From Clostridia bacterium (GTDB lineage: Bacteria; Bacillota; Clostridia; UBA1381), in assembly GCA_017443895.1 (NCBI GenBank), contig JAFSXU010000077.1:1-64000 (forward strand): 64,000 nt of DNA. The letters are read 5' to 3'. Shown here piece after piece: positions 1 to 64,000 of the stretch. The translations under genes and the position numbers were made by a program. The first letter of the stretch is position 1, and each line of letters opens with the position of its first letter. The notes under the pieces were generated by a model, which was not told the DNA's origin, did not search any database, and saw nothing but the letters and a program-made list of their open reading frames with translations.

Positions 1-1217
1 GGACAGTAGCTCTTCGGTTTGTTGATGTTGGAGCAATCGGACCGCAAGGTTCAAGTGTCGGTTTTGCAACACTAAACAAGGCGATTCACAACATTACAGG
101 AGTGCATATGTCGCTCTATACCATTACAGATTGGCTTGGGCTAATTCCGATTTGCTTTATAATGGGATTTGGCATACTTGGGCTTTATGAGTGGATTAAG
201 AGAAGAAATCTTTTTAATGTTGATTACAGCATCCTCACGCTTGGCGGATTCTATATTGTTGTGATGGCAGCGTACATCTTATTTGAAATTTTCGTTGTAA
301 ATTACAGACCAATACTGATAAACGGAATTTTAGAAGCATCTTATCCATCATCAACAACTATACTCGTAATGTGTGTTATGCCAACTACCATAATGCAGTT
401 TAATGCACGCATCAAAAATAATGGATTTAAGAAATGTATGAACATTTTGATTGCAATATTTATTGCTTTTATGGTAATAGGCAGACTTGTTTCAGGTGTG
501 CATTGGGTTTCCGATATTATCGGCGGCGCAATGCTCAGTAGCGGTCTTGTGCTAATATATTATTCTATACAACTATCAGGAGAAAAAGAAATGATTAAAA
601 ATAACTATTTAATTCGATTGGAAAGAAAAGAAGATTATCGGGAGGTGGAAAACCTGATCCGTGAGTCGTTCTGGAATGTATACCGCCCCGGTTGCAGTGA
701 ACATTATGTGATACATATGCTTCGGGACGATCCGGGATTTATAAAAGAACTTGATTTTGTAATGGAGCAAAACGGTAAGATTATCGGGCAAAATATGTTT
801 ATGAAAACTGTTATTGATACCGACGACGGCAGGACTGTTGATGTTTTGACAATGGGGCCAATCTGCATTACACCTGAATTAAAGCGAAAAGGGTACGGAA
901 AAAAACTGCTTGACTATTCTTTGGAAAAAGCAACAGACCTCGGGTTCGGGGCTGTACTGTTTGAGGGAAATATTGATTTTTACGGCAAATGCGGATTTGA
1001 TTATTCATACAAGTTTGGTATAAGGTACCATGATTTGCCTGACGGCGCGGATTCTTCCTTTTTTCTGTGCAAAGAACTGATTACAGGCTACCTTGACGGT
1101 GTTACAGGTGTATACCGGACACCGCAGGGCTATTATGTTGACGATGCCGATGTTGAAGACTTTGACAAAGCATTTCCGTACAAGGAAAAATTAAAGCTGC
1201 CGGGACAAATATTTTAA
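1..1217 (+). CDS. PAP2-family phosphatase fused to GNAT acetyltransferase (5' partial)
   Basis: The reading frame is open from base 3 at the window edge, so the N-terminus is missing; the GTG at 102 is internal. The first half is a membrane PAP2 (type 2 phosphatidic acid phosphatase-like) domain with hydrophobic segments, a YRP segment followed by PSST (usual form PSGH), and the GVHWVSD active-site stretch. From codon 591 on the protein is a complete GNAT N-acetyltransferase, with an acetyl-CoA loop of the RKGYGKK type. The two halves are joined in frame without a stop. An AGGAG 8 nt before an ATG at 591 looks like the old or still active start of the GNAT gene, so this may be a recent stop-loss fusion of two neighbouring genes. 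Substrates of both domains are unknown. Confidence 0.8.
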   Translation, partial: TVALRFVDVGAIGPQGSSVGFATLNKAIHNITGVHMSLYTITDWLGLIPICFIMGFGILGLYEWIKRRNLFNVDYSILTLGGFYIVVMAAYILFEIFVVNYRPILINGILEASYPSSTTILVMCVMPTTIMQFNARIKNNGFKKCMNILIAIFIAFMVIGRLVSGVHWVSDIIGGAMLSSGLVLIYYSIQLSGEKEMIKNNYLIRLERKEDYREVENLIRESFWNVYRPGCSEHYVIHMLRDDPGFIKELDFVMEQNGKIIGQNMFMKTVIDTDDGRTVDVLTMGPICITPELKRKGYGKKLLDYSLEKATDLGFGAVLFEGNIDFYGKCGFDYSYKFGIRYHDLPDGADSSFFLCKELITGYLDGVTGVYRTPQGYYVDDADVEDFDKAFPYKEKLKLPGQIF

Positions 1218-1242
1218 ATAAAACAAAAATGTTGTATAATAC

Positions 1243-1271
1243 AAAAAACCAAGCAATAATGCTTGGTTTTT
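1243..1271. terminator. Bidirectional intrinsic terminator
   Basis: Stem AACCAAGCA/TGCTTGGTT with loop ATAA, flanked by A-run and T-run. It can end the PAP2-GNAT transcript on the plus strand and the tRNA-Leu transcript on the minus strand. Confidence 0.85.
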
Positions 1272-1274
1272 GCA

Positions 1275-1359
1275 TGGTGCGGATGACAGGACTTGAACCT
1301 GCACGACTCTCATCACTAGACCCTTAATCTAGCGTGTCTGCCAATTCCACCACATCCGC
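1275..1359 (-). tRNA. tRNA-Leu (anticodon AAG)
   Basis: Read on the minus strand this folds as a class II tRNA: acceptor GCGGATG/CATCCGC, long variable arm, GGTTCAAGTCC T-arm and encoded CCA. The anticodon stem CTAGA/TCTAG holds a loop TTAAGGG, giving anticodon AAG (codon CUU). It has its own promoter and terminator. Confidence 0.93.
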
Positions 1360-1371
1360 AAGACAATGGTT

Positions 1372-1399
1372 ATTATACCATAAAATTTTCATTTGTCAA
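1372..1399 (-). promoter_or_regulatory. Sigma-A promoter of tRNA-Leu
   Basis: On the minus strand TTGACA, 16-nt spacer, TATAAT, ending 12 bp before the tRNA 5' end. Confidence 0.85.
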
Positions 1400-1446
1400 T
1401 ACCAAAAGTAAAAAAAATTAAAGAAATTATTAAATTAAATTTCAAC

Positions 1447-1475
1447 TTGAAAACACATACATTTTATGGTATATT
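1447..1475 (+). promoter_or_regulatory. Sigma-A promoter of ttcA-tcdA
   Basis: TTGAAA, 17-nt spacer, TATATT. The -10 box lies beyond an in-frame ATG at 1466, which rules that ATG out as the start of the next gene. Confidence 0.75.
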
Positions 1476-1504
1476 TTATTCAACTTATAATAAGGAAGAA
1501 TAAT

Positions 1505-2341
1505 ATGGAAAATACACAAAATCAGCCTACAATTGCCGAGAGGGCGGAGGCGAGCATACGCAAAAAGTTTCACCGTGAGCTTTTTTCAAAGTTTGCGCAT
1601 GCAATAAACGAATATGAATTATTGCAGGAAAATGATAAGGTTGCCGTTTGCATTTCGGGCGGTAAGGATTCCATGCTTATGGCGAAGCTGTTCCAGGAGC
1701 TAAAACGCCATGACAAGTTCCCGTTTGAGCTTGTATTTTTGGTTATGGACTCTGGCTATGACACTCATCACCGCCAAATGATTGAAAACAATGCAAAAAA
1801 ATTGAATATTCCGATTACTATATACGAAAGTGATATTTTCGAGTCGGTATTTAATATTGAAAAATCGCCCTGCTATATCTGTGCAAGAATGAGACGAGGA
1901 CATCTGTACTCGAAAGCTAAGGAGCTTGGCTGTAATAAGATTGCTTTGGGACATCATTATGACGATGTTATCGAAACAATACTTATGGGTATGCTCTACG
2001 GCGGTCAGGTGCAAACTATGATGCCAAAGCTAAAGAGCACAAATTTCCAAGGTATGGAGCTTATCCGTCCGATGTATCAGATACGGGAGAGCGATATTAT
2101 ACATTGGTGCAAATATAACGGCTTGGAGTTTATACAATGCGCGTGCAAGTTCACTGCCGATACTGCGGCGGATAAGACAAGCTCAAAGCGCCTTGAAACA
2201 AAGAACATTATAAAAATGCTCAAAGAAACAAACCCGTTTGTTGAAAGCAATATTTTCAGAAGTGTTGAAAATGTGAACCTTGCAACGATTATTGCGTATA
2301 AGGACAAAAACGGAACACATAAATTTTTGGAAAACTACTGA
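1505..2341 (+). CDS. TtcA-family tRNA thiolation enzyme (PP-loop)
   Basis: ATP-pyrophosphatase of the TtcA/TilS family, 278 residues. The PP-loop SGGKDS is at residues 51-56, a CxxC pair at C123/C126 and further cysteines near C212/C214, the pattern that in TtcA carries a 4Fe-4S cluster used to thiolate cytidine 32 of tRNA. GHHYDD (149-154) is the second conserved nucleotide-site motif. The start at 1505 follows AAGGA and lies downstream of the promoter. It is probably co-transcribed with tcdA, 13 bp downstream, so the two form a tRNA-modification unit. The exact tRNA position modified is inferred from family membership; TtuA-like activity is an alternative. Confidence 0.82.
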   Translation: MENTQNQPTIAERAEASIRKKFHRELFSKFAHAINEYELLQENDKVAVCISGGKDSMLMAKLFQELKRHDKFPFELVFLVMDSGYDTHHRQMIENNAKKLNIPITIYESDIFESVFNIEKSPCYICARMRRGHLYSKAKELGCNKIALGHHYDDVIETILMGMLYGGQVQTMMPKLKSTNFQGMELIRPMYQIRESDIIHWCKYNGLEFIQCACKFTADTAADKTSSKRLETKNIIKMLKETNPFVESNIFRSVENVNLATIIAYKDKNGTHKFLENY

Positions 2342-2354
2342 TACGGAGGCAAAT

Positions 2355-3077
2355 ATGTCGGACAGATTTATACGAACAGAGCTTATGCTTGGGCATAATG
2401 CGATGGAAAAACTGAAAAAATCGCATGTGGCTGTATTTGGTGTCGGCGGTGTCGGCGGATATGCAGTAGAGGCGTTAGCAAGGAGCGGAGTGGGGAGTCT
2501 TGACCTTATAGACAACGATGTTGTTGCAGAGTCTAACATAAACCGTCAGATTATTGCAACGACCAAAACCATAGGCAAATCCAAGGTCGATGTGGCAAAA
2601 GAGCGGGTACTTGATATTAACCCCGATATAGAGGTAAACACTTTTAAAACCTTTTACACGCCTGAAAGTGCGAGTGATTTTGATTTTTCAAAATACGATT
2701 ATATAATTGACGCAATTGATACAGTAACAGGCAAGATTGAGCTTGTAATGCAGGCAAATGCGACAAATACACCGATTATTTCATCAATGGGCGCAGGGAA
2801 CAAGCTTGACCCGACAGCCTTTGAAGTGTCGGATATTTATAAAACAAGCATATGCCCTCTGGCAAGAGTTATGCGTCGAGAGCTTAATAAACGGCATATC
2901 AAAAAGCTAAAGGTCGTATACTCAAAGGAAAAACCCATACAGCCTAAAATTGATGAGGTAGCACTCCAAGAAGAAACAAATAAACGCCAAATCCCTGCAA
3001 GCAATGCCTTTGTGCCGTCGGTTGCAGGGCTGATAATTGCAGGTGAGGTAATAAAGGACCTTATTGGACACATATAA
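2355..3077 (+). CDS. tcdA: tRNA threonylcarbamoyladenosine dehydratase
   Basis: ThiF/MoeB/HesA superfamily protein of 240 residues. The N-terminal GVGGVGG (29-35) is the adenylating Rossmann motif, followed by the DxxxVAxSNINRQ segment typical of E1-like enzymes. TcdA (CsdL/YgdL) cyclises t6A at position 37 of tRNA to the hydantoin form using ATP. The C-terminal part with FVPSVAGLIIAGEVIKDL is characteristic of TcdA. The chosen ATG at 2355 is preceded by GGAGG; an upstream in-frame ATG at 2280 lies inside the previous gene. Likely operon with the ttcA-like gene. Confidence 0.88.
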   Translation: MSDRFIRTELMLGHNAMEKLKKSHVAVFGVGGVGGYAVEALARSGVGSLDLIDNDVVAESNINRQIIATTKTIGKSKVDVAKERVLDINPDIEVNTFKTFYTPESASDFDFSKYDYIIDAIDTVTGKIELVMQANATNTPIISSMGAGNKLDPTAFEVSDIYKTSICPLARVMRRELNKRHIKKLKVVYSKEKPIQPKIDEVALQEETNKRQIPASNAFVPSVAGLIIAGEVIKDLIGHI

Positions 3078-3083
3078 ATTAGT

Positions 3084-3124
3084 ATGCATACAAAAAGTAA
3101 ACGCTTTTGTATGCATATTTTTTT
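3084..3124 (+). terminator. Intrinsic terminator after tcdA
   Basis: 12-bp perfect stem ATGCATACAAAA/TTTTGTATGCAT followed by a T-rich run. Confidence 0.85.
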
Positions 3125-3127
3125 ACG

Positions 3128-3166
3128 CACCGCTTCGGCACGATGCGCCTTGCGTATGCGTTATAA
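3128..3166. repeat. 39-bp direct repeat, copy 1
   Basis: Segment beginning CACCGCTTCGGCACGATGCG and ending GTTATAA. It recurs 96 bp downstream with one mismatch. No credible gene; short frames across it have no ribosome-binding site. Confidence 0.8.
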
Positions 3167-3223
3167 TAACCTCATAGCTGTAGCAAAATCAGAGATTTTG
3201 ACATCTATGAGAACATTGAAACA

Positions 3224-3262
3224 CACCGCTTCGGCACGATGCGCCTTGCGTATGTGTTATAA
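3224..3262. repeat. 39-bp direct repeat, copy 2
   Basis: Second copy of the 3128-3166 element, differing at one base (GTATGTG for GTATGCG). Together the copies look like an interspersed intergenic repeat rather than a coding sequence. Confidence 0.8.
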
Positions 3263-3406
3263 GTAAAACCTATAACTAAATATTGATATTATGTATTAGA
3301 CAAATGAAATATTATATGCTATTATAAACCTACAAAACAGATAGGAAATATATACTATCTAAAAATGGAGGGATAGAGATGAAAAATGTCATATGGCAAG
3401 ACCGAT

Positions 3407-3625
3407 GTATGAGACGAATGCCGACAAGTTAAGTGAATACTACTCGCCAGACACCGTTTGCGGTGTCAGCCGAGTTACCGTAAGCATACGATAGCTTGAC
3501 AACGTCAAAGTATAAGACGAATGCCGACAAGTTAAGTGAATACTACTCGTCAGACACCGTTTGCGGTGTCAGCCGAGTTACCGTAAGCATACGATAGCTT
3601 GGCCACATCAAGGTATAGGACGAAT
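3407..3625 (+). repeat. 103-bp tandem repeat with nested stem-loops upstream of metY
   Basis: Two complete 103-bp units start at 3407 and 3510, and a truncated third at 3613. Each full unit contains a nested hairpin (outer ACTCG/CGAGT, inner GACACCG-TTTG-CGGTGTC) and then a small AAGC/GCTT hairpin; copy 1 has a further TGAC/GTCA hairpin. Copies differ at a few positions only. Copy 1 can be read from an ATG at 3393 as a 33-codon frame starting MARPMYETNADK, but it lacks a suitably spaced ribosome-binding site, and copy 2 falls in another frame. The block lies 70 bp before metY and could be a cis-acting RNA or a minisatellite. It does not match the SAM-I (S-box) consensus. Confidence 0.8.
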
Positions 3626-3693
3626 ATAAAATCATATAAAAATTAAATAGACACACCGAGTAAGTAAATAATAAAATTTTGGAGGAAAAAACA

Positions 3694-4986
3694 ATGGCAA
3701 ACAAGAATTATAGATTTGAAACTTTACAGGTACATTCAGGACAGGAAAATCCCGATCCTGCAACAGATGCAAGGGCAGTTCCTATTTATGCATCAACATC
3801 ATATGTATTCCGCAACTCACAGCATGCGGCTGATAGGTTTGGGTTAAGGGATGCAGGAAACATTTACGGTAGACTTACAAACCCGACGCAAAGTGTATTT
3901 GAAGAAAGAATTGCAGCGTTGGAGGGAGGAAGTGCGGCACTGGCTGTTTCATCAGGTGCGGCGGCAATAAGCTATACCATACAGGCACTTGCAAAGTCGG
4001 GCGAGCATATTGTGGCATCAAAAACAATTTACGGCGGTACATATAACCTGCTTGCACACACGCTTCCGCTGACAAATAACATTACAACCACATTTGTTGA
4101 CCCTGACGAGGAGGGTGCATTTGAAAATGCAATACAGGAAAATACAAAGGCTCTTTATATTGAAACCTTGGGTAATCCAAATTCAAATATAATTGACATT
4201 GAAAAGGTGGCAGAGATTGCGCATAAGCACGGTATAGTGCTTGTTGTTGACTCAACATTTGCAACTCCGTATCTTGTAAGACCTATTGAGTACGGCGCAG
4301 ATATTGTTGTGCACAGTGCGACAAAGTTTATAGGCGGTCACGGCACGGCTATAGGCGGAGTTATAGTAGAGTCGGGCAAGTTTGACTGGAGTAAATCGGG
4401 GAAATATCCTTGGATTTCAGAGCCAAACCCGTCATATCACGGCGTAAACTTCCATGAGGCGGTAGGACCTGCCGCATTTGCAACATATATACGAGCAATC
4501 TTATTGCGTGATACAGGCTCAACTCTTTCACCGTTCCATGCATTCTTGTTCCTGCAGGGACTTGAAACTCTTTCTTTAAGAGTAGAGCGCCATGTGTCAA
4601 ATGCCTTAAAGATAGTTGAGTATCTAAACCGCCACCCACAGGTTGAGGCGGTGCATCACCCGTCACTTGAAACCGAGCCGTCGCATAAGCTTTATAATAA
4701 GTATTTTCCAAACGGCGGCGGCTCAATATTCACATTTGAGATTAAGGGCGACGATAAGACTGCGCAAAAGTTTATTGATAATCTTGCGATATTCTCGTTG
4801 CTTGCAAATGTTGCAGATGTTAAATCCTTGGTTATCCACCCTGCAAGCACTACTCACTCACAGCTTAATGAGCAGGAGCTTAAAGAACAGGGTATTAAGC
4901 CAAATACCATAAGGCTTTCTGTGGGGATTGAAAATATTAACGACTTAATTGAAGCACTTGATGACGCCTTTGATGCTGTAAAATAA
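3694..4986 (+). CDS. metY: O-acetylhomoserine aminocarboxypropyltransferase (sulfhydrylase)
   Basis: PLP-dependent Cys/Met-metabolism enzyme of 430 residues, the usual length for MetY. It starts with the family opening FETLQVHSGQENPDPATDAR and carries the PLP lysine at K211 in HSATKFIGGHG. It makes homocysteine from O-acetylhomoserine and sulfide, the direct sulfhydrylation route to methionine. The start at 3694 has GGAGG 9 nt upstream; a TTG at 3679 overlaps that site and is unlikely. The gene stands alone between a repeat-rich leader and a terminator. No S-box or Met T-box could be recognised, so regulation is open; metK is at 55628. Confidence 0.92.
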   Translation: MANKNYRFETLQVHSGQENPDPATDARAVPIYASTSYVFRNSQHAADRFGLRDAGNIYGRLTNPTQSVFEERIAALEGGSAALAVSSGAAAISYTIQALAKSGEHIVASKTIYGGTYNLLAHTLPLTNNITTTFVDPDEEGAFENAIQENTKALYIETLGNPNSNIIDIEKVAEIAHKHGIVLVVDSTFATPYLVRPIEYGADIVVHSATKFIGGHGTAIGGVIVESGKFDWSKSGKYPWISEPNPSYHGVNFHEAVGPAAFATYIRAILLRDTGSTLSPFHAFLFLQGLETLSLRVERHVSNALKIVEYLNRHPQVEAVHHPSLETEPSHKLYNKYFPNGGGSIFTFEIKGDDKTAQKFIDNLAIFSLLANVADVKSLVIHPASTTHSQLNEQELKEQGIKPNTIRLSVGIENINDLIEALDDAFDAVK

Positions 4987-5009
4987 GTTACACCCATAAT
5001 ATATAATGA

Positions 5010-5056
5010 CAAGACACCAACTGTTATTCGGTATCGGTGTCTTGTTGTTTTTTTTG
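5010..5056 (+). terminator. Intrinsic terminator after metY
   Basis: Stem CAAGACACC/GGTGTCTTG followed by TTG and a run of eight T. Confidence 0.85.
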
Positions 5057-5124
5057 TTTGATTGTATATTTTTCACTAACCAAACATAGCTCATTTATGC
5101 AAAATGCCAAATTTAAAATTTATA

Positions 5125-5153
5125 TTGACATCGTGTCAGAATAAGTGTATATT
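5125..5153 (+). promoter_or_regulatory. Sigma-A promoter of the flavin/TetR operon
   Basis: TTGACA (5125-5130), 17-nt spacer, TATATT (5148-5153). The -35 box overlaps the first palindromic operator. Confidence 0.85.
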
Positions 5154-5174
5154 ATATATAGTGACACGATGTCA
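5126..5174 (+). promoter_or_regulatory. Twin palindromic TetR-type operators
   Basis: Two 13-bp perfect palindromes of the form TGACA-N3-TGTCA: TGACATCGTGTCA at 5126-5138 and TGACACGATGTCA at 5162-5174, centres 36 bp apart. The first covers the -35 box and the second sits near the expected transcription start. They are also reverse complements of each other. The operon encodes a TetR repressor, so autoregulation is the obvious inference. Confidence 0.75.
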
Positions 5175-5200
5175 GAATAAAAAAGAAGGGAAGATTTTAT

Positions 5201-5758
5201 ATGAAAAAGAATGTAGGTAAGCTGTTGGCACTATATCCTATGCCTGTAACGGTAATAGGAGCTATGAATGAAGATAATCCGACATGGACACTTGTGGCGC
5301 ATGTGGGAATTATAGGGCATGACAGAGTTCTTGTAAGCCTTGCAGCTCCGCATTTTATAAACGAATGTATAAAAAAGACGAATAAATTATCAATAAACAT
5401 TGTTGACGAGGGATTTTTGCCTGAAGCTGATTATGTGGGCTCTGTAAGCGGTAAGAATAAGGATAAATCAAAGGTGTTTGAATATGAGCTTGGCGAGAAT
5501 AAAGCACCGATTATAAAGAAAGCACCGCTTGTTATTGAGTGTAGTGTGGAGGATATATATAACACCCCAAATTTTGAGAGCTTTATTTGTACGATTGACG
5601 CAACATATGTTGAGGAGGAGCATTTAAACAGCGACGGTAAGGTAAATTATAATACACTAAAGCCTGTATTATTTGAGTTCCCGACATATGAATATCTAAA
5701 GACAGGCGATGTTTTAGGCAAATGCCTGTCATTTAAGAAAGATACAAATAAGGAGTGA
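5201..5758 (+). CDS. Flavin reductase-like protein (FMN-binding split barrel)
   Basis: 185-residue cytoplasmic protein with the opening PMPVTVIGAMNEDNPTWTLVAHVGIIG and VLVSLAAPHFINECIKKTN typical of the flavin-reductase-like split-barrel family, which binds FMN and often passes electrons from NAD(P)H or to partner proteins. It is the first gene of a four-gene operon that also encodes a TetR regulator, a flavodoxin lipoprotein and a carboxymuconolactone-decarboxylase-like protein. ATG at 5201 has an AAGGGAAG site upstream. Substrate and electron partner are unknown; a small-molecule flavoenzyme role is inferred from family. Confidence 0.82.
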   Translation: MKKNVGKLLALYPMPVTVIGAMNEDNPTWTLVAHVGIIGHDRVLVSLAAPHFINECIKKTNKLSINIVDEGFLPEADYVGSVSGKNKDKSKVFEYELGENKAPIIKKAPLVIECSVEDIYNTPNFESFICTIDATYVEEEHLNSDGKVNYNTLKPVLFEFPTYEYLKTGDVLGKCLSFKKDTNKE

Positions 5759-5763
5759 CAACT

Positions 5764-6387
5764 GTGCCAAAGGGTAGTATAGAACTAATCAATGCACGCA
5801 AGGAAGAAATCATAAGTGCTTGTGAAACGCTTTATAAAACGATGAGCTTTAAGGAAATCACAATGAAGGAAATCGCAAATGTTACATCCTTTACAAGAAC
5901 GGCAATATATAACTATTTCCAGACAAAAGAGGAGATATTTCTTGCACTTCTTGCACGGGAATACGAAAAATGGGCGGATGAGCTTGAGGCTGTAACCAAT
6001 AACAATGAAAAATTATCGGCAGATGAGCTTGCGGATAAAATTGCACATTCGCTTGATAATCGTATTCAGCTTTTAAAACTCGTTTCCATGAACCATTTTG
6101 ATATGGAGGAAAACAGCCGTGAGGAACGGCTTATAGAGTTCAAGGCATCATACGGCAGAGCAAGGGAGAATATGCGCGAGTGCGTGCGTAAATTTATGCC
6201 AAATATGAACGATAAGGATTTACAGGATTTTATATACTCGTTCTTTCCGTTTATGTTCGGGATTTATCCATATGCGTTTGTAAATGACAGACAAAAAGAG
6301 GCTATGGCAAAATCAAATGTCGGATATGTGTATATGACGGCATATGAGATAGTCTATAATTGTGTAAGAAAGTTATTGGAGGTATGA
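5764..6387 (+). CDS. TetR/AcrR-family transcriptional repressor
   Basis: About 207 residues. The N-terminus holds the TetR helix-turn-helix (FKEITMKEIANVTSFTRTAIYNYF) and the rest is an all-helical ligand/dimer domain. GTG at 5764 is chosen because AAGGAG lies 8 nt upstream; a GTG at 5755 would overlap that site and the stop of the previous gene. Located between flavin-enzyme and flavodoxin genes, and behind two TGACA-N3-TGTCA palindromes at the operon promoter, it most likely represses its own operon and responds to a redox-active or aromatic compound (inference). Confidence 0.88.
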   Translation: MPKGSIELINARKEEIISACETLYKTMSFKEITMKEIANVTSFTRTAIYNYFQTKEEIFLALLAREYEKWADELEAVTNNNEKLSADELADKIAHSLDNRIQLLKLVSMNHFDMEENSREERLIEFKASYGRARENMRECVRKFMPNMNDKDLQDFIYSFFPFMFGIYPYAFVNDRQKEAMAKSNVGYVYMTAYEIVYNCVRKLLEV

Positions 6388-6389
6388 AT

Positions 6390-7406
6390 ATGAAAAAAAC
6401 AATATCCTTGGTTTTATCCATGCTTATGCTTTTAAGCCTTGCTCTTACAGGCTGTGCCGCAGAAACACAGACAACCGCAAATTCAAAAGAAATAATTTTA
6501 CAGATTGGAAATCCGCAAATGACTATAAACGGTGCCGAAAAGCCTATTGATGATAACGACACGGCACCTGTTATTGTAAATGAGAGAACGCTTTTACCTG
6601 TAAGAGCAGTTGTTGAAGAAATGGGCGGCAGTGTTTTGTGGAACGGTGAAACAAAAGAGGTTACATTAAATTATGGTGCGGATGAAATAAAGCTTACCAT
6701 TGACAGCAAAACTGCATACCTAAACGGTGAGGGTAGGGAGCTTGACACTGCACCGCAGATAATAAACGACCGTACAATGCTCCCGATACGCTTTATAGCA
6801 GAAAGCTTTACCTTTGATGTTTTATGGGACGGCGAAACTCAGAAAATTACGATCACAAAGCCGGAGACGCAAGCTGAAACCGAACCTGAAACCGAGCCTG
6901 CAATTGAGCCTGAAACTGAGGCGCAATCAAAGACGCTTGTTGTATATTTCTCGGCAACGGGTACAACAAAGGGCTTGGCAGAGAAGGTTGCAAAGGTTGC
7001 AGGTGCCGATATAGTCGAGCTTGTACCGTCACAGCCTTATACCGAGGCGGACATTAACTACAATTCCGATTGCCGTGCAAACCGTGAGCAAAACGACGAT
7101 ACGGCAAGGCCTGAAATTGCAAATGTGATAGAAAACTTTGACAGCTATGACACAGTTATTATCGGTCATCCGATATGGTGGGGAACTGTTCCGAGAATTA
7201 TCTATACATTTATGGATAGCTATGATTTATCGGGCAAGGATGTATATATGTTCTGTACATCTGGCAGCAGCGGTATATCAACTGCCGTTTCGGATGTAAA
7301 AAAATATGCACCCGATGCAAATATTATAGACGGTATGCGCGGAACATCATCTACTGACGAGTCACAAATCAAGAGTTGGCTTGAGGGTAACGGCTACAAA
7401 AAATAA
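6390..7406 (+). CDS. Lipoprotein flavodoxin with copper-amine-oxidase-type stalk domain
   Basis: About 338 residues. A lipoprotein signal peptide ends at LTGC, so the mature protein should be anchored outside the membrane. Next comes a copper-amine-oxidase N-terminal-like (stalk) domain with the paired INERTLLPVRAVVEEMGG-type repeats (roughly residues 35-155), a Glu/Pro/Thr-rich linker made of TEPE-like repeats (about 160-180), and a flavodoxin-like domain starting LVVYFSATGTTKGLAEKVA (FMN phosphate loop) with IGHPIWWGTVP. Flavodoxins are normally cytoplasmic; an exported, tethered one is unusual. ATG at 6390 is 7 nt after GGAGG. It probably shuttles electrons at the cell surface within the TetR operon (inference). 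Confidence 0.85.
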   Translation: MKKTISLVLSMLMLLSLALTGCAAETQTTANSKEIILQIGNPQMTINGAEKPIDDNDTAPVIVNERTLLPVRAVVEEMGGSVLWNGETKEVTLNYGADEIKLTIDSKTAYLNGEGRELDTAPQIINDRTMLPIRFIAESFTFDVLWDGETQKITITKPETQAETEPETEPAIEPETEAQSKTLVVYFSATGTTKGLAEKVAKVAGADIVELVPSQPYTEADINYNSDCRANREQNDDTARPEIANVIENFDSYDTVIIGHPIWWGTVPRIIYTFMDSYDLSGKDVYMFCTSGSSGISTAVSDVKKYAPDANIIDGMRGTSSTDESQIKSWLEGNGYKK

Positions 7407-7424
7407 AATAAAGAAGGTAGTACA

Positions 7425-7748
7425 ATGAGTAAGAAAATAGTACAGACAGCAGGTAGGGAACAGCTTGGCGATTTTGCGCCGATGTTTGCGCATCTTAATG
7501 ACGATGTGCTTTTCGGTGAGGTTTGGAATGAAGAAGCTATTGATGTAAAAACAAAGTGTATAATAACGGTTGTGTCGCTTATGGCATCGGGAATTACCGA
7601 CAGCTCACTTGTATATCATTTGGAGAATGCAAAAAATAACGGTGTAACAAAGGAAGAGATAGCCGCTGTTATTACACATGCAACAATGTATACAGGCTGG
7701 CCAAAGGGCTGGGCAGTGTTCAGACTTGCAAAGGAAGTATGGAAATAA
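7425..7748 (+). CDS. Carboxymuconolactone decarboxylase-family protein
   Basis: 107-residue helical protein of the AhpD/CMD family, with the conserved order TVVSLMASG...LVYHLENAKNNGVTKEEIAAVITHATMYTGWP. The CxxC/ExxC redox pair of AhpD is not present, so this is closer to the decarboxylase or non-peroxidatic branch. The last gene of the flavin/TetR/flavodoxin operon, 18 bp after the flavodoxin, with a terminator behind it. CMD proteins often travel with flavodoxins and oxidoreductases in anaerobes; the true substrate here is unknown. Confidence 0.82.
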   Translation: MSKKIVQTAGREQLGDFAPMFAHLNDDVLFGEVWNEEAIDVKTKCIITVVSLMASGITDSSLVYHLENAKNNGVTKEEIAAVITHATMYTGWPKGWAVFRLAKEVWK

Positions 7749-7780
7749 CGGATATAATTTTCTGTTTAAAACATTGAATA

Positions 7781-7823
7781 AAAAAACTCAGACTGAACAA
7801 TTAGTGTTCAATCTGAGTTTTTT
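7781..7823 (+). terminator. Intrinsic terminator of the flavin/TetR operon
   Basis: Stem ACTCAGACTGAACA/TGTTCAATCTGAGT (one mismatch) followed by TTTTTT. Confidence 0.88.
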
Positions 7824-7877
7824 ACACTTGCGCCTAATTTTGATACAATACTTTTAATCGGTACATTTGCGCTCAAA

Positions 7878-7908
7878 GAAAAGTTTTACAGTGAAACTTT
7901 TCTTTTTT
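7878..7908 (+). terminator. Second hairpin with T-run
   Basis: GAAAAGTTT/AAACTTTTC with loop TACAGTG and a following T-run. It may be a back-up terminator or the end of an unseen short transcript; no gene precedes it after 7823. The rest of 7749-8071 holds only this hairpin, the operon terminator and the next promoter. Confidence 0.5.
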
Positions 7909-8009
7909 CTGTCAAAAATAGCGTTTTAATCGCTTATCCACCGTGTCTTTTCTTCACGCATAAAAATGATAAAATGAAGAGCTTCGCTCTTTATCCTTTG
8001 TCAAAGCTA

Positions 8010-8038
8010 TTGCAAAATCCTGATTGTTGTGGTAAAAT
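8010..8038 (+). promoter_or_regulatory. Sigma-A promoter of lipoprotein gene
   Basis: TTGCAA, 17-nt spacer, TAAAAT, about 34 bp before the start codon at 8072. Confidence 0.7.
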
Positions 8039-8071
8039 ATGTATAAAAATCACTTTTCAAGGAGGAATATA

Positions 8072-8704
8072 ATGAAAAACAGAATTATAAAGACAGTGTT
8101 AACCGTGCTTTTGTGTATTTGTACAATACTGTTTCTCACAGGCTGTCCAAGCCATCATGATTCAGTAATTTCAGACGCAAGATACCAAAAATATAAAGAG
8201 CTTACCGAGGGCGGAATGAGTCATGAAGATGCCCACAAATGGCTTGATGAGCATATGGAGGAGTGGCATCCCGATTATGAAAAATCTGATTCGGATAAGC
8301 AAAACGAAACAGCAAAGCCCACCGAAGAACCGGTTGATTTTATGGAGGCGATTTGCGGTACGTATCTTGTATCCGGCACCGGTGTTTTGACGGGAGGGGC
8401 TGTCTATGATGACGAAGGCCCCGAAGCGACTTTTACGAAGCTTGCCTTACATGTTTCGCAAGCGGGCGACAATGCCGTTCAAATCGATGTGGAAAGTGAA
8501 CACGAAGGCAGCGGTGAGGTGAGTGCGGAGTCGCCTACCGTCAGCTACACGGATTCGATGGGCTATGAGGTTACCGTAACCTTTGCGGTTAAGGATGGTG
8601 TTGCACACGCGGATATGAGAATTTTTGGTGATTTATCTATTGAGGACACAGGTGAGCGTTGTACCGAAACCCTTACATTAAGCGGCGATAGGTTTTTGAA
8701 ATGA
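8072..8704 (+). CDS. Hypothetical lipoprotein
   Basis: 210 residues. The lipoprotein signal peptide (KTVLTVLLCICTILFLTGC) ends in a clear lipobox, so the protein is likely on the outer face of the membrane. A short charged helix-like segment with the ARYQKYKELTEGGMSHEDA pattern follows, then a Glu/Pro linker and a C-terminal beta-rich domain (about 95-210) of a type I do not recognise, resembling small extracellular beta-barrel/sandwich domains of gut Clostridia. ATG at 8072 has AAGGAGG upstream; an ATG at 8039 lies in the promoter. It stands alone. No function can be assigned. Confidence 0.75.
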   Translation: MKNRIIKTVLTVLLCICTILFLTGCPSHHDSVISDARYQKYKELTEGGMSHEDAHKWLDEHMEEWHPDYEKSDSDKQNETAKPTEEPVDFMEAICGTYLVSGTGVLTGGAVYDDEGPEATFTKLALHVSQAGDNAVQIDVESEHEGSGEVSAESPTVSYTDSMGYEVTVTFAVKDGVAHADMRIFGDLSIEDTGERCTETLTLSGDRFLK

Positions 8705-8807
8705 ACAAAACTCTTGACACCGTTCAAAGGGATAACCCGACCTTAAATGCACAAATTTGAACAAGTAGTTTTAAATTGTGCATTGTATAATTATAGAATT
8801 AACTGAC

Positions 8808-8850
8808 AATGCACCGCTTTGACGAAATTTCAAGTCAAAAGCGGTGCATT
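8808..8850. terminator. Long hairpin downstream of lipoprotein gene
   Basis: AATGCACCGCTTT.GAC / GTC..AAAGCGGTGCATT. There is only a weak T-tract, so termination is possible but not certain. Confidence 0.5.
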
Positions 8851-8918
8851 TATTGTATGAGAAAAGTTTCACTGTGAGTCCCGAAAAAGTGCGTCACAGA
8901 AATACACTTTGTATATAA

Positions 8919-9093
8919 GTGAAATATCAACTTTGTTGATGTGAAATAATTTACTGCGTAAATTGTGAAATAGAAATTTTACGATTTTGAGTGAAATGAA
9001 ATACGCCTTTAACATTTGCGAAGCAAATATTTCACAGCGTTGCTATTTCACATTGCGTAGCAATATTTCACACGCCGAAAGGCGTATTTCGCC
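8919..9093. repeat. Array of short hairpins punctuated by GTGAAAT / ATTTCAC
   Basis: About 175 bp made of small stem-loops separated by a fixed heptamer. The left part has GTGAAAT spacers with hairpins ATCAAC-TTT-GTTGAT and AATTTAC-TGC-GTAAATT. The right part has the inverted spacer ATTTCAC with hairpins ATTTGC-GAA-GCAAAT, AGC-GTT-GCT, ATTGC-GTA-GCAAT and ACGCC-GAAA-GGCGT. Stem sequences all differ while the spacer is constant and inverts midway. The apparent reading frame across it runs into tRNA-Gln and is not a gene. Confidence 0.8.
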
Positions 9094-9136
9094 AAAAAAA
9101 ACCGTCAATCTTGTATCAAGATTGACGGTTTTTTCT
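9094..9136. terminator. Bidirectional intrinsic terminator
   Basis: Stem AACCGTCAATCTTG/CAAGATTGACGGTT with A- and T-runs on the two sides. It ends the minus-strand tRNA-Gln transcript. Confidence 0.88.
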
Positions 9137-9210
9137 TGGCTGCGGAAGAAGGATTCGAACCCTCACAAACTGAGTCAGAGTCAGTCGTGCTACCTTTACA
9201 CAATTCCGCA
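9137..9210 (-). tRNA. tRNA-Gln (anticodon CTG)
   Basis: On the minus strand: acceptor TGCGGAA/TTCCGCA, anticodon stem ACTGA/TCAGT with loop CTCTGAC giving anticodon CTG (codon CAG), GGTTCGAATCC T-arm, encoded CCA end. Own promoter at 9233-9261. Confidence 0.93.
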
Positions 9211-9232
9211 ATCTTTCGCTCTGACTTGAGAT

Positions 9233-9261
9233 ATTATAACAGAGATAGTTTGATTTGTCAA
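9233..9261 (-). promoter_or_regulatory. Sigma-A promoter of tRNA-Gln
   Basis: Minus strand TTGACA, 17-nt spacer, TATAAT. Divergent from the promoter at 9318. Confidence 0.88.
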
Positions 9262-9317
9262 TACTAAATTTGAGAATTTTTTTAAAATCTATTAAAGGCT
9301 TCGTTTTGGGGTAATAC

Positions 9318-9347
9318 TTGACAATTTATGCCCTTATGTTGTATAAT
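9318..9347 (+). promoter_or_regulatory. Sigma-A promoter of dehydrogenase/ABC operon
   Basis: TTGACA, 18-nt spacer, TATAAT. Confidence 0.88.
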
Positions 9348-9377
9348 GTGCTACAGAGTTTCTAAGGAGGCGTATAT

Positions 9378-10478
9378 TTGCAAATGGACAATTATTCTAT
9401 GTATTTACCGTCATATACTATAGGCGATAAAGCATACGACAAGGTATATGAGGTATGTAAGCAGTACGGAAAAACTGCGGTGGTGTTAGGCGGAAACAAG
9501 GCAATGGCTGCGGCAAAGCCGTATCTTGATACAGCACTGGCAGGTACGGACTTTAAAATAATTGAATATTTGCAGTTTGGCAACGAATGCAGTTACGGAA
9601 ATGTCAATATGGTTGCCGCAAACAAATCCGTAATAAAAGCGGATATGATATTTGCCGTTGGCGGAGGCAAAGCAACCGACACCGCAAAATGTGTCGGTGA
9701 GCTTGTGGGAAAGCCTGTTTTTACATTCCCGACAATTGCCTCAAACTGCGCTTGCTGTACAAGTGTTTCGATAATGTACAGCGAGGAGGGAGTGTTTGTT
9801 GAACCGCATTTCTTTGAAAGACCGCCCGTTCATGCGTTTATAAATACCGAAATTATTGCAAACAGCCCGATAGAATATATGTGGGCAGGCATAGGCGACA
9901 CATACGCAAAATATTATGAGGCTACAATTTCGGCACGGGGCGAGACACCCGAGCATTTTACATGGCTTGGTGTTACGGTAAGTGCAATGTGCAAAGACCC
10001 GCTTTTAAAATATGGGCGTCAGGCATTAGAGGATAACAAAAACCATGTGAATTCGTATGCATTATCCCAGGTGGTGCTTGCAATAACCATTTCAACGGGA
10101 CTTGCATCAATTTTTGTAACCCGTGACCATACCCCCGACTATAACAGCGGTGTGGCACACGCAATGTTTTATGCCTTAACGCCGATAAAGAATATAGAAG
10201 AAAACCATCTTCATGGCGAGGTGGTAGCCTTTGGAGTTTTAATCCTGCTCCTGTGCGATAAAAACTATGACGAGTTTGAAAAGCTCTATGCATTCAATAA
10301 AAGCGTAAGCTTGCCAACCTCGATTAAGGATTTGGAGCTTACAAGGGAGCAATTAAATAAAATTCTTCCAAGCGTACCGAATATGTCGGATATTAAGCAT
10401 TATCCCTATACCGTTACAGAGGATATGCTAAACGAGGCATTTTCGTACCTTGATGAATATAATAAAAAAGAAAGATGA
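9378..10478 (+). CDS. Iron-containing alcohol dehydrogenase, glycerol-dehydrogenase-like
   Basis: 366 residues, the length of the GldA branch of metal-dependent dehydrogenases. It shows the NAD-binding GGGKATDTAK motif and FPTIASNCACCTSVSIMY, and metal-ligand candidates in HAMFYALTP and HGEVVAFG. TTG at 9378 is taken as start because AAGGAGG lies 7 nt before it; an ATG at 9384 would be 13 nt away. It should oxidise a polyol or alcohol, or reduce the matching carbonyl, with NAD(H); the substrate cannot be told. It heads an operon with a three-gene ABC importer, which suggests that the enzyme acts on the imported compound (inference). Confidence 0.82.
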   Translation: MQMDNYSMYLPSYTIGDKAYDKVYEVCKQYGKTAVVLGGNKAMAAAKPYLDTALAGTDFKIIEYLQFGNECSYGNVNMVAANKSVIKADMIFAVGGGKATDTAKCVGELVGKPVFTFPTIASNCACCTSVSIMYSEEGVFVEPHFFERPPVHAFINTEIIANSPIEYMWAGIGDTYAKYYEATISARGETPEHFTWLGVTVSAMCKDPLLKYGRQALEDNKNHVNSYALSQVVLAITISTGLASIFVTRDHTPDYNSGVAHAMFYALTPIKNIEENHLHGEVVAFGVLILLLCDKNYDEFEKLYAFNKSVSLPTSIKDLELTREQLNKILPSVPNMSDIKHYPYTVTEDMLNEAFSYLDEYNKKER

Positions 10479-10497
10479 GAAAAAGGAGAAAAGAAAG

Positions 10498-11481
10498 ATG
10501 AGAATGAAGAGAATTTTAGCAGTTGTATCGGCAATCGCCATTACATTGAGTATGGGCGGTTGCGGGAAAAACACAGGCGAGCCTGCACCAAACAACGCGC
10601 AGGGCGATGTAAAGAAGGTTGCAATTATCCAGTTAAATGATAACGGTGCATTTACGGATATGAGAGAGGGCTTTAAGCAGGAGCTTATTGACCAAGGCGT
10701 GCCTGTAGCATTTAAGGAATTTAACGCACAGGGCGATGCAACAACTCTGCAAAGCTATGTACAAAACGCAATAACCGAGGGTGTTGACCTTATTGCAACG
10801 GTTGCAACTCCGGCAACACAGGCAGTAGTATCTGCGCAGACTGATATTCCGAATGTATTTATTGCAGTGTCAGACCCTATAAAGGCAGAGGTGCTTACAT
10901 CAATGGACGCACCCGATAAGAACGCAACAGGAACACAAAACCCTATCCCTGTTGAAAAGATTTTTGAAACAGCAGACACCCTTACACCGGGTATTAACAC
11001 ATACGGTATGATTTATACCGAGGCACAGCCAAACTCCGTAAGTACCTGCAATGCCGCAAAGGAATACCTTACATCCATCGGCAAGGCGTTTAAGGAAAAG
11101 ACTGTTGCAAACTCAGCTGAGGTACAGCAGGCTATAGAGATTTTGTTATCTGAATGTGATGCTATATTTGTACCAAACGACGCTACTATCCAAGACGCAA
11201 TGCCTATTATCGTTGAAGCCGCAAACAGAGCAAAGAAGCCTGTATACGGCTCATCTGCAGTAATGCCTATATCGGGCGCATTGGCGGCAGTTGCAATTTC
11301 TGACAGAGAAATAGGTAAGATTTCAGCAGGTATGGCAATTGAGATATTAAACGGTAAGAGCGTGGCAGAGGTACCTGCAAAGGTAGTTGAGGCAACTGTT
11401 ACAACAATCAACAAATCAACTGCCGATGTATTGGGAATAAGAATCCCCGAGTCACTTGAAGCAGAGATTGTAGGCGAATAA
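10498..11481 (+). CDS. ABC transporter substrate-binding lipoprotein (TrpX-like, ABC_sub_bind)
   Basis: 327 residues with a lipoprotein signal ending SMGGC. The mature part has two Rossmann-like lobes as in the ABC_sub_bind (DUF534) family: VAIIQLNDNGAFTDMREGF at the start, EAQPNSVS in the middle, FVPNDATIQDAMPIIVEAAN in the second lobe. In streptococci relatives bind tryptophan (TrpX); others bind unknown ligands. ATG at 10498 is 9 nt after AAGGAG; ATG 10504 is an alternative. A hairpin separates it from the permease gene, which would give extra binding protein over membrane parts. Confidence 0.85.
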   Translation: MRMKRILAVVSAIAITLSMGGCGKNTGEPAPNNAQGDVKKVAIIQLNDNGAFTDMREGFKQELIDQGVPVAFKEFNAQGDATTLQSYVQNAITEGVDLIATVATPATQAVVSAQTDIPNVFIAVSDPIKAEVLTSMDAPDKNATGTQNPIPVEKIFETADTLTPGINTYGMIYTEAQPNSVSTCNAAKEYLTSIGKAFKEKTVANSAEVQQAIEILLSECDAIFVPNDATIQDAMPIIVEAANRAKKPVYGSSAVMPISGALAAVAISDREIGKISAGMAIEILNGKSVAEVPAKVVEATVTTINKSTADVLGIRIPESLEAEIVGE

Positions 11482-11495
11482 TTGATTTTTATATT

Positions 11496-11530
11496 ACTCC
11501 CGTGGCTAAAACGGTTACGGGAGTATTTTC
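11496..11530 (+). terminator. Attenuating hairpin between binding-protein and permease genes
   Basis: Stem ACTCCCGT/ACGGGAGT followed by ATTTTC. The weak T-run suggests partial termination or 3'-end protection of the upstream message. Confidence 0.6.
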
Positions 11531-11552
11531 ATTAGCATAAGGAGACACAAAT

Positions 11553-12464
11553 ATGGCATTAGTTATGGGTTCGTTGCAGCTTGGCATAATTTATGGCTTG
11601 CTTGCAATAGGAATTTATATAACATTCAGAATTTTAAACATTCCCGACCTTACATGTGAGGGAACATTTACATTGGGACTTGCAATTTCAGCGGTGGTAA
11701 CAAGGCTAAACCATCCATACATTGCAATCCTTGTTGCACTTGTTTTCGGTATGATAGCAGGTGCAATAACAGGACTTTTGCAAACAAAATGCAAAATACA
11801 TCCAATTCTTGCAGGTATCCTGGTCATGAGCGGTTTGTACCCTGTAAACCTTGCAATCCTTGGCGGAAGCCCGAATTTGTCACTGATGAACTCTAATACA
11901 ATTTTTAGAAATTGTATTGATATTTCAAGGAGTTTAGGCTTAGGTCCCGATGCTACTAAAATAGCGGTATCGCTTATTGTAACGGTTGCGGTGGTAATCA
12001 TACTTGCAAAGTTTTTTAAAACGCATACAGGTCTTGCAATCCGTGCAACGGGCGATAACGAGGATATGGTAAGGGCATCGTCGATTGATGCGGACCGTAT
12101 GAAGATTTTGGCGCTTGCAATAGGTAACGGAGTTATCGCAATATGCGGTGCGATGATTACGCAGTATCAAAACTATGCGGATATAAATTCGGGTAACGGT
12201 ACGCTTGTGCTTGGACTTGCATCGGTTATAATAGGCGAGGTAATATTCTTCAGACGCAATATAACCCTTAGCCTTGTAGCGGCGGTTGTGGGTTCAATAG
12301 TATATAGATTTATAATTGCTCTTGCAATGCGCCTGCCGTTCTTTGATGCAAGCTATCTAAAGCTTGTTTCTGCGGTTATTGTAGGTATTGCGCTCTCACT
12401 TCCTGCAATAAAGAGCGGTATCTCGCTTTTAAATACTAAAAAGGGAGGCAGCCAAAATGCTTAA
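11553..12464 (+). CDS. ABC transporter permease (TrpY-like, BPD_transp_2)
   Basis: 303-residue integral membrane protein of the branched-chain-amino-acid/sugar-type permease family, with about eight hydrophobic segments. It pairs with the preceding binding protein and the following ATPase, whose start it overlaps by 8 nt, indicating translational coupling. The conserved cytoplasmic loop around GLAIRATGDNEDMVRASSID is the likely contact with the ATPase. Substrate unknown; tryptophan or another small solute is suggested only by family. Confidence 0.86.
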   Translation: MALVMGSLQLGIIYGLLAIGIYITFRILNIPDLTCEGTFTLGLAISAVVTRLNHPYIAILVALVFGMIAGAITGLLQTKCKIHPILAGILVMSGLYPVNLAILGGSPNLSLMNSNTIFRNCIDISRSLGLGPDATKIAVSLIVTVAVVIILAKFFKTHTGLAIRATGDNEDMVRASSIDADRMKILALAIGNGVIAICGAMITQYQNYADINSGNGTLVLGLASVIIGEVIFFRRNITLSLVAAVVGSIVYRFIIALAMRLPFFDASYLKLVSAVIVGIALSLPAIKSGISLLNTKKGGSQNA

Positions 12465-13254
12465 CATTAACGGTATAACAAAAATATTTGCAAAAGGCAC
12501 ACCAAACGAGCATATGGCGCTTAACAACCTGTCCTTAAACCTTGACAAGGGCGAGTTTGTAACCATTGTCGGCTCAAACGGTGCAGGAAAATCGACGCTG
12601 TTTAATGCCATTTGCGGTACATTCTTTGTAGATAACGGTACAATTACACTTGATGGCCGTGATATAACATACTTAAAAGAGCATAAGCGCTCTAAAATAA
12701 TCGGCAGAGTGTTCCAGGATCCTATGCGCGGCACAGCTCCAAATCTTACAATTGAAGAAAATATTGCCCTTGCGTATGCAAGAGTTAATCACGGGCCTTT
12801 GGGAAAGGCGCTCAATAAAAAAGATGTTGCGCTTTTTAAGGAAAAACTAAAAGCCTTTGATATGGGACTTGAGGACAGAATGAAAACCAAGGTCGGACTG
12901 TTATCGGGCGGTCAAAGACAGGTTGTAACCTTGCTTATGTGTACCATTGTACCGCCAAAACTGTTATTGCTTGACGAGCATACGGCGGCGCTTGACCCTG
13001 CAACCTCGGATAAGATTATGAAGATAACAAACGATATAATAAAAGAGTTTAACCTGACAACCCTTATGATAACTCATAATATAAATTCCGCTCTGAAGAC
13101 AGGTACAAGAACCATTATGATGGACGAAGGACAGATTATTTTAGATATTTCCGGCGAGGAACGAAAGAATATGCAGCTAAATGACCTTCTGACATTGTAT
13201 TCACAGCGCAGCCATAAGGTCTTTGATAACGACAGAATGTTGTTTAACGAATAA
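12457..13254 (+). CDS. ABC transporter ATP-binding protein (TrpZ-like)
   Basis: 265 residues with Walker A GSNGAGKST (near residues 38-46), signature LSGGQRQ, Walker B LLLLDEHTAALDP and the switch histidine in MITHN. Last gene of the dehydrogenase/ABC operon; starts inside the permease gene with GGAGG upstream. It powers import by the TrpXY-like partners. E-to-H at the position after the Walker B DE is the form normally seen in this branch of transporters. Confidence 0.9.
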   Translation: MLNINGITKIFAKGTPNEHMALNNLSLNLDKGEFVTIVGSNGAGKSTLFNAICGTFFVDNGTITLDGRDITYLKEHKRSKIIGRVFQDPMRGTAPNLTIEENIALAYARVNHGPLGKALNKKDVALFKEKLKAFDMGLEDRMKTKVGLLSGGQRQVVTLLMCTIVPPKLLLLDEHTAALDPATSDKIMKITNDIIKEFNLTTLMITHNINSALKTGTRTIMMDEGQIILDISGEERKNMQLNDLLTLYSQRSHKVFDNDRMLFNE

Positions 13255-13256
13255 TT

Positions 13257-13303
13257 AAAACAGGTGATGTTGCAGTCCATAACATCACCTGTTTATCTTT
13301 TTT
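13257..13303. terminator. Terminator between convergent ABC operon and typA
   Basis: AACAGGTGATGTT/AACATCACCTGTT with loop GCAGTCCAT and T-rich DNA on the plus side; A-rich on the other. Confidence 0.8.
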
Positions 13304-13314
13304 AGCTAAATACA

Positions 13315-15147
13315 TCAACTCTTTTTTCGGCTTTCCGCCTTTGCCCTTAGAGATGTATCCAAAATTCTTTTCCTCATTCTGAGGCTGTCGGGAGTAACCT
13401 CCAACAGCTCATCATCACCAATAAATTCAAGGCATTCCTCTAAGCTTAACTGTCTTGGCGGTACAAGCCTCAGTGCATCATCGGAGCCTGATGCACGGGT
13501 ATTTGTTGCGTGCTTTTTCTTGCACACATTAACCGTTATATCCTCAAGCCTGGAGCTTTCGCCGACAATCATACCCTCATAAACCTTAACATTGGGGCCT
13601 ACGAACAGCGTTCCTCGCTCCTGGGCGTTATACAAGCCGTAGGTTATCGTCTCCCCGTTCTCCCACGCAATAAGAGTGCCACGGGTTCTGCTCATAATCT
13701 CGCCCTTGTATGGCTCGTATTTTTCCAATATACTGTTTACTATACCTGTACCCTTTGTAGCTGTTAAAAGCTCGTTACGGTAGCCTATAAGACCACGGGA
13801 GGGTATTAAAAACTCTAATCTGGTATAGCTTTGTGCGGTGGGGGACATATTTATCATTTCGCCCTTACGGTTTATAACGGAGTCCATGACAATGCCTGTG
13901 TATTCATCGGGCACATCAACCGTAAGCCTCTCTATAGGCTCACATTTTACACCGTCAATTGTCTTGAAAATTACAACAGGGTTTGAAACCTGGAACTCAT
14001 ATCCCTCACGGCGCATATTCTCAATTAAAACCGATAAATGAAGCTCGCCTCTGCCCGATACAATAAATGCCTCGGTTGAATCTGTTTCCTCAACCCTTAA
14101 GGCAACATTTGAATCAAGCTCACGGAAGAGCCTGTCCCTTAAATGCCTTGATGTGACATACTTACCCTCGTTACCTGCAAAAGGACTGTCATTTACAGAG
14201 AAGGTCATGGACAATACAGGCTCGTCAATTTTAACAAACGGCAAAGCCTCGGGTGTGTTTGCATCACACAGCGTTTCGCCGATATTTATATCTGTAATAC
14301 CCGATATTGCAACAACATCGCCTGCACCAACCTCGTCCTGTACGGCTTTTGAAAGTCCGTCAAAGGTATATAGCTTTGTAGCCTTGCCATGCCCAACCTT
14401 GCCGTCATGTCTGCAAATGGATAACGGCATATTTGTTTTAACGCTTCCACGCTCAATCTTACCTACCGCAATTCTGCCTGTGTATTCATCATAGTCAATA
14501 TTTGATACAAGCATCTGAAACGGTCCGTCATCATCACATTCGGGGCATGGAATTTCGTTTAATATAAGCTCAAAAAGGTCTGTTAAATCCTCTTTTGGAC
14601 GCTCCGGATTATATTCAGCCGTTGCCCAACCGTCTCTGCCCGATGCGTATATTACAGGCGCATTGTCAATCTGCTCATCTGTCGCATCAAGGTCAATTAA
14701 AAGCTCCAAAACCTCGTTTACAACCTCGTAAGGCCGTGCGTTGGGTCTGTCAACCTTGTTCACAACTATGATTATTTTAAGTCCAAGCTTTAGAGCTTTT
14801 GTAAGTACAAATCTTGTCTGAGGCATACAACCCTCAAACGCGTCAACCAACAGTAATACACCGTCAACCATTTCGAGCCCACGCTCAACCTCGCCACCGA
14901 AATCCGCATGTCCGGGTGTGTCGATAATGTTTATTTTTATGTCCTTGTAGGTAAGAGATGTATTCTTTGCCAAAATTGTAATTCCACGCTCTTTTTCAAG
15001 GTCGTTTGAGTCCATAACTCTCTCATCAACCTGCTCATTCTCACGGAATATTCCGCTCTGCTTGAGCATTGCATCCACAAGGGTAGTCTTACCGTGGTCT
15101 ACATGGGCAATAATAGCGATATTTCTTATGTTCTGTCTGTTAATCAT
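13315..15147 (-). CDS. typA: Translational GTPase TypA/BipA
   Basis: 610-residue EF-G-like GTPase, the normal length for BipA. It has the P-loop AHVDHGKTT, the G2 region RGITILAKN, the G3 [14 protein letters not shown] and NKVD, followed by EF-G-type domains and the BipA-specific C-terminal domain. It acts on the ribosome, mainly in assembly and stress or low-temperature adaptation. ATG at 15147 is preceded by AGGAG. It lies 15 bp after the glycosyltransferase gene and is probably co-transcribed with it from the promoter at 16465-16493. Confidence 0.95.
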
Positions 15148-15162
15148 ATATAGCTCCTGTAA

Positions 15163-16431
15163 TTATTGATGTTGAATATCTTCAAGTGATATTGTTCGGG
15201 TATGCTGTGTATGGCTCCATTCTGTTTCGTTCCGCTTTAGGCAACCGATAAGTGCAATAGGTGCCCAGGTAAAGTTATAGAGCATATACCCAAAATAGAA
15301 CCACAGCATATTCAGTCTGAATTCTTTTCTCTCGTAGCAAACAACAAACGGAAGATAGAATAACTGCACCAATACTATAGTCTGCCAAATCCAGGCAGGG
15401 AACAGGTGAAGTGCCAAATCGTCTGTCTGCATAAATCCTAAGTTAAGTCCGAAGGTTTCTGCATATGCAAAGAATGTAATAACTGCAAGCGAGATAATTC
15501 TTATCGGCTGTACAAGATAAGTTGCCGCATCAATGCACGCCCATTTTCTCTCTTTTATTCCTTTTTTAAACAGCTTTTTAAAGTACCTTGATGCTACATC
15601 CCAATGCCCCTGCATCCAGCGGATACGCTGATTCCAGGATTGCTTTAAGGTAAGCGGTTTTTCATCGTATATCTTTGCATCGTATGCAAATGCAACCTTT
15701 TCATCGTTTAAACAGAGCTTCATGGTAAATTCCATATCCTCTGTAAGGCAGGTTGCGCCCCAGCCAAGCTCTTTTAGAGTATCAAGTGCAATAATAAATC
15801 CCGTGCCCGATAGCTGACAGCAAAGGCCGAGCTTATAACGGGGGAACTGGAATATTCTGTTTACACTCCAGAAACAGTATGAGTATGAAGCGGTAATCCA
15901 TGAATCGTATGGGTTTTTACTGTCCAAAAATCCTTGAACAACCTTAAATCCCTGGTTTGCACGGATATTCATATATTTGAGAAACTGACTATCTACAAGG
16001 TTATCCGCGTCAAATATTGATACATAATCGTATTGCTCCTCCATATTATAGAGCTTATCAAACATCCATTCAAGCGCAAAGCCCTTTCCGCGCTCCTTGT
16101 CGTTAAACCGCTCATAAACTATTGCTCCTGCCTCCCGTGCCACTTTTGCGGTATTGTCGGTGCAGTTGTCGGCAATAACGAATATGTCATAGCAATCCCT
16201 TGGATAATCAAGCTGATTTAATGACTCTACCATGTTTGCAATAACCTGCTCCTCGTTGTGTGCGGCAACAAGCAGTGCAAATTTGTGGTTTTTATCTTTT
16301 ATCTTTTTATTCCTGTCTTTAATTGGTAAAAAGCCTATTAAACCGATGGTAAAATAATATAAACCTATGGATAATGCAAATATCTGTAGGATAATACTCA
16401 GTGTCGATAAAATGATATGTCCGATTTCCAT
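15163..16431 (-). CDS. Membrane-bound family 2 glycosyltransferase
   Basis: 422 residues. An N-terminal membrane helix, then a GT-A catalytic domain with LVAAHNEE, VIADNCTDNT, FDADN (DxD), LTEDMEF (catalytic ED) and QRIRW (QxxRW), then three or four C-terminal membrane segments. These are the marks of processive BcsA/hyaluronan-synthase-like transferases, which polymerise a sugar from a UDP/GDP donor while exporting it. ATG at 16431 is chosen because GGGAGGG precedes it. The product may be a surface polysaccharide; the sugar is unknown. There is no adjacent polysaccharide locus. Confidence 0.85.
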   Translation of the reverse strand: MEIGHIILSTLSIILQIFALSIGLYYFTIGLIGFLPIKDRNKKIKDKNHKFALLVAAHNEEQVIANMVESLNQLDYPRDCYDIFVIADNCTDNTAKVAREAGAIVYERFNDKERGKGFALEWMFDKLYNMEEQYDYVSIFDADNLVDSQFLKYMNIRANQGFKVVQGFLDSKNPYDSWITASYSYCFWSVNRIFQFPRYKLGLCCQLSGTGFIIALDTLKELGWGATCLTEDMEFTMKLCLNDEKVAFAYDAKIYDEKPLTLKQSWNQRIRWMQGHWDVASRYFKKLFKKGIKERKWACIDAATYLVQPIRIISLAVITFFAYAETFGLNLGFMQTDDLALHLFPAWIWQTIVLVQLFYLPFVVCYERKEFRLNMLWFYFGYMLYNFTWAPIALIGCLKRNETEWSHTQHTRTISLEDIQHQ

Positions 16432-16464
16432 ACATATCCCTCCCAAAACAATACTCCACGCACC

Positions 16465-16493
16465 ATTTTACTATTTTTCGGTATAAAAAGCAA
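16465..16493 (-). promoter_or_regulatory. Sigma-A promoter of glycosyltransferase-typA
   Basis: Minus strand TTGCTT, 17-nt spacer, TAAAAT. Confidence 0.7.
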
Positions 16494-16634
16494 TAGGAAA
16501 AATAAAAACTGTCATTATTGATAAAAAAACGGCATACATAGGAAGAAAATTGCATATTTTTAGTAATTTACAAAACACAACCAATGTATTTTTTTATCAA
16601 AAAGTGAATAGTTTGTAAACAAATCAAAAAATAC

Positions 16635-16663
16635 TTTAAATCCGAAAACATTTGTGTTACAAT
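16635..16663 (+). promoter_or_regulatory. Possible promoter of clpE-like gene
   Basis: TTTAAA, 17-nt spacer, TACAAT. A palindrome TTTGT-AA-ACAAA lies just upstream. No CtsR heptad repeat was recognised. Confidence 0.45.
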
Positions 16664-16725
16664 GAAAAAGCTGTTAAAGACAAAAAGGAAAATTTATACT
16701 TAATTTATACAGAGAGGGATATAAT

Positions 16726-19044
16726 ATGAATTTATGTTCAAGATGTAATAAAAACCCTGCGGTTTTATACATCACAAAGATGGAGGGCAATAAAACTACC
16801 AACGAGGGGCTTTGCCTGCCCTGCGCAAGGTCAATGGGTATTGCTCCCATAAATCAGATGATAGATAATTTCGGCGTAAGTGACGATGAGCTTGACAACT
16901 TAAACACGCAGATGTCGGAATTTATGGATAATATGGGTTCAATGGGCGATATGGGTTCAATGGAGGAATTGATGGAGCAGTTCTCCTCGGGCAATGACGA
17001 TGAGGGCGGAGCCGCAACAGCACCGCTTAATAATATGTTCCAAAACCTGTTTGGCGGCGGTGCTCAGAATAATGCTCAAAATAATACCAACGCAAAAACC
17101 CAGGATAAAAAGCAGAAAAAGAATAAAAAGAATAAAAAGAGTCTGTTAGATACCTATGGCACAAACCTCACCGCAAAAGCGGCGCTCGGCAAGGTTGACA
17201 GGGTTGTAAACAGGAATGATGAAATAGACAGGGTAATCCAGATTTTAAACAGGCGTACAAAGAATAATCCTGTGATATTGGGCGAGCCGGGCGTTGGTAA
17301 AACGGCGGTTGCAGAAGGCTTGGCGTGCAGGATTTTTGAAAGACAAGTACCCCCAAAGCTCTTTGACATTCAAATATATCTGCTTGATTTTGCTGCATTG
17401 GTTGCAGGTACGCAGTTTAGAGGTCAGTTTGAGGCAAGGCTTACAAATCTCTTAAATGAAGCAAAGGACAGGGGCAATGTCATACTTGTAATTGATGAAA
17501 TTCATAATATTGTTGCCGCAGGAGATGCAGAGGGCGCAATGAGTGCGGCAAATATCCTAAAGCCTGCACTTGCAAGAGGAGAGATACAGATTATCGGCGC
17601 TACAACCCTTAACGAATACAGAAAGCATATCGAAAAGGACAGCGCCTTGGAGCGTAGATTTCAGCCTGTAATTATAGACGAGCCTTCTATTGAGGAGAGC
17701 ATTGAAATATTAAAGGGAATAAAGGACTATTACGAGGACTATCATAAGGTAAAAATTCCGGACCCTGTAATTGAGGACAGCGTTAGATTTTCAGAGCGAT
17801 ATATAACCGATAGATTTTTACCCGATAAGGCGATAGATGTAATTGACGAGGCAGGCTCAAGGGTGAACCTTAAAAATGAGGCAATTTATAAAAGTGCCGT
17901 GCTGGAGCAAAAATTACAAGGCATGGACGCCGAAATTGAACAGGCAGAGAGTAATGGCGATTTTGAAAGGGTTGCAAACTTAAAAACGGATAAATATAAA
18001 TATGAAGCAGAGCTGTCTGAGTTAAAAAAGCTTGCTGATAAGGCGGAGATAACATTTGATGATGTTGCGGCGGTAATTGAGGGCTGGACAAAGATACCTG
18101 TTCACAGAATTACCGAAACAGAGGCGCAAAAGCTCCTTGATTTGGAGAACAGAATACATCAAAGAGTTATCGGTCAAAATGATGCGGTAGACGCTGTTGC
18201 CCGTGCCATAAGGCGTGGGAGAGCTGATATTACAACCAAGAAACGGCCCGTTTCGTTCATATTTGCAGGACCTACGGGCGTGGGAAAAACGGAGCTTGTA
18301 AAGACTATTGCAAGCGTACTTTTTGACAGTGAGGAAGCACTTATCAGAATTGATATGTCAGAGTATATGGAAAAGCACTCCGTTTCAAAGCTTATCGGCT
18401 CACCGCCGGGATATGTCGGCTATGATGATGCAGGTCAGCTTACCGAAAAGGTGCGCAGAAAACCGTATTCTGTAATTTTGCTTGATGAGATTGAAAAGGC
18501 ACACCCTGAGGTCTTTAACCTGTTCTTACAGATTTTAGACGACGGCAGAGTTGCAGACAGTCACGGAAAGATTATAAACTTTGAAAATACAATAATCATA
18601 ATGACTACAAATGCAGGCTCTGAATTTAAAGCGTCGGCTCCGGGATTTAATTCATCATATGAGGTAAAGATGTCAGATAATGTGGATAAGAGCTTAAAGC
18701 AGTTCTTTAAGCCTGAATTTTTAAACAGGATTGACGATATTGTAACCTTTAAACCGCTTAGCCGTGATGAATTAAGTCAGATTATTGACCTTATGATGAG
18801 AGATGTTATAACAAGACTTAATGAGCGTGGAATGACGGTTAATGTAACACAGGGCGCAAAGGATGTAATCTTAGAAAAGGGTTATGATCCAAAATACGGC
18901 GCAAGACCGCTAAAGCGTGCAATTGTAACGCTTGTTGAGGATAAGCTTGCAAAGCTGTCACTAAATAACGAGCTTACGGAAGGCTCTCAGATTACGGTTG
19001 ACGGAAAAGACAAGGATATAACAATAACGGTTATAAATCAATAA
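16726..19044 (+). CDS. clpE: ClpE-type AAA+ unfoldase
   Basis: 772 residues. The N-terminus has a C4 zinc finger (C4, C7, C30, C33) in place of the double Clp-N repeat, as in ClpE. A Met/Gly/Ser-rich segment and a Lys/Asn-rich linker (about 45-140) follow. The first AAA+ module has Walker A GEPGVGKT at 186-193 and IDEIHN; a short coiled middle segment (around 395-440) resembles the UVR region of ClpC/ClpE; the second module has GPTGVGKT at 516-523, pore loop GYVGYDD and DEIEKAHPE. A GF pair in APGFNSS may be the ClpP-docking loop. It unfolds damaged proteins for ClpP. Monocistronic by context; the linker repeats are unusually Met-rich. Confidence 0.88.
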   Translation: MNLCSRCNKNPAVLYITKMEGNKTTNEGLCLPCARSMGIAPINQMIDNFGVSDDELDNLNTQMSEFMDNMGSMGDMGSMEELMEQFSSGNDDEGGAATAPLNNMFQNLFGGGAQNNAQNNTNAKTQDKKQKKNKKNKKSLLDTYGTNLTAKAALGKVDRVVNRNDEIDRVIQILNRRTKNNPVILGEPGVGKTAVAEGLACRIFERQVPPKLFDIQIYLLDFAALVAGTQFRGQFEARLTNLLNEAKDRGNVILVIDEIHNIVAAGDAEGAMSAANILKPALARGEIQIIGATTLNEYRKHIEKDSALERRFQPVIIDEPSIEESIEILKGIKDYYEDYHKVKIPDPVIEDSVRFSERYITDRFLPDKAIDVIDEAGSRVNLKNEAIYKSAVLEQKLQGMDAEIEQAESNGDFERVANLKTDKYKYEAELSELKKLADKAEITFDDVAAVIEGWTKIPVHRITETEAQKLLDLENRIHQRVIGQNDAVDAVARAIRRGRADITTKKRPVSFIFAGPTGVGKTELVKTIASVLFDSEEALIRIDMSEYMEKHSVSKLIGSPPGYVGYDDAGQLTEKVRRKPYSVILLDEIEKAHPEVFNLFLQILDDGRVADSHGKIINFENTIIIMTTNAGSEFKASAPGFNSSYEVKMSDNVDKSLKQFFKPEFLNRIDDIVTFKPLSRDELSQIIDLMMRDVITRLNERGMTVNVTQGAKDVILEKGYDPKYGARPLKRAIVTLVEDKLAKLSLNNELTEGSQITVDGKDKDITITVINQ

Positions 19045-19056
19045 AAGGTATCACTA

Positions 19057-19317
19057 TGAGGCTGTTACAAAAAAACAGCCTCACCAGACTGTCGAAAAAC
19101 TTCCCAGACCGCACAAAACTTAAATAATATAGCGTGCATTTATATCTGACTTATTACCATAAATAATACTGCCGTTCTTTAAAAAAACGGCAGTATTATG
19201 TGCTTTTTGCTCAAATAAACCCTACCGTACCATCGTACTGCTACGGGTTTATTTTCACAAAATCTGCTTTGTTTTTCGATGTCTGCCAGCGTGTCGATAC
19301 CTTTATCAACACGCTGA
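19057..19317. repeat. Intergenic string of hairpins
   Basis: Between clpE and leuC there is no gene. The region begins with a hairpin TGAGGCTGTT/AACAGCCTCA at 19057-19083 that is repeated almost exactly as the terminator at 19318. Between the copies are stem-loops AATACTGCCGTT/AACGGCAGTATT (19165-19197), AATAAACCC/GGGTTTATT (about 19215-19255) and CAGCGTGT/ACACGCTG (about 19288-19316). It looks like a decayed non-autonomous element or serial terminators. Confidence 0.65.
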
Positions 19318-19349
19318 TGAGGCTGTTATAAAAAACAGCCTCATTTTTT
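19318..19349 (+). terminator. Intrinsic terminator upstream of leu genes
   Basis: TGAGGCTGTT/AACAGCCTCA followed by TTTTTT; near-copy of the hairpin at 19057-19083. Confidence 0.8.
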
Positions 19350-19377
19350 GCTGTCAAAATTGATTAAAATAATTATA

Positions 19378-19406
19378 TTTACAAATATACAAAAATGATG
19401 TATAAT
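19378..19406 (+). promoter_or_regulatory. Sigma-A promoter of leuC-leuD-leuB
   Basis: TTTACA, 17-nt spacer, TATAAT, 33 bp before the leuC start. The transcript leader is short, leaving no room for a T-box or peptide attenuator. Confidence 0.75.
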
Positions 19407-19438
19407 GATATGTAATTGAAATTTACGAGGTGATAAAT

Positions 19439-20709
19439 ATGGGAATGACTATGACACAGAAAATTCTTGCCAATGCCGCAGGAATGGAGAGTGTAAGTGC
19501 GGGCGATTTAATCATGGCAAACTTGAGCCTTGTACTGGGTAATGATATTACCTCGCCTGTTGCTATTAAAGAATTTGACAAGCTGGGCTTAGAGAGTGTT
19601 TTTGACAAAACAAAGATAGCCCTTGTTCCTGACCACTTTACTCCGAATAAGGATATAAAGTCGGCGGAACAGTGTATGGCAGTAAGAAATTTTGCAAACG
19701 AGCAGGATATTTTAAACTACTTTGAAGTAGGCGAGGTTGGAATTGAGCATGCGCTCTTACCTGAAAAAGGCTTGGTAGTTGCAGGCGATGTTGTAATAGG
19801 TGCAGACTCGCATACCTGTACATACGGCGCTTTGGGTGCTTTTTCGACAGGCGTAGGCTCAACGGATATGGCGGCAGGTATGGCAATAGGCAAGGCATGG
19901 TTTAAGGTGCCCGAGGCTATAAAGTTTAACCTTACGGGAAAATTAGGTAAGTATGTAAGCGGTAAGGACTTAATCTTACATATTATCGGAATGATTGGTG
20001 TTGACGGTGCTTTGTACAAGTCCATGGAATTTGTCGGCGAGGGAGTTCACACTCTTACAATGGACGATAGATTTACGGTTGCAATATGGCGATTGAAGCA
20101 GGTGCAAAGAACGGCATATTTGAGGTTGACGATTTAACAAGAAAATATATGAGAGAGCACTCAACCAAGGAATGGAAGGAATTTAGTGCAGACGCTGATG
20201 CTCAATATGTACAGGTTATAGATATTGACCTTGCAACTGTTCCGCATACGGTTGCTTTCCCGCACCTTCCCGAAAATGCAAGAACTCCCGAAAACTGGGG
20301 CGATGTAAAGATTGACCAGGTTGTTATCGGCTCGTGTACAAACGGCAGATTATCAGACCTTCAGCATGCGGCAGAGATTTTAAAGGGCAAGCATGTTAAA
20401 AAGGGAATAAGAGCATTGGTATTCCCTGCAACACAGAGGATTTATCTTGAAGCGTTAAAGGACGGCACATTATCAACGCTCGTTGAGGCAGGCTGTGTAA
20501 TATCCGCGCCTACCTGCGGACCGTGTCTTGGCGGGCATATGGGAATTTTGGCTAAGGGTGAGAGATGCGTGTCAACCACAAACCGTAATTTCTTAGGCAG
20601 AATGGGACATGTTGAGAGTGAGGTATACCTTGCAAGTCCGGAGGTTGCCGCAGCATCGGCAATTACAGGTAAGATAACAGCACCGGAGGAGGTACAGGTC
20701 GAAAAATAA
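19439..20709 (+). pseudogene. leuC: 3-isopropylmalate dehydratase large subunit, frameshifted
   Basis: Aconitase-family LeuC, which with LeuD isomerises 2- to 3-isopropylmalate in leucine synthesis. The frame from 19439 ([27 protein letters not shown]) runs correctly to TMDDRFTV and then leaves the family at about 20080; the correct continuation [13 protein letters not shown] begins one frame over at about 20083 and runs to 20709 with the iron-sulfur motifs SCTNGR and PTCGPC. Restoring one A in GTTGCAATATGG repairs the protein to about 423 residues. So a single-base deletion, sequencing error or rarely a programmed shift splits the gene. ATG 19439 has GAGGTG upstream. Downstream leuD and leuB are intact. 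Confidence 0.9.
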
Positions 20710-20841
20710 GCGTCGTATTTCACCGTTTTTCGCTCGGGGCGGTATCTTAATACAGCACCGCTCGCTTAAAACGATAAACTACTTGCTTCTTTTTCACCCT
20801 GATAGTTTAGTCACCGTAGGGTGTCAGAATGGAGGATAATA

Positions 20842-21330
20842 ATGAAAGCAAACGGAAAAGTAATAAAATACGGAGATAATATTGATACAGATGTTATCAT
20901 TCCTGCAAGATATTTGAATACATCAGATCCTTTGGAGCTTGCAAAGCACTGTATGGAGGATATAGACAAAAACTTTGTAAATAATCATAGCAAGGGCGAT
21001 ATTATGGTCGGCGGAGCAAACTTCGGCTGCGGTTCGTCGCGTGAGCATGCGCCGATTGCAATTAAGGCAAGCGGAATTTCGTGCGTAATCGCAAAGGACT
21101 TTGCAAGAATTTTCTACCGTAACTCGATAAATATAGGACTCCCTATTCTTGAATGTCCTGAAGCATCAGAGGATATAAAGCCGGGCGATGAGGTAGAGGT
21201 CGATTTTGACAGCGGTTTAATTAAGAACATTACAACCCAAAAAGAGTATAGGGCCGTTGCATTCCCACCGTTTATGCAGGAAATTATAAACAAAGGCGGA
21301 CTGGTAGAATATATAAAAAATAATAAATAA
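20842..21330 (+). CDS. leuD: 3-isopropylmalate dehydratase small subunit
   Basis: 162 residues of the short archaeal/clostridial type. It shows [15 protein letters not shown] at the N-terminus and the substrate-binding loop [14 protein letters not shown], diagnostic of the swivelling domain. It completes the active site of LeuC, whose gene lies directly upstream but is frameshifted, so a functional isomerase depends on whether that frameshift is real. ATG at 20842 follows GGAGG; the 132-bp gap from leuC contains only imperfect hairpins. Confidence 0.93.
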
Positions 21331-21411
21331 TAGTGGATAAGTGCAGTGCAAATTCTTCCCAATTTGTGCTTTTAATTAAATAGAGAAAAATCTTTGATTT
21401 TTCTTCAATAA

Positions 21412-21440
21412 TTATTCATTATTCATTATTCACTATTCAT
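21412..21440. repeat. ATTATTC-type short tandem repeat
   Basis: Four to five near-copies of CATTATT between leuD and leuB. A similar tract is at 61505-61528 and a degenerate one near 51370-51395, always in gaps between genes. Confidence 0.65.
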
Positions 21441-21465
21441 TATAATACATAAGGAGAAAATTTAT

Positions 21466-22551
21466 ATGTCAGAATTTAATATTGCAGTTATCAAGGGCGA
21501 CGGTATCGGGCCCGAGGTGGTTGATGCGACAATTCTCGTTCTTGATAAGGTAGCGAAAAAATACGGTCATAAATTCAATTATAAAAATGTGCTTATGGGT
21601 GGCTGCGCCATTGACGCAACAGGCGTGCCACTGCCGGATGAAACAATTGAAGTCTGTAAAAAATCTGATGCGGTTTTAATGGGCTCAATCGGCGGAAACA
21701 CCACAACATCACCTTGGTATAAGCTACCTGCGCACCTAAGACCTGAGGCAGGGCTGTTAAAAATCCGTAAAGAGCTGGGGCTGTTTGCAAATTTAAGACC
21801 TTGTCTTTTATACCCCGAGCTTAGCGGAGCTTGTCCGCTAAAGACAGAGATAAGCCAAAAGGGCTTTGATATGCTTATTATGCGTGAGCTTACGGGCGGA
21901 TTGTATTTCGGCGACCGTTATACAAAGGAGATTGACGGCGTTGTAACGGCTGTTGACACTCTTTCATATAATGAGCATGAAATAAGAAGAATTGCTGTTC
22001 AGGCATTTGAGGTCGCAAGAAAGAGAAGAAAGAAAGTAACAAGCGTTGATAAGGCAAATGTACTTGACTCGTCAAGGCTGTGGCGAAAGATTGTAGAAGA
22101 AGTAGCTGCAGACTATCCCGATGTGGAGTTAGAGCATATGCTGGTTGATAATACGGCAATGCAGCTTGTAAAGGACCCTGCGCAGTTTGATGTAATGGTA
22201 ACGGAGAATATGTTTGGCGATATATTATCCGATGAGGCGTCAATGATAACAGGCTCTATAGGTATGCTTCCGTCTGCAAGCCTTAACGAAACAAAATTGG
22301 GACTCTATGAGCCTTCGGGCGGTTCTGCACCCGATATTGCAGGTATGGATATTGCAAACCCGATTGCAACAATTCTGTCGGGCGCAATGCTTTTGCGTTA
22401 CTCACTTGATATGAGCGAGGAACCTGACGCAATAGAAAATGCCGTTAAAAAGGTTTTGGAAGCAAATTACAGAACAGGCGATATAATGTCAGAGGGAATG
22501 ACAAAGGTCGGCTGTAAGAAGATGGCACAACTTATAGCCGACAATATATAA
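21466..22551 (+). CDS. leuB: 3-isopropylmalate dehydrogenase
   Basis: 361 residues, normal length. It shows the dehydrogenase opening [12 protein letters not shown], the substrate loop [31 protein letters not shown], the catalytic [14 protein letters not shown] segment and the NAD site GSAPDIAG. It oxidises and decarboxylates 3-isopropylmalate to 2-oxoisocaproate with NAD. Third gene of the leucine cluster; ATG at 21466 has AAGGAG upstream and a strong terminator follows. leuA is not in the window. Confidence 0.95.
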
Positions 22552-22565
22552 ATAATGTAGAAAAT

Positions 22566-22600
22566 GCACGCATAAAGCAATTTTATGCGTGCGTTTTTTT
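22566..22600 (+). terminator. Intrinsic terminator after leuB
   Basis: GCACGCATAAA/TTTATGCGTGC followed by GTTTTTTT. Confidence 0.9.
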
Positions 22601-22601
22601 A

Positions 22602-22630
22602 TTGACTTAGCAAAACCTTTGTGCTACAAT
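22602..22630 (+). promoter_or_regulatory. Sigma-A promoter of MazG-like/gdpP/rplI/dnaB cluster
   Basis: TTGACT, 17-nt spacer, TACAAT. Confidence 0.75.
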
Positions 22631-22710
22631 ATATAATTGCATAAGATTAGTTAAAATTGTACATCATATAGAAATTTGCTTTAATTATTTACAGCTAAGG
22701 AGGATAAAAA

Positions 22711-23013
22711 ATGGCTATTTCTACTAATATGAGGGCAATTGACACAATAAAGAGTGAAATCTTATCCGAGGTTGCAAACCTTTACAGGAATTTGGCGGCA
22801 TGTGATGAGATAGACGGGTTTGACGGAGTCCGTGAGGGCTTGGCAACAATTATTGCGATGGATTATCTGTTGGCAAAAAGGCTGGGTATAGGATTTTCGG
22901 CGATTGACGGATGTATCAACGAGCTTTTAAATATCGCGATTGACAATAACCACGAGTTAGAGCTCGAATTTTCGGATATGTCCGAGCTTAAAAAATATAT
23001 AAATAACCGCTGA
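22711..23013 (+). CDS. Small MazG-like protein
   Basis: 100 residues, mainly helical. The stretch EGLATIIAMDYLLAKRLGIGFSAID resembles the small MazG-like family that clostridia keep next to gdpP and rplI. It lacks a full set of the acidic metal ligands of MazG pyrophosphatases, so catalytic activity is doubtful. Promoter at 22602 and AAGGAGG site at 22697. Role unknown; family assignment rests on general pattern and conserved neighbourhood. Confidence 0.65.
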   Translation: MAISTNMRAIDTIKSEILSEVANLYRNLAACDEIDGFDGVREGLATIIAMDYLLAKRLGIGFSAIDGCINELLNIAIDNNHELELEFSDMSELKKYINNR

Positions 23014-23066
23014 TAAAATACCCTGAAACTGTTGCATAGAGTGCCTGTCACGGTTGGGAGGAAAAT

Positions 23067-25070
23067 ATGAATAAGTATCAAAGTAGAGCAAAGTCAAATA
23101 TAGCTTTGGCAACTGTTTGTGCTGTGGTTTTAATACTTTGCGGCGCTATGGATATACTTTATTTTAATTTACATATCTATACTGCAATATGCGAGATTGT
23201 ATTTGCATTGTTGATTTTCGCTGTCACATTATACAGGGAGAATAAACGCATTAAAAATGCGGATAAGCTGTTAAAAGAGTTAATGGACGATGATGAAATC
23301 GAAGAGTATGATATGTTAAATTCGGCGCCATTGCCCGTTGTTGCGACAAGAACTGACGGAAGCATAAAATGGTATAATAAATCATTTTCGGCTCTTTTTA
23401 ACGATGAGCAAATGCACGATTGCACACTTGAGGCAATTATCCCCGAGATAAAATGGTCGGAAATTCTGAGATTTGGCAAGGGTACGAGCGCAAATATAAA
23501 GATAAACGGACGCATATATGAGGTAGCAAGCCGTCTTGTCCGTGAAAAAGCCAAGGGAAAAGGCAGTGAGCATATAATTTATTGTTATATTCTTGATAAA
23601 ACCGAGCAGATAGAGGCAATAGAGGCGCAAAATAACCACCAGACGGATGTTGCGGTTATTTGCGTCGATAACTATGACGAAATTTTTCAGAGAATGAGCG
23701 ATGCCGCACAACAGCAGGTATCCTCAGCACTCAGGAATATCATAAACGGCTGGGCAAATGAAAGCACGGGCGTTATTAAGAAGATAGACAGGGACAGATA
23801 TTATCTCTTTTTTGAGCATAAAGACCTTAAAAATTATATCGACAATAAATTTGACATACTTGAAAAGGTACGCGCCGCAGGCGAGGCGGTAAAACAGCAG
23901 GTAAGCGTTAGTATCGGTATCGGTACGGGTGATGATATTTCAAATAACGAGCAGGCCGCAAGAACTGCGCTTGAAATGGCGCAGGGCAGAGGCGGAGATC
24001 AGGTCGGGCTAAAGGATAATAACCAGTACAAATTCTACGGCGGTAAAAACCGTGAATATGAAAAGAGTACGCGAGTAAAAACAAGGGCGGTTGCATCCGC
24101 GCTTACCGACTATATCAAAAACTCCGATAAAGTAATATTTGTAGGTCATAAAAACGCCGATTATGACTGTTTCGGCGCCGCAATGGGCTTGCAAAGGGCG
24201 GTAAGGGAGTTCGGTAAAACTCCGTATATACTCTATGACCGTCAGTATTTGGCAGTAAAAAAGCTCTATGATGAGCTTATAAAAAATCCCGAATATGAGA
24301 ATATGTTTATAACAAGCGACGAGGCTCCGGAGTTTCTTACAAAGGACACACTTGTTGTAGTTTTGGATACTCACAGGCCCAGTATGCTACAGTCGCAAAG
24401 ATTGGTTGAGGCGGCATCAAAGGTAGTGCTTATAGACCACCACAGACGCTCAACCGAATTTATAAATAATTGTTCGCTTATATATCACGAGCCGTATGCA
24501 TCCTCAACCTGTGAAATGGTAACGGAAATCCTACAGTATATGTCAATAGGCTCTGCCGTTACGGCAACGGAGGCGGAGTGTCTGTATACGGGAATTTTAC
24601 TCGACACAAAGAACTTTATTGTAAAAACAGGTGTAAGAACCTTTGAGGCGGCATCGTATTTAAGGCGGTTAGGACTAAATACCGTAAATGTAAAGAAGCT
24701 GTTTAATGTAGATAAGGACGAATACGACAGGCGTGCAGAAATCGTTCATACCGCCGTGGAGGTAGCGCCAAATTACAGTATTGCATATACAGAGCATAGC
24801 TGGCCAAATATAAGAGTAATAGCATCACAGGCGGCGGATGAAATGCTAAATATTAACTCTGTTTGCGCATCCTTTGTCGTTTATGTTGACGAGGGTAAGA
24901 CCTGTGTAAGTGCAAGGTCGGTAAATGATGTAAATGTCCATGTAATAATGGAGGCGCTTGGCGGCGGCGGACACGCAACCGTTGCAGGCGTGCAAAGAAA
25001 TGATGTAACGGTACAACAAATGATTGAGCTCTTAAAAGAAGAGATAAATAACTACATCAAGACAAAGTGA
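23067..25070 (+). CDS. gdpP: Cyclic-di-AMP phosphodiesterase GdpP
   Basis: 667 residues. Two N-terminal membrane helices (about 10-55) are followed by a PAS-like sensor, a degenerate GGDEF domain (around 190-310, without an intact GGDEF motif) and a C-terminal DHH-DHHA1 phosphoesterase with VGHKNADYDCFGAA, VLDTHRP, the DHH triad at 457-459 and GGGGHATVAG. It hydrolyses c-di-AMP to pApA and so affects cell-wall, potassium and antibiotic responses. Starts after GGGAGG and is followed 22 bp later by rplI, the usual Firmicute order. Confidence 0.93.
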   Translation: MNKYQSRAKSNIALATVCAVVLILCGAMDILYFNLHIYTAICEIVFALLIFAVTLYRENKRIKNADKLLKELMDDDEIEEYDMLNSAPLPVVATRTDGSIKWYNKSFSALFNDEQMHDCTLEAIIPEIKWSEILRFGKGTSANIKINGRIYEVASRLVREKAKGKGSEHIIYCYILDKTEQIEAIEAQNNHQTDVAVICVDNYDEIFQRMSDAAQQQVSSALRNIINGWANESTGVIKKIDRDRYYLFFEHKDLKNYIDNKFDILEKVRAAGEAVKQQVSVSIGIGTGDDISNNEQAARTALEMAQGRGGDQVGLKDNNQYKFYGGKNREYEKSTRVKTRAVASALTDYIKNSDKVIFVGHKNADYDCFGAAMGLQRAVREFGKTPYILYDRQYLAVKKLYDELIKNPEYENMFITSDEAPEFLTKDTLVVVLDTHRPSMLQSQRLVEAASKVVLIDHHRRSTEFINNCSLIYHEPYASSTCEMVTEILQYMSIGSAVTATEAECLYTGILLDTKNFIVKTGVRTFEAASYLRRLGLNTVNVKKLFNVDKDEYDRRAEIVHTAVEVAPNYSIAYTEHSWPNIRVIASQAADEMLNINSVCASFVVYVDEGKTCVSARSVNDVNVHVIMEALGGGGHATVAGVQRNDVTVQQMIELLKEEINNYIKTK

Positions 25071-25092
25071 AAATGATTTGGAGGATAAGAAT

Positions 25093-25539
25093 ATGAAGGT
25101 AATTTTAAACCAGGATGTCAAAGGTCAGGGTAAAAAAGGACAGCTTGTAGAGGTGTCTGACGGATACGCAAGAAACTACTTGCTCCCAAAAGGACTTGCC
25201 AAGGAGGCAAATGCCACAAACTTAAATATCTTAAAGGGCAAGCAGGAGTCAATAGAGTTCAGAACCGAGCAGGACAGACAAAGAGCCACAGAAATTGCCG
25301 ATAAGTTCAAGGAAATTGAGGTTGTTATCGAAACAAAGGCAGGCGAGAACGGTAAGCTCTTTGGCTCGATAACATCAAAGGATGTTGCCGATGAGCTTGT
25401 AAAACAGCATCATATAAAGCTTGATAAGAAAAAGTTTGTCATGGACGAGGCTATTAAAACCCTCGGTACACACGAGGTAAAGATTAAGCTGTTTACAGGT
25501 ATTGTAGGAGAGTTAAGAGTTGTTGTAAAGGCAAAATAA
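25093..25539 (+). CDS. rplI: 50S ribosomal protein L9
   Basis: 148 residues with the diagnostic N-terminus MKVILNQDVKGQGKKGQLVEV and YARNYLLPKGLA, a long linker helix and the C-terminal RNA-binding domain. ATG at 25093 is preceded by GGAGGAT; the TTG at 25078 overlaps that site. Between gdpP and dnaB as in most Firmicutes. Confidence 0.96.
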   Translation: MKVILNQDVKGQGKKGQLVEVSDGYARNYLLPKGLAKEANATNLNILKGKQESIEFRTEQDRQRATEIADKFKEIEVVIETKAGENGKLFGSITSKDVADELVKQHHIKLDKKKFVMDEAIKTLGTHEVKIKLFTGIVGELRVVVKAK

Positions 25540-25570
25540 GTAAGAAATTGTACAAACGGTGGTGATAAGT

Positions 25571-26920
25571 ATGGCAGAATTGAATAATCCTATAGACTTG
25601 GTTGGCAGACAACTGCCATATAGCCAGGAGGCGGAGGCGGCGGTAATAGGCAGTGCTATTACAAAGTCGGAGTCTGTTGCAGAGGCGGCGCAGATTATAA
25701 CCGCAGACGATTTCTATTTTGCACCGAATAAAGAGATTTTTACGGTTATAATGGAGCTGTTTAATGAAAATTCCCCGATTGATTTTGTAACCGTAACAGA
25801 CAGATTATCACAGAGGAATACTCTTGATGTTGTAGGCGGAATAACATATCTAAGAGATGTTGCAAATGTTCCTACAACCTACCATGTAGAATACTATTCA
25901 AATATCATAAAAGAGCGGGCTTTGCGCCGTAAGCTGATTGAAAACTCGGCGAAGATAAATGAAATGGCATATGGCGACGGCTCAAATGTGGACAGAGTCC
26001 TTGAACAGGCGGAACAGCTTATTTATGATGTTTCATCAAACGATGCGGGCGATATAATTCCCATAAGCGATATAATGATGAGCGCATATCAGCGTCTTAT
26101 TGACGATTGCGCAAACGGCGAAGGACTTACAGGTATCTCAACGGGCTTTTATCAGCTAAACGAGAGAACGGGCGGTCTGCATGGCGGTGAGCTTATCCTG
26201 ATTGCAGGGCGACCGGGCATGGGTAAATCGAGCTTTGCGGTAAATATTGCCGAGCATGTTGCAATAAACGAGAAAAAAACCGTTGCAATCTTTAACCTTG
26301 AAATGCCGAAAGAGCAGATAGTAAACAGAATTATATGCTCACAGGCGTATGTTGATTCAACCAAGGTAAGAACAGGTACAATAAAGGCAGACGATTGGGA
26401 GCGAATAGGCGAGGTAATAAATACGGTTGCAAATTCGCCTATCTATATAGACGATACCGCATCAATCACAGTTGCGCAAATTCGTGCAAAATGCCGTCGT
26501 CTAAAGCAGACAAAGGACCTTGCACTGATTGTAATTGACTATCTTCAGCTTATGCAATCAAGCGGAAGAGCGGATAACCGTCAACAGGAAATATCCGAGA
26601 TTTCAAGATCACTAAAGATTTTGTCAAAGGAATTGAATGTCCCTGTTATTGCGCTTTCACAGCTGTCCCGTGCGAGTGAGTCAAGGTCGGACAAGCGGCC
26701 GATGCTTTCAGATTTGAGAGAATCGGGCGCAATAGAGCAGGATGCGGATATGGTAATGTTTCTGTACCGTGAGTCCTACTATAAGAAGGACAGCGAGGAT
26801 ACATTGGCAGAATGTATTATTGCAAAGAACAGAAGTGGCGAAACGGGAACGATAAAGCTTGGCTGGCAAGGTCAGTATACTAAGTTTTCAAATGTAGAAT
26901 ATGCAAGTGAAGAACAGTAA
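25571..26920 (+). CDS. dnaB: Replicative DNA helicase
   Basis: 449 residues. The N-terminal helical domain that binds primase begins PYSQEAEAAVIGSAI; the RecA-like core has Walker A GRPGMGKSS, NLEMPKEQ and VIDYLQLM (Walker B), and the arginine-finger segment near the C-terminus. It unwinds DNA at the replication fork. ATG at 25571 follows GGTGGTGAT; a GTG at 25559 overlaps it. The 3' end overlaps tilS by 20 nt. No intein is present. Confidence 0.95.
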   Translation: MAELNNPIDLVGRQLPYSQEAEAAVIGSAITKSESVAEAAQIITADDFYFAPNKEIFTVIMELFNENSPIDFVTVTDRLSQRNTLDVVGGITYLRDVANVPTTYHVEYYSNIIKERALRRKLIENSAKINEMAYGDGSNVDRVLEQAEQLIYDVSSNDAGDIIPISDIMMSAYQRLIDDCANGEGLTGISTGFYQLNERTGGLHGGELILIAGRPGMGKSSFAVNIAEHVAINEKKTVAIFNLEMPKEQIVNRIICSQAYVDSTKVRTGTIKADDWERIGEVINTVANSPIYIDDTASITVAQIRAKCRRLKQTKDLALIVIDYLQLMQSSGRADNRQQEISEISRSLKILSKELNVPVIALSQLSRASESRSDKRPMLSDLRESGAIEQDADMVMFLYRESYYKKDSEDTLAECIIAKNRSGETGTIKLGWQGQYTKFSNVEYASEEQ

Positions 26921-28238
26921 TGTTATAAATAAAGTAAAACAGACGATAAAGCGCTATGACCTGATAAAAGAGGGCGATAGCGTGCTTGTAGGGCTTTCGG
27001 GCGGTGCGGACAGTGTCGCACTATGCCATATTTTGCATACGATGGGCATAAATATTGTTGCGGCGCATCTAAACCACAATATCCGTGGCGAGGAGGCAAA
27101 GCGTGATGAAGAGTTTGCAAAGACTTTCGCAAAAAAATTGGGTGTGCGCTTTGTATCAAAAAGTGTTAATGTCCGTGAGCTTGCAAAAAATACGGGTATG
27201 TCCGATGAAATGGCAGGCAGAGAGGCAAGGTATGCGTTTTTTGACGATGTGTGTAAAAGCTATGGACTTACTAAAATTGCAACCGCACATAACCGTAACG
27301 ACAGGGCAGAAACGATACTTATGAACTTAATGCGAGGGTCTACCATGTCGGGCTTGTCGGGAATACCGTATAAGCGTGATAATATCATAAGGCCTATACT
27401 TGATTTAACAAGAGCCGAGATAGAAAGCTATTGTGACAGTATGGGACTTTTGTATGTAACCGACAGCACAAATGCAGCAGACGATTATACACGAAATAAA
27501 ATACGGCATAAACTCCTGCCCTTAATAGAGGGTGAGTTTAACCCGAATTTTATTACAACCGTAAGCAAGAACGCCGATATAATTTCAGATAATGCAGATT
27601 ATTTAATAAATTCGGCAGAAACGGTGTATAAAAAGATAGTTTCAGATAACAGTGTGGATGCTTCTCTGCTTTTAAAGGAGCATACGGCAATAATCAGGCT
27701 TGTGATAAGGCAAATGCTTACAGAGGTATTGGGTAATGACGATGTTTCATCGGAATTTATTGAAAACACATTGGAGCTTGTAAGAGAAAACGCAACAGGC
27801 AAGGAGATAAACCTGCCAAAGGGCTACAGAGCAAGAATAGAATACGGACGGCTTGTAGTGGATAAGCCTGTTACAACAGCGCCGTATGAATATAAATTAA
27901 AATTAAATGAGCCTTTGTATATAAAGGAGCTGAATTTCAGTATAGTTGTTCAAAGTGCACCCACCCGTCAAAATGATGGTGCAATGTATTTTTCGGGTAT
28001 CGATACGGATAATATGTATATACGCAACCGCAGGGACGGGGATAGCTTTTATCCTAACGGAATGAGCGGTAAAAAGAAGCTAAAGGACTATTTTATTGAC
28101 CAAAAAATCCCAAGGGAAGAACGAAATATGCTGCCGATATTTACATCAAACGGCGATATAGCGGCGATTATAGGTCACAGACGGGACAGACGGTTTGAGT
28201 TTTTAGGCACGGGAGTAAAACTTATCGTATTAAAATAA
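26901..28238 (+). CDS. tilS: tRNA(Ile) lysidine synthetase
   Basis: 445 residues. The PP-loop is SGGADS, followed by [17 protein letters not shown] and [12 protein letters not shown], and a C-terminal TilS domain ([26 protein letters not shown]). It converts the wobble C of tRNA-Ile(CAU) to lysidine so that AUA is read. It overlaps the end of dnaB; no clear ribosome-binding site is seen for ATG 26901, and GTG 26907 is an alternative. It precedes ftsH by 17 bp; the hpt gene often found between tilS and ftsH is absent. Confidence 0.93.
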
Positions 28239-28255
28239 AATTTGGAGGTAGGAAA

Positions 28256-30079
28256 TTGCAGAATAGATTTAGAGGTGTTGGGGCATGGATTGCGGTATTT
28301 GTCGTGATATATATGATATATTCGATTGCGTCGGGCTTACTTTTTAGCAGTACGCAGATAACATATTCAGAGCTTGTAAACGCAGTAAAAAACCGTGAGG
28401 TTAAGGAAATGGTTATAAGCGGTAAAAATGTTACCGCAACCTTAGGCGTGGGTGATGAGTCTGTAAAGGTGAAGTCACAAATCCCGTCGCTTGAGGTAAT
28501 GCAAAACGATATAGGCAAGGAGATAAAGGAGCAGATTGAAAACGGCACATTAAAGGAAAGCGCATATGAGCCGAAAATGTCGTGGACTGCCGTTTCAAAT
28601 ATAATCCTTATAATACTCTTTGTTGTGATGTTTGTTATGATGTTCACACGGCGAGGGGGCGGTGCAGGCGGATTTACACGCTCCCGTGCAAAGCTTGATA
28701 CCAATAATGAAAAGGTAAAGTTTATAGATGTTGCAGGCGCAGACGAGGAAAAAGGGGAGCTTCAGGAAATAGTTGAATTTCTTAAAAACCCTGCAAAATT
28801 TGTCGCACTCGGCGCAAGAATACCAAAGGGCGTTCTGCTTGTAGGACCTCCCGGAACAGGTAAAACCTTGTTAGCAAGGGCTGTTGCAGGCGAGGCAGAT
28901 GTTCCGTTTTTCTCAATAAGCGGTTCTGATTTTGTGGAGCTGTATGTCGGTGTCGGTGCGTCAAGAGTGCGAGATATGTTTGAGCAGGCAAAGAAGAATA
29001 AGCCCTGTATTATATTCATAGACGAGATTGACGCTGTCGGCAGACAGCGCGGTACAGGCATGGGCGGCGGCCATGACGAGAGAGAGCAGACTCTAAACCA
29101 GCTCCTTGTTGAAATGGACGGATTTGGCAAAAATGAGGGTATAATTATAATGGCGGCAACAAACCGTCCCGATATTTTAGACCCTGCACTCCTAAGACCG
29201 GGCAGATTTGACAGACAGATTGTTGTAAGCGTGCCCGATTTAAACGGCAGACTTGAAATTTTAAAGATACACTCACGCAATAAACCGCTTGCCGATGATG
29301 TGGATTTAGCCGAGATTGCAAAGGCTTGCGCAGGGTATAGCGGTGCGGATATAGAAAACTTGATGAATGAGGCTGCAATATTTGCGGCAAGAAGAAATCA
29401 TACCCAGATTACAAGACTTGATATAGAGGACGCAAACTTAAAGGTTATGATGGGTACGGAAAAGAAATCAAGGCTTATGACTGAAAAGGAAAAGAAGCTT
29501 ACCGCATACCATGAGGCAGGCCATGCGATACTGTCACATATTATAGATAAAACAACGCATATCCATAAGGTTTCTATCATACCCCGTGGCGGTGCGGGCG
29601 GATTTACAATGTATGTGCCAAACGAGGATAAGAACTATACATCAAAGAACGAAATCCTTGACAGAATCGTTGTAATGCTTGGCGGCAGAGTTGCCGAGCA
29701 AATAAAGCTTGACGATATTTCAACGGGCGCATCCAACGACCTTCAAAGGGCGACGGAGCTTGCACATAAAATGGTAACAAAGTTCGGTATGTCAGATGTC
29801 ATAGGTCCTGTTTCGTATGATGAGGGCGGAGAGGTATTTATAGGCAGAGATTTAGCCCATTCAAAGAACTACAGCGAGGAAACATCTGCGCTCATAGATA
29901 AGGAAGTAAAGAGGATTTTACTTTGTGAGTATGACAGAGCTAAGTCGCTTCTTGAACAGTATAATTCTGAGCTTGAAGCGGTTACAAATAAGCTTATTGA
30001 AAAAGAAACCATAGGCACTGATGAATTTCTTGAGTGCTTTGGTGCTTTGGAAGGAGGTAAGATAGATGCAGGTAACTAA
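28256..30079 (+). CDS. ftsH: ATP-dependent zinc metalloprotease FtsH
   Basis: 607 residues. Two membrane helices flank a small extracytoplasmic domain (about 10-125). The AAA+ domain has Walker A GPPGTGKT at 197-204, the pore segment and the SRH; the M41 protease site is HEAGH at 419-423. It degrades membrane and regulatory proteins. Start is TTG at 28256, 7 nt after GGAGG. It overlaps the next small gene by 14 nt. Confidence 0.95.
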
Positions 30080-30269
30080 AGAGACACTTATCGGCGAGGC
30101 TTTAAATGAGAATTTTGATATTGCCCCTGTCCTTATGGAAATGGGTATGCATTGCCTTGGCTGTCCTGCTTCACAGGCTGAATCAATAGAGGAAGCTTGT
30201 GCGGTACACGGCGTTGACGCTGATGAAATTGTTGCAAAGATAAACGCAATTTTAGCAAAAGCCGAATAA
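30066..30269 (+). CDS. DUF1858 small CxxC protein
   Basis: 67 residues. The pattern ITKxTxIGEAL...[19 protein letters not shown] with a CxxC pair is the DUF1858/ScdA-N type domain, thought to be redox or iron-linked. It overlaps the end of ftsH and has its own AAGGAGG. Function unknown. Confidence 0.85.
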
Positions 30270-30278
30270 ATTTATCAA

Positions 30279-30313
30279 ACAAGCCAAATTGCCGATAGCG
30301 CAGTTTGGCTTGT
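30279..30313 (+). terminator. Probable terminator after DUF1858 gene
   Basis: ACAAGCCAAA/TTTGGCTTGT stem; the following T-tract is poor. Confidence 0.5.
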
Positions 30314-30460
30314 AAGCTTTATGGGATAAAATTAAAAATATAAAAAAATATAATTACCTCTATGAAATGTCAAAAAAATGTGTTATACTGTATAAAGTAA
30401 CGAAGTTTCATAGCACGCCATATTATATACTAAAAAAATATAATGTGAGGTGTATGCACT

Positions 30461-31714
30461 TTGAGCAGATTTGAAATAATCGGCAAAGCCCCGATACGGG
30501 GCGAAATATCGGTACAGGGTGCAAAAAACGCTGTCTTACCGATACTTGCCGCAACGATTATGACGGAAGAGGTCTGTGTTATAGATAATTGCCCGTATTT
30601 AAGAGATGTAGATAAGACAATTTTGGTATTACGGGGCTTGGGCTCTAAGGTAATGCGAACAGACCACACAATAACGGTTTCCGATAACGGCTACTGTGAC
30701 TGTGAAATATGCGAAACGCTTATGCGCCAGATGCGCTCGTCAATAATTTTCCTGGGCGCAATTCTTACACGATGCAAAAAAGCGGTTTTGAGTATGCCGG
30801 GCGGCTGCCCGATAGGTCAAAGACCGATTGATTTGCATCTAAAAGCATTAAAGAAGCTGGGTGTAAAGATAAAAGAGGAGCATGGGTTTATATACTGCTA
30901 TGCCGATAAGATAACGGGAGCGGATATTCATCTTGATTTTCCAAGCGTTGGCGCAACGGAGAATATTATGCTTGCAAGCGTAATGGCGCAGGGTACGACA
31001 ACTATTTCAAATGCTGCCCGTGAGCCTGAAATAAAAGACCTTGCAAATTTCTTAAACTCCATGGGTGCAAAAATTACGGGAGCAGGGGAGTCTCAAATAA
31101 GGATTGAGGGAGTTTGTGAGCTTCACGGTACAAGGTACAGGGTTATGCCTGACAGAATAGTTGCGGGTACATATTTAATTGCAGCGGCAATAACCGGCGG
31201 AGATATAACCATAACCGATGCCGAGCCTGATAATATGAACGCCATATGCGATACTCTCATTCAAATGGGTGCAAACCTTGATATAGGCGATAATAAAATA
31301 CATATTATGTCGGCGGATAGGCTAAAAGCAGTTGAAATTATACGGACAATGCCATATCCGGGATTTCCGACGGATATACAATCGCCGTTTATGTCGCTTT
31401 TGTCCGTTGCAAACGGAACGAGCATATTGGTTGAGAACATATTTGAAAACAGGTTCCGTCATGTTGATGAGCTTGTGAGAATGGGCGCAGATATTAAGGT
31501 GTCGGGGCGCACTGCAATTATAAAAGGTGTTGATGAGCTCTACGGTGCAACGGTGCGTGCAAGAGAGCTAAGAGGCGGTGCGGCGTTGGTGCTTGCAGGG
31601 CTGTGTGCAAACGGAAAAACAATCGTCGATAATACAGAATATATTGACCGTGGCTATGAAAGAATAGAAGAATGTTTAAGTAAATGCGGAGCGCATATTA
31701 AGAGAGTGAACTAA
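30461..31714 (+). CDS. murA: UDP-N-acetylglucosamine 1-carboxyvinyltransferase
   Basis: 417 residues, EPSP-synthase fold. N-terminal IRGEISVQGAKNAVLPILAA and the loop PGGCPIGQRPIDLH holding the catalytic cysteine C116 (fosfomycin target). It transfers enolpyruvate to UDP-GlcNAc, the first committed step of peptidoglycan synthesis. Start is TTG at 30461 with GAGGTG 8 nt before. It leads a small division/wall cluster with ftsQ 11 bp downstream. Confidence 0.95.
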   Translation: MSRFEIIGKAPIRGEISVQGAKNAVLPILAATIMTEEVCVIDNCPYLRDVDKTILVLRGLGSKVMRTDHTITVSDNGYCDCEICETLMRQMRSSIIFLGAILTRCKKAVLSMPGGCPIGQRPIDLHLKALKKLGVKIKEEHGFIYCYADKITGADIHLDFPSVGATENIMLASVMAQGTTTISNAAREPEIKDLANFLNSMGAKITGAGESQIRIEGVCELHGTRYRVMPDRIVAGTYLIAAAITGGDITITDAEPDNMNAICDTLIQMGANLDIGDNKIHIMSADRLKAVEIIRTMPYPGFPTDIQSPFMSLLSVANGTSILVENIFENRFRHVDELVRMGADIKVSGRTAIIKGVDELYGATVRARELRGGAALVLAGLCANGKTIVDNTEYIDRGYERIEECLSKCGAHIKRVN

Positions 31715-31725
31715 AGGAAGATATT

Positions 31726-32643
31726 ATGGATAACAAAGATGTAAAATCTACAAGAAAGGTTATAAACACACAGGATTATAACTGGGAAAAGTTAGAGGAG
31801 GAAGCCGAAAACTTAAAATACGGCGGTGATGTCTTAGAGGTTTTTAATAAACCCAAGCCAAAGAAAAAGAAGAAAAAAGCCAAAAAACCAAAAAAGAAGC
31901 GTACTCAAAAGGAGCAAAAACTCTTTGAGGCAAGGCTAAGAGCTACTGTAATGATTGGTATGGCTTTGGTTTTGGTTTGGCTTATTCTGATACTTGTTCC
32001 GATATTTAATGTACGGAACATCTCAATAAGCGGAAATAAGATAGTAACACCACAGCAGGTATCGGAGCTTGTCGGCGATGTAAAGGGCACAAATCTGTTT
32101 TTGGTAAGCAAGAGAAGTATCAAAAAAAAGCTAAAAACCATTGATTACATAAACGAGGTCAAGGTAGACAAAAAGCTCATTCCGCCAAGTATTGAAATAA
32201 CGGTAACGGAGCATATTCCTGCTGCGTATTTGCAGGTTGGCTCAAGCTATGTTGTAATAAATTCAAGCCTTATTGTGCTTGATGAAAACTCGGCTACCGA
32301 TATGGAGGCGATACCTTGTATAACGGGCGTCAAGATAAAATCGGCAACCTTGGGTAAGCCGTTGCAGTCAGAAAAAGAGGCAATACCTGAGGTAATTTCA
32401 CAAATACTAAAAATCAGCGAGGAAAATGAAATTCTTGGATATATCATAAGCATTGATTTGTCGGATTTAAATAACATAACCTTTAATTATGATAACAGAA
32501 TAACCGTAAACTGCGGTACGGCAATTGATATTGACAGAAAAATGCGTCTGTTTAATGAAACGATACATAATGAGAATATTGCCCCCGATGCGGTGGGAAC
32601 AATAGACTTATCCGAAACAGGCAAGGCAAAATACACACCTTAA
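31726..32643 (+). CDS. ftsQ: Cell division protein FtsQ/DivIB
   Basis: 305 residues. A long, very basic cytoplasmic N-terminus (KPKPKKKKKKAKKPKKK) precedes one membrane helix (about 75-97), then a POTRA domain (FNVRNISISGNKIVTPQQV) and the beta domain. It belongs to the FtsQBL division subcomplex at the septum. The place between murA and ftsZ fits; ftsA is missing from this cluster. Confidence 0.88.
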   Translation: MDNKDVKSTRKVINTQDYNWEKLEEEAENLKYGGDVLEVFNKPKPKKKKKKAKKPKKKRTQKEQKLFEARLRATVMIGMALVLVWLILILVPIFNVRNISISGNKIVTPQQVSELVGDVKGTNLFLVSKRSIKKKLKTIDYINEVKVDKKLIPPSIEITVTEHIPAAYLQVGSSYVVINSSLIVLDENSATDMEAIPCITGVKIKSATLGKPLQSEKEAIPEVISQILKISEENEILGYIISIDLSDLNNITFNYDNRITVNCGTAIDIDRKMRLFNETIHNENIAPDAVGTIDLSETGKAKYTP

Positions 32644-32717
32644 CATATAAAAATTATTGCAAAATATACAAAAATAGTAAGATTTAAAAAAATATTGAAA
32701 AAAATTTCAAAAAACTA

Positions 32718-32746
32718 TTGAATATATTAAAAAAAAATAGTAAAAT
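32718..32746 (+). promoter_or_regulatory. Sigma-A promoter of ftsZ
   Basis: TTGAAT, 17-nt A-rich spacer, TAAAAT. Confidence 0.7.
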
Positions 32747-32816
32747 ACAGTATATATGTATGTAGAAAATTCTATGATTATAAAATGGTAGCTAAATTAC
32801 GAAGGAGGATATGTAA

Positions 32817-33965
32817 ATGAGCATAATGCCTATAGATCTTGAGGAGAATAATACAATTGAGGGTGCAAGAATTAAGGTAATCGGTGTCGGCGGCGGCGGA
32901 AATAATGCTGTTGACAGAATGATTGAAGCAGGAGTTAAAAAGGCTGACTTTATCTGTGTCAACACCGATGCACAGCAGTTATCAAGTGTTTTGGCACCTA
33001 CAGTTTTACAGATAGGAACAAAGCTTACAAACGGACTCGGCGCAGGCGCAAAGCCTGAGGTTGGCCGTCAGGCGGCAGAGGAAACAAAGGACGAAATAAA
33101 GAATATTGTAAAGGATGCCGATATGGTATTTGTAACAGCCGGTATGGGCGGCGGAACAGGTACAGGCGCAGCGCCTATCATTGCAGAGGCTGCAAAATCA
33201 CAGGGCGTACTTACAGTTGCAGTTGTAACAAAGCCGTTCTTCTTTGAAGGACCTCAGAGAATGAGAAATGCAGAAGAGGGTATCAAACAGCTTGCAGAAA
33301 AGGTTGATGCAATCGTTACAATTCCTAACGATAAGCTTTTGGACATAGCAGATAAAAAGGTAACAATAAACGACTCATTCAAGCTTGCCGATGATGTTCT
33401 TCGTCAGGGTGTGCAGGGTATAATTGAGGTTATTACTCAGCGCGGTATTATGAACTGCGACTTTGCAGATGTAAGAACAATCATGAAGGACAGCGGTGTT
33501 GCTCATATGGGTATCGGTATCGGTAAGGGCGAGAGCGCCGCATCAGACGCAGTTCGCGCAGCTATTGAGAGTCCGCTTCTTGAAACAAGCATTGCAGGCG
33601 CTCAGAATGTATTGCTTAATATCACAGGTGGCAGTGAGTTCTCACTTGTTGATATGGGTGAGGTATCAGGCATTGTTCGTGATATGGTATCGGAAGAGGC
33701 TAATATCATTGTCGGTACTGCAATGGACGATAACTTAAAGGACGAGATTAAGGTTACTCTTATTGCAACAGGCTTAAACGGCGGCAGAAGAGCTGATGAG
33801 GTAAGAAATAACACCCGTTATTCGTCATCACCTTCAACATCAAACGACAGACGCCAGCCGACAACCTTCTCTACTTCATTTGACGATGATTCAATCTTCC
33901 AGAGAAAGTTAAGACCGGGCATGGGCTCAATTGATGTACCTAACTTCTTTAAGCAGGATAAATAA
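32817..33965 (+). CDS. ftsZ: Cell division protein FtsZ
   Basis: 382 residues. The tubulin-like GTPase has the signature GGGTGTG at 111-117, the N-terminal IKVIGVGGGGNNAVDRM and the synergy-loop region. A short disordered linker rich in Ser/Thr/Arg leads to the C-terminal peptide IDVPNFFKQDK, which binds membrane tethers such as FtsA or SepF. GGAGG is 9 nt before ATG 32817. It has its own promoter and terminator. Confidence 0.97.
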   Translation: MSIMPIDLEENNTIEGARIKVIGVGGGGNNAVDRMIEAGVKKADFICVNTDAQQLSSVLAPTVLQIGTKLTNGLGAGAKPEVGRQAAEETKDEIKNIVKDADMVFVTAGMGGGTGTGAAPIIAEAAKSQGVLTVAVVTKPFFFEGPQRMRNAEEGIKQLAEKVDAIVTIPNDKLLDIADKKVTINDSFKLADDVLRQGVQGIIEVITQRGIMNCDFADVRTIMKDSGVAHMGIGIGKGESAASDAVRAAIESPLLETSIAGAQNVLLNITGGSEFSLVDMGEVSGIVRDMVSEEANIIVGTAMDDNLKDEIKVTLIATGLNGGRRADEVRNNTRYSSSPSTSNDRRQPTTFSTSFDDDSIFQRKLRPGMGSIDVPNFFKQDK

Positions 33966-33980
33966 CAAATTGAAAAATTA

Positions 33981-34008
33981 AGGGCATTGCTGATGCAATG
34001 CCCTTTTT
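33981..34008 (+). terminator. Intrinsic terminator after ftsZ
   Basis: AGGGCATTGC/GCAATGCCCT with a four-base loop (TGAT), then TTTTT. Confidence 0.9.
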
Positions 34009-34071
34009 GTCCTTTTAATTGGACATAAAATGTGATACAATATATAAAAGACAAAAAAAGAGGTGTAATAA

Positions 34072-37000
34072 ATGCCGATAAATATAATCCGTGGCGGAAT
34101 AGGAACAGGCAAGGGCAGTATGTGTATGGAGCAGATACGCAATGTACATATCAAAAACCCTGATATCAAATGCATTATGCTTGTACCGAACCATTATTCA
34201 TATGCAACAGAGAAAGTGTTTGTCCGTGAGTTCGGCGGCACAGGCTTAAACAATATTGAGGTTTTAACAATGCGCCGTCTGGCACAGAATATGTTAGACC
34301 GCGCATCGTTAAACTATATAACAGCATCGGGACGGGAGATGCTTATTTACCGTGCAATAAGGGACTATATAGAAAATGCGGATTTAAAAAACTCAACACT
34401 TATGGGCACTGTTATGAAGCAGGGCTTTATTGAGGTTATGTCGTCTTTGGTAAGTGAATTTAAACGGTATAATGTAACCCCCGAAATCTTGCTTGAAAAC
34501 GCAGAAAAAATAGAAAACAACCCTAAGCTAAAGGAAAAGATACTGATATCTGCAAGCATTTATAAACGGTATAATGAGCTTATAGAAAACAGTGCATATG
34601 CCGATATGGAGGACGATTGCATAAGACTTGCAAGGGAAATTTCAAGGAGTGGGTATTTTGACAAGTCCACAATGGTGTGGGTTGATAAATTTGACGATTT
34701 TGCAACCGCTGAATGGGAGGTAATATCAGCTATTGCAGGCAAGGTTTCGGACTTAACAATAACTGTCAATTATCCAAAGGAGAATATCAGCCTGTATAAC
34801 AGAATGCACTATACATTTTCCAAGGCTTGCGAGCTTGGGGAAATGTACGGCATTGGCAATGATTACGATACGGGTATTGAATTTAAGGATAAAAAGAGCA
34901 AGGATATAGAAATCCTGCTTAAAAATTGGAGCAGTATTGATAAAAGCTATAAAGGGGAATGTAACAATATCGAGATTACACGGGCAGACGATGCATATAA
35001 TGAGCTTGAGCGCTGTGCGTGCAGGATACTTGACTTGGTGCGTGAGGAAGGGTACAGATTTAGTGATATTGCAATTTTATGCGGTCAAACAGAGAATTAT
35101 CTGCATATGATACAGACGATGTTCCCTGAATATAAAATTCCGTACTTTAGCGATGATCAGATAGCATTGTCCGACCACCCTATAATGGTTGGGATAATGT
35201 CTGTTTTTGATATAATCCTAAATGACTGGAACTATGAATCGGTGTTTAAGTTCTTAAAGGCAGGCTTTGTGTATAAAGAATGTGAGATAAACGGAAATAA
35301 AATCTTAGCGCCCGTAAATCCTGAGGATATAGACTACCTTGAAAACTATGTTTTAAAATACGGTATCCGAGGTGCGAAAAACTGGCTAAATGATGAAAAG
35401 TGGAGCTATGGAAACGGAATAGTTGATATTGCATTTGCAAGGGATTCTGATGTTGAAAACGACAGAGCTGATGAAATCAGAAAAGAGGTTTTGTTACCTG
35501 TTTATAAGCTGTCTAAAAAAGTATCAAAGAAAAATACAGCCGAGTATTTCTCACGGGCACTTTTTGAATTTCTGTGCGATATTAACCTTGAAAGAGGCCT
35601 GAAAAGCGAAATAAGGCGCCTTCGTGATGAGGGACAGATAAACGAAGCCGAACAGTTTGCAAAGCTTTGGAATTTATTGCTTGATTTGTTAAATCAGACT
35701 GCTGTTGCGGGGACAGATAAAATAATTGATTTTGCACAGTACGGAAAGCTTTTAAGTGTTGGTATAAAGAAATGCCGGATACGCACCGTACCGTCGGGCA
35801 TTGATCAGGTATATGTGGGCAATGTTGAAAAAAGCTCTGCCACCAATATCCGTGCCATGTTTATCATAGGTGCGGTTGACGGCACATTTCCGTCAGGTGT
35901 TCCCGATGAGGGCTTTTTCTCAAATAATGACAGAAACACGCTTTTAGACGATTATAAAATACGCATTGCGCCCGATACAAAAAAGAAATTTGAACAGCAG
36001 TATTTTAAAGTGTATAGGGCTATGTGCTCTGTAAATGAAAAGCTGTTTGTTTCATACCCCGAAAAAACGGGGGACGGAAAAAGTATAGCGCCGTCGAGTA
36101 TGATCGCCGATATTATGAGAGTTTTGCCGAATGTGAAAATTGATAACGGATTTGACAATTCATTTTTATATCTGTCAACACCTGAGGCTACAATTCATCG
36201 CTTGCTTATCCAAAAATCTGCGGTTAACGAAAACGATAATCCCCTGTGGGAGGCGGTGTATGAATGGTATGCAAAAAATGAAGGCTATGCCGATAAAATT
36301 GCACTGTTAAAAAGAGCAAAATGGTTTTTAAAAGAAAATACCGTGCTTGATAAGGAGCTTGCGCAAAAGCTGTACGAGCAAAACACAACCTATAACGCAA
36401 GCAGGCTTAATGTTTTTGCAAAGTGTCCGTTTGGTTATTTTATGCAGTATGGTCTGCGCCTTAGTGAGCGTGAGGAATGGGAGATAAAGCCTACGGATGT
36501 AGGCATATATGCGCATGAGCTTATAAAGTCATTTTGCGAGACGGTTGAAAAAGACGCACATACAGACGAGGAAAAGCTAAACGCATGGCGGAAGCTTTCC
36601 GATACTCGGCGTGATGAAATTCTTGATATTCTGATAGATACAACCTGTACCAATATGCAAAACCACAGCGGTTATGACAGCGAGAAAAATACAAGTATTT
36701 TAAGGCGTACGGGTAAAAATATCAAAAATGCGGCAAAGACTGTGCATATGTCCTTATCAAGAGGTGCATATGTAGAAAAAGGACTTGAAAAACGGTTTAA
36801 TATTTCCATAACCCCCGATATTGATATAGTAGGAACTATTGACAGGCTTGATATGTATAAGGGTGATAATGACGAGCGTGTAAGAATTGTTGACTACAAG
36901 ACGGGTGGAACGGAATTTGATGTTGTAAACATCGTAAACGGCGTTGATATGCAGATGGTGATATATGCAATTGCCTCAAGGGAAATGGCAAGAGAATTTG

Positions 37001-37503
37001 GACTTGCCCCGAGAGTTTCGGGAATTTATTATAACAAAGTCCATAACAAATTTGTATCCTCAACTATGGGAGACACAACGGATGTGCCTCTTGAAAAACG
37101 GGACGATAATTTAAGACTTGACGGAATAACCTTTATAAAAAGCGATGATGATTTTCTTGCGGAGGATGCCGATATTCCTGCCGGTAACAACAGCGGTTTT
37201 TTAAATATCGGCTATGACAAAAGAGGTAACCTTTCAAGGAAATGTGTGCATACCGCATATGAAATAGAAGGTCTTATGGAAACCGTAAAGGAAAACATAA
37301 TTGATATGGACAAAAGGATTAAGGACGGATATATAAAGTGCAATCCGTATGAAACAAAATCAAGCTCCGCTTGTACATATTGTAGCTTTGGCGAGGTCTG
37401 TATGTTCTGTAACGATAAGGTATCGCGGTATGTAAGTGGCAAGGCTGATGATGTTTGGAGCGAGATGGGCATAAAGGGAGGAGATGATACTGATGGCAAT
37501 TAA
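34072..37503 (+). CDS. addB: ATP-dependent helicase/deoxyribonuclease subunit B
   Basis: 1143 residues. A P-loop GGIGTGKGS at 8-16, an inactive helicase body and a C-terminal RecB-type nuclease domain with IVDYKTGG. C785, C1101, C1104 and C1110 have the spacing of the four cysteines that hold the 4Fe-4S cluster in AddB. With AddA it resects double-strand breaks and degrades foreign DNA until a Chi site. It follows ftsZ and overlaps addA by 11 nt. A TACAAT -10 box is visible at 34036-34041 with only a weak -35. Confidence 0.94.
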   Translation: MPINIIRGGIGTGKGSMCMEQIRNVHIKNPDIKCIMLVPNHYSYATEKVFVREFGGTGLNNIEVLTMRRLAQNMLDRASLNYITASGREMLIYRAIRDYIENADLKNSTLMGTVMKQGFIEVMSSLVSEFKRYNVTPEILLENAEKIENNPKLKEKILISASIYKRYNELIENSAYADMEDDCIRLAREISRSGYFDKSTMVWVDKFDDFATAEWEVISAIAGKVSDLTITVNYPKENISLYNRMHYTFSKACELGEMYGIGNDYDTGIEFKDKKSKDIEILLKNWSSIDKSYKGECNNIEITRADDAYNELERCACRILDLVREEGYRFSDIAILCGQTENYLHMIQTMFPEYKIPYFSDDQIALSDHPIMVGIMSVFDIILNDWNYESVFKFLKAGFVYKECEINGNKILAPVNPEDIDYLENYVLKYGIRGAKNWLNDEKWSYGNGIVDIAFARDSDVENDRADEIRKEVLLPVYKLSKKVSKKNTAEYFSRALFEFLCDINLERGLKSEIRRLRDEGQINEAEQFAKLWNLLLDLLNQTAVAGTDKIIDFAQYGKLLSVGIKKCRIRTVPSGIDQVYVGNVEKSSATNIRAMFIIGAVDGTFPSGVPDEGFFSNNDRNTLLDDYKIRIAPDTKKKFEQQYFKVYRAMCSVNEKLFVSYPEKTGDGKSIAPSSMIADIMRVLPNVKIDNGFDNSFLYLSTPEATIHRLLIQKSAVNENDNPLWEAVYEWYAKNEGYADKIALLKRAKWFLKENTVLDKELAQKLYEQNTTYNASRLNVFAKCPFGYFMQYGLRLSEREEWEIKPTDVGIYAHELIKSFCETVEKDAHTDEEKLNAWRKLSDTRRDEILDILIDTTCTNMQNHSGYDSEKNTSILRRTGKNIKNAAKTVHMSLSRGAYVEKGLEKRFNISITPDIDIVGTIDRLDMYKGDNDERVRIVDYKTGGTEFDVVNIVNGVDMQMVIYAIASREMAREFGLAPRVSGIYYNKVHNKFVSSTMGDTTDVPLEKRDDNLRLDGITFIKSDDDFLAEDADIPAGNNSGFLNIGYDKRGNLSRKCVHTAYEIEGLMETVKENIIDMDKRIKDGYIKCNPYETKSSSACTYCSFGEVCMFCNDKVSRYVSGKADDVWSEMGIKGGDDTDGN

Positions 37504-40500
37504 ATGGACTGATGAACAGCTAAGGGCGATTGAAACAAAGAGCGGTGCAGGTTCAATTTTGGTAAGTGCCGCAGCAGGCTCCGGAAAAACGGCGGTTTTG
37601 GTTGAGAGAATTATACGAATGATTAAGAATAAGGAAACAAGCATTGACAGATTATTGGTTGTTACCTTTACAAATGCCGCTGCCGCCCAAATGCGTGAAA
37701 AAATAGTAAAAAAGCTTTACCAAAGCCTTAAAACAGACTGTGACGATAAGGACTGGATATCAAAGCAGATAGGTCTTGCATCAAGCGCCGATATTGCAAC
37801 TATTGACTCGTTTTGTATGCGGGTGTTGAAAAATAATTTCTATGCATTAGGTGTTGATCCCGATTTTCGGATTGCAGATAATGCCGAGAGTCAAATCATT
37901 GCAGACCAGGCAATTGACGGCTTGTTTGACAGACTGTATAATGCGGATAAGAATACGGAAGATTATAAAAAATTTAACCATCTGTTAAATATCTATGCCG
38001 ATAACCGCTCGGACAAGGGCTTAAAAAATCAGATAAAGAGCATATATGATTTTTCGCAGTCCTTTGCAATGCCTGAGCTGTGGCTTGCACAGGCGCAGGA
38101 TATGTATAGCTCAGATATGGAGCATAGCGGCTGGATGCGTCAGGTTATTCCGCATAGATATATAAGAGAAATCGGAATAGGGTACTATAAAAAGCTTCAA
38201 AAGCTTGTCCATGATATGGCAGGCGAGGTTATGGAGACAGACCGAAAAGCAAATATAAGCGAGGCTGAGGCAAATACAGTTATAATGAACTATACGGATA
38301 TGGCAAAGGGTGTGTTTTTTGCTATGGAGGTTGCAAAAATGCTGATAGCTGCCGATAGCTGGAATGTCGCAAATGCTATATATAATGAACATATACATGG
38401 CAGTAATTGTGTTGATGGGCTAAACGCAAAAATGAAACCGAAGGATATTTTGGTTGATTGGGCGATATGGAAAAAGTATTGTTCAAGGCGCAATAAGCTC
38501 ATAAAAGATTTTTTCGGGGCGTGTTCAATATTCAGATTATCAGAGAATGAGGTGGGAGAGGCGTTTCACGGACCTGAGCTTAAAAACCAAATAGATGAGC
38601 TTGTATGGCTTGTGGAGCTTTACGGTAAGGAGTTTACAAGACAGAAGGAAATCAGAAACATAAAGGAGTTTAGCGATATAGAGCATCTGGTGTGTGATTT
38701 ATTCCTGCAAAACGAGGATGTCAGAAATGAATATATTGATAAATATGATGAAATCCTTATTGATGAGTACCAGGACACGAATGGCTTGCAGGATACGATA
38801 TTTACAAGCATATCAAAGGATTGCAAAAATATATTCATGGTTGGCGACCTTAAACAGAGTATATACCGTTTCCGTGGCGGAGACCCTACCATATTTAAAG
38901 GAAAAAGCTTTGATTTTGACAGGCCCGACACCAATGATGTAAAAATTGACCTGTCCGAAAATTTCAGAAGCGGTCAGGAGGTATTATCATGTGTAAATGA
39001 TATGTTTGAAGCTGTAATGAGCGACTATACCGGTGATGTTGATTATGGCGATACCGAAAAAATCGTAAGACATTCCGATGCGGATGTGTGGGACGATAAA
39101 TACCGTGCCGAGATGCATTATCTTACATACCAAAGTACCGACAGCGAGGAAGATGCCGAGCAGATTATGATAGAGGCTGAATTTGTGGCGGATAAAATTG
39201 CGGATATGTTAAAGTCGGGCTTTACGGTGCGTGACGAGGGAAAAGAGCGCCCTATAAGGCTTGGAGATATAACAATACTGTCAAGGTCGGTGCGTATGGG
39301 CTTTGGTGATGTTGTCAAAACTGCACTTGATAAAAGAAATATACCCTCGTATATCGAGATTGAGGACTATTTTCAAAAGCGTGAGATAAAAACCATGCTC
39401 GCCCTTATATCTGTAATAGACAATAATCTTCAGGATATTCCGCTTGCTGCCGTTATGAGGTCGCCTATAGGCAATTTCAGTGAGAACGATATGGCAAGGA
39501 TAAGGATATATACGCGCAGCGGATATTTGTATAATGCCATAAAGAATTACAGAACGGATGAGGAGGGCATAACAAAGGAGGAAATCGCACTTAAAATCAA
39601 ATGCCGTAATTTTATAAGTAATTTAAAGCGCTGGAGAGGTTACTTAAAACAAAAGACTGTTGCACAGATTATATGGAGCATTTATGAAGAAACGGGCTTT
39701 TATGATTTTATGGGCGCATATGAGGGAGGATATGAGGCGCAGGCTAATTTAAGACTGCTCTATGAGCGTGCAAAAGCATATGAGGCTCTGGGATTTGGCG
39801 GACTGTTCAATTTTGTTAAGTATATTGCAAGGATTGAGGAGCAGGGCGATTTAAGCGGTGCAAGTATGGCAAGCGAGGGAGCGGATGCAGTGCGTGTTAT
39901 GACTATGCACAAAAGCAAGGGACTTGAGTTTCCGGTTGTGTTTCTTGTCGGTATGGGTAAAAAACTAAGAAGCAGCAGTGCTCAGTCAAATATAATCCTG
40001 CATAAGGATTACGGTATCGCAATCAAGTATGCAGATGCGGAGCTTGGGTATTTTGAGGATAATCTGTGTACCTCAATACTGAAAAAACTAAACGACCGTG
40101 AAAATCTTTCCGAGCTTATGCGACTTTTGTATGTGGGAATGACAAGGCCAAAGAATAAGCTGATAGTTGTTGCCGCTGCCAAGCTAAATCCGACAAAGAA
40201 CAAAACCTACGAGGATAAGGTATCAGATAAGCTTGCAATGTGGAAAAATCACGAGATTGAGCCGGAGGAAGCCACAAACTATGCCGACTGGATATGCCCT
40301 GTTGCGATGTCGGGAGTAAAAAGCTGGGAGTTTTATCATCATGATGCACAAATACCCCAAAATGAGGATACGGTATCGGATAATGAGGTTGATATTCAAA
40401 TAAGCGATGAATTAAGGCAGGCTGTTTGTAAAAGCTTTGAATATGAATATGAGTATTCAAAAAGCGGAATGATTGCATCAAAGACATCGGTAACAGCCCT

Positions 40501-41158
40501 GAAGCAAAAAAACATTGAAACAGTTATTGATGAGCATGCCGACAGACATTATGAATATGATCCTATATATATGGACACCGTGCCTGAATTTATGCGTGAT
40601 AAAAAGCTCGGCAGTGAGATAGGAACCGCACATCATCAGGTAATGGCATATATTGACCTTGATAAGATACGGGAGCTTAAAAGTTATGCTGAATTTGTTG
40701 ACAGTGAGATATTAAGAATTGCCGAGGAGGGGCAAATAGATAAATACTATTATGAAGACGAAAAAATGCGTGAGAATATAAATAGGCACATCTGCGGTTT
40801 TTTTGAAAGCAGTTTGGGAAAGGCTATGCTTTTATCAAATACGGTGTATCGGGAGAGGGCGTTTGAGATAGAAATACCTGCAACCGAGTATGACACATCG
40901 CTTGAGGATAGGTATAGCAATGAAAAGGTAATATTACAGGGTATTATAGACTGCTTTTTTGAAACCGATGACGGAGTAATACTGCTTGATTATAAAACCG
41001 ATTACTGTGGAGGCGGAAAAAAGGTTGATGAGATAAAGGAAAGGTATTCAATCCAGCTTGACTTGTATAAAAGGGCGATTGAGAGGATAACGGGTAAAAA
41101 AGTTGTCAAAAAATATCTGTATCTGTTTGATATGGGTAAGGAATATGAAATTTTTTAA
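37493..41158 (+). CDS. addA: ATP-dependent helicase/nuclease subunit A
   Basis: 1221 residues. UvrD-like helicase with Walker A SAAAGSGKT at 26-33, DEYQDTN (Walker B), GDLKQSIYRFRGG and VMTMHKSKGLEFPVVF, and a C-terminal RecB-family nuclease with LLDYKTDY. Works with AddB in recombinational repair. ATG at 37493 is taken because AGGAG lies 9 nt upstream; ATG 37484 is too close to it. Confidence 0.95.
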   Translation: MAIKWTDEQLRAIETKSGAGSILVSAAAGSGKTAVLVERIIRMIKNKETSIDRLLVVTFTNAAAAQMREKIVKKLYQSLKTDCDDKDWISKQIGLASSADIATIDSFCMRVLKNNFYALGVDPDFRIADNAESQIIADQAIDGLFDRLYNADKNTEDYKKFNHLLNIYADNRSDKGLKNQIKSIYDFSQSFAMPELWLAQAQDMYSSDMEHSGWMRQVIPHRYIREIGIGYYKKLQKLVHDMAGEVMETDRKANISEAEANTVIMNYTDMAKGVFFAMEVAKMLIAADSWNVANAIYNEHIHGSNCVDGLNAKMKPKDILVDWAIWKKYCSRRNKLIKDFFGACSIFRLSENEVGEAFHGPELKNQIDELVWLVELYGKEFTRQKEIRNIKEFSDIEHLVCDLFLQNEDVRNEYIDKYDEILIDEYQDTNGLQDTIFTSISKDCKNIFMVGDLKQSIYRFRGGDPTIFKGKSFDFDRPDTNDVKIDLSENFRSGQEVLSCVNDMFEAVMSDYTGDVDYGDTEKIVRHSDADVWDDKYRAEMHYLTYQSTDSEEDAEQIMIEAEFVADKIADMLKSGFTVRDEGKERPIRLGDITILSRSVRMGFGDVVKTALDKRNIPSYIEIEDYFQKREIKTMLALISVIDNNLQDIPLAAVMRSPIGNFSENDMARIRIYTRSGYLYNAIKNYRTDEEGITKEEIALKIKCRNFISNLKRWRGYLKQKTVAQIIWSIYEETGFYDFMGAYEGGYEAQANLRLLYERAKAYEALGFGGLFNFVKYIARIEEQGDLSGASMASEGADAVRVMTMHKSKGLEFPVVFLVGMGKKLRSSSAQSNIILHKDYGIAIKYADAELGYFEDNLCTSILKKLNDRENLSELMRLLYVGMTRPKNKLIVVAAAKLNPTKNKTYEDKVSDKLAMWKNHEIEPEEATNYADWICPVAMSGVKSWEFYHHDAQIPQNEDTVSDNEVDIQISDELRQAVCKSFEYEYEYSKSGMIASKTSVTALKQKNIETVIDEHADRHYEYDPIYMDTVPEFMRDKKLGSEIGTAHHQVMAYIDLDKIRELKSYAEFVDSEILRIAEEGQIDKYYYEDEKMRENINRHICGFFESSLGKAMLLSNTVYRERAFEIEIPATEYDTSLEDRYSNEKVILQGIIDCFFETDDGVILLDYKTDYCGGGKKVDEIKERYSIQLDLYKRAIERITGKKVVKKYLYLFDMGKEYEIF

Positions 41159-41236
41159 TGTATTTTCCTGTTTGGTATTTATTTTATTCTCAAAATGTGT
41201 TAAAATATATCAAAACAGTTTGTACGAGGTATGCAA

Positions 41237-41593
41237 ATGGAAACTTACGGATTTAGAAAAAAGAAAAAGCTGTGGCGTATTCCCTTAATAGTTGTGGGGA
41301 GTATATTCCTTATTATATATGCGGTTGGGATAATAGTAAGTGTTACAAATGCCGATAGGGATAAAATAACAAGATCGGTATCTGAAAATAATGTGCTAAA
41401 GGAGCAGATAAACACGCTTAATATGCAAATCTCGGATATGCAAAAGCAAATTGATGACTTAAACGCTCAAATTGCCGCAATGCCAACTCCAGAACCAACA
41501 CCCGAGGCATCGCCCGAAGCAGTGGCAGAGCAAGAGGAGCAAACAAGCCCAAGAAGTGAGTATGAAGAATACAGTGAATATGGCGAGTATTAA
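41237..41593 (+). CDS. Small membrane protein with coiled coil
   Basis: 118 residues. A short basic N-terminus (FRKKKKLWRI), one membrane helix (about 15-38), then a heptad-like coiled coil (LKEQINTLNMQISDMQKQIDDLNAQIAAM) and an acidic tail of Pro/Glu/Ser and Tyr-rich repeats. The layout recalls septum-associated FtsL/DivIC-like proteins, but no family signature is present. ATG 41237 has GAGGT 6 nt upstream. Function unknown. Confidence 0.6.
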   Translation: METYGFRKKKKLWRIPLIVVGSIFLIIYAVGIIVSVTNADRDKITRSVSENNVLKEQINTLNMQISDMQKQIDDLNAQIAAMPTPEPTPEASPEAVAEQEEQTSPRSEYEEYSEYGEY

Positions 41594-41626
41594 CATCAAA
41601 AAAGGCTTCGGCCTTTTTTGATGTTA
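41592..41626. terminator. Intrinsic terminator
   Basis: AACATCAAAAAAGGC-TTCG-GCCTTTTTTGATGTT, symmetrical, UUCG tetraloop. Confidence 0.9.
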
Positions 41627-41678
41627 ATATAACCTGATATAATTATACAAAAAAACTTCAAAAAATTCCAAAAAACGC

Positions 41679-41708
41679 TTGACATATCAATATATTGTAT
41701 GTTACAAT
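41679..41708 (+). promoter_or_regulatory. Promoter of rpmG-secE-nusG
   Basis: TTGACA, 18-nt spacer, TACAAT. Confidence 0.82.
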
Positions 41709-41789
41709 GTCTTTGCTCAAATGAGGCTCTTTTTTTTTGCTACACTAAAAAAGGAGTATCAATTCGTTATAAAGTGGAGGTGTTTTTAG

Positions 41790-41939
41790 ATGAGAGTAAA
41801 GATTACATTAGCATGTACAGAGTGCAAGCAGAGAAACTACAATACAATGAAGAACAAGAAGAACGATCCGGACAGACTTGAGATGAACAAGTATTGTAAG
41901 TTCTGCAGAAAGCATACACTTCATAAAGAAACAAAGTAA
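41790..41939 (+). CDS. rpmG: 50S ribosomal protein L33
   Basis: 49 residues, beginning [19 protein letters not shown]. Two CxxC pairs (CTEC and CKFC) show the zinc-binding C+ type of L33. GGAGG lies 8 nt before the ATG. Too short for routine gene finders but in its standard place before secE. Confidence 0.95.
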
Positions 41940-41982
41940 TTAAACGGAATTTAGATTATAAGAAAGTAAGGATGTGTAAACA

Positions 41983-42204
41983 ATGGCAGGTACTAAAACA
42001 AAACAGAGTGGTCTACAAAGATTAACAAAGTTTTTTAAGGAAACAAAGGCTGAGCTTAGAAAGGTTACATGGCCGTCAAAGGATCAGCTTGTGCACAATA
42101 CAAGCATTATTATAGCATTCATTATTATCTTTACCGTAATTTTATCTGTATTGGATTTCGGTTTCCAGGAGTTATTCGGTTGGTTTGCAAACCTTATAGG
42201 TTAA
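41983..42204 (+). CDS. secE: Preprotein translocase subunit SecE
   Basis: 73 residues with the conserved amphipathic segment FFKETKAELRKVTWPSKDQL and one membrane helix, the short single-span SecE of Firmicutes. It braces SecY in the translocon. Standard rpmG-secE-nusG order. Confidence 0.94.
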   Translation: MAGTKTKQSGLQRLTKFFKETKAELRKVTWPSKDQLVHNTSIIIAFIIIFTVILSVLDFGFQELFGWFANLIG

Positions 42205-42239
42205 GAGCCTAAGAATAATAAAGGAAAGGAGAACTCAAT

Positions 42240-42761
42240 ATGGCACAGGACGCAAAATGGTATGTGGCTCACACATATTCAGGCTATGAAAATAAGGTAA
42301 AGGCTAATATTGAAAAGTCTGTTGAAAACCGAGGTATGCAGGATTTAATTCCCGATGTCAGAGTTCCTGTTGAGGAAGTAGTGGAGAAAAAGGGCGATGT
42401 GGAAAAGGTAACACAGCGTAAAATTTTCCCGGGCTATGTAGTAATAAAAATGGTTATGACAGACGAGAGCTGGTATGTTGTAAGAAACACCCGTGGAGTC
42501 ACAGGCTTTGTAGGTCCCGGCTCAAAACCCGTACCCCTTTCAGATGAAGAGGTAGCAAGAATGGGCATTGAAAAGGTAATGGCAGACCTGAAGGTTAAGG
42601 TAGGCGATTTTGTAGAGATAAAATCAGGACCTATGGAAGGCTTTTCAGGTAAGGTTACCGAGGTTGACAAGGACAGTGGTAAGGTCAATGTCATGGTATC
42701 AATGTTCAATCGTGAAACTCCGGTCGAGATTGACCATTCGCAGGTAACAATAATCGACTGA
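42240..42761 (+). CDS. nusG: Transcription termination/antitermination factor NusG
   Basis: 173 residues. N-terminal NGN domain (AKWYVAHTYSGYENKVKANIE, RKIFPGYVVIKM) and C-terminal KOW domain (VGDFVEIKSGPMEGFSGKV). It binds RNA polymerase and couples to the ribosome or Rho. Last gene before the ribosomal-protein leader of rplK. Confidence 0.96.
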   Translation: MAQDAKWYVAHTYSGYENKVKANIEKSVENRGMQDLIPDVRVPVEEVVEKKGDVEKVTQRKIFPGYVVIKMVMTDESWYVVRNTRGVTGFVGPGSKPVPLSDEEVARMGIEKVMADLKVKVGDFVEIKSGPMEGFSGKVTEVDKDSGKVNVMVSMFNRETPVEIDHSQVTIID

Positions 42762-42821
42762 AATTAAGTTAGTTTATAATACGCATTATGCGTTTTATAA
42801 TATCCCTCTATGGTAGTGCGT

Positions 42822-42873
42822 ATGCATTGCCGACAGTGGGAGGGCATATTATGCCCGACATTACCACATGCAG
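42822..42873 (+). promoter_or_regulatory. Probable L1-binding leader of rplK-rplA
   Basis: Stem TGCA(42823-)/TGCA(-42872) enclosing GTGGGAGGGCAT..ATGCCC..ACCAC. This GUGGGAG/ACCAC fold imitates the L1 site on 23S rRNA and is found before rplK in other Firmicutes as far as I recall; autoregulation by L1 is inferred. Confidence 0.55.
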
Positions 42874-42912
42874 AATGAAAATTCTGTAAATAAACAAGGA
42901 GGTGGCCATAAA

Positions 42913-43338
42913 ATGGCACAGAAAGTACAAGGATACATTAAATTACAGATTCCTGCAGGCAAAGCAACTCCGGCACCACCTGTCGGACCGGCTTTAGGTC
43001 AGCACGGAATTAACATCGCACAATTCACAAAGGAATTTAACGAAAAGACAGCAAAGGACGCAGGTCTTATCATTCCTGTAGTAATTACAGTATATGCAGA
43101 CCGTTCTTTCTCATTCGTAACCAAGACTCCACCGGCAGCCGTTCTTATTAAGAAGGCATGTAAGATTGAGAGTGGTTCAGGTGTTCCAAACAAGACTAAG
43201 GTTGCAACAATTTCAAAAGCAGACCTTCAGGCTATTGCAGAGCAGAAGATGCCTGACTTAAACGCTGCATCAGTTGAGGCGGCAATGAGTATGATCGCAG
43301 GTACTTGCAGAAGTATGGGCGTACTAATCGGAGACTAA
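42913..43338 (+). CDS. rplK: 50S ribosomal protein L11
   Basis: 141 residues, full length. N-terminal [29 protein letters not shown] and the C-terminal rRNA-binding domain with [11 protein letters not shown] 42913 has AAGGAGGTGG upstream; ATG 42868 lies in the leader and is rejected. Part of the GTPase-associated centre; thiopeptide target. Confidence 0.96.
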
Positions 43339-43402
43339 GTTATAGAATAAGTGGGAGAGCTAAAAATTTAAGGCTTGTTTGACCACGAAGGAGGAGAAAA
43401 GA

Positions 43403-44098
43403 ATGTTCAGAGGAAAGAAATATCAGGACAGCGCAAAGCTTATTGACAGAGCTATGCAGTATGATCCTGCACAGGCATTAGAGCTTGTAACAAAGACAGC
43501 TAAGGCTAAGTTTGATGAAACAGTCGAAGCACACATTAAGCTTGGTGTTGACTCTCGTCACGCTGACCAGCAGGTAAGAGGTGCAATCGTATTACCAAAC
43601 GGTATCGGTAAGACTGTAAAGGTTTTAGTATTTGCAAAGGGTCCTAAGGCAGACGAAGCAAAGGCAGCAGGTGCAGACTTTGTAGGCGAAATGGACATGG
43701 TAGAGAAAATCCAGCAGGAGAACTGGTTTGACTTTGATGTAGTAGTTGCTACACCTGATATGATGGGCGTTGTAGGTCGTTTAGGTAAGGTTTTGGGACC
43801 TAAGGGCTTAATGCCGTCACCAAAGGCAGGTACAGTAACTATGGATGTTACAAGAGCCGTAAACGAGATTAAGGCAGGTAAGATTGAGTACAGACTTGAT
43901 AAGACAAACATTATCCACTGCCCAATCGGTAAGGCATCATTTGGTGCTGAGAAATTGACAGAGAACTTTAACGCACTTTTAGGCGCAGTTGTAAAGGCAA
44001 AGCCCTCAGCTGCAAAGGGTCAGTATTTAAGAAGCATAACAGTTGCATCAACTATGGGCCCCGGTGTTAAGGTAAACACAGCTAAGGTTGCTCAGTAA
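43403..44098 (+). CDS. rplA: 50S ribosomal protein L1
   Basis: 231 residues. Starts [21 protein letters not shown] and has the conserved [14 protein letters not shown] loop. It forms the L1 stalk and represses its own operon by binding the leader. ATG 43403 has GGAGG 8 nt before; ATG 43379 upstream is unsupported. Confidence 0.96.
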
Positions 44099-44116
44099 AA
44101 AAATAGCAAAAAAGGC

Positions 44117-44145
44117 TTGACAGATGTATTTTTCTGTGTTATTAT
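44117..44145 (+). promoter_or_regulatory. Promoter of rplJ-rplL
   Basis: TTGACA, 17-nt spacer, TATTAT directly before the L10 leader. Confidence 0.85.
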
Positions 44146-44159
44146 AACACAGTTGAATA

Positions 44160-44275
44160 AACAAATCCGTAGACAGTAGGCAGTTTCTTAAATGAAATGT
44201 AAGACCAACCGAGGGTAAATTATAGTATGATTACTATGGCTCTTTGCGTCTACGGCAAAGAGCCTTTCTTTATAC
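44160..44275 (+). ncRNA. Ribosomal protein L10 leader
   Basis: The transcript leader has the typical arrangement of the Firmicute L10 (rplJ) leader: a branched structure around GTAGACAGTAGG and AAGACCAACCGAGG that binds L10(L12)4, then a terminator-like hairpin GGCTCTTTGC/GCAAAGAGCC with T-run at 44238-44272. Binding of surplus L10-L12 favours termination. Confidence 0.85.
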
Positions 44276-44309
44276 GAAAGGCATAAATATTTATAGGAGG
44301 TGAAAATTT

Positions 44310-44960
44310 ATGCCAAGTGCAAAAGTATTAGAGGCAAAGAAGGCACAGGTTGCCGAGACTGTTGAGTTGTTAAAGAACGCACAGACAGGCGTACTTGTTG
44401 ACTATCGTGGTCTTACGGTTTCTGAGGACACAGACCTTAGAAACAAGCTTCGTGAAGCAAAAGTAAATTACTTTGTTATCAAGAACACTCTTTTATCTCT
44501 TGCGACAAAGGAGTTAGGTCTTGACGGACTTGAAGAAGCTCTTCACGGACCTACAGCCCTTGCATTATCAGACGAGGATCCTGTAGCTCCTGCAAAAATT
44601 CTTGCAGACTTTGCAAAGAAGAATGATAAGCTTGAGATTAAGTCAGGATTTATGGATGGCGCAGTAATGAGCTTAGACGAGATTAAGAAGCTTGCAGCAA
44701 CACCAAATATGGAAACATTGATTGCTACAATGATGGGAAGCTTGAATGCTCCTGTATCAAATCTTGTTCGTTTGTTGCAGACTATCGTAGATGGCGGCGA
44801 GGAATTCGATGCTCTTATAGCTAAGAAGAGCGGTGAAGCTACACAAGAGGCTCCTGCTGAGGAAGCAGCAGCTCCGGCTCAGGAAGCTACAGAAGAGACA
44901 GCTACAGAGGAAGCACCAACTGCAGAGGCTCCCGCTGAGGAAGCTCCGGCTGCAGAATAA
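44310..44960 (+). CDS. rplJ: 50S ribosomal protein L10
   Basis: 216 residues. The N-terminal rRNA-binding domain (VLVDYRGLTVSEDTDLRNKLREAKV) and the L12-binding helix are normal. The last 45 residues or so are an extra Glu/Ala/Pro/Thr tail built of APAEEA-like repeats, which most L10 proteins (165-175 residues) lack. GGAGGTG site before ATG 44310. Confidence 0.95.
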   Translation: MPSAKVLEAKKAQVAETVELLKNAQTGVLVDYRGLTVSEDTDLRNKLREAKVNYFVIKNTLLSLATKELGLDGLEEALHGPTALALSDEDPVAPAKILADFAKKNDKLEIKSGFMDGAVMSLDEIKKLAATPNMETLIATMMGSLNAPVSNLVRLLQTIVDGGEEFDALIAKKSGEATQEAPAEEAAAPAQEATEETATEEAPTAEAPAEEAPAAE

Positions 44961-45006
44961 TTAAGAAAAGAAACTCAAATTTAAAATTATTTAGGAGGAA
45001 ACAAAA

Positions 45007-45378
45007 ATGGCAGATTTAAATGCAATTCTTGATTCAATCAAGGAATTAAAGTTATTAGAAGTTGCAGAATTAGTAAAGATGATGGAAGAAGAATTCGGCG
45101 TAAGTGCAGCAGCTCCTGTTATGGTAGCAGGTGCAGGCGCAGCTGAAGGCGGCGCAGCTGAGGAGAAGTCAGAGTTTGATGTAATCTTAGCAGATGCAGG
45201 TGCATCAAAGCTTGGCGTAATCAAGGTTGTAAGAGAGATTACAGGCTTAGGTCTTAAGGAAGCAAAGGCTCTTGTTGACGGCGCTCCGGGCACAGTTAAG
45301 GAAGCTGTAGCTAAGGAAGAGGCTGAGTCAATCAAGACAAAGCTTGAAGAAGCTGGTGCTAAGGTAGAATTAAAGTAA
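45007..45378 (+). CDS. rplL: 50S ribosomal protein L7/L12
   Basis: 123 residues: N-terminal dimer/L10-binding helix, Ala/Gly hinge ([20 protein letters not shown]) and C-terminal factor-binding domain ([27 protein letters not shown]). Follows rplJ by 46 bp in the normal order. Confidence 0.97.
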
Positions 45379-45416
45379 TTAACTCTTGATTTTAGTCTGC
45401 TCAAAAGGGTGATAGT

Positions 45417-45926
45417 ATGATTATTGATGTATCGTCTATTTTAAAAGAAACAGGTGGCATAATCCATATAGATGGTGAGGTCGCTGTGGAAGAGATAGAA
45501 TTTTGCGGAAATAGTTACTCGTTTAAAACACCGTTTCGTGTTTTGGGTAGTGTTTCAAACAACGGTACAACACTTGTTTTAGAAGCAGATTGCAGTGCCA
45601 TTGTGAAAACTCAATGCTCTCGCTGTATGAAGGATATAGATGTTCCGATTGATTTTGAAATATCTGAAACTCTTGTACAGGGCGAGGAAAAGCAGGACGA
45701 GTTTGAAGATGTAATTGTCTTTGACGGATACGAAATAAGCATAGACGAGATAGTGTCAAATAATTTCATTATGAATGTTGATGCAAGGTATTTGTGTAAG
45801 GACGATTGCAAAGGTCTTTGCCCAAGCTGCGGTAAAGACTTGAATGAGGGCGAATGTAACTGCAGTAATGATAATATAGACCCCCGATGGGCTAAATTAG
45901 CAGAAATGATAAAGAAAAAAGATTAA
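45417..45926 (+). CDS. YceD/DUF177 family protein
   Basis: 169 residues. Has the DUF177 core (CSRCMKDIDVPIDFEISE) and a C-terminal zinc-like cluster CKDDCKGLCPSCGKDLNEGECNC before DPRWAKLAEM, all typical of YceD proteins found beside rpmF. They are linked to 23S rRNA maturation. 30 bp before rpmF; likely co-transcribed. Confidence 0.9.
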   Translation: MIIDVSSILKETGGIIHIDGEVAVEEIEFCGNSYSFKTPFRVLGSVSNNGTTLVLEADCSAIVKTQCSRCMKDIDVPIDFEISETLVQGEEKQDEFEDVIVFDGYEISIDEIVSNNFIMNVDARYLCKDDCKGLCPSCGKDLNEGECNCSNDNIDPRWAKLAEMIKKKD

Positions 45927-45956
45927 ATTAAGAGAAAATTATGGAGGTGTATCAAA

Positions 45957-46139
45957 ATGGCAGTACCTAAGAATAAAGTTTCAAAAGCAAGAAGAAACAA
46001 GAGACGCGCCAACTGGAAATTAACTCTTCCGGGTATGGTTGAATGTCCACAGTGCCACGAATTTAAGATGCCTCATAGAGTTTGTAAGTTCTGCGGATAC
46101 TACAATGGTAAGGAAGTTATAAAAAAGGTTGAGGATTAA
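45957..46139 (+). CDS. rpmF: 50S ribosomal protein L32
   Basis: 60 residues. Starts [20 protein letters not shown] and has two CxxC pairs (CPQC, CKFC) for zinc. GGAGG upstream. Often followed by plsX, but here a terminator and a minus-strand cluster follow. Confidence 0.96.
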
Positions 46140-46155
46140 TTCCGGCTAAAAGTTC

Positions 46156-46192
46156 AACAGGGCTGTTGCGTGAGCAACAGCCCTGTTTTTTT
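46156..46192 (+). terminator. Intrinsic terminator after rpmF
   Basis: AACAGGGCTGTTGC/GCAACAGCCCTGTT with GTGA loop and T-run. Confidence 0.93.
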
Positions 46193-46304
46193 ACCGCCTG
46201 ATTGCATATTTTAAGAAAGTCCGTGTTAAGTCTTTTGCTGATTGTACATATTAACGCTTTAGTGTTTTTATATATCCTGTTAATCGGTTGACGGTGGGGC
46301 AGTA

Positions 46305-46342
46305 TAAAAAAAGCTCTTGCAAAGTATATGCAAAAGCTTTTT
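46305..46342 (-). terminator. Intrinsic terminator of dnaX-ybaB-recR
   Basis: Minus strand AAAAGCTTTTGCA/TGCAAGAGCTTTT with a T-run. Confidence 0.75.
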
Positions 46343-46359
46343 ATGTTCAGTTATAAAAG

Positions 46360-46956
46360 CTACATCGTCTGTCTGCCTTCTAATGCCTTTATAAGTGTCA
46401 TTTTATCGGCATATTCAAGGTCTGAGCCTATAGGTATACCGTGTGCAATCCTTGTAACCTTAACATCAAAGGGTGCAAGTAGCTTTGAAATATAGACAGC
46501 AGTTACCGTACCGCTCACAGTCGGATTTGTTGCCATAATAACCTCCTTTACCTCGCCTGATGCAAGGCGGAGTAAAAGCTCGTTTATCTTTATATCGTCG
46601 GGCGTTATTCCGTCCATTGGTGACAGAGCGCCGTGCAGAACATGGTAAAGACCGCTAAACTCGTTAGTGTTCTCAATTGCCGATACATCTTCGGGACTCT
46701 CAACAACGCATATAATTGATTTATCACGCTTATGTGATGAGCAAATCTTACACGGATCGGTGTCGGTGAGGTTTTGACAAACGGAGCAAAAATGTATGCT
46801 GTCTTTTGCGCCGATTATGGTTGATGCCATATCCGAAACCTCGTCCTTTGTCATATTCTCAAGAAGATAAAAGGCAATCCTCTCCGCACTTTTATGCCCG
46901 ATACCGGGCAGACGCTCAAATTTTTCTATAAGCTTTTCTATTTGTGCTGCGTGCAT
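46360..46956 (-). CDS. recR: Recombination protein RecR
   Basis: 198 residues. Helix-hairpin-helix near the N-terminus ([17 protein letters not shown]), C4 zinc finger ([16 protein letters not shown]) and a Toprim domain ([14 protein letters not shown]). With RecO it loads RecA at gaps. Third gene of the classical dnaX-ybaB-recR unit, 4 bp after ybaB. Confidence 0.96.
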
Positions 46957-46960
46957 AGTC

Positions 46961-47314
46961 TTAGAATAGTCCCGGGATATTAAGACCGCCCGTAATTGCG
47001 CTCATACCCTCTGCCATAAGCTCTTCTGCCTGCTTTATTGCATCGTTTACGGCAACCAAAACCAAATCCTCCAATGTTTCAACATCGTCAGGATCAACAA
47101 CATCAGGATTTATTTTTATTGACTTAATTTCCTTGTTTCCTGATGCAACAACTGTTACCATGCCACCGCCTGAAGTTGCGGTTACTTCTTTTGCTTCGAT
47201 TTCTGCCTGAGCCTTTTCCATCTGCTCCTGCATCTGCTGTGCACGCTTAACAACTGATGACATATTCTTGTTAGTGTTCATGCCTGCGCCTGAAAAACCT
47301 TTGTATTTACCCAT
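46961..47314 (-). CDS. YbaB/EbfC nucleoid-associated protein
   Basis: 117 residues. Helix [24 protein letters not shown] followed by the strand [37 protein letters not shown], diagnostic of the family, which binds DNA as a dimer. The gene lies between dnaX and recR with AGAGGT before the ATG. Confidence 0.94.
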
Positions 47315-47332
47315 TATTATATACCTCTTTCT

Positions 47333-49195
47333 TTAATTATCTTCCTCATCATAGGCAAGCTTTTTTTCGCTTTCCTCTAAATATTCCTCACTCTGCTCGT
47401 CATCGTCCGTATCGTCAAGTGACGATTGCGAGAAATTATCGTCTGCGGAGTCATAGTCAATAAACTCCGTTTCGTCAGCGTCCTCGACTATTGCCGAAAA
47501 CTCGGACTTTAACCTGTCAAGAGGATCTGAAATTTCAGGGATCTGAACATCGTCCTGAGCTTCTGTATCCTCCGGAGAGGGCAAGCTCCAGAAATCTATG
47601 ATATTATCCTCAATATCCTGCTTGTAGGCTGCTTTTATAATATAAGAGCTTTGTGTTACCTGCTTAAATGCATCTATTATTTCCTCGCGGTATTTTACCG
47701 CACCCTCATACGAGATTTTTTGAGAATTTTCATAAATAAGGATTATACCCTCATTGTCAATCGTTATCGGGATTGAGTTAAGAACAGGAAACCACTTAGG
47801 GTTTGCGCCGAGTATTATCCTTACTGTGTTATCCCAGTTTTTTGCAATCTTAACTATGGGGTTCCCGGAATGAAGCTCACTTTTGGGGATAGGGGAGTAA
47901 AGTCTTGGCGGAGCCTTTTTTTTCTCCTTAATATCCTCTTTTGGCTTTTCCGAAACCGTAATATCCGCATTTTTTAGCTTTTCTTCAAGCTCGCTAAGCC
48001 TTTTTTCAATATCGGGATCCTTTTTTGCTGTTCCCGACATAACACCCTGAGATAACCTTTGCTCAACTGTTGTAAGCCTGTCTAAGATTGCATCGGGGGA
48101 GCTGTCAACCTCCGGTCTTGCAAGCTTCACATAGGCAAGCTCAAAAATTACCCTTGGAGCTTTTTGCCATTTTGCATCGGATTGAGCTGTGGTAAGCACC
48201 CTTATTGCATTTGAAATCTTTTCAAATGTAAGCTTTTGTGCCTGTGCTTTTAATTTTACCATAGCCTGCGCCGAATAATCAAGCAGATTAGTATTATCGG
48301 CACTTATTTTTAAAACGAGCAAGTCACGAAAATGTGCAATGAGCGAATCATTAAACACCTTTATATCCTTACCGTCCGATAACACCTTTTCTATTATGCC
48401 AAAAATCCTGTTTATGTCGTTTTCAATTATTGCATCGGTTATGGACATTAGCTGTTCATTATCGGATATTCCGAGTACATTTGTTATAGTCTCCGCTGTA
48501 ATTTCCTCGTCGGTTGAGGATACCACTCTTTCTAAAACCGATAACCCATCACGCATTGAACCGTCTGCAAGTCTTGCTAAAAGCTCATATCCGTCATCGC
48601 TTATCTTCAAGCCCTCACCGTGAGCAATCTCTTTCATGCGAAGAATTATATCCTCGGGGCGTATCCGCTTAAAATCAAAACGCTGACAGCGTGAAAGGAT
48701 TGTCTGCGGTACCTTGTGCGCCTCGGTTGTTGCAAGAATGAATATTACATTTTCGGGCGGTTCTTCAAGTGTTTTTAACAGAGCATTAAATGCCCCCGGT
48801 GAGAGCATATGCACCTCGTCAATGATGTAGACAGTGTATTTTGAATTTGCACTTACATACTGTACATCCTCGCGGATTTCACGGATATTATCAACACCGT
48901 TGTTAGATGCCGCATCAATTTCCGTTATATCCATAATCGAGCCGTCTAAAATACCCCGACAAATCTCGCACTCATTACACGGGCTTCCGTCTTTGGGCGA
49001 TAAACAGTTCACCGCACGGGAAAAAACCTTTGCACAGGTTGTTTTTCCTGTACCTCTTGTTCCGCAGAACAGGTAAGCATGTCCTATTTTGTTGTTTATA
49101 ATCTGATTTTTTAATGTTTTTGTTATATGCTCCTGCCCGACAATATCCTCAAATACTGTCGGACGCCATTTTCTGTATATTGCCTGATGTGCCAA
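47333..49195 (-). CDS. dnaX: DNA polymerase III subunit gamma/tau
   Basis: 620 residues. Clamp-loader AAA+ domain with Walker A GTRGTGKTT, zinc module CLSPKDGSPCNECEIC, DEVHMLS and the sensor region, then a long acidic tau-type tail. The start is most likely the TTG at 49195: AAGGAG lies 9 nt before it and the protein then begins MAHQAIYRKWRPTVF as in relatives. ATG 49204 directly abuts the ribosome-binding site. Confidence 0.93.
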   Translation of the reverse strand: MAHQAIYRKWRPTVFEDIVGQEHITKTLKNQIINNKIGHAYLFCGTRGTGKTTCAKVFSRAVNCLSPKDGSPCNECEICRGILDGSIMDITEIDAASNNGVDNIREIREDVQYVSANSKYTVYIIDEVHMLSPGAFNALLKTLEEPPENVIFILATTEAHKVPQTILSRCQRFDFKRIRPEDIILRMKEIAHGEGLKISDDGYELLARLADGSMRDGLSVLERVVSSTDEEITAETITNVLGISDNEQLMSITDAIIENDINRIFGIIEKVLSDGKDIKVFNDSLIAHFRDLLVLKISADNTNLLDYSAQAMVKLKAQAQKLTFEKISNAIRVLTTAQSDAKWQKAPRVIFELAYVKLARPEVDSSPDAILDRLTTVEQRLSQGVMSGTAKKDPDIEKRLSELEEKLKNADITVSEKPKEDIKEKKKAPPRLYSPIPKSELHSGNPIVKIAKNWDNTVRIILGANPKWFPVLNSIPITIDNEGIILIYENSQKISYEGAVKYREEIIDAFKQVTQSSYIIKAAYKQDIEDNIIDFWSLPSPEDTEAQDDVQIPEISDPLDRLKSEFSAIVEDADETEFIDYDSADDNFSQSSLDDTDDDEQSEEYLEESEKKLAYDEEDN

Positions 49196-49340
49196 CAGTA
49201 TCATCTCCTTTTGGATAAGTGTCATAAGCTCTTACATATGAAAAAACGCCCATATAAGGCGTAAATGATGTCAAAGCCTTTTATAGCCTCAGCAATATTA
49301 TAAAATGCAATGAAAGCGATCGGCAAAACCGCAACACATC

Positions 49341-49425
49341 AAAAGCACCGCTTATTGCTGCTTGGTTCCCCATCTGACAAGGTTCACGGGTTTTAATCGC
49401 ACGGACCCGACCGCTTGTCATTACC
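49341..49425 (-). ncRNA. ffs: Signal recognition particle RNA, small bacterial type
   Basis: Minus strand carries the Ffh-binding hairpin GUCAGAUGG-GGAA-CCAAGCAGC and, upstream of it, GGGUCCGUGCG as in short SRP RNAs. Its promoter precedes it and GGTGCTTTT ends it. Length about 85 nt. It targets nascent membrane and secreted proteins with Ffh. Confidence 0.9.
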
Positions 49426-49430
49426 AACTA

Positions 49431-49459
49431 ATTATAATATATTTTATACTAAACTGCAA
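49431..49459 (-). promoter_or_regulatory. Promoter of SRP RNA
   Basis: Minus strand TTGCAG, 17-nt spacer, TATAAT, about 6-8 nt before the RNA. Confidence 0.8.
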
Positions 49460-49570
49460 GTATTATTTTAAAAAAGTCAAAAATATGTAATAATATCGCT
49501 AAAAAAACGCTTGTATGTGAATTTTCTCTAATGTATAATGAAAGAAAATAGTTATGGGGGATAATATTCA

Positions 49571-51073
49571 ATGAACAAAAAAGAATTATACAGAAAAACG
49601 CCTGTAATGGGTTGGGCGTCATGGAATTGTTTTAGAACTAAAATAAGTGAAAAAATAATGAAAGAACAGGCGGATGCACTTATAAGCACAGGTCTTGCAG
49701 ACTGCGGATATATATATCTTAATATGGACGACGGATTTTTCGGAGGCCGTGACGATGACGGCAGACTTTTAATGCATAAAGACAGGTTTCCAAACGGTGT
49801 CAAGGTAATAGCCGATTATGCTCACGCATTAGGACTAAAGGCAGGTATATATTCAGATGCGGGCGACAATACCTGCGGATTTTACTATGATAATGAGGAC
49901 AAGTCGGGTTTTGGTGTTGGACTTTACGGCCACGAAGAAGACGATCTTAATATGTTCCTTGACGAGTTTGGTTTTGATTTTATAAAGGTTGACTGGTGCG
50001 GAGGTCTAAGACTGGGACTTGACCCGCAGGAGCAGTATACAAAAATAGGTGAAATTATTGACGATATACGCCACAGAAAAAATAAAGAAATAGTATATAA
50101 TATATGCCGTTGGCATTTTCCGGGCCCTTGGGCAACGGAAATTGCAAATTCGTGGCGCACAGGTGCAGATATTACACCCGATTTTGAATCGATACTATAT
50201 CAGATAGATATGATAAAACCTCTTGCAAGATACGCATCGGCAGGCCATTCAAACGACCTTGATATGATGCAGATAGGTAACGGATTGAGCATTGAGGAGG
50301 AAAAAACACATTTTGCAATGTGGTGTATGATGTCAACTCCACTTATGATAGGCTGTGATCTTACAAAAATAAGCGATGCAACACTTCAAATATTAAAAAA
50401 CAAGGAGTTAATAGCAATAAACCGGGACAGTGCAGGCTACCAGGCGTTTGTTGCAAAGGAAATAAAGGATACTAAGGTAAAGGGCGAGGTATGGATAAAG
50501 GATTTGGGTGAGAAGAACTCAAGAATAAAAGCGGTTGCATTTTTAAACAGAAGTGATGAACCGCTTGATTTTGAGGTAGAGCTTGGCAAAATAGGCTTTA
50601 AAGGCGATGCTTTATCAATGCGTGACCTTTGTAATCACAAAGATGTCAAGCCATCGCAAGCCGTAGCGTTGACTGTCGCACCGAGGAGTGTAGCGGTATA
50701 TAAAATTGAGGCAGAGGACAGCGTTTTAGTTGAGAATAAAGACGATATCGGTGAAATTGAGCTGACTCCGAATACAAAAATAACAAAATCGGAATTTGAA
50801 AAATTAAAAAGTGAAGGTGCTGTGATTATTGATGTAAGGGAAGAGGCGGAGTATGCAAAGTGGCATATTGACGGTGCAATAAATATTTCATACACAGGAG
50901 TTCACGCTCATGCACCTCGAATTATTCCCGACAGACAGCAACCGATAATTGTGTACTGTTCAACGGGAAAGCGGAGCGAACAGGCAAAAAGCTCTTTGGA
51001 ATATATGGGCTATAAAAATGTTTTTTGGCTTGGCGGGATTGGCGACCTGATAGCTCAGGAAATTGTCGAGTAA
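49571..51073 (+). CDS. GH27 alpha-galactosidase-like protein fused to rhodanese domain
   Basis: 500 residues. Residues 8-385 form a family GH27 glycosidase: GWASWNCFR at the start, the nucleophile D141 in FDFIKVDWCGG and acid/base D200 in NSWRTGADI. GH27 enzymes remove alpha-galactose or alpha-N-acetylgalactosamine. There is no signal peptide, so it should act on imported sugars. Residues 405-500 are a rhodanese domain (VIIDVREEAEYAKWHIDGAINI) with a complete active loop CSTGKRS, C463. Fusion of a sugar hydrolase to a sulfur carrier/transferase domain is odd. No stop separates them. No sugar transporter is adjacent. Confidence 0.9.
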   Translation: MNKKELYRKTPVMGWASWNCFRTKISEKIMKEQADALISTGLADCGYIYLNMDDGFFGGRDDDGRLLMHKDRFPNGVKVIADYAHALGLKAGIYSDAGDNTCGFYYDNEDKSGFGVGLYGHEEDDLNMFLDEFGFDFIKVDWCGGLRLGLDPQEQYTKIGEIIDDIRHRKNKEIVYNICRWHFPGPWATEIANSWRTGADITPDFESILYQIDMIKPLARYASAGHSNDLDMMQIGNGLSIEEEKTHFAMWCMMSTPLMIGCDLTKISDATLQILKNKELIAINRDSAGYQAFVAKEIKDTKVKGEVWIKDLGEKNSRIKAVAFLNRSDEPLDFEVELGKIGFKGDALSMRDLCNHKDVKPSQAVALTVAPRSVAVYKIEAEDSVLVENKDDIGEIELTPNTKITKSEFEKLKSEGAVIIDVREEAEYAKWHIDGAINISYTGVHAHAPRIIPDRQQPIIVYCSTGKRSEQAKSSLEYMGYKNVFWLGGIGDLIAQEIVE

Positions 51074-51089
51074 AATGTATATATGATAT

Positions 51090-51139
51090 AAACTGCTGTA
51101 GACGGGCGTATCTTAACGCTTGTTTACGGCAGTTTTTTA
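51090..51139 (+). terminator. Terminator after GH27-rhodanese gene
   Basis: AAACTGC..GTA/TAC.GCAGTTTTTT, interrupted stem with a strong T-run. Confidence 0.7.
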
Positions 51140-51180
51140 TTAAAAAATCGTGCGTCATAAAACACGGTAATTAAAGATAA

Positions 51181-51299
51181 TTCGACAGAATATAAGATAA
51201 GTTTACATAATAATTTTATGCAAACCAAATATTTTGTAGAAATACAAAAAAATTCGTCAAACGATTTTTGTGGTAAAAGGTAAAATTTGCATATATAAT
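51181..51299 (+). promoter_or_regulatory. Putative Spo0A-controlled promoter
   Basis: Two matches to the Spo0A box TTCGNCA: TTCGACA at 51181-51187 and TTCGTCA at 51253-51259, and a TATAAT at 51294-51299 without a good -35 box. The nearer box would be centred near -50. Rest of 51140-51413 is AT-rich non-coding DNA with a degenerate CATTATT tract. Confidence 0.45.
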
Positions 51300-51413
51300 G
51301 GTGTTGCTATGTAAAAGGTATAAGTGGCTTTAAAAGCCGTAGGTAACAGTAAATAATGGGTAAACATTTATTCACTCTTCACTATTACCTATTACTTAAA
51401 TAAAAGGGGGATA

Positions 51414-51722
51414 ATGGCGATGCAAAGAGAAATTTTTTGCGGCAATACTGTAATAGACGGTGATGAGAGGATACTGCTCGAATATTTTATTATTCCAAAG
51501 TATATCCATGAGGAATATTGCAATCTTTGGCAGTATGGGGTAAAGGTAAAAAAGACGGTTATAAAAAACGGCGGTACAAACATATCCGAAACTAAGGAAA
51601 TAAGTAATATTTTCTATGATGAGGCGGAGGCTAAAAGGTTTGTACAGCTTATTATGAAAAATCGGGTAACACCCGTTACGCTTATGGATGTTGTGGAGGA
51701 TTACATAATAAGCGCTGTATAA
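51414..51722 (+). CDS. Small conserved protein of unknown function (DUF6514-like)
   Basis: 102 residues. Soluble, no signal or membrane helix. The pattern YGVKVKKT...EISNIFYDEAEAKRFVQLIMKNRVTPVTLMDVVEDYI resembles the small clostridial proteins grouped as DUF6514. AGGGGG precedes both ATG 51414 and ATG 51420; spacing favours the second slightly. Two Spo0A-like boxes upstream hint at expression at sporulation onset. Function unknown. Confidence 0.7.
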   Translation: MAMQREIFCGNTVIDGDERILLEYFIIPKYIHEEYCNLWQYGVKVKKTVIKNGGTNISETKEISNIFYDEAEAKRFVQLIMKNRVTPVTLMDVVEDYIISAV

Positions 51723-51732
51723 GGTTATTGTG

Positions 51733-51757
51733 AGGCGGATAGTATCCGCCTTTTTTT
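51733..51757 (+). terminator. Intrinsic terminator
   Basis: AGGCGGATA-G-TATCCGCCT followed by TTTTTT. Confidence 0.92.
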
Positions 51758-51762
51758 GCGTA

Positions 51763-51791
51763 TTGACTTAATCGTGATTTTTATGTAAAAT
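51763..51791 (+). promoter_or_regulatory. Promoter of mnmE
   Basis: TTGACT, 17-nt spacer, TAAAAT. Confidence 0.75.
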
Positions 51792-51824
51792 TATCATATA
51801 TCAAATTTACGGAGTGAATACTTT

Positions 51825-53192
51825 ATGGAACATACAATAGCTGCTATTTCCACACCCATGGGTAAGGGCGGAGTAGCGATGATAAGGATTAGCGGACAGG
51901 ATGCGATAGATATTGCGGATAGGGTATACAAGGGAAAAAACAAATTATCCGATGCAAAAACCCATACCGTACACTATGGACATATCGTATATAAAAATGA
52001 AGTCATTGACGAGGTTTTGGCTACGGTCATGAGAGCACCAAAGACCTTTACAAGGGAGGATGTTGTTGAGGTAAGCACGCACGGCGGTGTGGTTACGGCA
52101 AAAAAGGTGCTTGATGCGATAATCCTCTCGGGCGCAAGGCTTGCAGAGCCGGGCGAATTTACAAAGCGTGCATTTTTAAACGGAAGAATTGACTTATCGC
52201 AGGCAGAGGCGGTTATAGATGTAATAAACGCAGGCAATGACCTGTCAAGGAAGAATGCCATAACCCAGCTTGGCGGTGCGCTCTCCCGTGAGATACAGGA
52301 ATTGCGCTCCACGCTTGTCCACCTTGCGGCGCAAATGCAGGTAATAATAGACTATCCCGACGAGGATTTGGCAGAGGTTGATATTTCGGATATTGAACGG
52401 GTTTGCAAATCAGTACGGGAAAAAACTCAACAGCTTATAAAAAGCGCCGATAACGGAGCTATTATAAAGGACGGAATACGGGCGACCATTGTCGGAAAGC
52501 CAAATGTGGGCAAATCCTCGCTCTTAAACGCGCTTGCAAGATATGATAGGGCAATTGTAACGGATATTGCGGGAACTACAAGGGATATAATAGAGGAGAG
52601 CATAAACCTGAACGGCGTTGAGTTGATTTTGGTCGATACCGCAGGCATACATGATACAGATGATGCGGTTGAAAAAATAGGTGTGGAGAGGTCAAAGCAG
52701 TCGCTTGATAATTCAGACCTTGTAATTGTTATGCTTGACGGAAGCTATATGTTAGACGATGACGATATTTCAATCATAAAGCGGACAAGGGATAAAAAGC
52801 GTATTATTCTTATAAATAAAAACGATATCGGCAAGGGTAAATACACATCTTCGGTTATTGCAAAGGCAAACGGGGATCCTGTAATTGAAATAAGCGCAAA
52901 AACACTTGACGGTACGGATAAGGTTCGGGAGGAGATTAGAAGATTATATAATCTTGGCGAGCTTACAAAGGATAACAGCGTTATTATCACAAATGCAAGG
53001 CATAAAGCAGCGCTTGTAAATGCGGATAAGGCGCTTTTACGGGTACTTGAGGGAATAGAGCTTGGAATGCCGTCTGATATTGTGTCAATTGATATAAATG
53101 AAGCAATTTCAGACCTTGGCGAGATAACGGGCGAAACAGTATCGGATGCAATAGTGCAGGACATATTCCACTCATTCTGTGTAGGAAAGTAG
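51825..53192 (+). CDS. mnmE: tRNA modification GTPase MnmE
   Basis: 455 residues. N-terminal folate-binding domain, helical domain, inserted G domain (GKPNVGKSS near 224-231, DTAGIHD, NKND) and the C-terminal FCVGK with the essential cysteine. With MnmG it makes cmnm5U34 in tRNAs. MnmG, normally next door, is not adjacent here. Confidence 0.96.
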   Translation: MEHTIAAISTPMGKGGVAMIRISGQDAIDIADRVYKGKNKLSDAKTHTVHYGHIVYKNEVIDEVLATVMRAPKTFTREDVVEVSTHGGVVTAKKVLDAIILSGARLAEPGEFTKRAFLNGRIDLSQAEAVIDVINAGNDLSRKNAITQLGGALSREIQELRSTLVHLAAQMQVIIDYPDEDLAEVDISDIERVCKSVREKTQQLIKSADNGAIIKDGIRATIVGKPNVGKSSLLNALARYDRAIVTDIAGTTRDIIEESINLNGVELILVDTAGIHDTDDAVEKIGVERSKQSLDNSDLVIVMLDGSYMLDDDDISIIKRTRDKKRIILINKNDIGKGKYTSSVIAKANGDPVIEISAKTLDGTDKVREEIRRLYNLGELTKDNSVIITNARHKAALVNADKALLRVLEGIELGMPSDIVSIDINEAISDLGEITGETVSDAIVQDIFHSFCVGK

Positions 53193-53306
53193 GACGGCTG
53201 CTTTTGGCAGAGAACACTTCATTACGAACAAAGCTCACCGCTCGGAGTATACACATACACCTTCGGATGAGTTTTGTCCGTTCTGCATCCAAAATCAATC
53301 CGTCCT
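53191..53306. other. Long imperfect inverted repeat between mnmE and pseudouridine synthase genes
   Basis: 116 bp bounded by AGGACGG and CCGTCCT. Further inside, TTTTGG, CAGA and GAAC on the left pair with GTTC, TCTG and CCAAAA on the right; the centre pairs AAGCTCA with TGAGTTTT and CGGAG with CTTCGG. There is no T-run, so it is not a standard terminator. It overlaps the mnmE stop codon. Confidence 0.6.
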
Positions 53307-53341
53307 ATAGTTATTGTATAATAAGAAAGTAGAGAAAATAT

Positions 53342-54040
53342 ATGCGACTTGATAAATATATTTCAAATTCGGGGTATGCCACAAGGAGCGAGGTTAAAAA
53401 GCTCTTAAAGTCGGGCATTGTAACGGTAAACGGTGAAATTTCAAAAAAGGCGGATTTGCATATTGATGAGCACTGCGATACGGTAAAAATAAACGGCACT
53501 GAAATTACTTACAATAAGTATGTATATTTAATGCTCAATAAGCCAAAGGGCTTTATAAGTGCAACGGAGGATAAAAAATACAGGGTTGTAACCGAGCTTG
53601 TAGATGAGAGATACAGACACTATAATGTATTCCCCGTAGGTCGGCTTGATATTGACACGGAGGGGCTTTTAATCCTATCAAATGACGGAGGATTTGCTCA
53701 TAATCTGACAAGCCCTAAAAAGAATGTGTACAAAAAATATTTTGCGGTTCTTGATAAGGATGCAGAGGATAAGGATATAGAAGAATTTGAAAAGGGGATG
53801 GAATTTGATGACTTTAAGGCAAAGAGCGCCATTCTTACAATAACCGATAAGAAAAACGAGGTATATATAGAAATTGCCGAGGGCAAATTCCACCAGGTAA
53901 AGCGAATGTGTAAAAGAGTGGGGAAGGAAGTCTTATATTTAAAAAGAGTATCAATAGGCGGTTTGGAGCTTGATGAAAATTTACCTTTAGGCAGGATGAG
54001 GGAGCTTACAAAAGACGAGCTTGAAAGCATTTTTGCCTAA
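53342..54040 (+). CDS. Ribosomal pseudouridine synthase, RsuA/RluB family
   Basis: 232 residues. S4 RNA-binding domain (MRLDKYISNSGYATRSEVKKLLKSGIVTVNG) followed by the synthase domain with catalytic aspartate in GRLDIDTEGLLILSNDG. Size and sequence fit the RsuA branch, which modifies U516 of 16S rRNA; RluB-type specificity is possible. Weak ribosome-binding site; lies after an inverted repeat. Confidence 0.9.
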   Translation: MRLDKYISNSGYATRSEVKKLLKSGIVTVNGEISKKADLHIDEHCDTVKINGTEITYNKYVYLMLNKPKGFISATEDKKYRVVTELVDERYRHYNVFPVGRLDIDTEGLLILSNDGGFAHNLTSPKKNVYKKYFAVLDKDAEDKDIEEFEKGMEFDDFKAKSAILTITDKKNEVYIEIAEGKFHQVKRMCKRVGKEVLYLKRVSIGGLELDENLPLGRMRELTKDELESIFA

Positions 54041-54078
54041 AATCTGACAAAAGTTAATAAAATGTAACAAAAAAAATA

Positions 54079-54107
54079 TTTACAAATCAATACTTGTATG
54101 ATAGTAT
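54079..54107 (+). promoter_or_regulatory. Promoter of NCS2 permease gene
   Basis: TTTACA, 17-nt spacer, TAGTAT. The leader holds hairpins CGACAC-AAA-GTGTCG and GCGTTTTAAACGC but not the conserved loops of a purine riboswitch. Confidence 0.55.
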
Positions 54108-54178
54108 GTTAAGCAGGGAAATTAACCTATCGACACAAAGTGTCGGTTATGGCGTTTTAAACGCAGAAAGGGGAAAAA

Positions 54179-55537
54179 ATGGAGAAAATATTTAAACTCA
54201 AAGAACATGGCACAACGGTAAAAACCGAGATTATCGCAGGTATTACAACCTTCTTGTCAATGGTTTATATCCTTGCTGTCAACCCGTCAATGCTTGCAGC
54301 AGCAGGTATGGACCCGGCGGCTGTATTTACAGCAACCGCAGTTTCAGCGGCAATCGCAACACTGGTAATGGCATTTTATGCTAACTATCCTGTAATGCTT
54401 GCATCAGGTATGGGACTTAATGCATACTTTGCATATTCTGTATGCGGAAGCCTGGCAGAAGCGGGAATTACAGAGCCTTGGAAGGTTGCATTAACAGCGG
54501 TATTGGTTGAAGGTATCATATTTATGATCCTCTCAATTTTCAAGTTCCGTGAAACACTTGTAAACAAGGTTCCAAAGAACTTAAAGCTCGGTATCACAGC
54601 AGGTATCGGCTTGTTCATCGCAATCGTCGGCTTAAAGGGCGCAGGCATTGTTGTAGCAAGCGAGTCAACTTTGGTTGATATGGGAAGCATTACATCACCG
54701 CAGTTTGCTCTTGCAATGATTGGTCTTTTAATTATCGGTGTCCTTCATCATTACAAGGTTACAGGCTATATTCTTTGGGGAATTTTAGCTACTTGGATAT
54801 TAGGTATCATTGCTCAGTTTGCAGGCTGGTATGTAGTAGATCCTGAGGTTGGAAACTACTCACTTCTGCCGTCATTTGCAGGCGCAAGCTTTGTTCCGAA
54901 GGCTCCTACAATGTTCGCATTCAGCTTTAGCTGGGCAGCAAAAAATATAGTTCACTTTGCAGCTATCGTTTTTGCATTCTTGTTCGTTGACTTATTCGAT
55001 ACCGCAGGAACGCTGATCGGTGTTGCAGCAAAGGGTAACTTGCTTGACGAGGATGGTAACCTTCCAAAGGCAGGTCCTGCTCTTATGTCAGATGCGATAG
55101 GTACAGTTGCAGGTGCATGTCTTGGTACATCAACAGTAACAAGTTATGTTGAGAGTAGCGCCGGTGTTGCTCAGGGCGGAAGAACGGGTTTAACAGCTCT
55201 TACAGGCGCAATTCTCTTCTTGGTTGCATTGTTCTTATCACCGATATTCCTTGCAATTCCGGGCTTTGCAACAACTCCTGCATTGGTATTTGTAGGATTG
55301 TTAATGGCAAGCTCAGTAAAGGATATGGACTTTGAAAGTGACATTGCCGATGCAATGGGTGGTTTTATAGCGCTTATCATGATGCCGTTTACATATTCAA
55401 TCGCAAACGGTATTATGTTTGGTATCTTATCATGGGTAATCTTAAAGATATTCACAGGTAAGGGTAAGGATATTCACCCTGTAATGTGGATTAGTGCGGC
55501 ATTGTTCGTATTAAGAATTATAACCTTGGCGGTATAA
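54179..55537 (+). CDS. NCS2-family purine permease (guanine/hypoxanthine type)
   Basis: 452 residues with 12-14 hydrophobic segments. Opening GTTVKTEIIAGITTFLSMVYILAVNPSML and FLFVDLFDTAGTLIGVA are marks of the AzgA-like PbuG/PbuO branch, importing guanine, hypoxanthine or adenine with protons. GAAAGGGG site before ATG. Single gene with terminator. Confidence 0.9.
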   Translation: MEKIFKLKEHGTTVKTEIIAGITTFLSMVYILAVNPSMLAAAGMDPAAVFTATAVSAAIATLVMAFYANYPVMLASGMGLNAYFAYSVCGSLAEAGITEPWKVALTAVLVEGIIFMILSIFKFRETLVNKVPKNLKLGITAGIGLFIAIVGLKGAGIVVASESTLVDMGSITSPQFALAMIGLLIIGVLHHYKVTGYILWGILATWILGIIAQFAGWYVVDPEVGNYSLLPSFAGASFVPKAPTMFAFSFSWAAKNIVHFAAIVFAFLFVDLFDTAGTLIGVAAKGNLLDEDGNLPKAGPALMSDAIGTVAGACLGTSTVTSYVESSAGVAQGGRTGLTALTGAILFLVALFLSPIFLAIPGFATTPALVFVGLLMASSVKDMDFESDIADAMGGFIALIMMPFTYSIANGIMFGILSWVILKIFTGKGKDIHPVMWISAALFVLRIITLAV

Positions 55538-55550
55538 ATTAAGCTAAATA

Positions 55551-55583
55551 TAAAAGAACTGTCAATATGGCAGTTCTTTTTTT
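55551..55583 (+). terminator. Terminator after NCS2 permease gene
   Basis: AAAGAACTG/CAGTTCTTT followed by T-run. Confidence 0.9.
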
Positions 55584-55586
55584 GTA

Positions 55587-55618
55587 CAAAAAAAGGCTGA
55601 TGCCAAAGCATCAGCCTC
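55587..55618 (-). terminator. Terminator of metK
   Basis: Minus strand AGGCTGATGC-TTTG-GCATCAGCCT then TTTTTTT. Confidence 0.92.
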
Positions 55619-55627
55619 ATAAATTAT

Positions 55628-56812
55628 TTATTCAATAGCTTGTTTTAATGCCTCTGCCTTATCCGTATCTTCCCATCTTACGCCAAGGTCAACTCGTCCC
55701 ATATGTCCGTATGATGCAAGGTTACGGTATATCGGTTTTCTTAAATCAAGATCCTTTATAATTGAGTACGGTCTTAGGTCAAATACCTTTTCAATCGCCT
55801 TTTCAATCTTATCATCACTTACCGTTCCTGTGCCGAATGTATCAACCATAATTGAAACAGGGTTTGCAACACCTATCGCATATGCAAGCTCAACCTCACA
55901 CTTCTTTGCAAGACCTGCGGCAACAACATTTTTTGCAACATATCTTGCCGCATACGCAGCTGAACGGTCAACCTTTGTCGGGTCCTTGCCTGAAAAAGCA
56001 CCGCCACCGTGACGGGCATAACCGCCGTATGTATCAACGATAATCTTTCTTCCCGTAAGACCGCTGTCGCCCTGAGGTCCGCCTACAACGAAACGGCCTG
56101 TAGGGTTAATAAAATACTTTGTATTCTCATCAATAAGCTCGGCAGGAATAACGGGGAGGATAACCTCTCTTTTTATATCCTCTCTTAACTGCTCAATCGT
56201 AACATCGGGTGAGTGCTGTGATGATACAACTACCGCATCAACTCTTACAGGCTCACCGTCTATATATTCAACCGTTACCTGTGACTTGCCATCGGGTCTT
56301 AAATAATCAAGAGTTCCGTTCTTTCTGACCTCGGTAAGACGCTTTGTAAGCTTGTGCGCCAAGGATATGGGCATTGGCATAAGCTCGGGAGTTTCATCAC
56401 ACGCATAGCCAAACATCATACCCTGGTCGCCTGCACCTGTTGAGTTTTCGTCATCGTTTCCGCCTGCTTCTCTGTTTTCAAAGCCCGAATTTACGCCCTG
56501 AGCAATATCGGGTGACTGCTCATCAATTGATGTAACAACGGCACAGGTGTTGCCGTCAAAGCCGTACTTGGCTCTGTCATAGCCAATATCTAAAACAACC
56601 TGCCTTGCAATGCTTGCAAAATCAACATAGCAATTTGTTGTTATTTCGCCCATTATTGACACGATACCCGTTGTACAGGTTGTCTCGCAAGCAACTCTTG
56701 ACATTGGATCCTGCTTTAAAAGCTCGTCAAGTATGGCATCTGAAATCTGGTCGCATATTTTATCGGGATGTCCCTCTGTAACAGACTCAGAAGTAAATAA
56801 TTTCTTACTCAT
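55628..56812 (-). CDS. metK: S-adenosylmethionine synthetase
   Basis: 394 residues. [25 protein letters not shown] at the start, ATP motif [12 protein letters not shown] and the P-loop-like [19 protein letters not shown]. It joins methionine and ATP to form SAM. ATG 56812 has AAGGA upstream; ATG 56836 is rejected. No S-box leader in front. A hairpin at 56863-56891 separates it from lexA. Confidence 0.96.
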
Positions 56813-56862
56813 AATCTTTTCCTTTCCATAATTCATATATAAAATTATTTATAAACTAAAAC

Positions 56863-56891
56863 GGTACTTGCAAAGACTTTATGCAAGTACC
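56863..56891 (-). terminator. Hairpin between lexA and metK
   Basis: GGTACTTGCA/TGCAAGTACC followed on the minus strand by GTTTTAGTTT; probably ends lexA transcripts. Confidence 0.65.
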
Positions 56892-56972
56892 ATTATTTTA
56901 ACTTATATAGCACAAAATGTCAATAAATAAGCACAAAAACAAAATAATTGTAACATTCTGTACCGTCAGAGC

Positions 56973-57620
56973 TTAAAATCGTCTGAATACTCCGACAACC
57001 TTACCAATTATCGAGCACTCATTAACAATAATCGGCTCCATTGTATCGTTTTCAGGCTGTAGCCTGAAATGTCCGTTTTCTTTGTAGAAGGTTTTAACCG
57101 TTGCCTCATCATCATTTACGAGCGCAACCACAATATCGCCGTTTGAAGCGGTAGGCTGTTCCTCAACTATTATATAATCCCCGTCTAAAATGGCGGCATT
57201 TATCATTGATTCACCCTGAACCTTTAGCATAAACAGGTTTTTGTTGTGCGCAAACGCCATAGGCAGAGGGAATGTTTCGGTATTATCCTGTATGGCGGTA
57301 ATCGGCATACCTGCCGTAACCTTGCCGTACATGGGAACATCAATATATTTATCCGAGGTGTCTGTATTTATCGGAATAACATTTGATTTCTCCTTGCCCT
57401 TGGGCACATAGTTTACAAGGCGCATTGAACGGTTTTTCAACGGATTTTTAACGATATATCCTGCATTTTCCAGTTTCTTTAAACGGCTGTGTACCGTTGC
57501 GGTTGATGCAAGGCCTACAGCCTTTCCAATCTCTCTTACCGATGGGGGATACCCAAATTCTTCAATCTGCTCATATATAAAATCAAGAATTTCATAATCC
57601 TTTGCCGACATACTTGCCAT
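56973..57620 (-). CDS. lexA: SOS repressor LexA
   Basis: 215 residues. Winged-helix DNA-binding domain (GYPPSVREIGKAVGLASTATVHSRLKKLE), Ala-Gly cleavage site in VTAGMP, Ser in QGESM and Lys in ATVKTF. RecA-stimulated self-cleavage opens SOS genes. GAGGAGG before the ATG. LexA-like boxes in its own promoter indicate autoregulation. Confidence 0.96.
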   Translation of the reverse strand: MASMSAKDYEILDFIYEQIEEFGYPPSVREIGKAVGLASTATVHSRLKKLENAGYIVKNPLKNRSMRLVNYVPKGKEKSNVIPINTDTSDKYIDVPMYGKVTAGMPITAIQDNTETFPLPMAFAHNKNLFMLKVQGESMINAAILDGDYIIVEEQPTASNGDIVVALVNDDEATVKTFYKENGHFRLQPENDTMEPIIVNECSIIGKVVGVFRRF

Positions 57621-57642
57621 AACAAAACCTCCTCAAAAATAA

Positions 57643-57702
57643 GCACATATGTTTGTTATCTTCATTATATCAGAACTTTTTGTAAAAGTCAAACATATTT
57701 TC
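57643..57702 (-). promoter_or_regulatory. lexA promoter with two LexA-box-like sites
   Basis: Minus strand promoter TTGACT, 17-nt spacer, TATAAT (57692-57664). Box-like dodecamers AAACATATGTGC (57654-57643) and GAAAATATGTTT (57702-57691) each match 10 of 12 positions of GAACATATGTTC, one overlapping the -35 and one just after the start. Confidence 0.65.
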
Positions 57703-57723
57703 GCTTTTTTTGGTTTTATGGCT

Positions 57724-59082
57724 CTATACCGTTAAAATCCCGTTTGCAGACTCTAAAAGAAGCAGAATTTCTTCCTCTCTGCCGTTTTGAGCATTTATAT
57801 AGATAAGGAAATTTTTATTTGCGAATGTGCCGTGTATTTCATAGCACAGTACCTCGTTTAAGCTGTCCTTTGGAATTATTGCAAGTCCGTCTACATTGGC
57901 GGAAAGTCTCTTTGAAACTTTTGATAGGGCATCGTCTGAAGAGAGTGTAATGGCGGATATATCACGGTCTGTATGATTCATTAAATAACCGTTTGTTTCA
58001 AGACCTATAACCTCGCCTGAATCCAGAGCAACCTTTACTTTTATAAGATCACTGTAGCAGATAATGCCGTTATCGGAATATGCAAAGTTTATTGTTGCAC
58101 TGTTGTCGGTTTTTTCGTAATAGCTGTTCTCCATATCCATAAATCCATGCTCGTCAAGGTATGCCCTTGCAATTTTTACTGCAGAGTCAACATCATAGTT
58201 TTCTTTACCGCTGTTTTCCTTGTTGTTAAGGTATGAGAGAATATATCCGCCGTTTCTTGTAACGCTTATTGATATTTCATCCGTTTTTGACCGCCTTGTA
58301 AAGTTGTAGCTTTCTATGGCTGTGTTTTCGGAAAGGTATTGAAATTTTAACTCCGATGAATCAATGCCCAAAAAATCAGAGGCGATTTTAAGTGCCCTTG
58401 TGCGTGTAATTTGCGGTGCATTCTTTAGCATCGGGGATTCTCTGTTTTCTATATGCTCCGAAAACGGCCCGTCATATATTAAAGAAGGGTATCCGTCAAA
58501 TGATTTTTCAACATTTTCAAGGCTTGCCAAAATATCGCTGTCTGTTGCAAATGCGGTATTGGCTGAGCGGTTTTTTGATGATGCAAGAGTTAATTCTCCG
58601 CTGTATATTTTTTGTTCAATCTCTAAAAGCTCTTGCTTTAGCGAGGTTGAATACTCGTTTAGTGAGGCAAGATTTTTATATGCCTCCTCTGAAATTTCGT
58701 TTCCGTTTATCATATCCTGTGACAATACATAGGTATAATCGGCGACCTGGGATAGGAATTTTGCGGTTTTGTCAAGCTCTACCTGGCTTGTAGGCATACA
58801 TGCAAGTGCCGCTTTTGCCTCCGATGATTGGTTGAAAATTTGGAGTGCAAGCGTGGATAATTGTGACGGTGAGTTTACAAGCTGTGCTTTTGTAAGCTCT
58901 ATATCAATATCGTCAATGTATGATACCAAATCATGAAACGCTCTGTTGTATTGGTTCTCTACCGAGGTTTCCAAAGCCTGTGCATTTCTTTGCATTGCAA
59001 TACCCCAGAAAAATATCAGTAAAAGTGCCGCACCCAAAATTGAATATAGCCAAATATGAATACTGTGTTTTGAATTGTCCAT
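57724..59082 (-). CDS. ypeB: Germination protein YpeB
   Basis: 452 residues. N-terminal membrane anchor, a helical region and C-terminal repeated PepSY-like domains (ARAYLDEHGF, GEVIGLETNGYL). YpeB guards and localises the cortex-lytic enzyme SleB in the spore. It is 13 bp downstream of sleB, so the pair is co-transcribed. Good evidence that the organism forms spores. Confidence 0.9.
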   Translation of the reverse strand: MDNSKHSIHIWLYSILGAALLLIFFWGIAMQRNAQALETSVENQYNRAFHDLVSYIDDIDIELTKAQLVNSPSQLSTLALQIFNQSSEAKAALACMPTSQVELDKTAKFLSQVADYTYVLSQDMINGNEISEEAYKNLASLNEYSTSLKQELLEIEQKIYSGELTLASSKNRSANTAFATDSDILASLENVEKSFDGYPSLIYDGPFSEHIENRESPMLKNAPQITRTRALKIASDFLGIDSSELKFQYLSENTAIESYNFTRRSKTDEISISVTRNGGYILSYLNNKENSGKENYDVDSAVKIARAYLDEHGFMDMENSYYEKTDNSATINFAYSDNGIICYSDLIKVKVALDSGEVIGLETNGYLMNHTDRDISAITLSSDDALSKVSKRLSANVDGLAIIPKDSLNEVLCYEIHGTFANKNFLIYINAQNGREEEILLLLESANGILTV

Positions 59083-59095
59083 TTATATTTCCCCT

Positions 59096-59545
59096 TTATT
59101 TGCAAAATCTGTGTCTGCCGATTATCGTTATAAGCTGTCGTGACCAAATCCATGAGCTTGTTGCGGTATCGGGATTAAAATAGTATATCGCTCCGTAGGA
59201 AGGATCCCAGCCGTTCATTGCATCCTGGCAAGCCTTGTATACAGTTGAGCCCTCTCTTATAGGTACATTTATCTGTCCGTCTGATACCGCGGTAAAAGCT
59301 CCTGGCTGATATATAACATCGGGAATGCTGTTTGGGAATGACGGGTGCTTTACACGGTTTAGAATAACCGCCGCAACGGCTACCTGTCCCTCATACGGCT
59401 CGCCCCTTGCCTCACCGTTTACCGCTCTTGCAAGCAGTTGAAGGTTTGAGGTATAGTTTGTGGCTCTTGCCTTGTTTGTGGTATATATGCCTACCGATAC
59501 AAACAGTATCGCAAGAGATAGTATTAAAGGTATAAATTTTTTCAT
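59096..59545 (-). CDS. sleB: Spore cortex-lytic enzyme SleB (short form)
   Basis: 149 residues. Signal peptide, then a Hydrolase_2 catalytic domain starting LQLLARAVNGEARGEPYEGQVAVAAVILNRV, catalytic Glu E45, and SWIWSRQLITIIGRHRFCK at the end. Longer SleB proteins also have an N-terminal peptidoglycan-binding domain, missing here. It cuts muramic-delta-lactam cortex in germination. ATG 59545 has AGGAGG 9 nt upstream. Confidence 0.88.
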   Translation of the reverse strand: MKKFIPLILSLAILFVSVGIYTTNKARATNYTSNLQLLARAVNGEARGEPYEGQVAVAAVILNRVKHPSFPNSIPDVIYQPGAFTAVSDGQINVPIREGSTVYKACQDAMNGWDPSYGAIYYFNPDTATSSWIWSRQLITIIGRHRFCK

Positions 59546-59656
59546 AGTAAATGACCTCCTAATCATATCTTGCCTAAAATACAGTAAATAATGTATACAA
59601 ATGAGAAAAAATGTTAAAGATTATTCTAAAATCATAATTGAAAAGTGTAAAGTCTG

Positions 59657-59749
59657 AAAAAATGCTCGTCGCATAGCACTGTTGCTGAGGACTTGAAGTA
59701 CACAAGTACGACTGCGTCCCTCATAACAGCACTCTGCTTAGAGCATTTT
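59657..59749. other. Long imperfect hairpin, possible structured RNA
   Basis: AAAATGCTC at the left pairs with GAGCATTTT at the right; inner arms ACTGTTG.TGAGGAC and GTCCCTCATAACAG pair, topped by GTAC-ACAA-GTAC. About 93 bp. It has no gene of its own and lies between divergent sleB and the small protein at 59786. Confidence 0.6.
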
Positions 59750-59785
59750 CCCGGACGGTTTTGAGAAGGGAGTTAATGGTTATTT

Positions 59786-59968
59786 ATGAATAAAATAATT
59801 TATGCAATAGCAGTTTCACTTATTATATGTGCAATATTTTCAAATACCACATACGGACACGGTATAACACTTGTGTATCCGCCTATAAGCAGTGAACGGG
59901 TAATTGACGCAAAACCGCAGCTCAAACTAAAAAGCGTTGAAATAATAAAAAGAATATTGGAAAAATAA
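59786..59968 (+). CDS. Possible small secreted protein
   Basis: 60 residues. Starts MNKIIYAIAVSLIICAIFSNTTYG, a plausible signal peptide, then a short tail with a basic C-terminal helix (KLKSVEIIKRILEK). AGGGAG is 13 nt upstream, rather far. No family recognised; it may be spurious. Confidence 0.4.
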   Translation: MNKIIYAIAVSLIICAIFSNTTYGHGITLVYPPISSERVIDAKPQLKLKSVEIIKRILEK

Positions 59969-59981
59969 TATAAATCGCATA

Positions 59982-60010
59982 TTGAAAAGATATGGACAGT
60001 GTGCTACAAT
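59982..60010 (+). promoter_or_regulatory. Promoter of CLC transporter gene
   Basis: TTGAAA, 17-nt spacer, TACAAT. It excludes the in-frame start at 59999. Confidence 0.78.
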
Positions 60011-60043
60011 ATATCTCAGATAATTATGAGAAGGATTGATAAA

Positions 60044-61318
60044 ATGTATCATTATTGGGTAAGAACACTGGCGCTTATGCGTCATGGAAGCAGATACATA
60101 TCAGCGTTTATAAAATGGTCATTCTATGCAGGCATAACAGGACTTATCGGTGGATTTGTAGGAATGTTTTTCCATGTGAGTGTCGAATGGGCAACGCATG
60201 AGCGAATAGCACACCCTGTATTTTTATATTTTCTGCCCCTTGTGGGATTGCTTATTGTAGGCTTGTATGATTCATTTGCGTCATATGAGGATAATTCAAC
60301 CGATACGGTTGTTCAGTCGGTACGGCATAACGGGCGCAGAGTCCCGTTTACAATAGCACCGCTTATTTTCTTATCAACCGTACTTACGCATCTTTGCGGA
60401 GGCAGTGCGGGCAGAGAGGGCGCGGCCCTGCAGCTTGGAGGCAGTATCGGCACACAGGTGGGTGACTGGTTCAGGGTCAATAAAAGGGAAACAAAAATTT
60501 TAATAATGTGCGGAATGAGCGCACTGTTTTCAGCACTGTTCGGAACACCGCTTACGGCAATTTTCTTTGCGATTGAAGTATCGCTTGTCGGGGTTATGAT
60601 GTATCCTGCATTTATTCCGTGTATGGTATCATCTATTGTAGCGTATGCCGTAACCAGATTTAACGGTATCGAGCCTACACGCTTTGCGCTCATGAATTTA
60701 CCTAAGGTAGATATTTATTCTATTGTATCAACGCTTATTATCGGTGTTTTGACTGCAATACTGAGCATAATGTTCTGCAAATTTATAAAGCTCGGCGAAA
60801 AAACCATGCACAGAATAAAAAATGAATATTTAAGGATATTCATAGGCGGAGTGGCGGTTGTTTTGCTTACTTTGCTTATCGGAACAAGGGACTATAACGG
60901 CTCTGGTATGGATATTATAACAAGAGCGGTAGAAGAGGGAAATGCAAACAGGCTTGCGTTTTTGTTAAAAATGATACTTACCGTTGTCACGATTTCTTCG
61001 GGCTATAAGGGCGGTGAGATTGTACCGACGCTATTTATAGGTGCAACATTTGGCTGTATGGTAAGCCATATTATCGGCTTTGATCCCGGCTTGGGCGCGG
61101 CAATAGGTATGACGGGAATGTTTTGCGGAATGTTAAATTGTCCCATAGCCTCGATATTTTTAAGTATTGAGCTTTTCGGCGCAGACGGTATGATGCTCTT
61201 TGTTATAGCCACGGGCGTAAGCTATATGCTTTCGGGATATTCGGGACTTTATAAAACGCAGAAAATCCTGTCGTCAAAATTGGGTGCATACTATGTAAAT
61301 AAGCACGCAAATAAATAA
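60044..61318 (+). CDS. CLC-family anion channel/antiporter
   Basis: 424 residues with 10 or more hydrophobic segments. The gate motif GGSAGREGAALQLGG and GGEIVPTLFIGA (GxFxP region) place it in the CLC family. The usual GSGIP serine motif is not recognisable and THLxGGSAGREG looks more like the fluoride-exporting CLC-F branch. No fluoride riboswitch is visible in the short leader. ATG 60044 has AAGGA upstream. Confidence 0.85.
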   Translation: MYHYWVRTLALMRHGSRYISAFIKWSFYAGITGLIGGFVGMFFHVSVEWATHERIAHPVFLYFLPLVGLLIVGLYDSFASYEDNSTDTVVQSVRHNGRRVPFTIAPLIFLSTVLTHLCGGSAGREGAALQLGGSIGTQVGDWFRVNKRETKILIMCGMSALFSALFGTPLTAIFFAIEVSLVGVMMYPAFIPCMVSSIVAYAVTRFNGIEPTRFALMNLPKVDIYSIVSTLIIGVLTAILSIMFCKFIKLGEKTMHRIKNEYLRIFIGGVAVVLLTLLIGTRDYNGSGMDIITRAVEEGNANRLAFLLKMILTVVTISSGYKGGEIVPTLFIGATFGCMVSHIIGFDPGLGAAIGMTGMFCGMLNCPIASIFLSIELFGADGMMLFVIATGVSYMLSGYSGLYKTQKILSSKLGAYYVNKHANK

Positions 61319-61333
61319 AATTTATAAAAATGC

Positions 61334-61362
61334 TTGACAAATCATAGATTTATTGGTATACT
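61334..61362 (+). promoter_or_regulatory. Promoter of tRNA-Asp
   Basis: TTGACA, 17-nt spacer, TATACT. Confidence 0.88.
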
Positions 61363-61394
61363 AACAGGGCAGTCAATGAGAAACTGCTTTGTAT

Positions 61395-61471
61395 GGCCCG
61401 GTAGTTCAGTTGGTTAGAACGCCAGCCTGTCACGCTGGAGGTCGTGAGTTCGAGCCTCATCCGGGTCGCCA
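61395..61471 (+). tRNA. tRNA-Asp (anticodon GTC)
   Basis: Acceptor GGCCCGG/CCGGGTC, anticodon stem CCAGC/GCTGG with loop CTGTCAC, anticodon GTC, T-arm GAGTTCGAGCCTC, encoded CCA. Confidence 0.96.
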
Positions 61472-61503
61472 AAAAACGACAAGCGAAAGCTTGTCGTTTT
61501 TTG
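61472..61503. terminator. Terminator after tRNA-Asp
   Basis: AACGACAAGC-GAAA-GCTTGTCGTT with A-run and T-run. Confidence 0.92.
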
Positions 61504-61504
61504 T

Positions 61505-61528
61505 ATTATTCATTATTCATTATTCATT
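61505..61528. repeat. CATTATT tandem tract
   Basis: Three to four copies of ATTATTC, as at 21412-21440. Confidence 0.65.
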
Positions 61529-61532
61529 AAAC

Positions 61533-61603
61533 AAAAAAACAGAGGCTACACCGATAGGATGACTTCCGTTTCCGAAAGTGAGAGCCTATCCATCACCTCT
61601 GCT
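61533..61603 (-). ncRNA. Candidate small RNA, about 71 nt
   Basis: A consensus promoter lies just upstream. The RNA starts near 61603, folds as a long hairpin (CAGAGG..GGATAGG / CCTATC..GCCTCTG) and ends in seven U. It also contains AGAGGTG and a 15-codon frame (61593-61546, MDRLSLSETEVILSV), too polar for a usual type I toxin and with the ribosome-binding site too near its ATG. Non-coding is preferred. I do not recognise the family. Confidence 0.65.
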
Positions 61604-61609
61604 AAGCCG

Positions 61610-61638
61610 ATTATATCAAATGTTGTCTTAGATGTCAA
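61610..61638 (-). promoter_or_regulatory. Consensus sigma-A promoter of the small RNA
   Basis: Minus strand TTGACA, 17-nt spacer, TATAAT, perfect in both hexamers. Confidence 0.85.
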
Positions 61639-61706
61639 TATCGCAAAAATATTATTGGTTTAATAGATAATGTTAGTGAAAAACTATATACGATAGGAGA
61701 AAGAAT

Positions 61707-62063
61707 ATGATTAAATTTATCTGTTATCCCAAATGTTCAACCTGTAAAAAGGCGCAAAAGTGGCTTGATGAAAACAATATTGAATATCAGATACGGGACA
61801 TAAAAGAAGAAAATCCAAGCTATGAGGAATTGTCGACTTGGTATAAAATGAGCGGATTTGTGCTTAAAAAATTCTTTAATACATCGGGAATACAGTATAG
61901 GGCAATGGAGCTTAAAACAAAGCTTCCCAATATGTCAGAGGAAGAACAGTTAAAACTGCTCTCAACAGACGGAATGTTGGTAAAACGCCCGCTTGTTGTA
62001 GGTGATGACTTTGTTTTAACAGGCTTTAAGGAAAGCGATTGGGAAGATAAGCTATTGAAATAG
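61707..62063 (+). CDS. ArsC/Spx-family protein
   Basis: 118 residues, thioredoxin-fold. CSTC near the N-terminus (YPKCSTCKKAQKWLDENNIEY) is the CxxC redox switch of Spx/MgsR-like and YffB-like proteins; KRPLVVGDDFVLTGFKESDW is the ArsC-family end. Either a redox-sensing RNA-polymerase partner or a thiol reductase. GGAG site upstream; own short unit. Confidence 0.85.
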   Translation: MIKFICYPKCSTCKKAQKWLDENNIEYQIRDIKEENPSYEELSTWYKMSGFVLKKFFNTSGIQYRAMELKTKLPNMSEEEQLKLLSTDGMLVKRPLVVGDDFVLTGFKESDWEDKLLK

Positions 62064-62094
62064 GAGCTGTTAATAGGATTTAACAGCTCCTTAA
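62063..62094. terminator. Hairpin between convergent genes
   Basis: GGAGCTGTTAA/TTAACAGCTCC, loop TAGGAT; T-tract weak. Confidence 0.65.
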
Positions 62095-62098
62095 ATGA

Positions 62099-62517
62099 TT
62101 ATTTCTTTTTAATTCCTGTTCCCATAACTTTTTTGTGCTTTAAATCGTCTTGAAGTTTGTTCAATGCCTCACCGAAACGCTGGAAATGTACAACTTCTCT
62201 TTGTCTTAAAAATTTGATTACTTCGTTTACATCCGCATCATCACTAAGTCTTAGGATGTTGTCATACACCGCGCGCGCCTTTTGCTCTGCCGCTAAGTCC
62301 TCGTAGAGATTTGTAAGCGGATCGCCGGTTACGGCAATTGATGCGGCGTTAAACGGTGAGCCTTGCGCATTTTGAGGGAATACGCTGTTGCCGTTGTCGG
62401 CATAATATTCCCAAGCTCCTAATTCTTTCCATTCATCGGGCTTTGTTCCGTTGTTTAACTGTGTAATAAGAGTTCCGACCATTTCAAGGTGGCCTAACTC
62501 CTCAACGCCCACATCGT
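62099..62517 (-). pseudogene. CotJC-like manganese catalase, 5' truncated
   Basis: The remaining ~138 residues match the C-terminal two thirds of spore-coat CotJC/manganese catalase: GVEELGHLEMVGTL (metal-ligand EExxH), DLAAEQKARAVYDNILRL and REVVHFQRFGEAL (second metal ligands). A full protein would have about 70 more N-terminal residues. Upstream of the codons for DVGVEELGH an in-frame TAA appears and similarity ends at about 62518. So the gene start has been lost by recombination or insertion; GTG 62512 has no ribosome-binding site. Confidence 0.85.
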
Positions 62518-62518
62518 G

Positions 62519-62676
62519 TACTTAATGATCCTTTTGATAAAAATTGTTTTAAACTGTTGGAAGTGCCTGTATTTGAGCGATGCAAAAAATATGGAACGAC
62601 CGAACTTCGCACAAAAAAACATATAAACGAAAATCCTGAAATGATAATTGGATTGAAATTATGTGACGGGAATTAA
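62519..62676 (+). pseudogene. Unidentified reading-frame remnant
   Basis: From the junction to a TAA at 62674 the plus strand reads as a protein-like stretch (VLNDPFDKNCFKLLEVPVFE, then CKKYGTTELRTKKHINENPE) with no start codon or ribosome-binding site. It appears to be the 3' end of a broken gene joined to the catalase remnant. I cannot name the family. Confidence 0.45.
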
Positions 62677-63178
62677 GCTTTTTATTATCTTGCATGATTT
62701 TTCTTTATCTTTGCAACTGTACATTGAGCGGTTCACATCTGTGGACCGTTCAAAACCCAATATATTATATGGGTGTCAAGGTAGTAGAACAGGAAATAAT
62801 ATTTCATATTGCATTATCTTATTAAATACGCATTAAACTAAGTAGAATTATGTCTATAAGAGTAAAATCTATTTAGAACATAAAAAATAAGGTGCAGAAA
62901 CTATTTCTGTACCTTTGTTTGTATATGTATCTTGTTTTTTATTAAATGCTTACACCAATTGTAGTGCAATATATAGTTTCGATTACTATATCATTGTATT
63001 ATCAGAAAATATATAGTATAATATATGATGATTGCTTAAACCAAAGAGTGTATTAATCTAACAGTATCATGGATTAATAAAAGTACTTGGTTGTACAGGA
63101 ATTCAGGTGGACTGTGGAAATTTAAGTATATTGTTTATAGATTTGTTTCAGAAAGTTATGTAAGTGGAGATTAGAAAG
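62677..63178. other. AT-rich non-coding region
   Basis: No credible gene. It holds imperfect hairpins at 62725-62752 (TGA.CGGT.CACA / TGTG.ACCG.TCA) and 62890-62914 (AGGT.CAGAAA / TTTCTG.ACCT, followed by T-rich DNA). Confidence 0.6.
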
Positions 63179-64000
63179 ATGAAAATTGGAAGAAATGATC
63201 CATGTCCGTGTGGAAGTGGTAAAAAATATAAAAAATGTTGCTTGTCAAAAAATAGCTGTATGCTAAATGAAAAATCGTTTTTAAGTACATTTCAGTCGAG
63301 TTACGATTATACAAAAGATATTTCTAAAGAGTTGTATAAACGAATAAACAAATATGCAATTGATGATATAGTTAGAGCAACTTTTTGTCTTAATTTGTGG
63401 AGGAGAAATCGTTCCGCTCTTGCACAAAGTTTAGCGTTAAATAGGGTTTTGACTGAATTTGGTGCATTTGGAACACAGAGGATTCAAAGCTATGAGCAAT
63501 TAGAGTCATTTTATGAAGAGATAAGAGATCTTCTTAAGATTACAGAAAAGGAAGATTATACGGTAGACGATTATGGAGAAGTTTTTATAAATCATTTAGG
63601 TAAGTCATATCCTATTATTATTGGTACTGGGCATATGCAGGTTTATGCTGTGGTCAGATATCTTCAAGAGCTTTCAAAAATCTCAAATCATGAACATGAA
63701 TTAACGGATATTTTGGAATATACAAAAATGATTATTGATTCTACCAAAGATGCGAATGACGCCAATACAGATGAAATAATTACTTATGAATTGCCTACTG
63801 AGTTGTTTTGGAATACAATAACCACACTATTTGATGATCCTTTATTTCAAATAGCATATTTGAAGGTTTTTGATGTTATGGGATATACAAATGGACCTAT
63901 TGAGATGCGACATTTTGTGAAGCATTCTGGTGATATTTATCCGCTTTGGAATACATCTATATTGGTTGATTATTATAAAATTTTATTAAATATCTCATCA
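63179..64000 (+). CDS. SEC-C motif protein (3' partial)
   Basis: 274 codons to the window edge, still open. The N-terminus [21 protein letters not shown] is a SEC-C zinc motif as at the end of SecA and in many accessory proteins. The rest is mostly helical with no family I recognise. Codon use (many TTG, TTA, ATA) and higher AT content differ from neighbouring core genes, suggesting acquisition. GGAGA lies 9 nt before the ATG. SEC-C proteins are found among phage-defence and other accessory genes; no function can be assigned. Confidence 0.8.

Follow-up and report, generated by a model that had tools for sequence, protein, structure and literature searches.

A candidate small-RNA cassette of uncultured Clostridia and its antisense counterparts within giant polyvalent-protein genes

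The closest described counterparts of the locus presented here are RNA-OUT of IS10, whose structure is largely one stem-loop, and the plasmid antisense RNAs CopA and RNAI, which are of a comparable type. Antisense pairing within the interior of an open reading frame is less usual than pairing at the start site. Two other kinds of element share some of the same traits. Rickettsia palindromic elements are short palindromes that reach high copy numbers, both between genes and in frame within them, and that lack a dedicated promoter or terminator. In type III toxin-antitoxin systems, a structured RNA such as ToxI adjoins an RNase-type domain. RNA-OUT is a 69-nt antisense RNA (PMC5006887). The giant genes discussed below (Pfam LPD23, LPD3, MuF_C, and PBECR3) belong to the polyvalent proteins known from phages and conjugative elements; these proteins are mosaic, and RNase activity is predicted for their PBECR domains, among them MuF-C (PMC5512222).

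The cassette described here resembles RNA-OUT in its predicted length (~70 nt), its own promoter, its association with a mobile element, and its position on the strand opposite to a protein gene. It differs in that RNA-OUT covers the ribosome-binding region of the transposase gene, whereas the cassette is complementary to a linker inside giant ORFs, is present in several copies in certain genes, and is also found as orphans. Like the Rickettsia palindromic elements, it is short, palindromic, and placed both intergenically and in frame within genes; unlike them, it is present as one copy per genome instead of many dispersed copies, carries a strong promoter and a terminator, and lies mainly after one domain class. 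With ToxI-type RNAs it shares the setting of a structured RNA beside an RNase-type domain, but it consists of a single rod hairpin on the opposite strand, in contrast to the tandem RNA repeats found upstream on the same strand in type III systems.

The unit in the window and its homologues

The window, that is, the whole 64-kb stretch of DNA analysed, contains a compact unit between a tRNA-Asp gene and an ArsC-like gene, with the following features:

61633-61638, minus strand: -35 hexamer TTGACA, seen in the sequence
61610-61618, minus strand: extended -10, TG-A-TATAAT (hexamer 61615-61610, TG 61618-61617), seen in the sequence
61533-61603, minus strand: predicted 71-nt RNA, with a predicted +1 at ~61603 from the class rule that hairpins start 5-7 nt past the -10
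61538-61603, minus strand: rod hairpin, from the fold and the covariation in 12 homologues; outer stem AGCAGAGG/CCTCTGTT, inner stem GATAGG/CCTATC, apical stem ACTTTCG-GAAA-CGGAAGT
61533-61539, minus strand: U-tract UUUUUUU of the intrinsic terminator, seen in the sequence
61546-61593, minus strand: 15-codon frame MDRLSLSETEVILSV, ATG...TAG in the window copy, judged not a gene
61395-61471, plus strand: tRNA-Asp, with its own terminator hairpin at 61470-61503
61707-62063, strand opposite to the unit: ArsC-like gene

The first-pass annotation had described a perfect TTGACA-17-TATAAT promoter, a hairpin of about 71 nt ending in seven U, and an orientation opposite to both neighbouring genes, and all three are borne out by our analysis. 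The promoter, with a 17-nt spacer between -35 and -10, scores 12/12, is the sole perfect site within the 2 kb scanned, and is TG-extended in addition. The predicted RNA folds into one rod hairpin at -30 kcal/mol (shuffled mean -17.5, z -4.3), an energy matched by 0/200 shuffles, and its U-tract runs from 61539 to 61533, while the coordinates place the unit opposite to tRNA-Asp and to the ArsC-like gene. It is the only clean combination of promoter, hairpin, and U-tract in the window and a single-copy sequence in its own 2.7-Mb genome; therefore, the objection foreseen in that annotation, that many identical genomic copies would reduce it to a repeat, does not apply. Its 3' end points at the tRNA-Asp terminator, and several other orphan copies are similarly disposed. 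Between that terminator and the U-tract, TTCATTA is repeated three times in tandem (61509-61531, plus strand).

Searches of Rfam 15 at gathering and permissive thresholds returned no family for the unit, tRNA-Asp alone standing above gathering there; the best match touching the unit was HPnc0260 (E 4.6), far below gathering. Elsewhere in the window, a Gut-1 RNA match (RF01706, 59.8 bits) lies at 8900-9094 on the minus strand, directly downstream of tRNA-Gln. Past the end of this model, the sequence runs on as a succession of differing small hairpins with GTGAAATA-like spacers between them, and resembles a degenerate array of repeats rather than one RNA.

Homologues were sought with blast and a covariance model within the family, the latter as suggested beforehand, and with a degenerate pattern across 84,980 genomes. 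Eleven further copies were recovered, with one strong copy in each genome; every one comes from an assembly of uncultured Clostridia, most of these assemblies being named 'Lapin'. No copy was found by blastn in named phage and plasmid records, and exact-pattern scans of IMG/VR gave no match; a similarity to an alanine-racemase coding sequence (L009, L025) was judged to be due to chance. Across the 12 copies, 98.5% of the pair cells are kept and two-sided changes are seen at 10 of the 22 pairs, values reached by 0/500 shuffles, and pairing falls to about half or below once the partners are shifted by 1-3 columns. In most copies, the promoter is retained together with the hairpin, with the -35 hexamer or a near form of it (most degenerate in L073), so that promoter, hairpin, and U-tract are conserved jointly at 12 loci. 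The free-standing intergenic copies are those of the window, L068, L070, L071/L072, and L073, and the copy of L069 sits in a decayed fragment. The joint conservation of promoter, hairpin, and terminator across unrelated genomic locations, accompanied by compensatory changes, gives good sequence support for reading the window unit as a small-RNA gene that is structured and stands alone.

The alternative offered by the first-pass annotation, that the unit encodes a tiny peptide or antitoxin, did not survive this comparison. The 15-residue frame is present from ATG to TAG in the window copy, but its start is gone in L073 (ACG) and in L067, and the RNAs of L074 and L071 contain no in-frame stop. 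The conserved start, frame, and stop of a small peptide gene are therefore missing across the homologues, and a coding function is hardly credible.

Cassettes embedded in giant polyvalent-protein genes

Four copies of the window type (L074, L075, L076, and L067) lie antisense within intact giant open frames of up to 2462 codons, and a further one, in L061, abuts a short frame with the same motif at its end. The embedded copies occupy ORF interiors, for example residues 375-409 of 2447, and in every case start directly after an LPD3 domain (PF18798), whose end reads HRILMPDGSxFxFSD. One of the giant proteins with an embedded copy, P0002, carries Pfam LPD23, and named phages gave weak matches to the giant proteins. 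One hairpin arm, although conserved as DNA, is translated in different frames (KTEAT, NNRGYN, or KQRFTN), which points to selection on the nucleic acid and not on a peptide. In a rumen viral contig (L077), a cassette composed of TTGACA-17-TGgTATACT, a hairpin, and a U-tract is again found antisense just after LPD3, with the architecture of the window type and an almost wholly different sequence. Rfam gave no non-tRNA match in the loci carrying embedded cassettes. In the L067 locus (~2265-2420; frame of 2462 codons), as also in L039, two different tandem hairpins stand behind a single antisense promoter.

The extent of this arrangement was assessed across 70 giant ORFs comprising 135,213 codons, gathered by LPD3 matches together with a set seeded by an unrelated domain, KVVYHGT, and a cassette was defined as a promoter, a hairpin near +1, and a U-tract. 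By this definition, 42 cassettes were found antisense and one sense, against 2-4 in synonymous-codon shuffles; when only extended -10 promoters with 17-nt spacing were considered, the counts were 25 antisense, 0 sense, and 0 in the shuffles. Chance and codon-usage artefacts are excluded by these two controls, the sense strand and the synonymous shuffles. A strong hairpin with a U-tract follows 31 of the 33 unique TG-extended antisense promoters, compared with 61 of 528 random positions (12%). The hairpins are mostly 60-75 nt long and mostly begin 5-7 nt past the -10, where transcription would be expected to start, and their sequences are very diverse across the class, with little common recognition sequence. 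A further 13 antisense cassettes came from a set of 139 shorter ORFs at these loci; the ORFs that hold them have 150-700 codons and are perhaps fragments of giant genes.

At the protein level, the promoters coincide with a linker motif, [SNTD][IV][PSATL][QNS]-x4-V[NK] (core [ST]I[PS]Q-x4-V[NK]), which occurs 15 times at exactly this 4-residue spacing and 0-4 times at other spacings. Its valine codon is GTC in 15/15 cases, against a background of 20%, the base preceding this codon is T in 15/15, and the Ile/Val codon is ATA or GTA in 15/15, so that the DNA read antisense is TTGACA-17-TGnTATACT. On this codon usage, the motif encodes a predicted antisense extended -10 promoter. The peptide motif is retained in one reading frame and may be under some protein-level constraint, which would not explain the codon choice. 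A second peptide ending, [ST]I[SPA][DEQ][LF]L-x-x-V[NK], found at the ends of LPD3, MuF-C, or PBECR domains (L085, L086, L089, L082, and L083), also encodes a putative extended -10 promoter on the antisense strand, with a hairpin after it. Together, the promoter codons and the covarying hairpin support the existence of a cassette class selected at the nucleotide level. A literature search, with most subscription journals outside its coverage, returned no description of such cassettes, and the terms antisense, small RNA, and linker are all absent from PMC5512222.

The cassettes are located at domain junctions of strongly mosaic proteins, the mosaicism of this protein class being already documented (PMC5512222), and the palindrome could thus act as DNA, for instance as a domain-shuffling site between giant genes. 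We regard this as very improbable, because it would account neither for an extended -10 at a fixed spacing of 17 nt nor for a U-tract on one strand only and a hairpin that starts at the predicted +1.

Regarding the neighbouring domains, the segment just upstream of the cassette was assigned to LPD3 in 13/20 cases, to MuF_C in 3/20, and to PBECR3 in 2/20 (up to 18 of the 20 tested together). This association is partly ascertained, as LPD3 matches were the main route by which the giant loci were gathered; only a few cassettes, those from the set seeded with KVVYHGT, are free of the bias. In our best reading, the cassettes reside mainly opposite the coding strand of giant polyvalent-protein genes that belong to phages or prophages of Clostridia, directly after RNase-like domains of the LPD3/MuF-C/PBECR kind. 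The presence of such a domain directly before the cassette, the predicted RNase activity of PBECR domains (PMC5512222), and a structure that is maintained while the sequence varies would also suit an RNA acting as the partner of the adjacent BECR-type RNase domain, whether as inhibitor, decoy, or substrate, along the lines of a protein-RNA antitoxin. Nevertheless, this seems unlikely to us: hairpins so diverse offer scant common recognition sequence, ToxI-like repeats are absent, and coding on the opposite strand implies that RNA and domain are not co-expressed.

Movement of the cassettes

In two genomes (G028 and G022), a cassette is placed between a 359-codon gene and the terminator of the neighbouring gene; the corresponding site of G023, G025, and G026 (protein 95-96% identical) is intact except that ~135 bp are absent. 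A second, independent empty site was found by comparing G022 with G025. These two orthologous empty sites support the view that cassettes of the window family insert as compact ~135-bp units, the cassette itself measuring about 130 bp. Both insertions adjoin the terminator of a convergent neighbour, as the window copy adjoins that of tRNA-Asp, and G028 and G022 differ by compensatory changes in the inner stem (AUGGG/CCCAU and ACGGG/CUCGU). At the L073 locus, the single available relative is too diverged to reveal an empty site, and at the tRNA-Asp/arsC locus of the window, the relatives lack synteny.

The empty sites, the copies in unrelated intergenic places, and allele types that are independent of the flanks would also be expected of a selfish palindromic cassette, comparable to Rickettsia palindromic elements or MITEs, which has its own promoter and no regulatory role and whose in-frame insertions are tolerated. 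We find this doubtful. Each genome has one copy rather than many, no terminal inverted repeats were noticed by eye at the two empty sites, and direct repeats that could represent a target-site duplication, as known from MITEs, were not above chance at the two insertions. In addition, the embedded copies are placed non-randomly, mainly after one domain class, and the strong selection on the promoter would be left unexplained.

Proposed role of the antisense RNAs

We favour, with about even confidence, a reading in which the window unit represents a mobile cassette present as an orphan in the chromosome and the likeliest role of its class is an RNA-OUT-like antisense silencing of giant genes with RNase domains. 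The sigma-70 promoter would drive a 71-nt hairpin RNA ended by factor-independent termination, and this short RNA would pair with the complementary segment of the giant-gene mRNA. Pairing may then silence or destabilise that mRNA, as with RNA-OUT or CopA, and the RNase-domain protein would thereby be kept off in the lysogen. The embedded copies, with a predicted promoter and terminator of their own opposite the putative target gene, have the layout of cis-antisense RNAs, but they do not overlap the ribosome-binding region of that gene. This speaks against the silencing role, since RNA-OUT targets a ribosome-binding site, whereas the target here would lie within an ORF.

As a search of the window's own genome for LPD3 gave no match, the orphan copy may be directed in trans against an incoming element that shares its sequence type; alternatively, it is perhaps a decaying remnant. 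A broader proposal can be made, although we attach a low probability to it: type-specific antisense hairpin RNAs would follow many RNase-like domains in the giant phage-type genes of Clostridia, their promoters would shape the protein linkers, and the bacterial orphans would provide sequence-specific immunity against phages with the matching gene. If the cassettes are transcribed, they would represent an overlooked class of phage regulatory RNA inside protein-coding sequence, beyond the reach of scans of intergenic regions, and a recurrent linker motif of polyvalent proteins would be the shadow of an antisense promoter. Transcription would likewise suggest how phages silence RNase-like effectors in lysogens and would predict a simple form of phage immunity based on orphan RNAs.

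Under antisense silencing, RNA and target would come from the two strands of one DNA segment and so match in any case, which may leave the hairpins free to split into distinct sequence types. This fits the pattern observed among the homologues, in which hairpin types are common to loci with different flanks.
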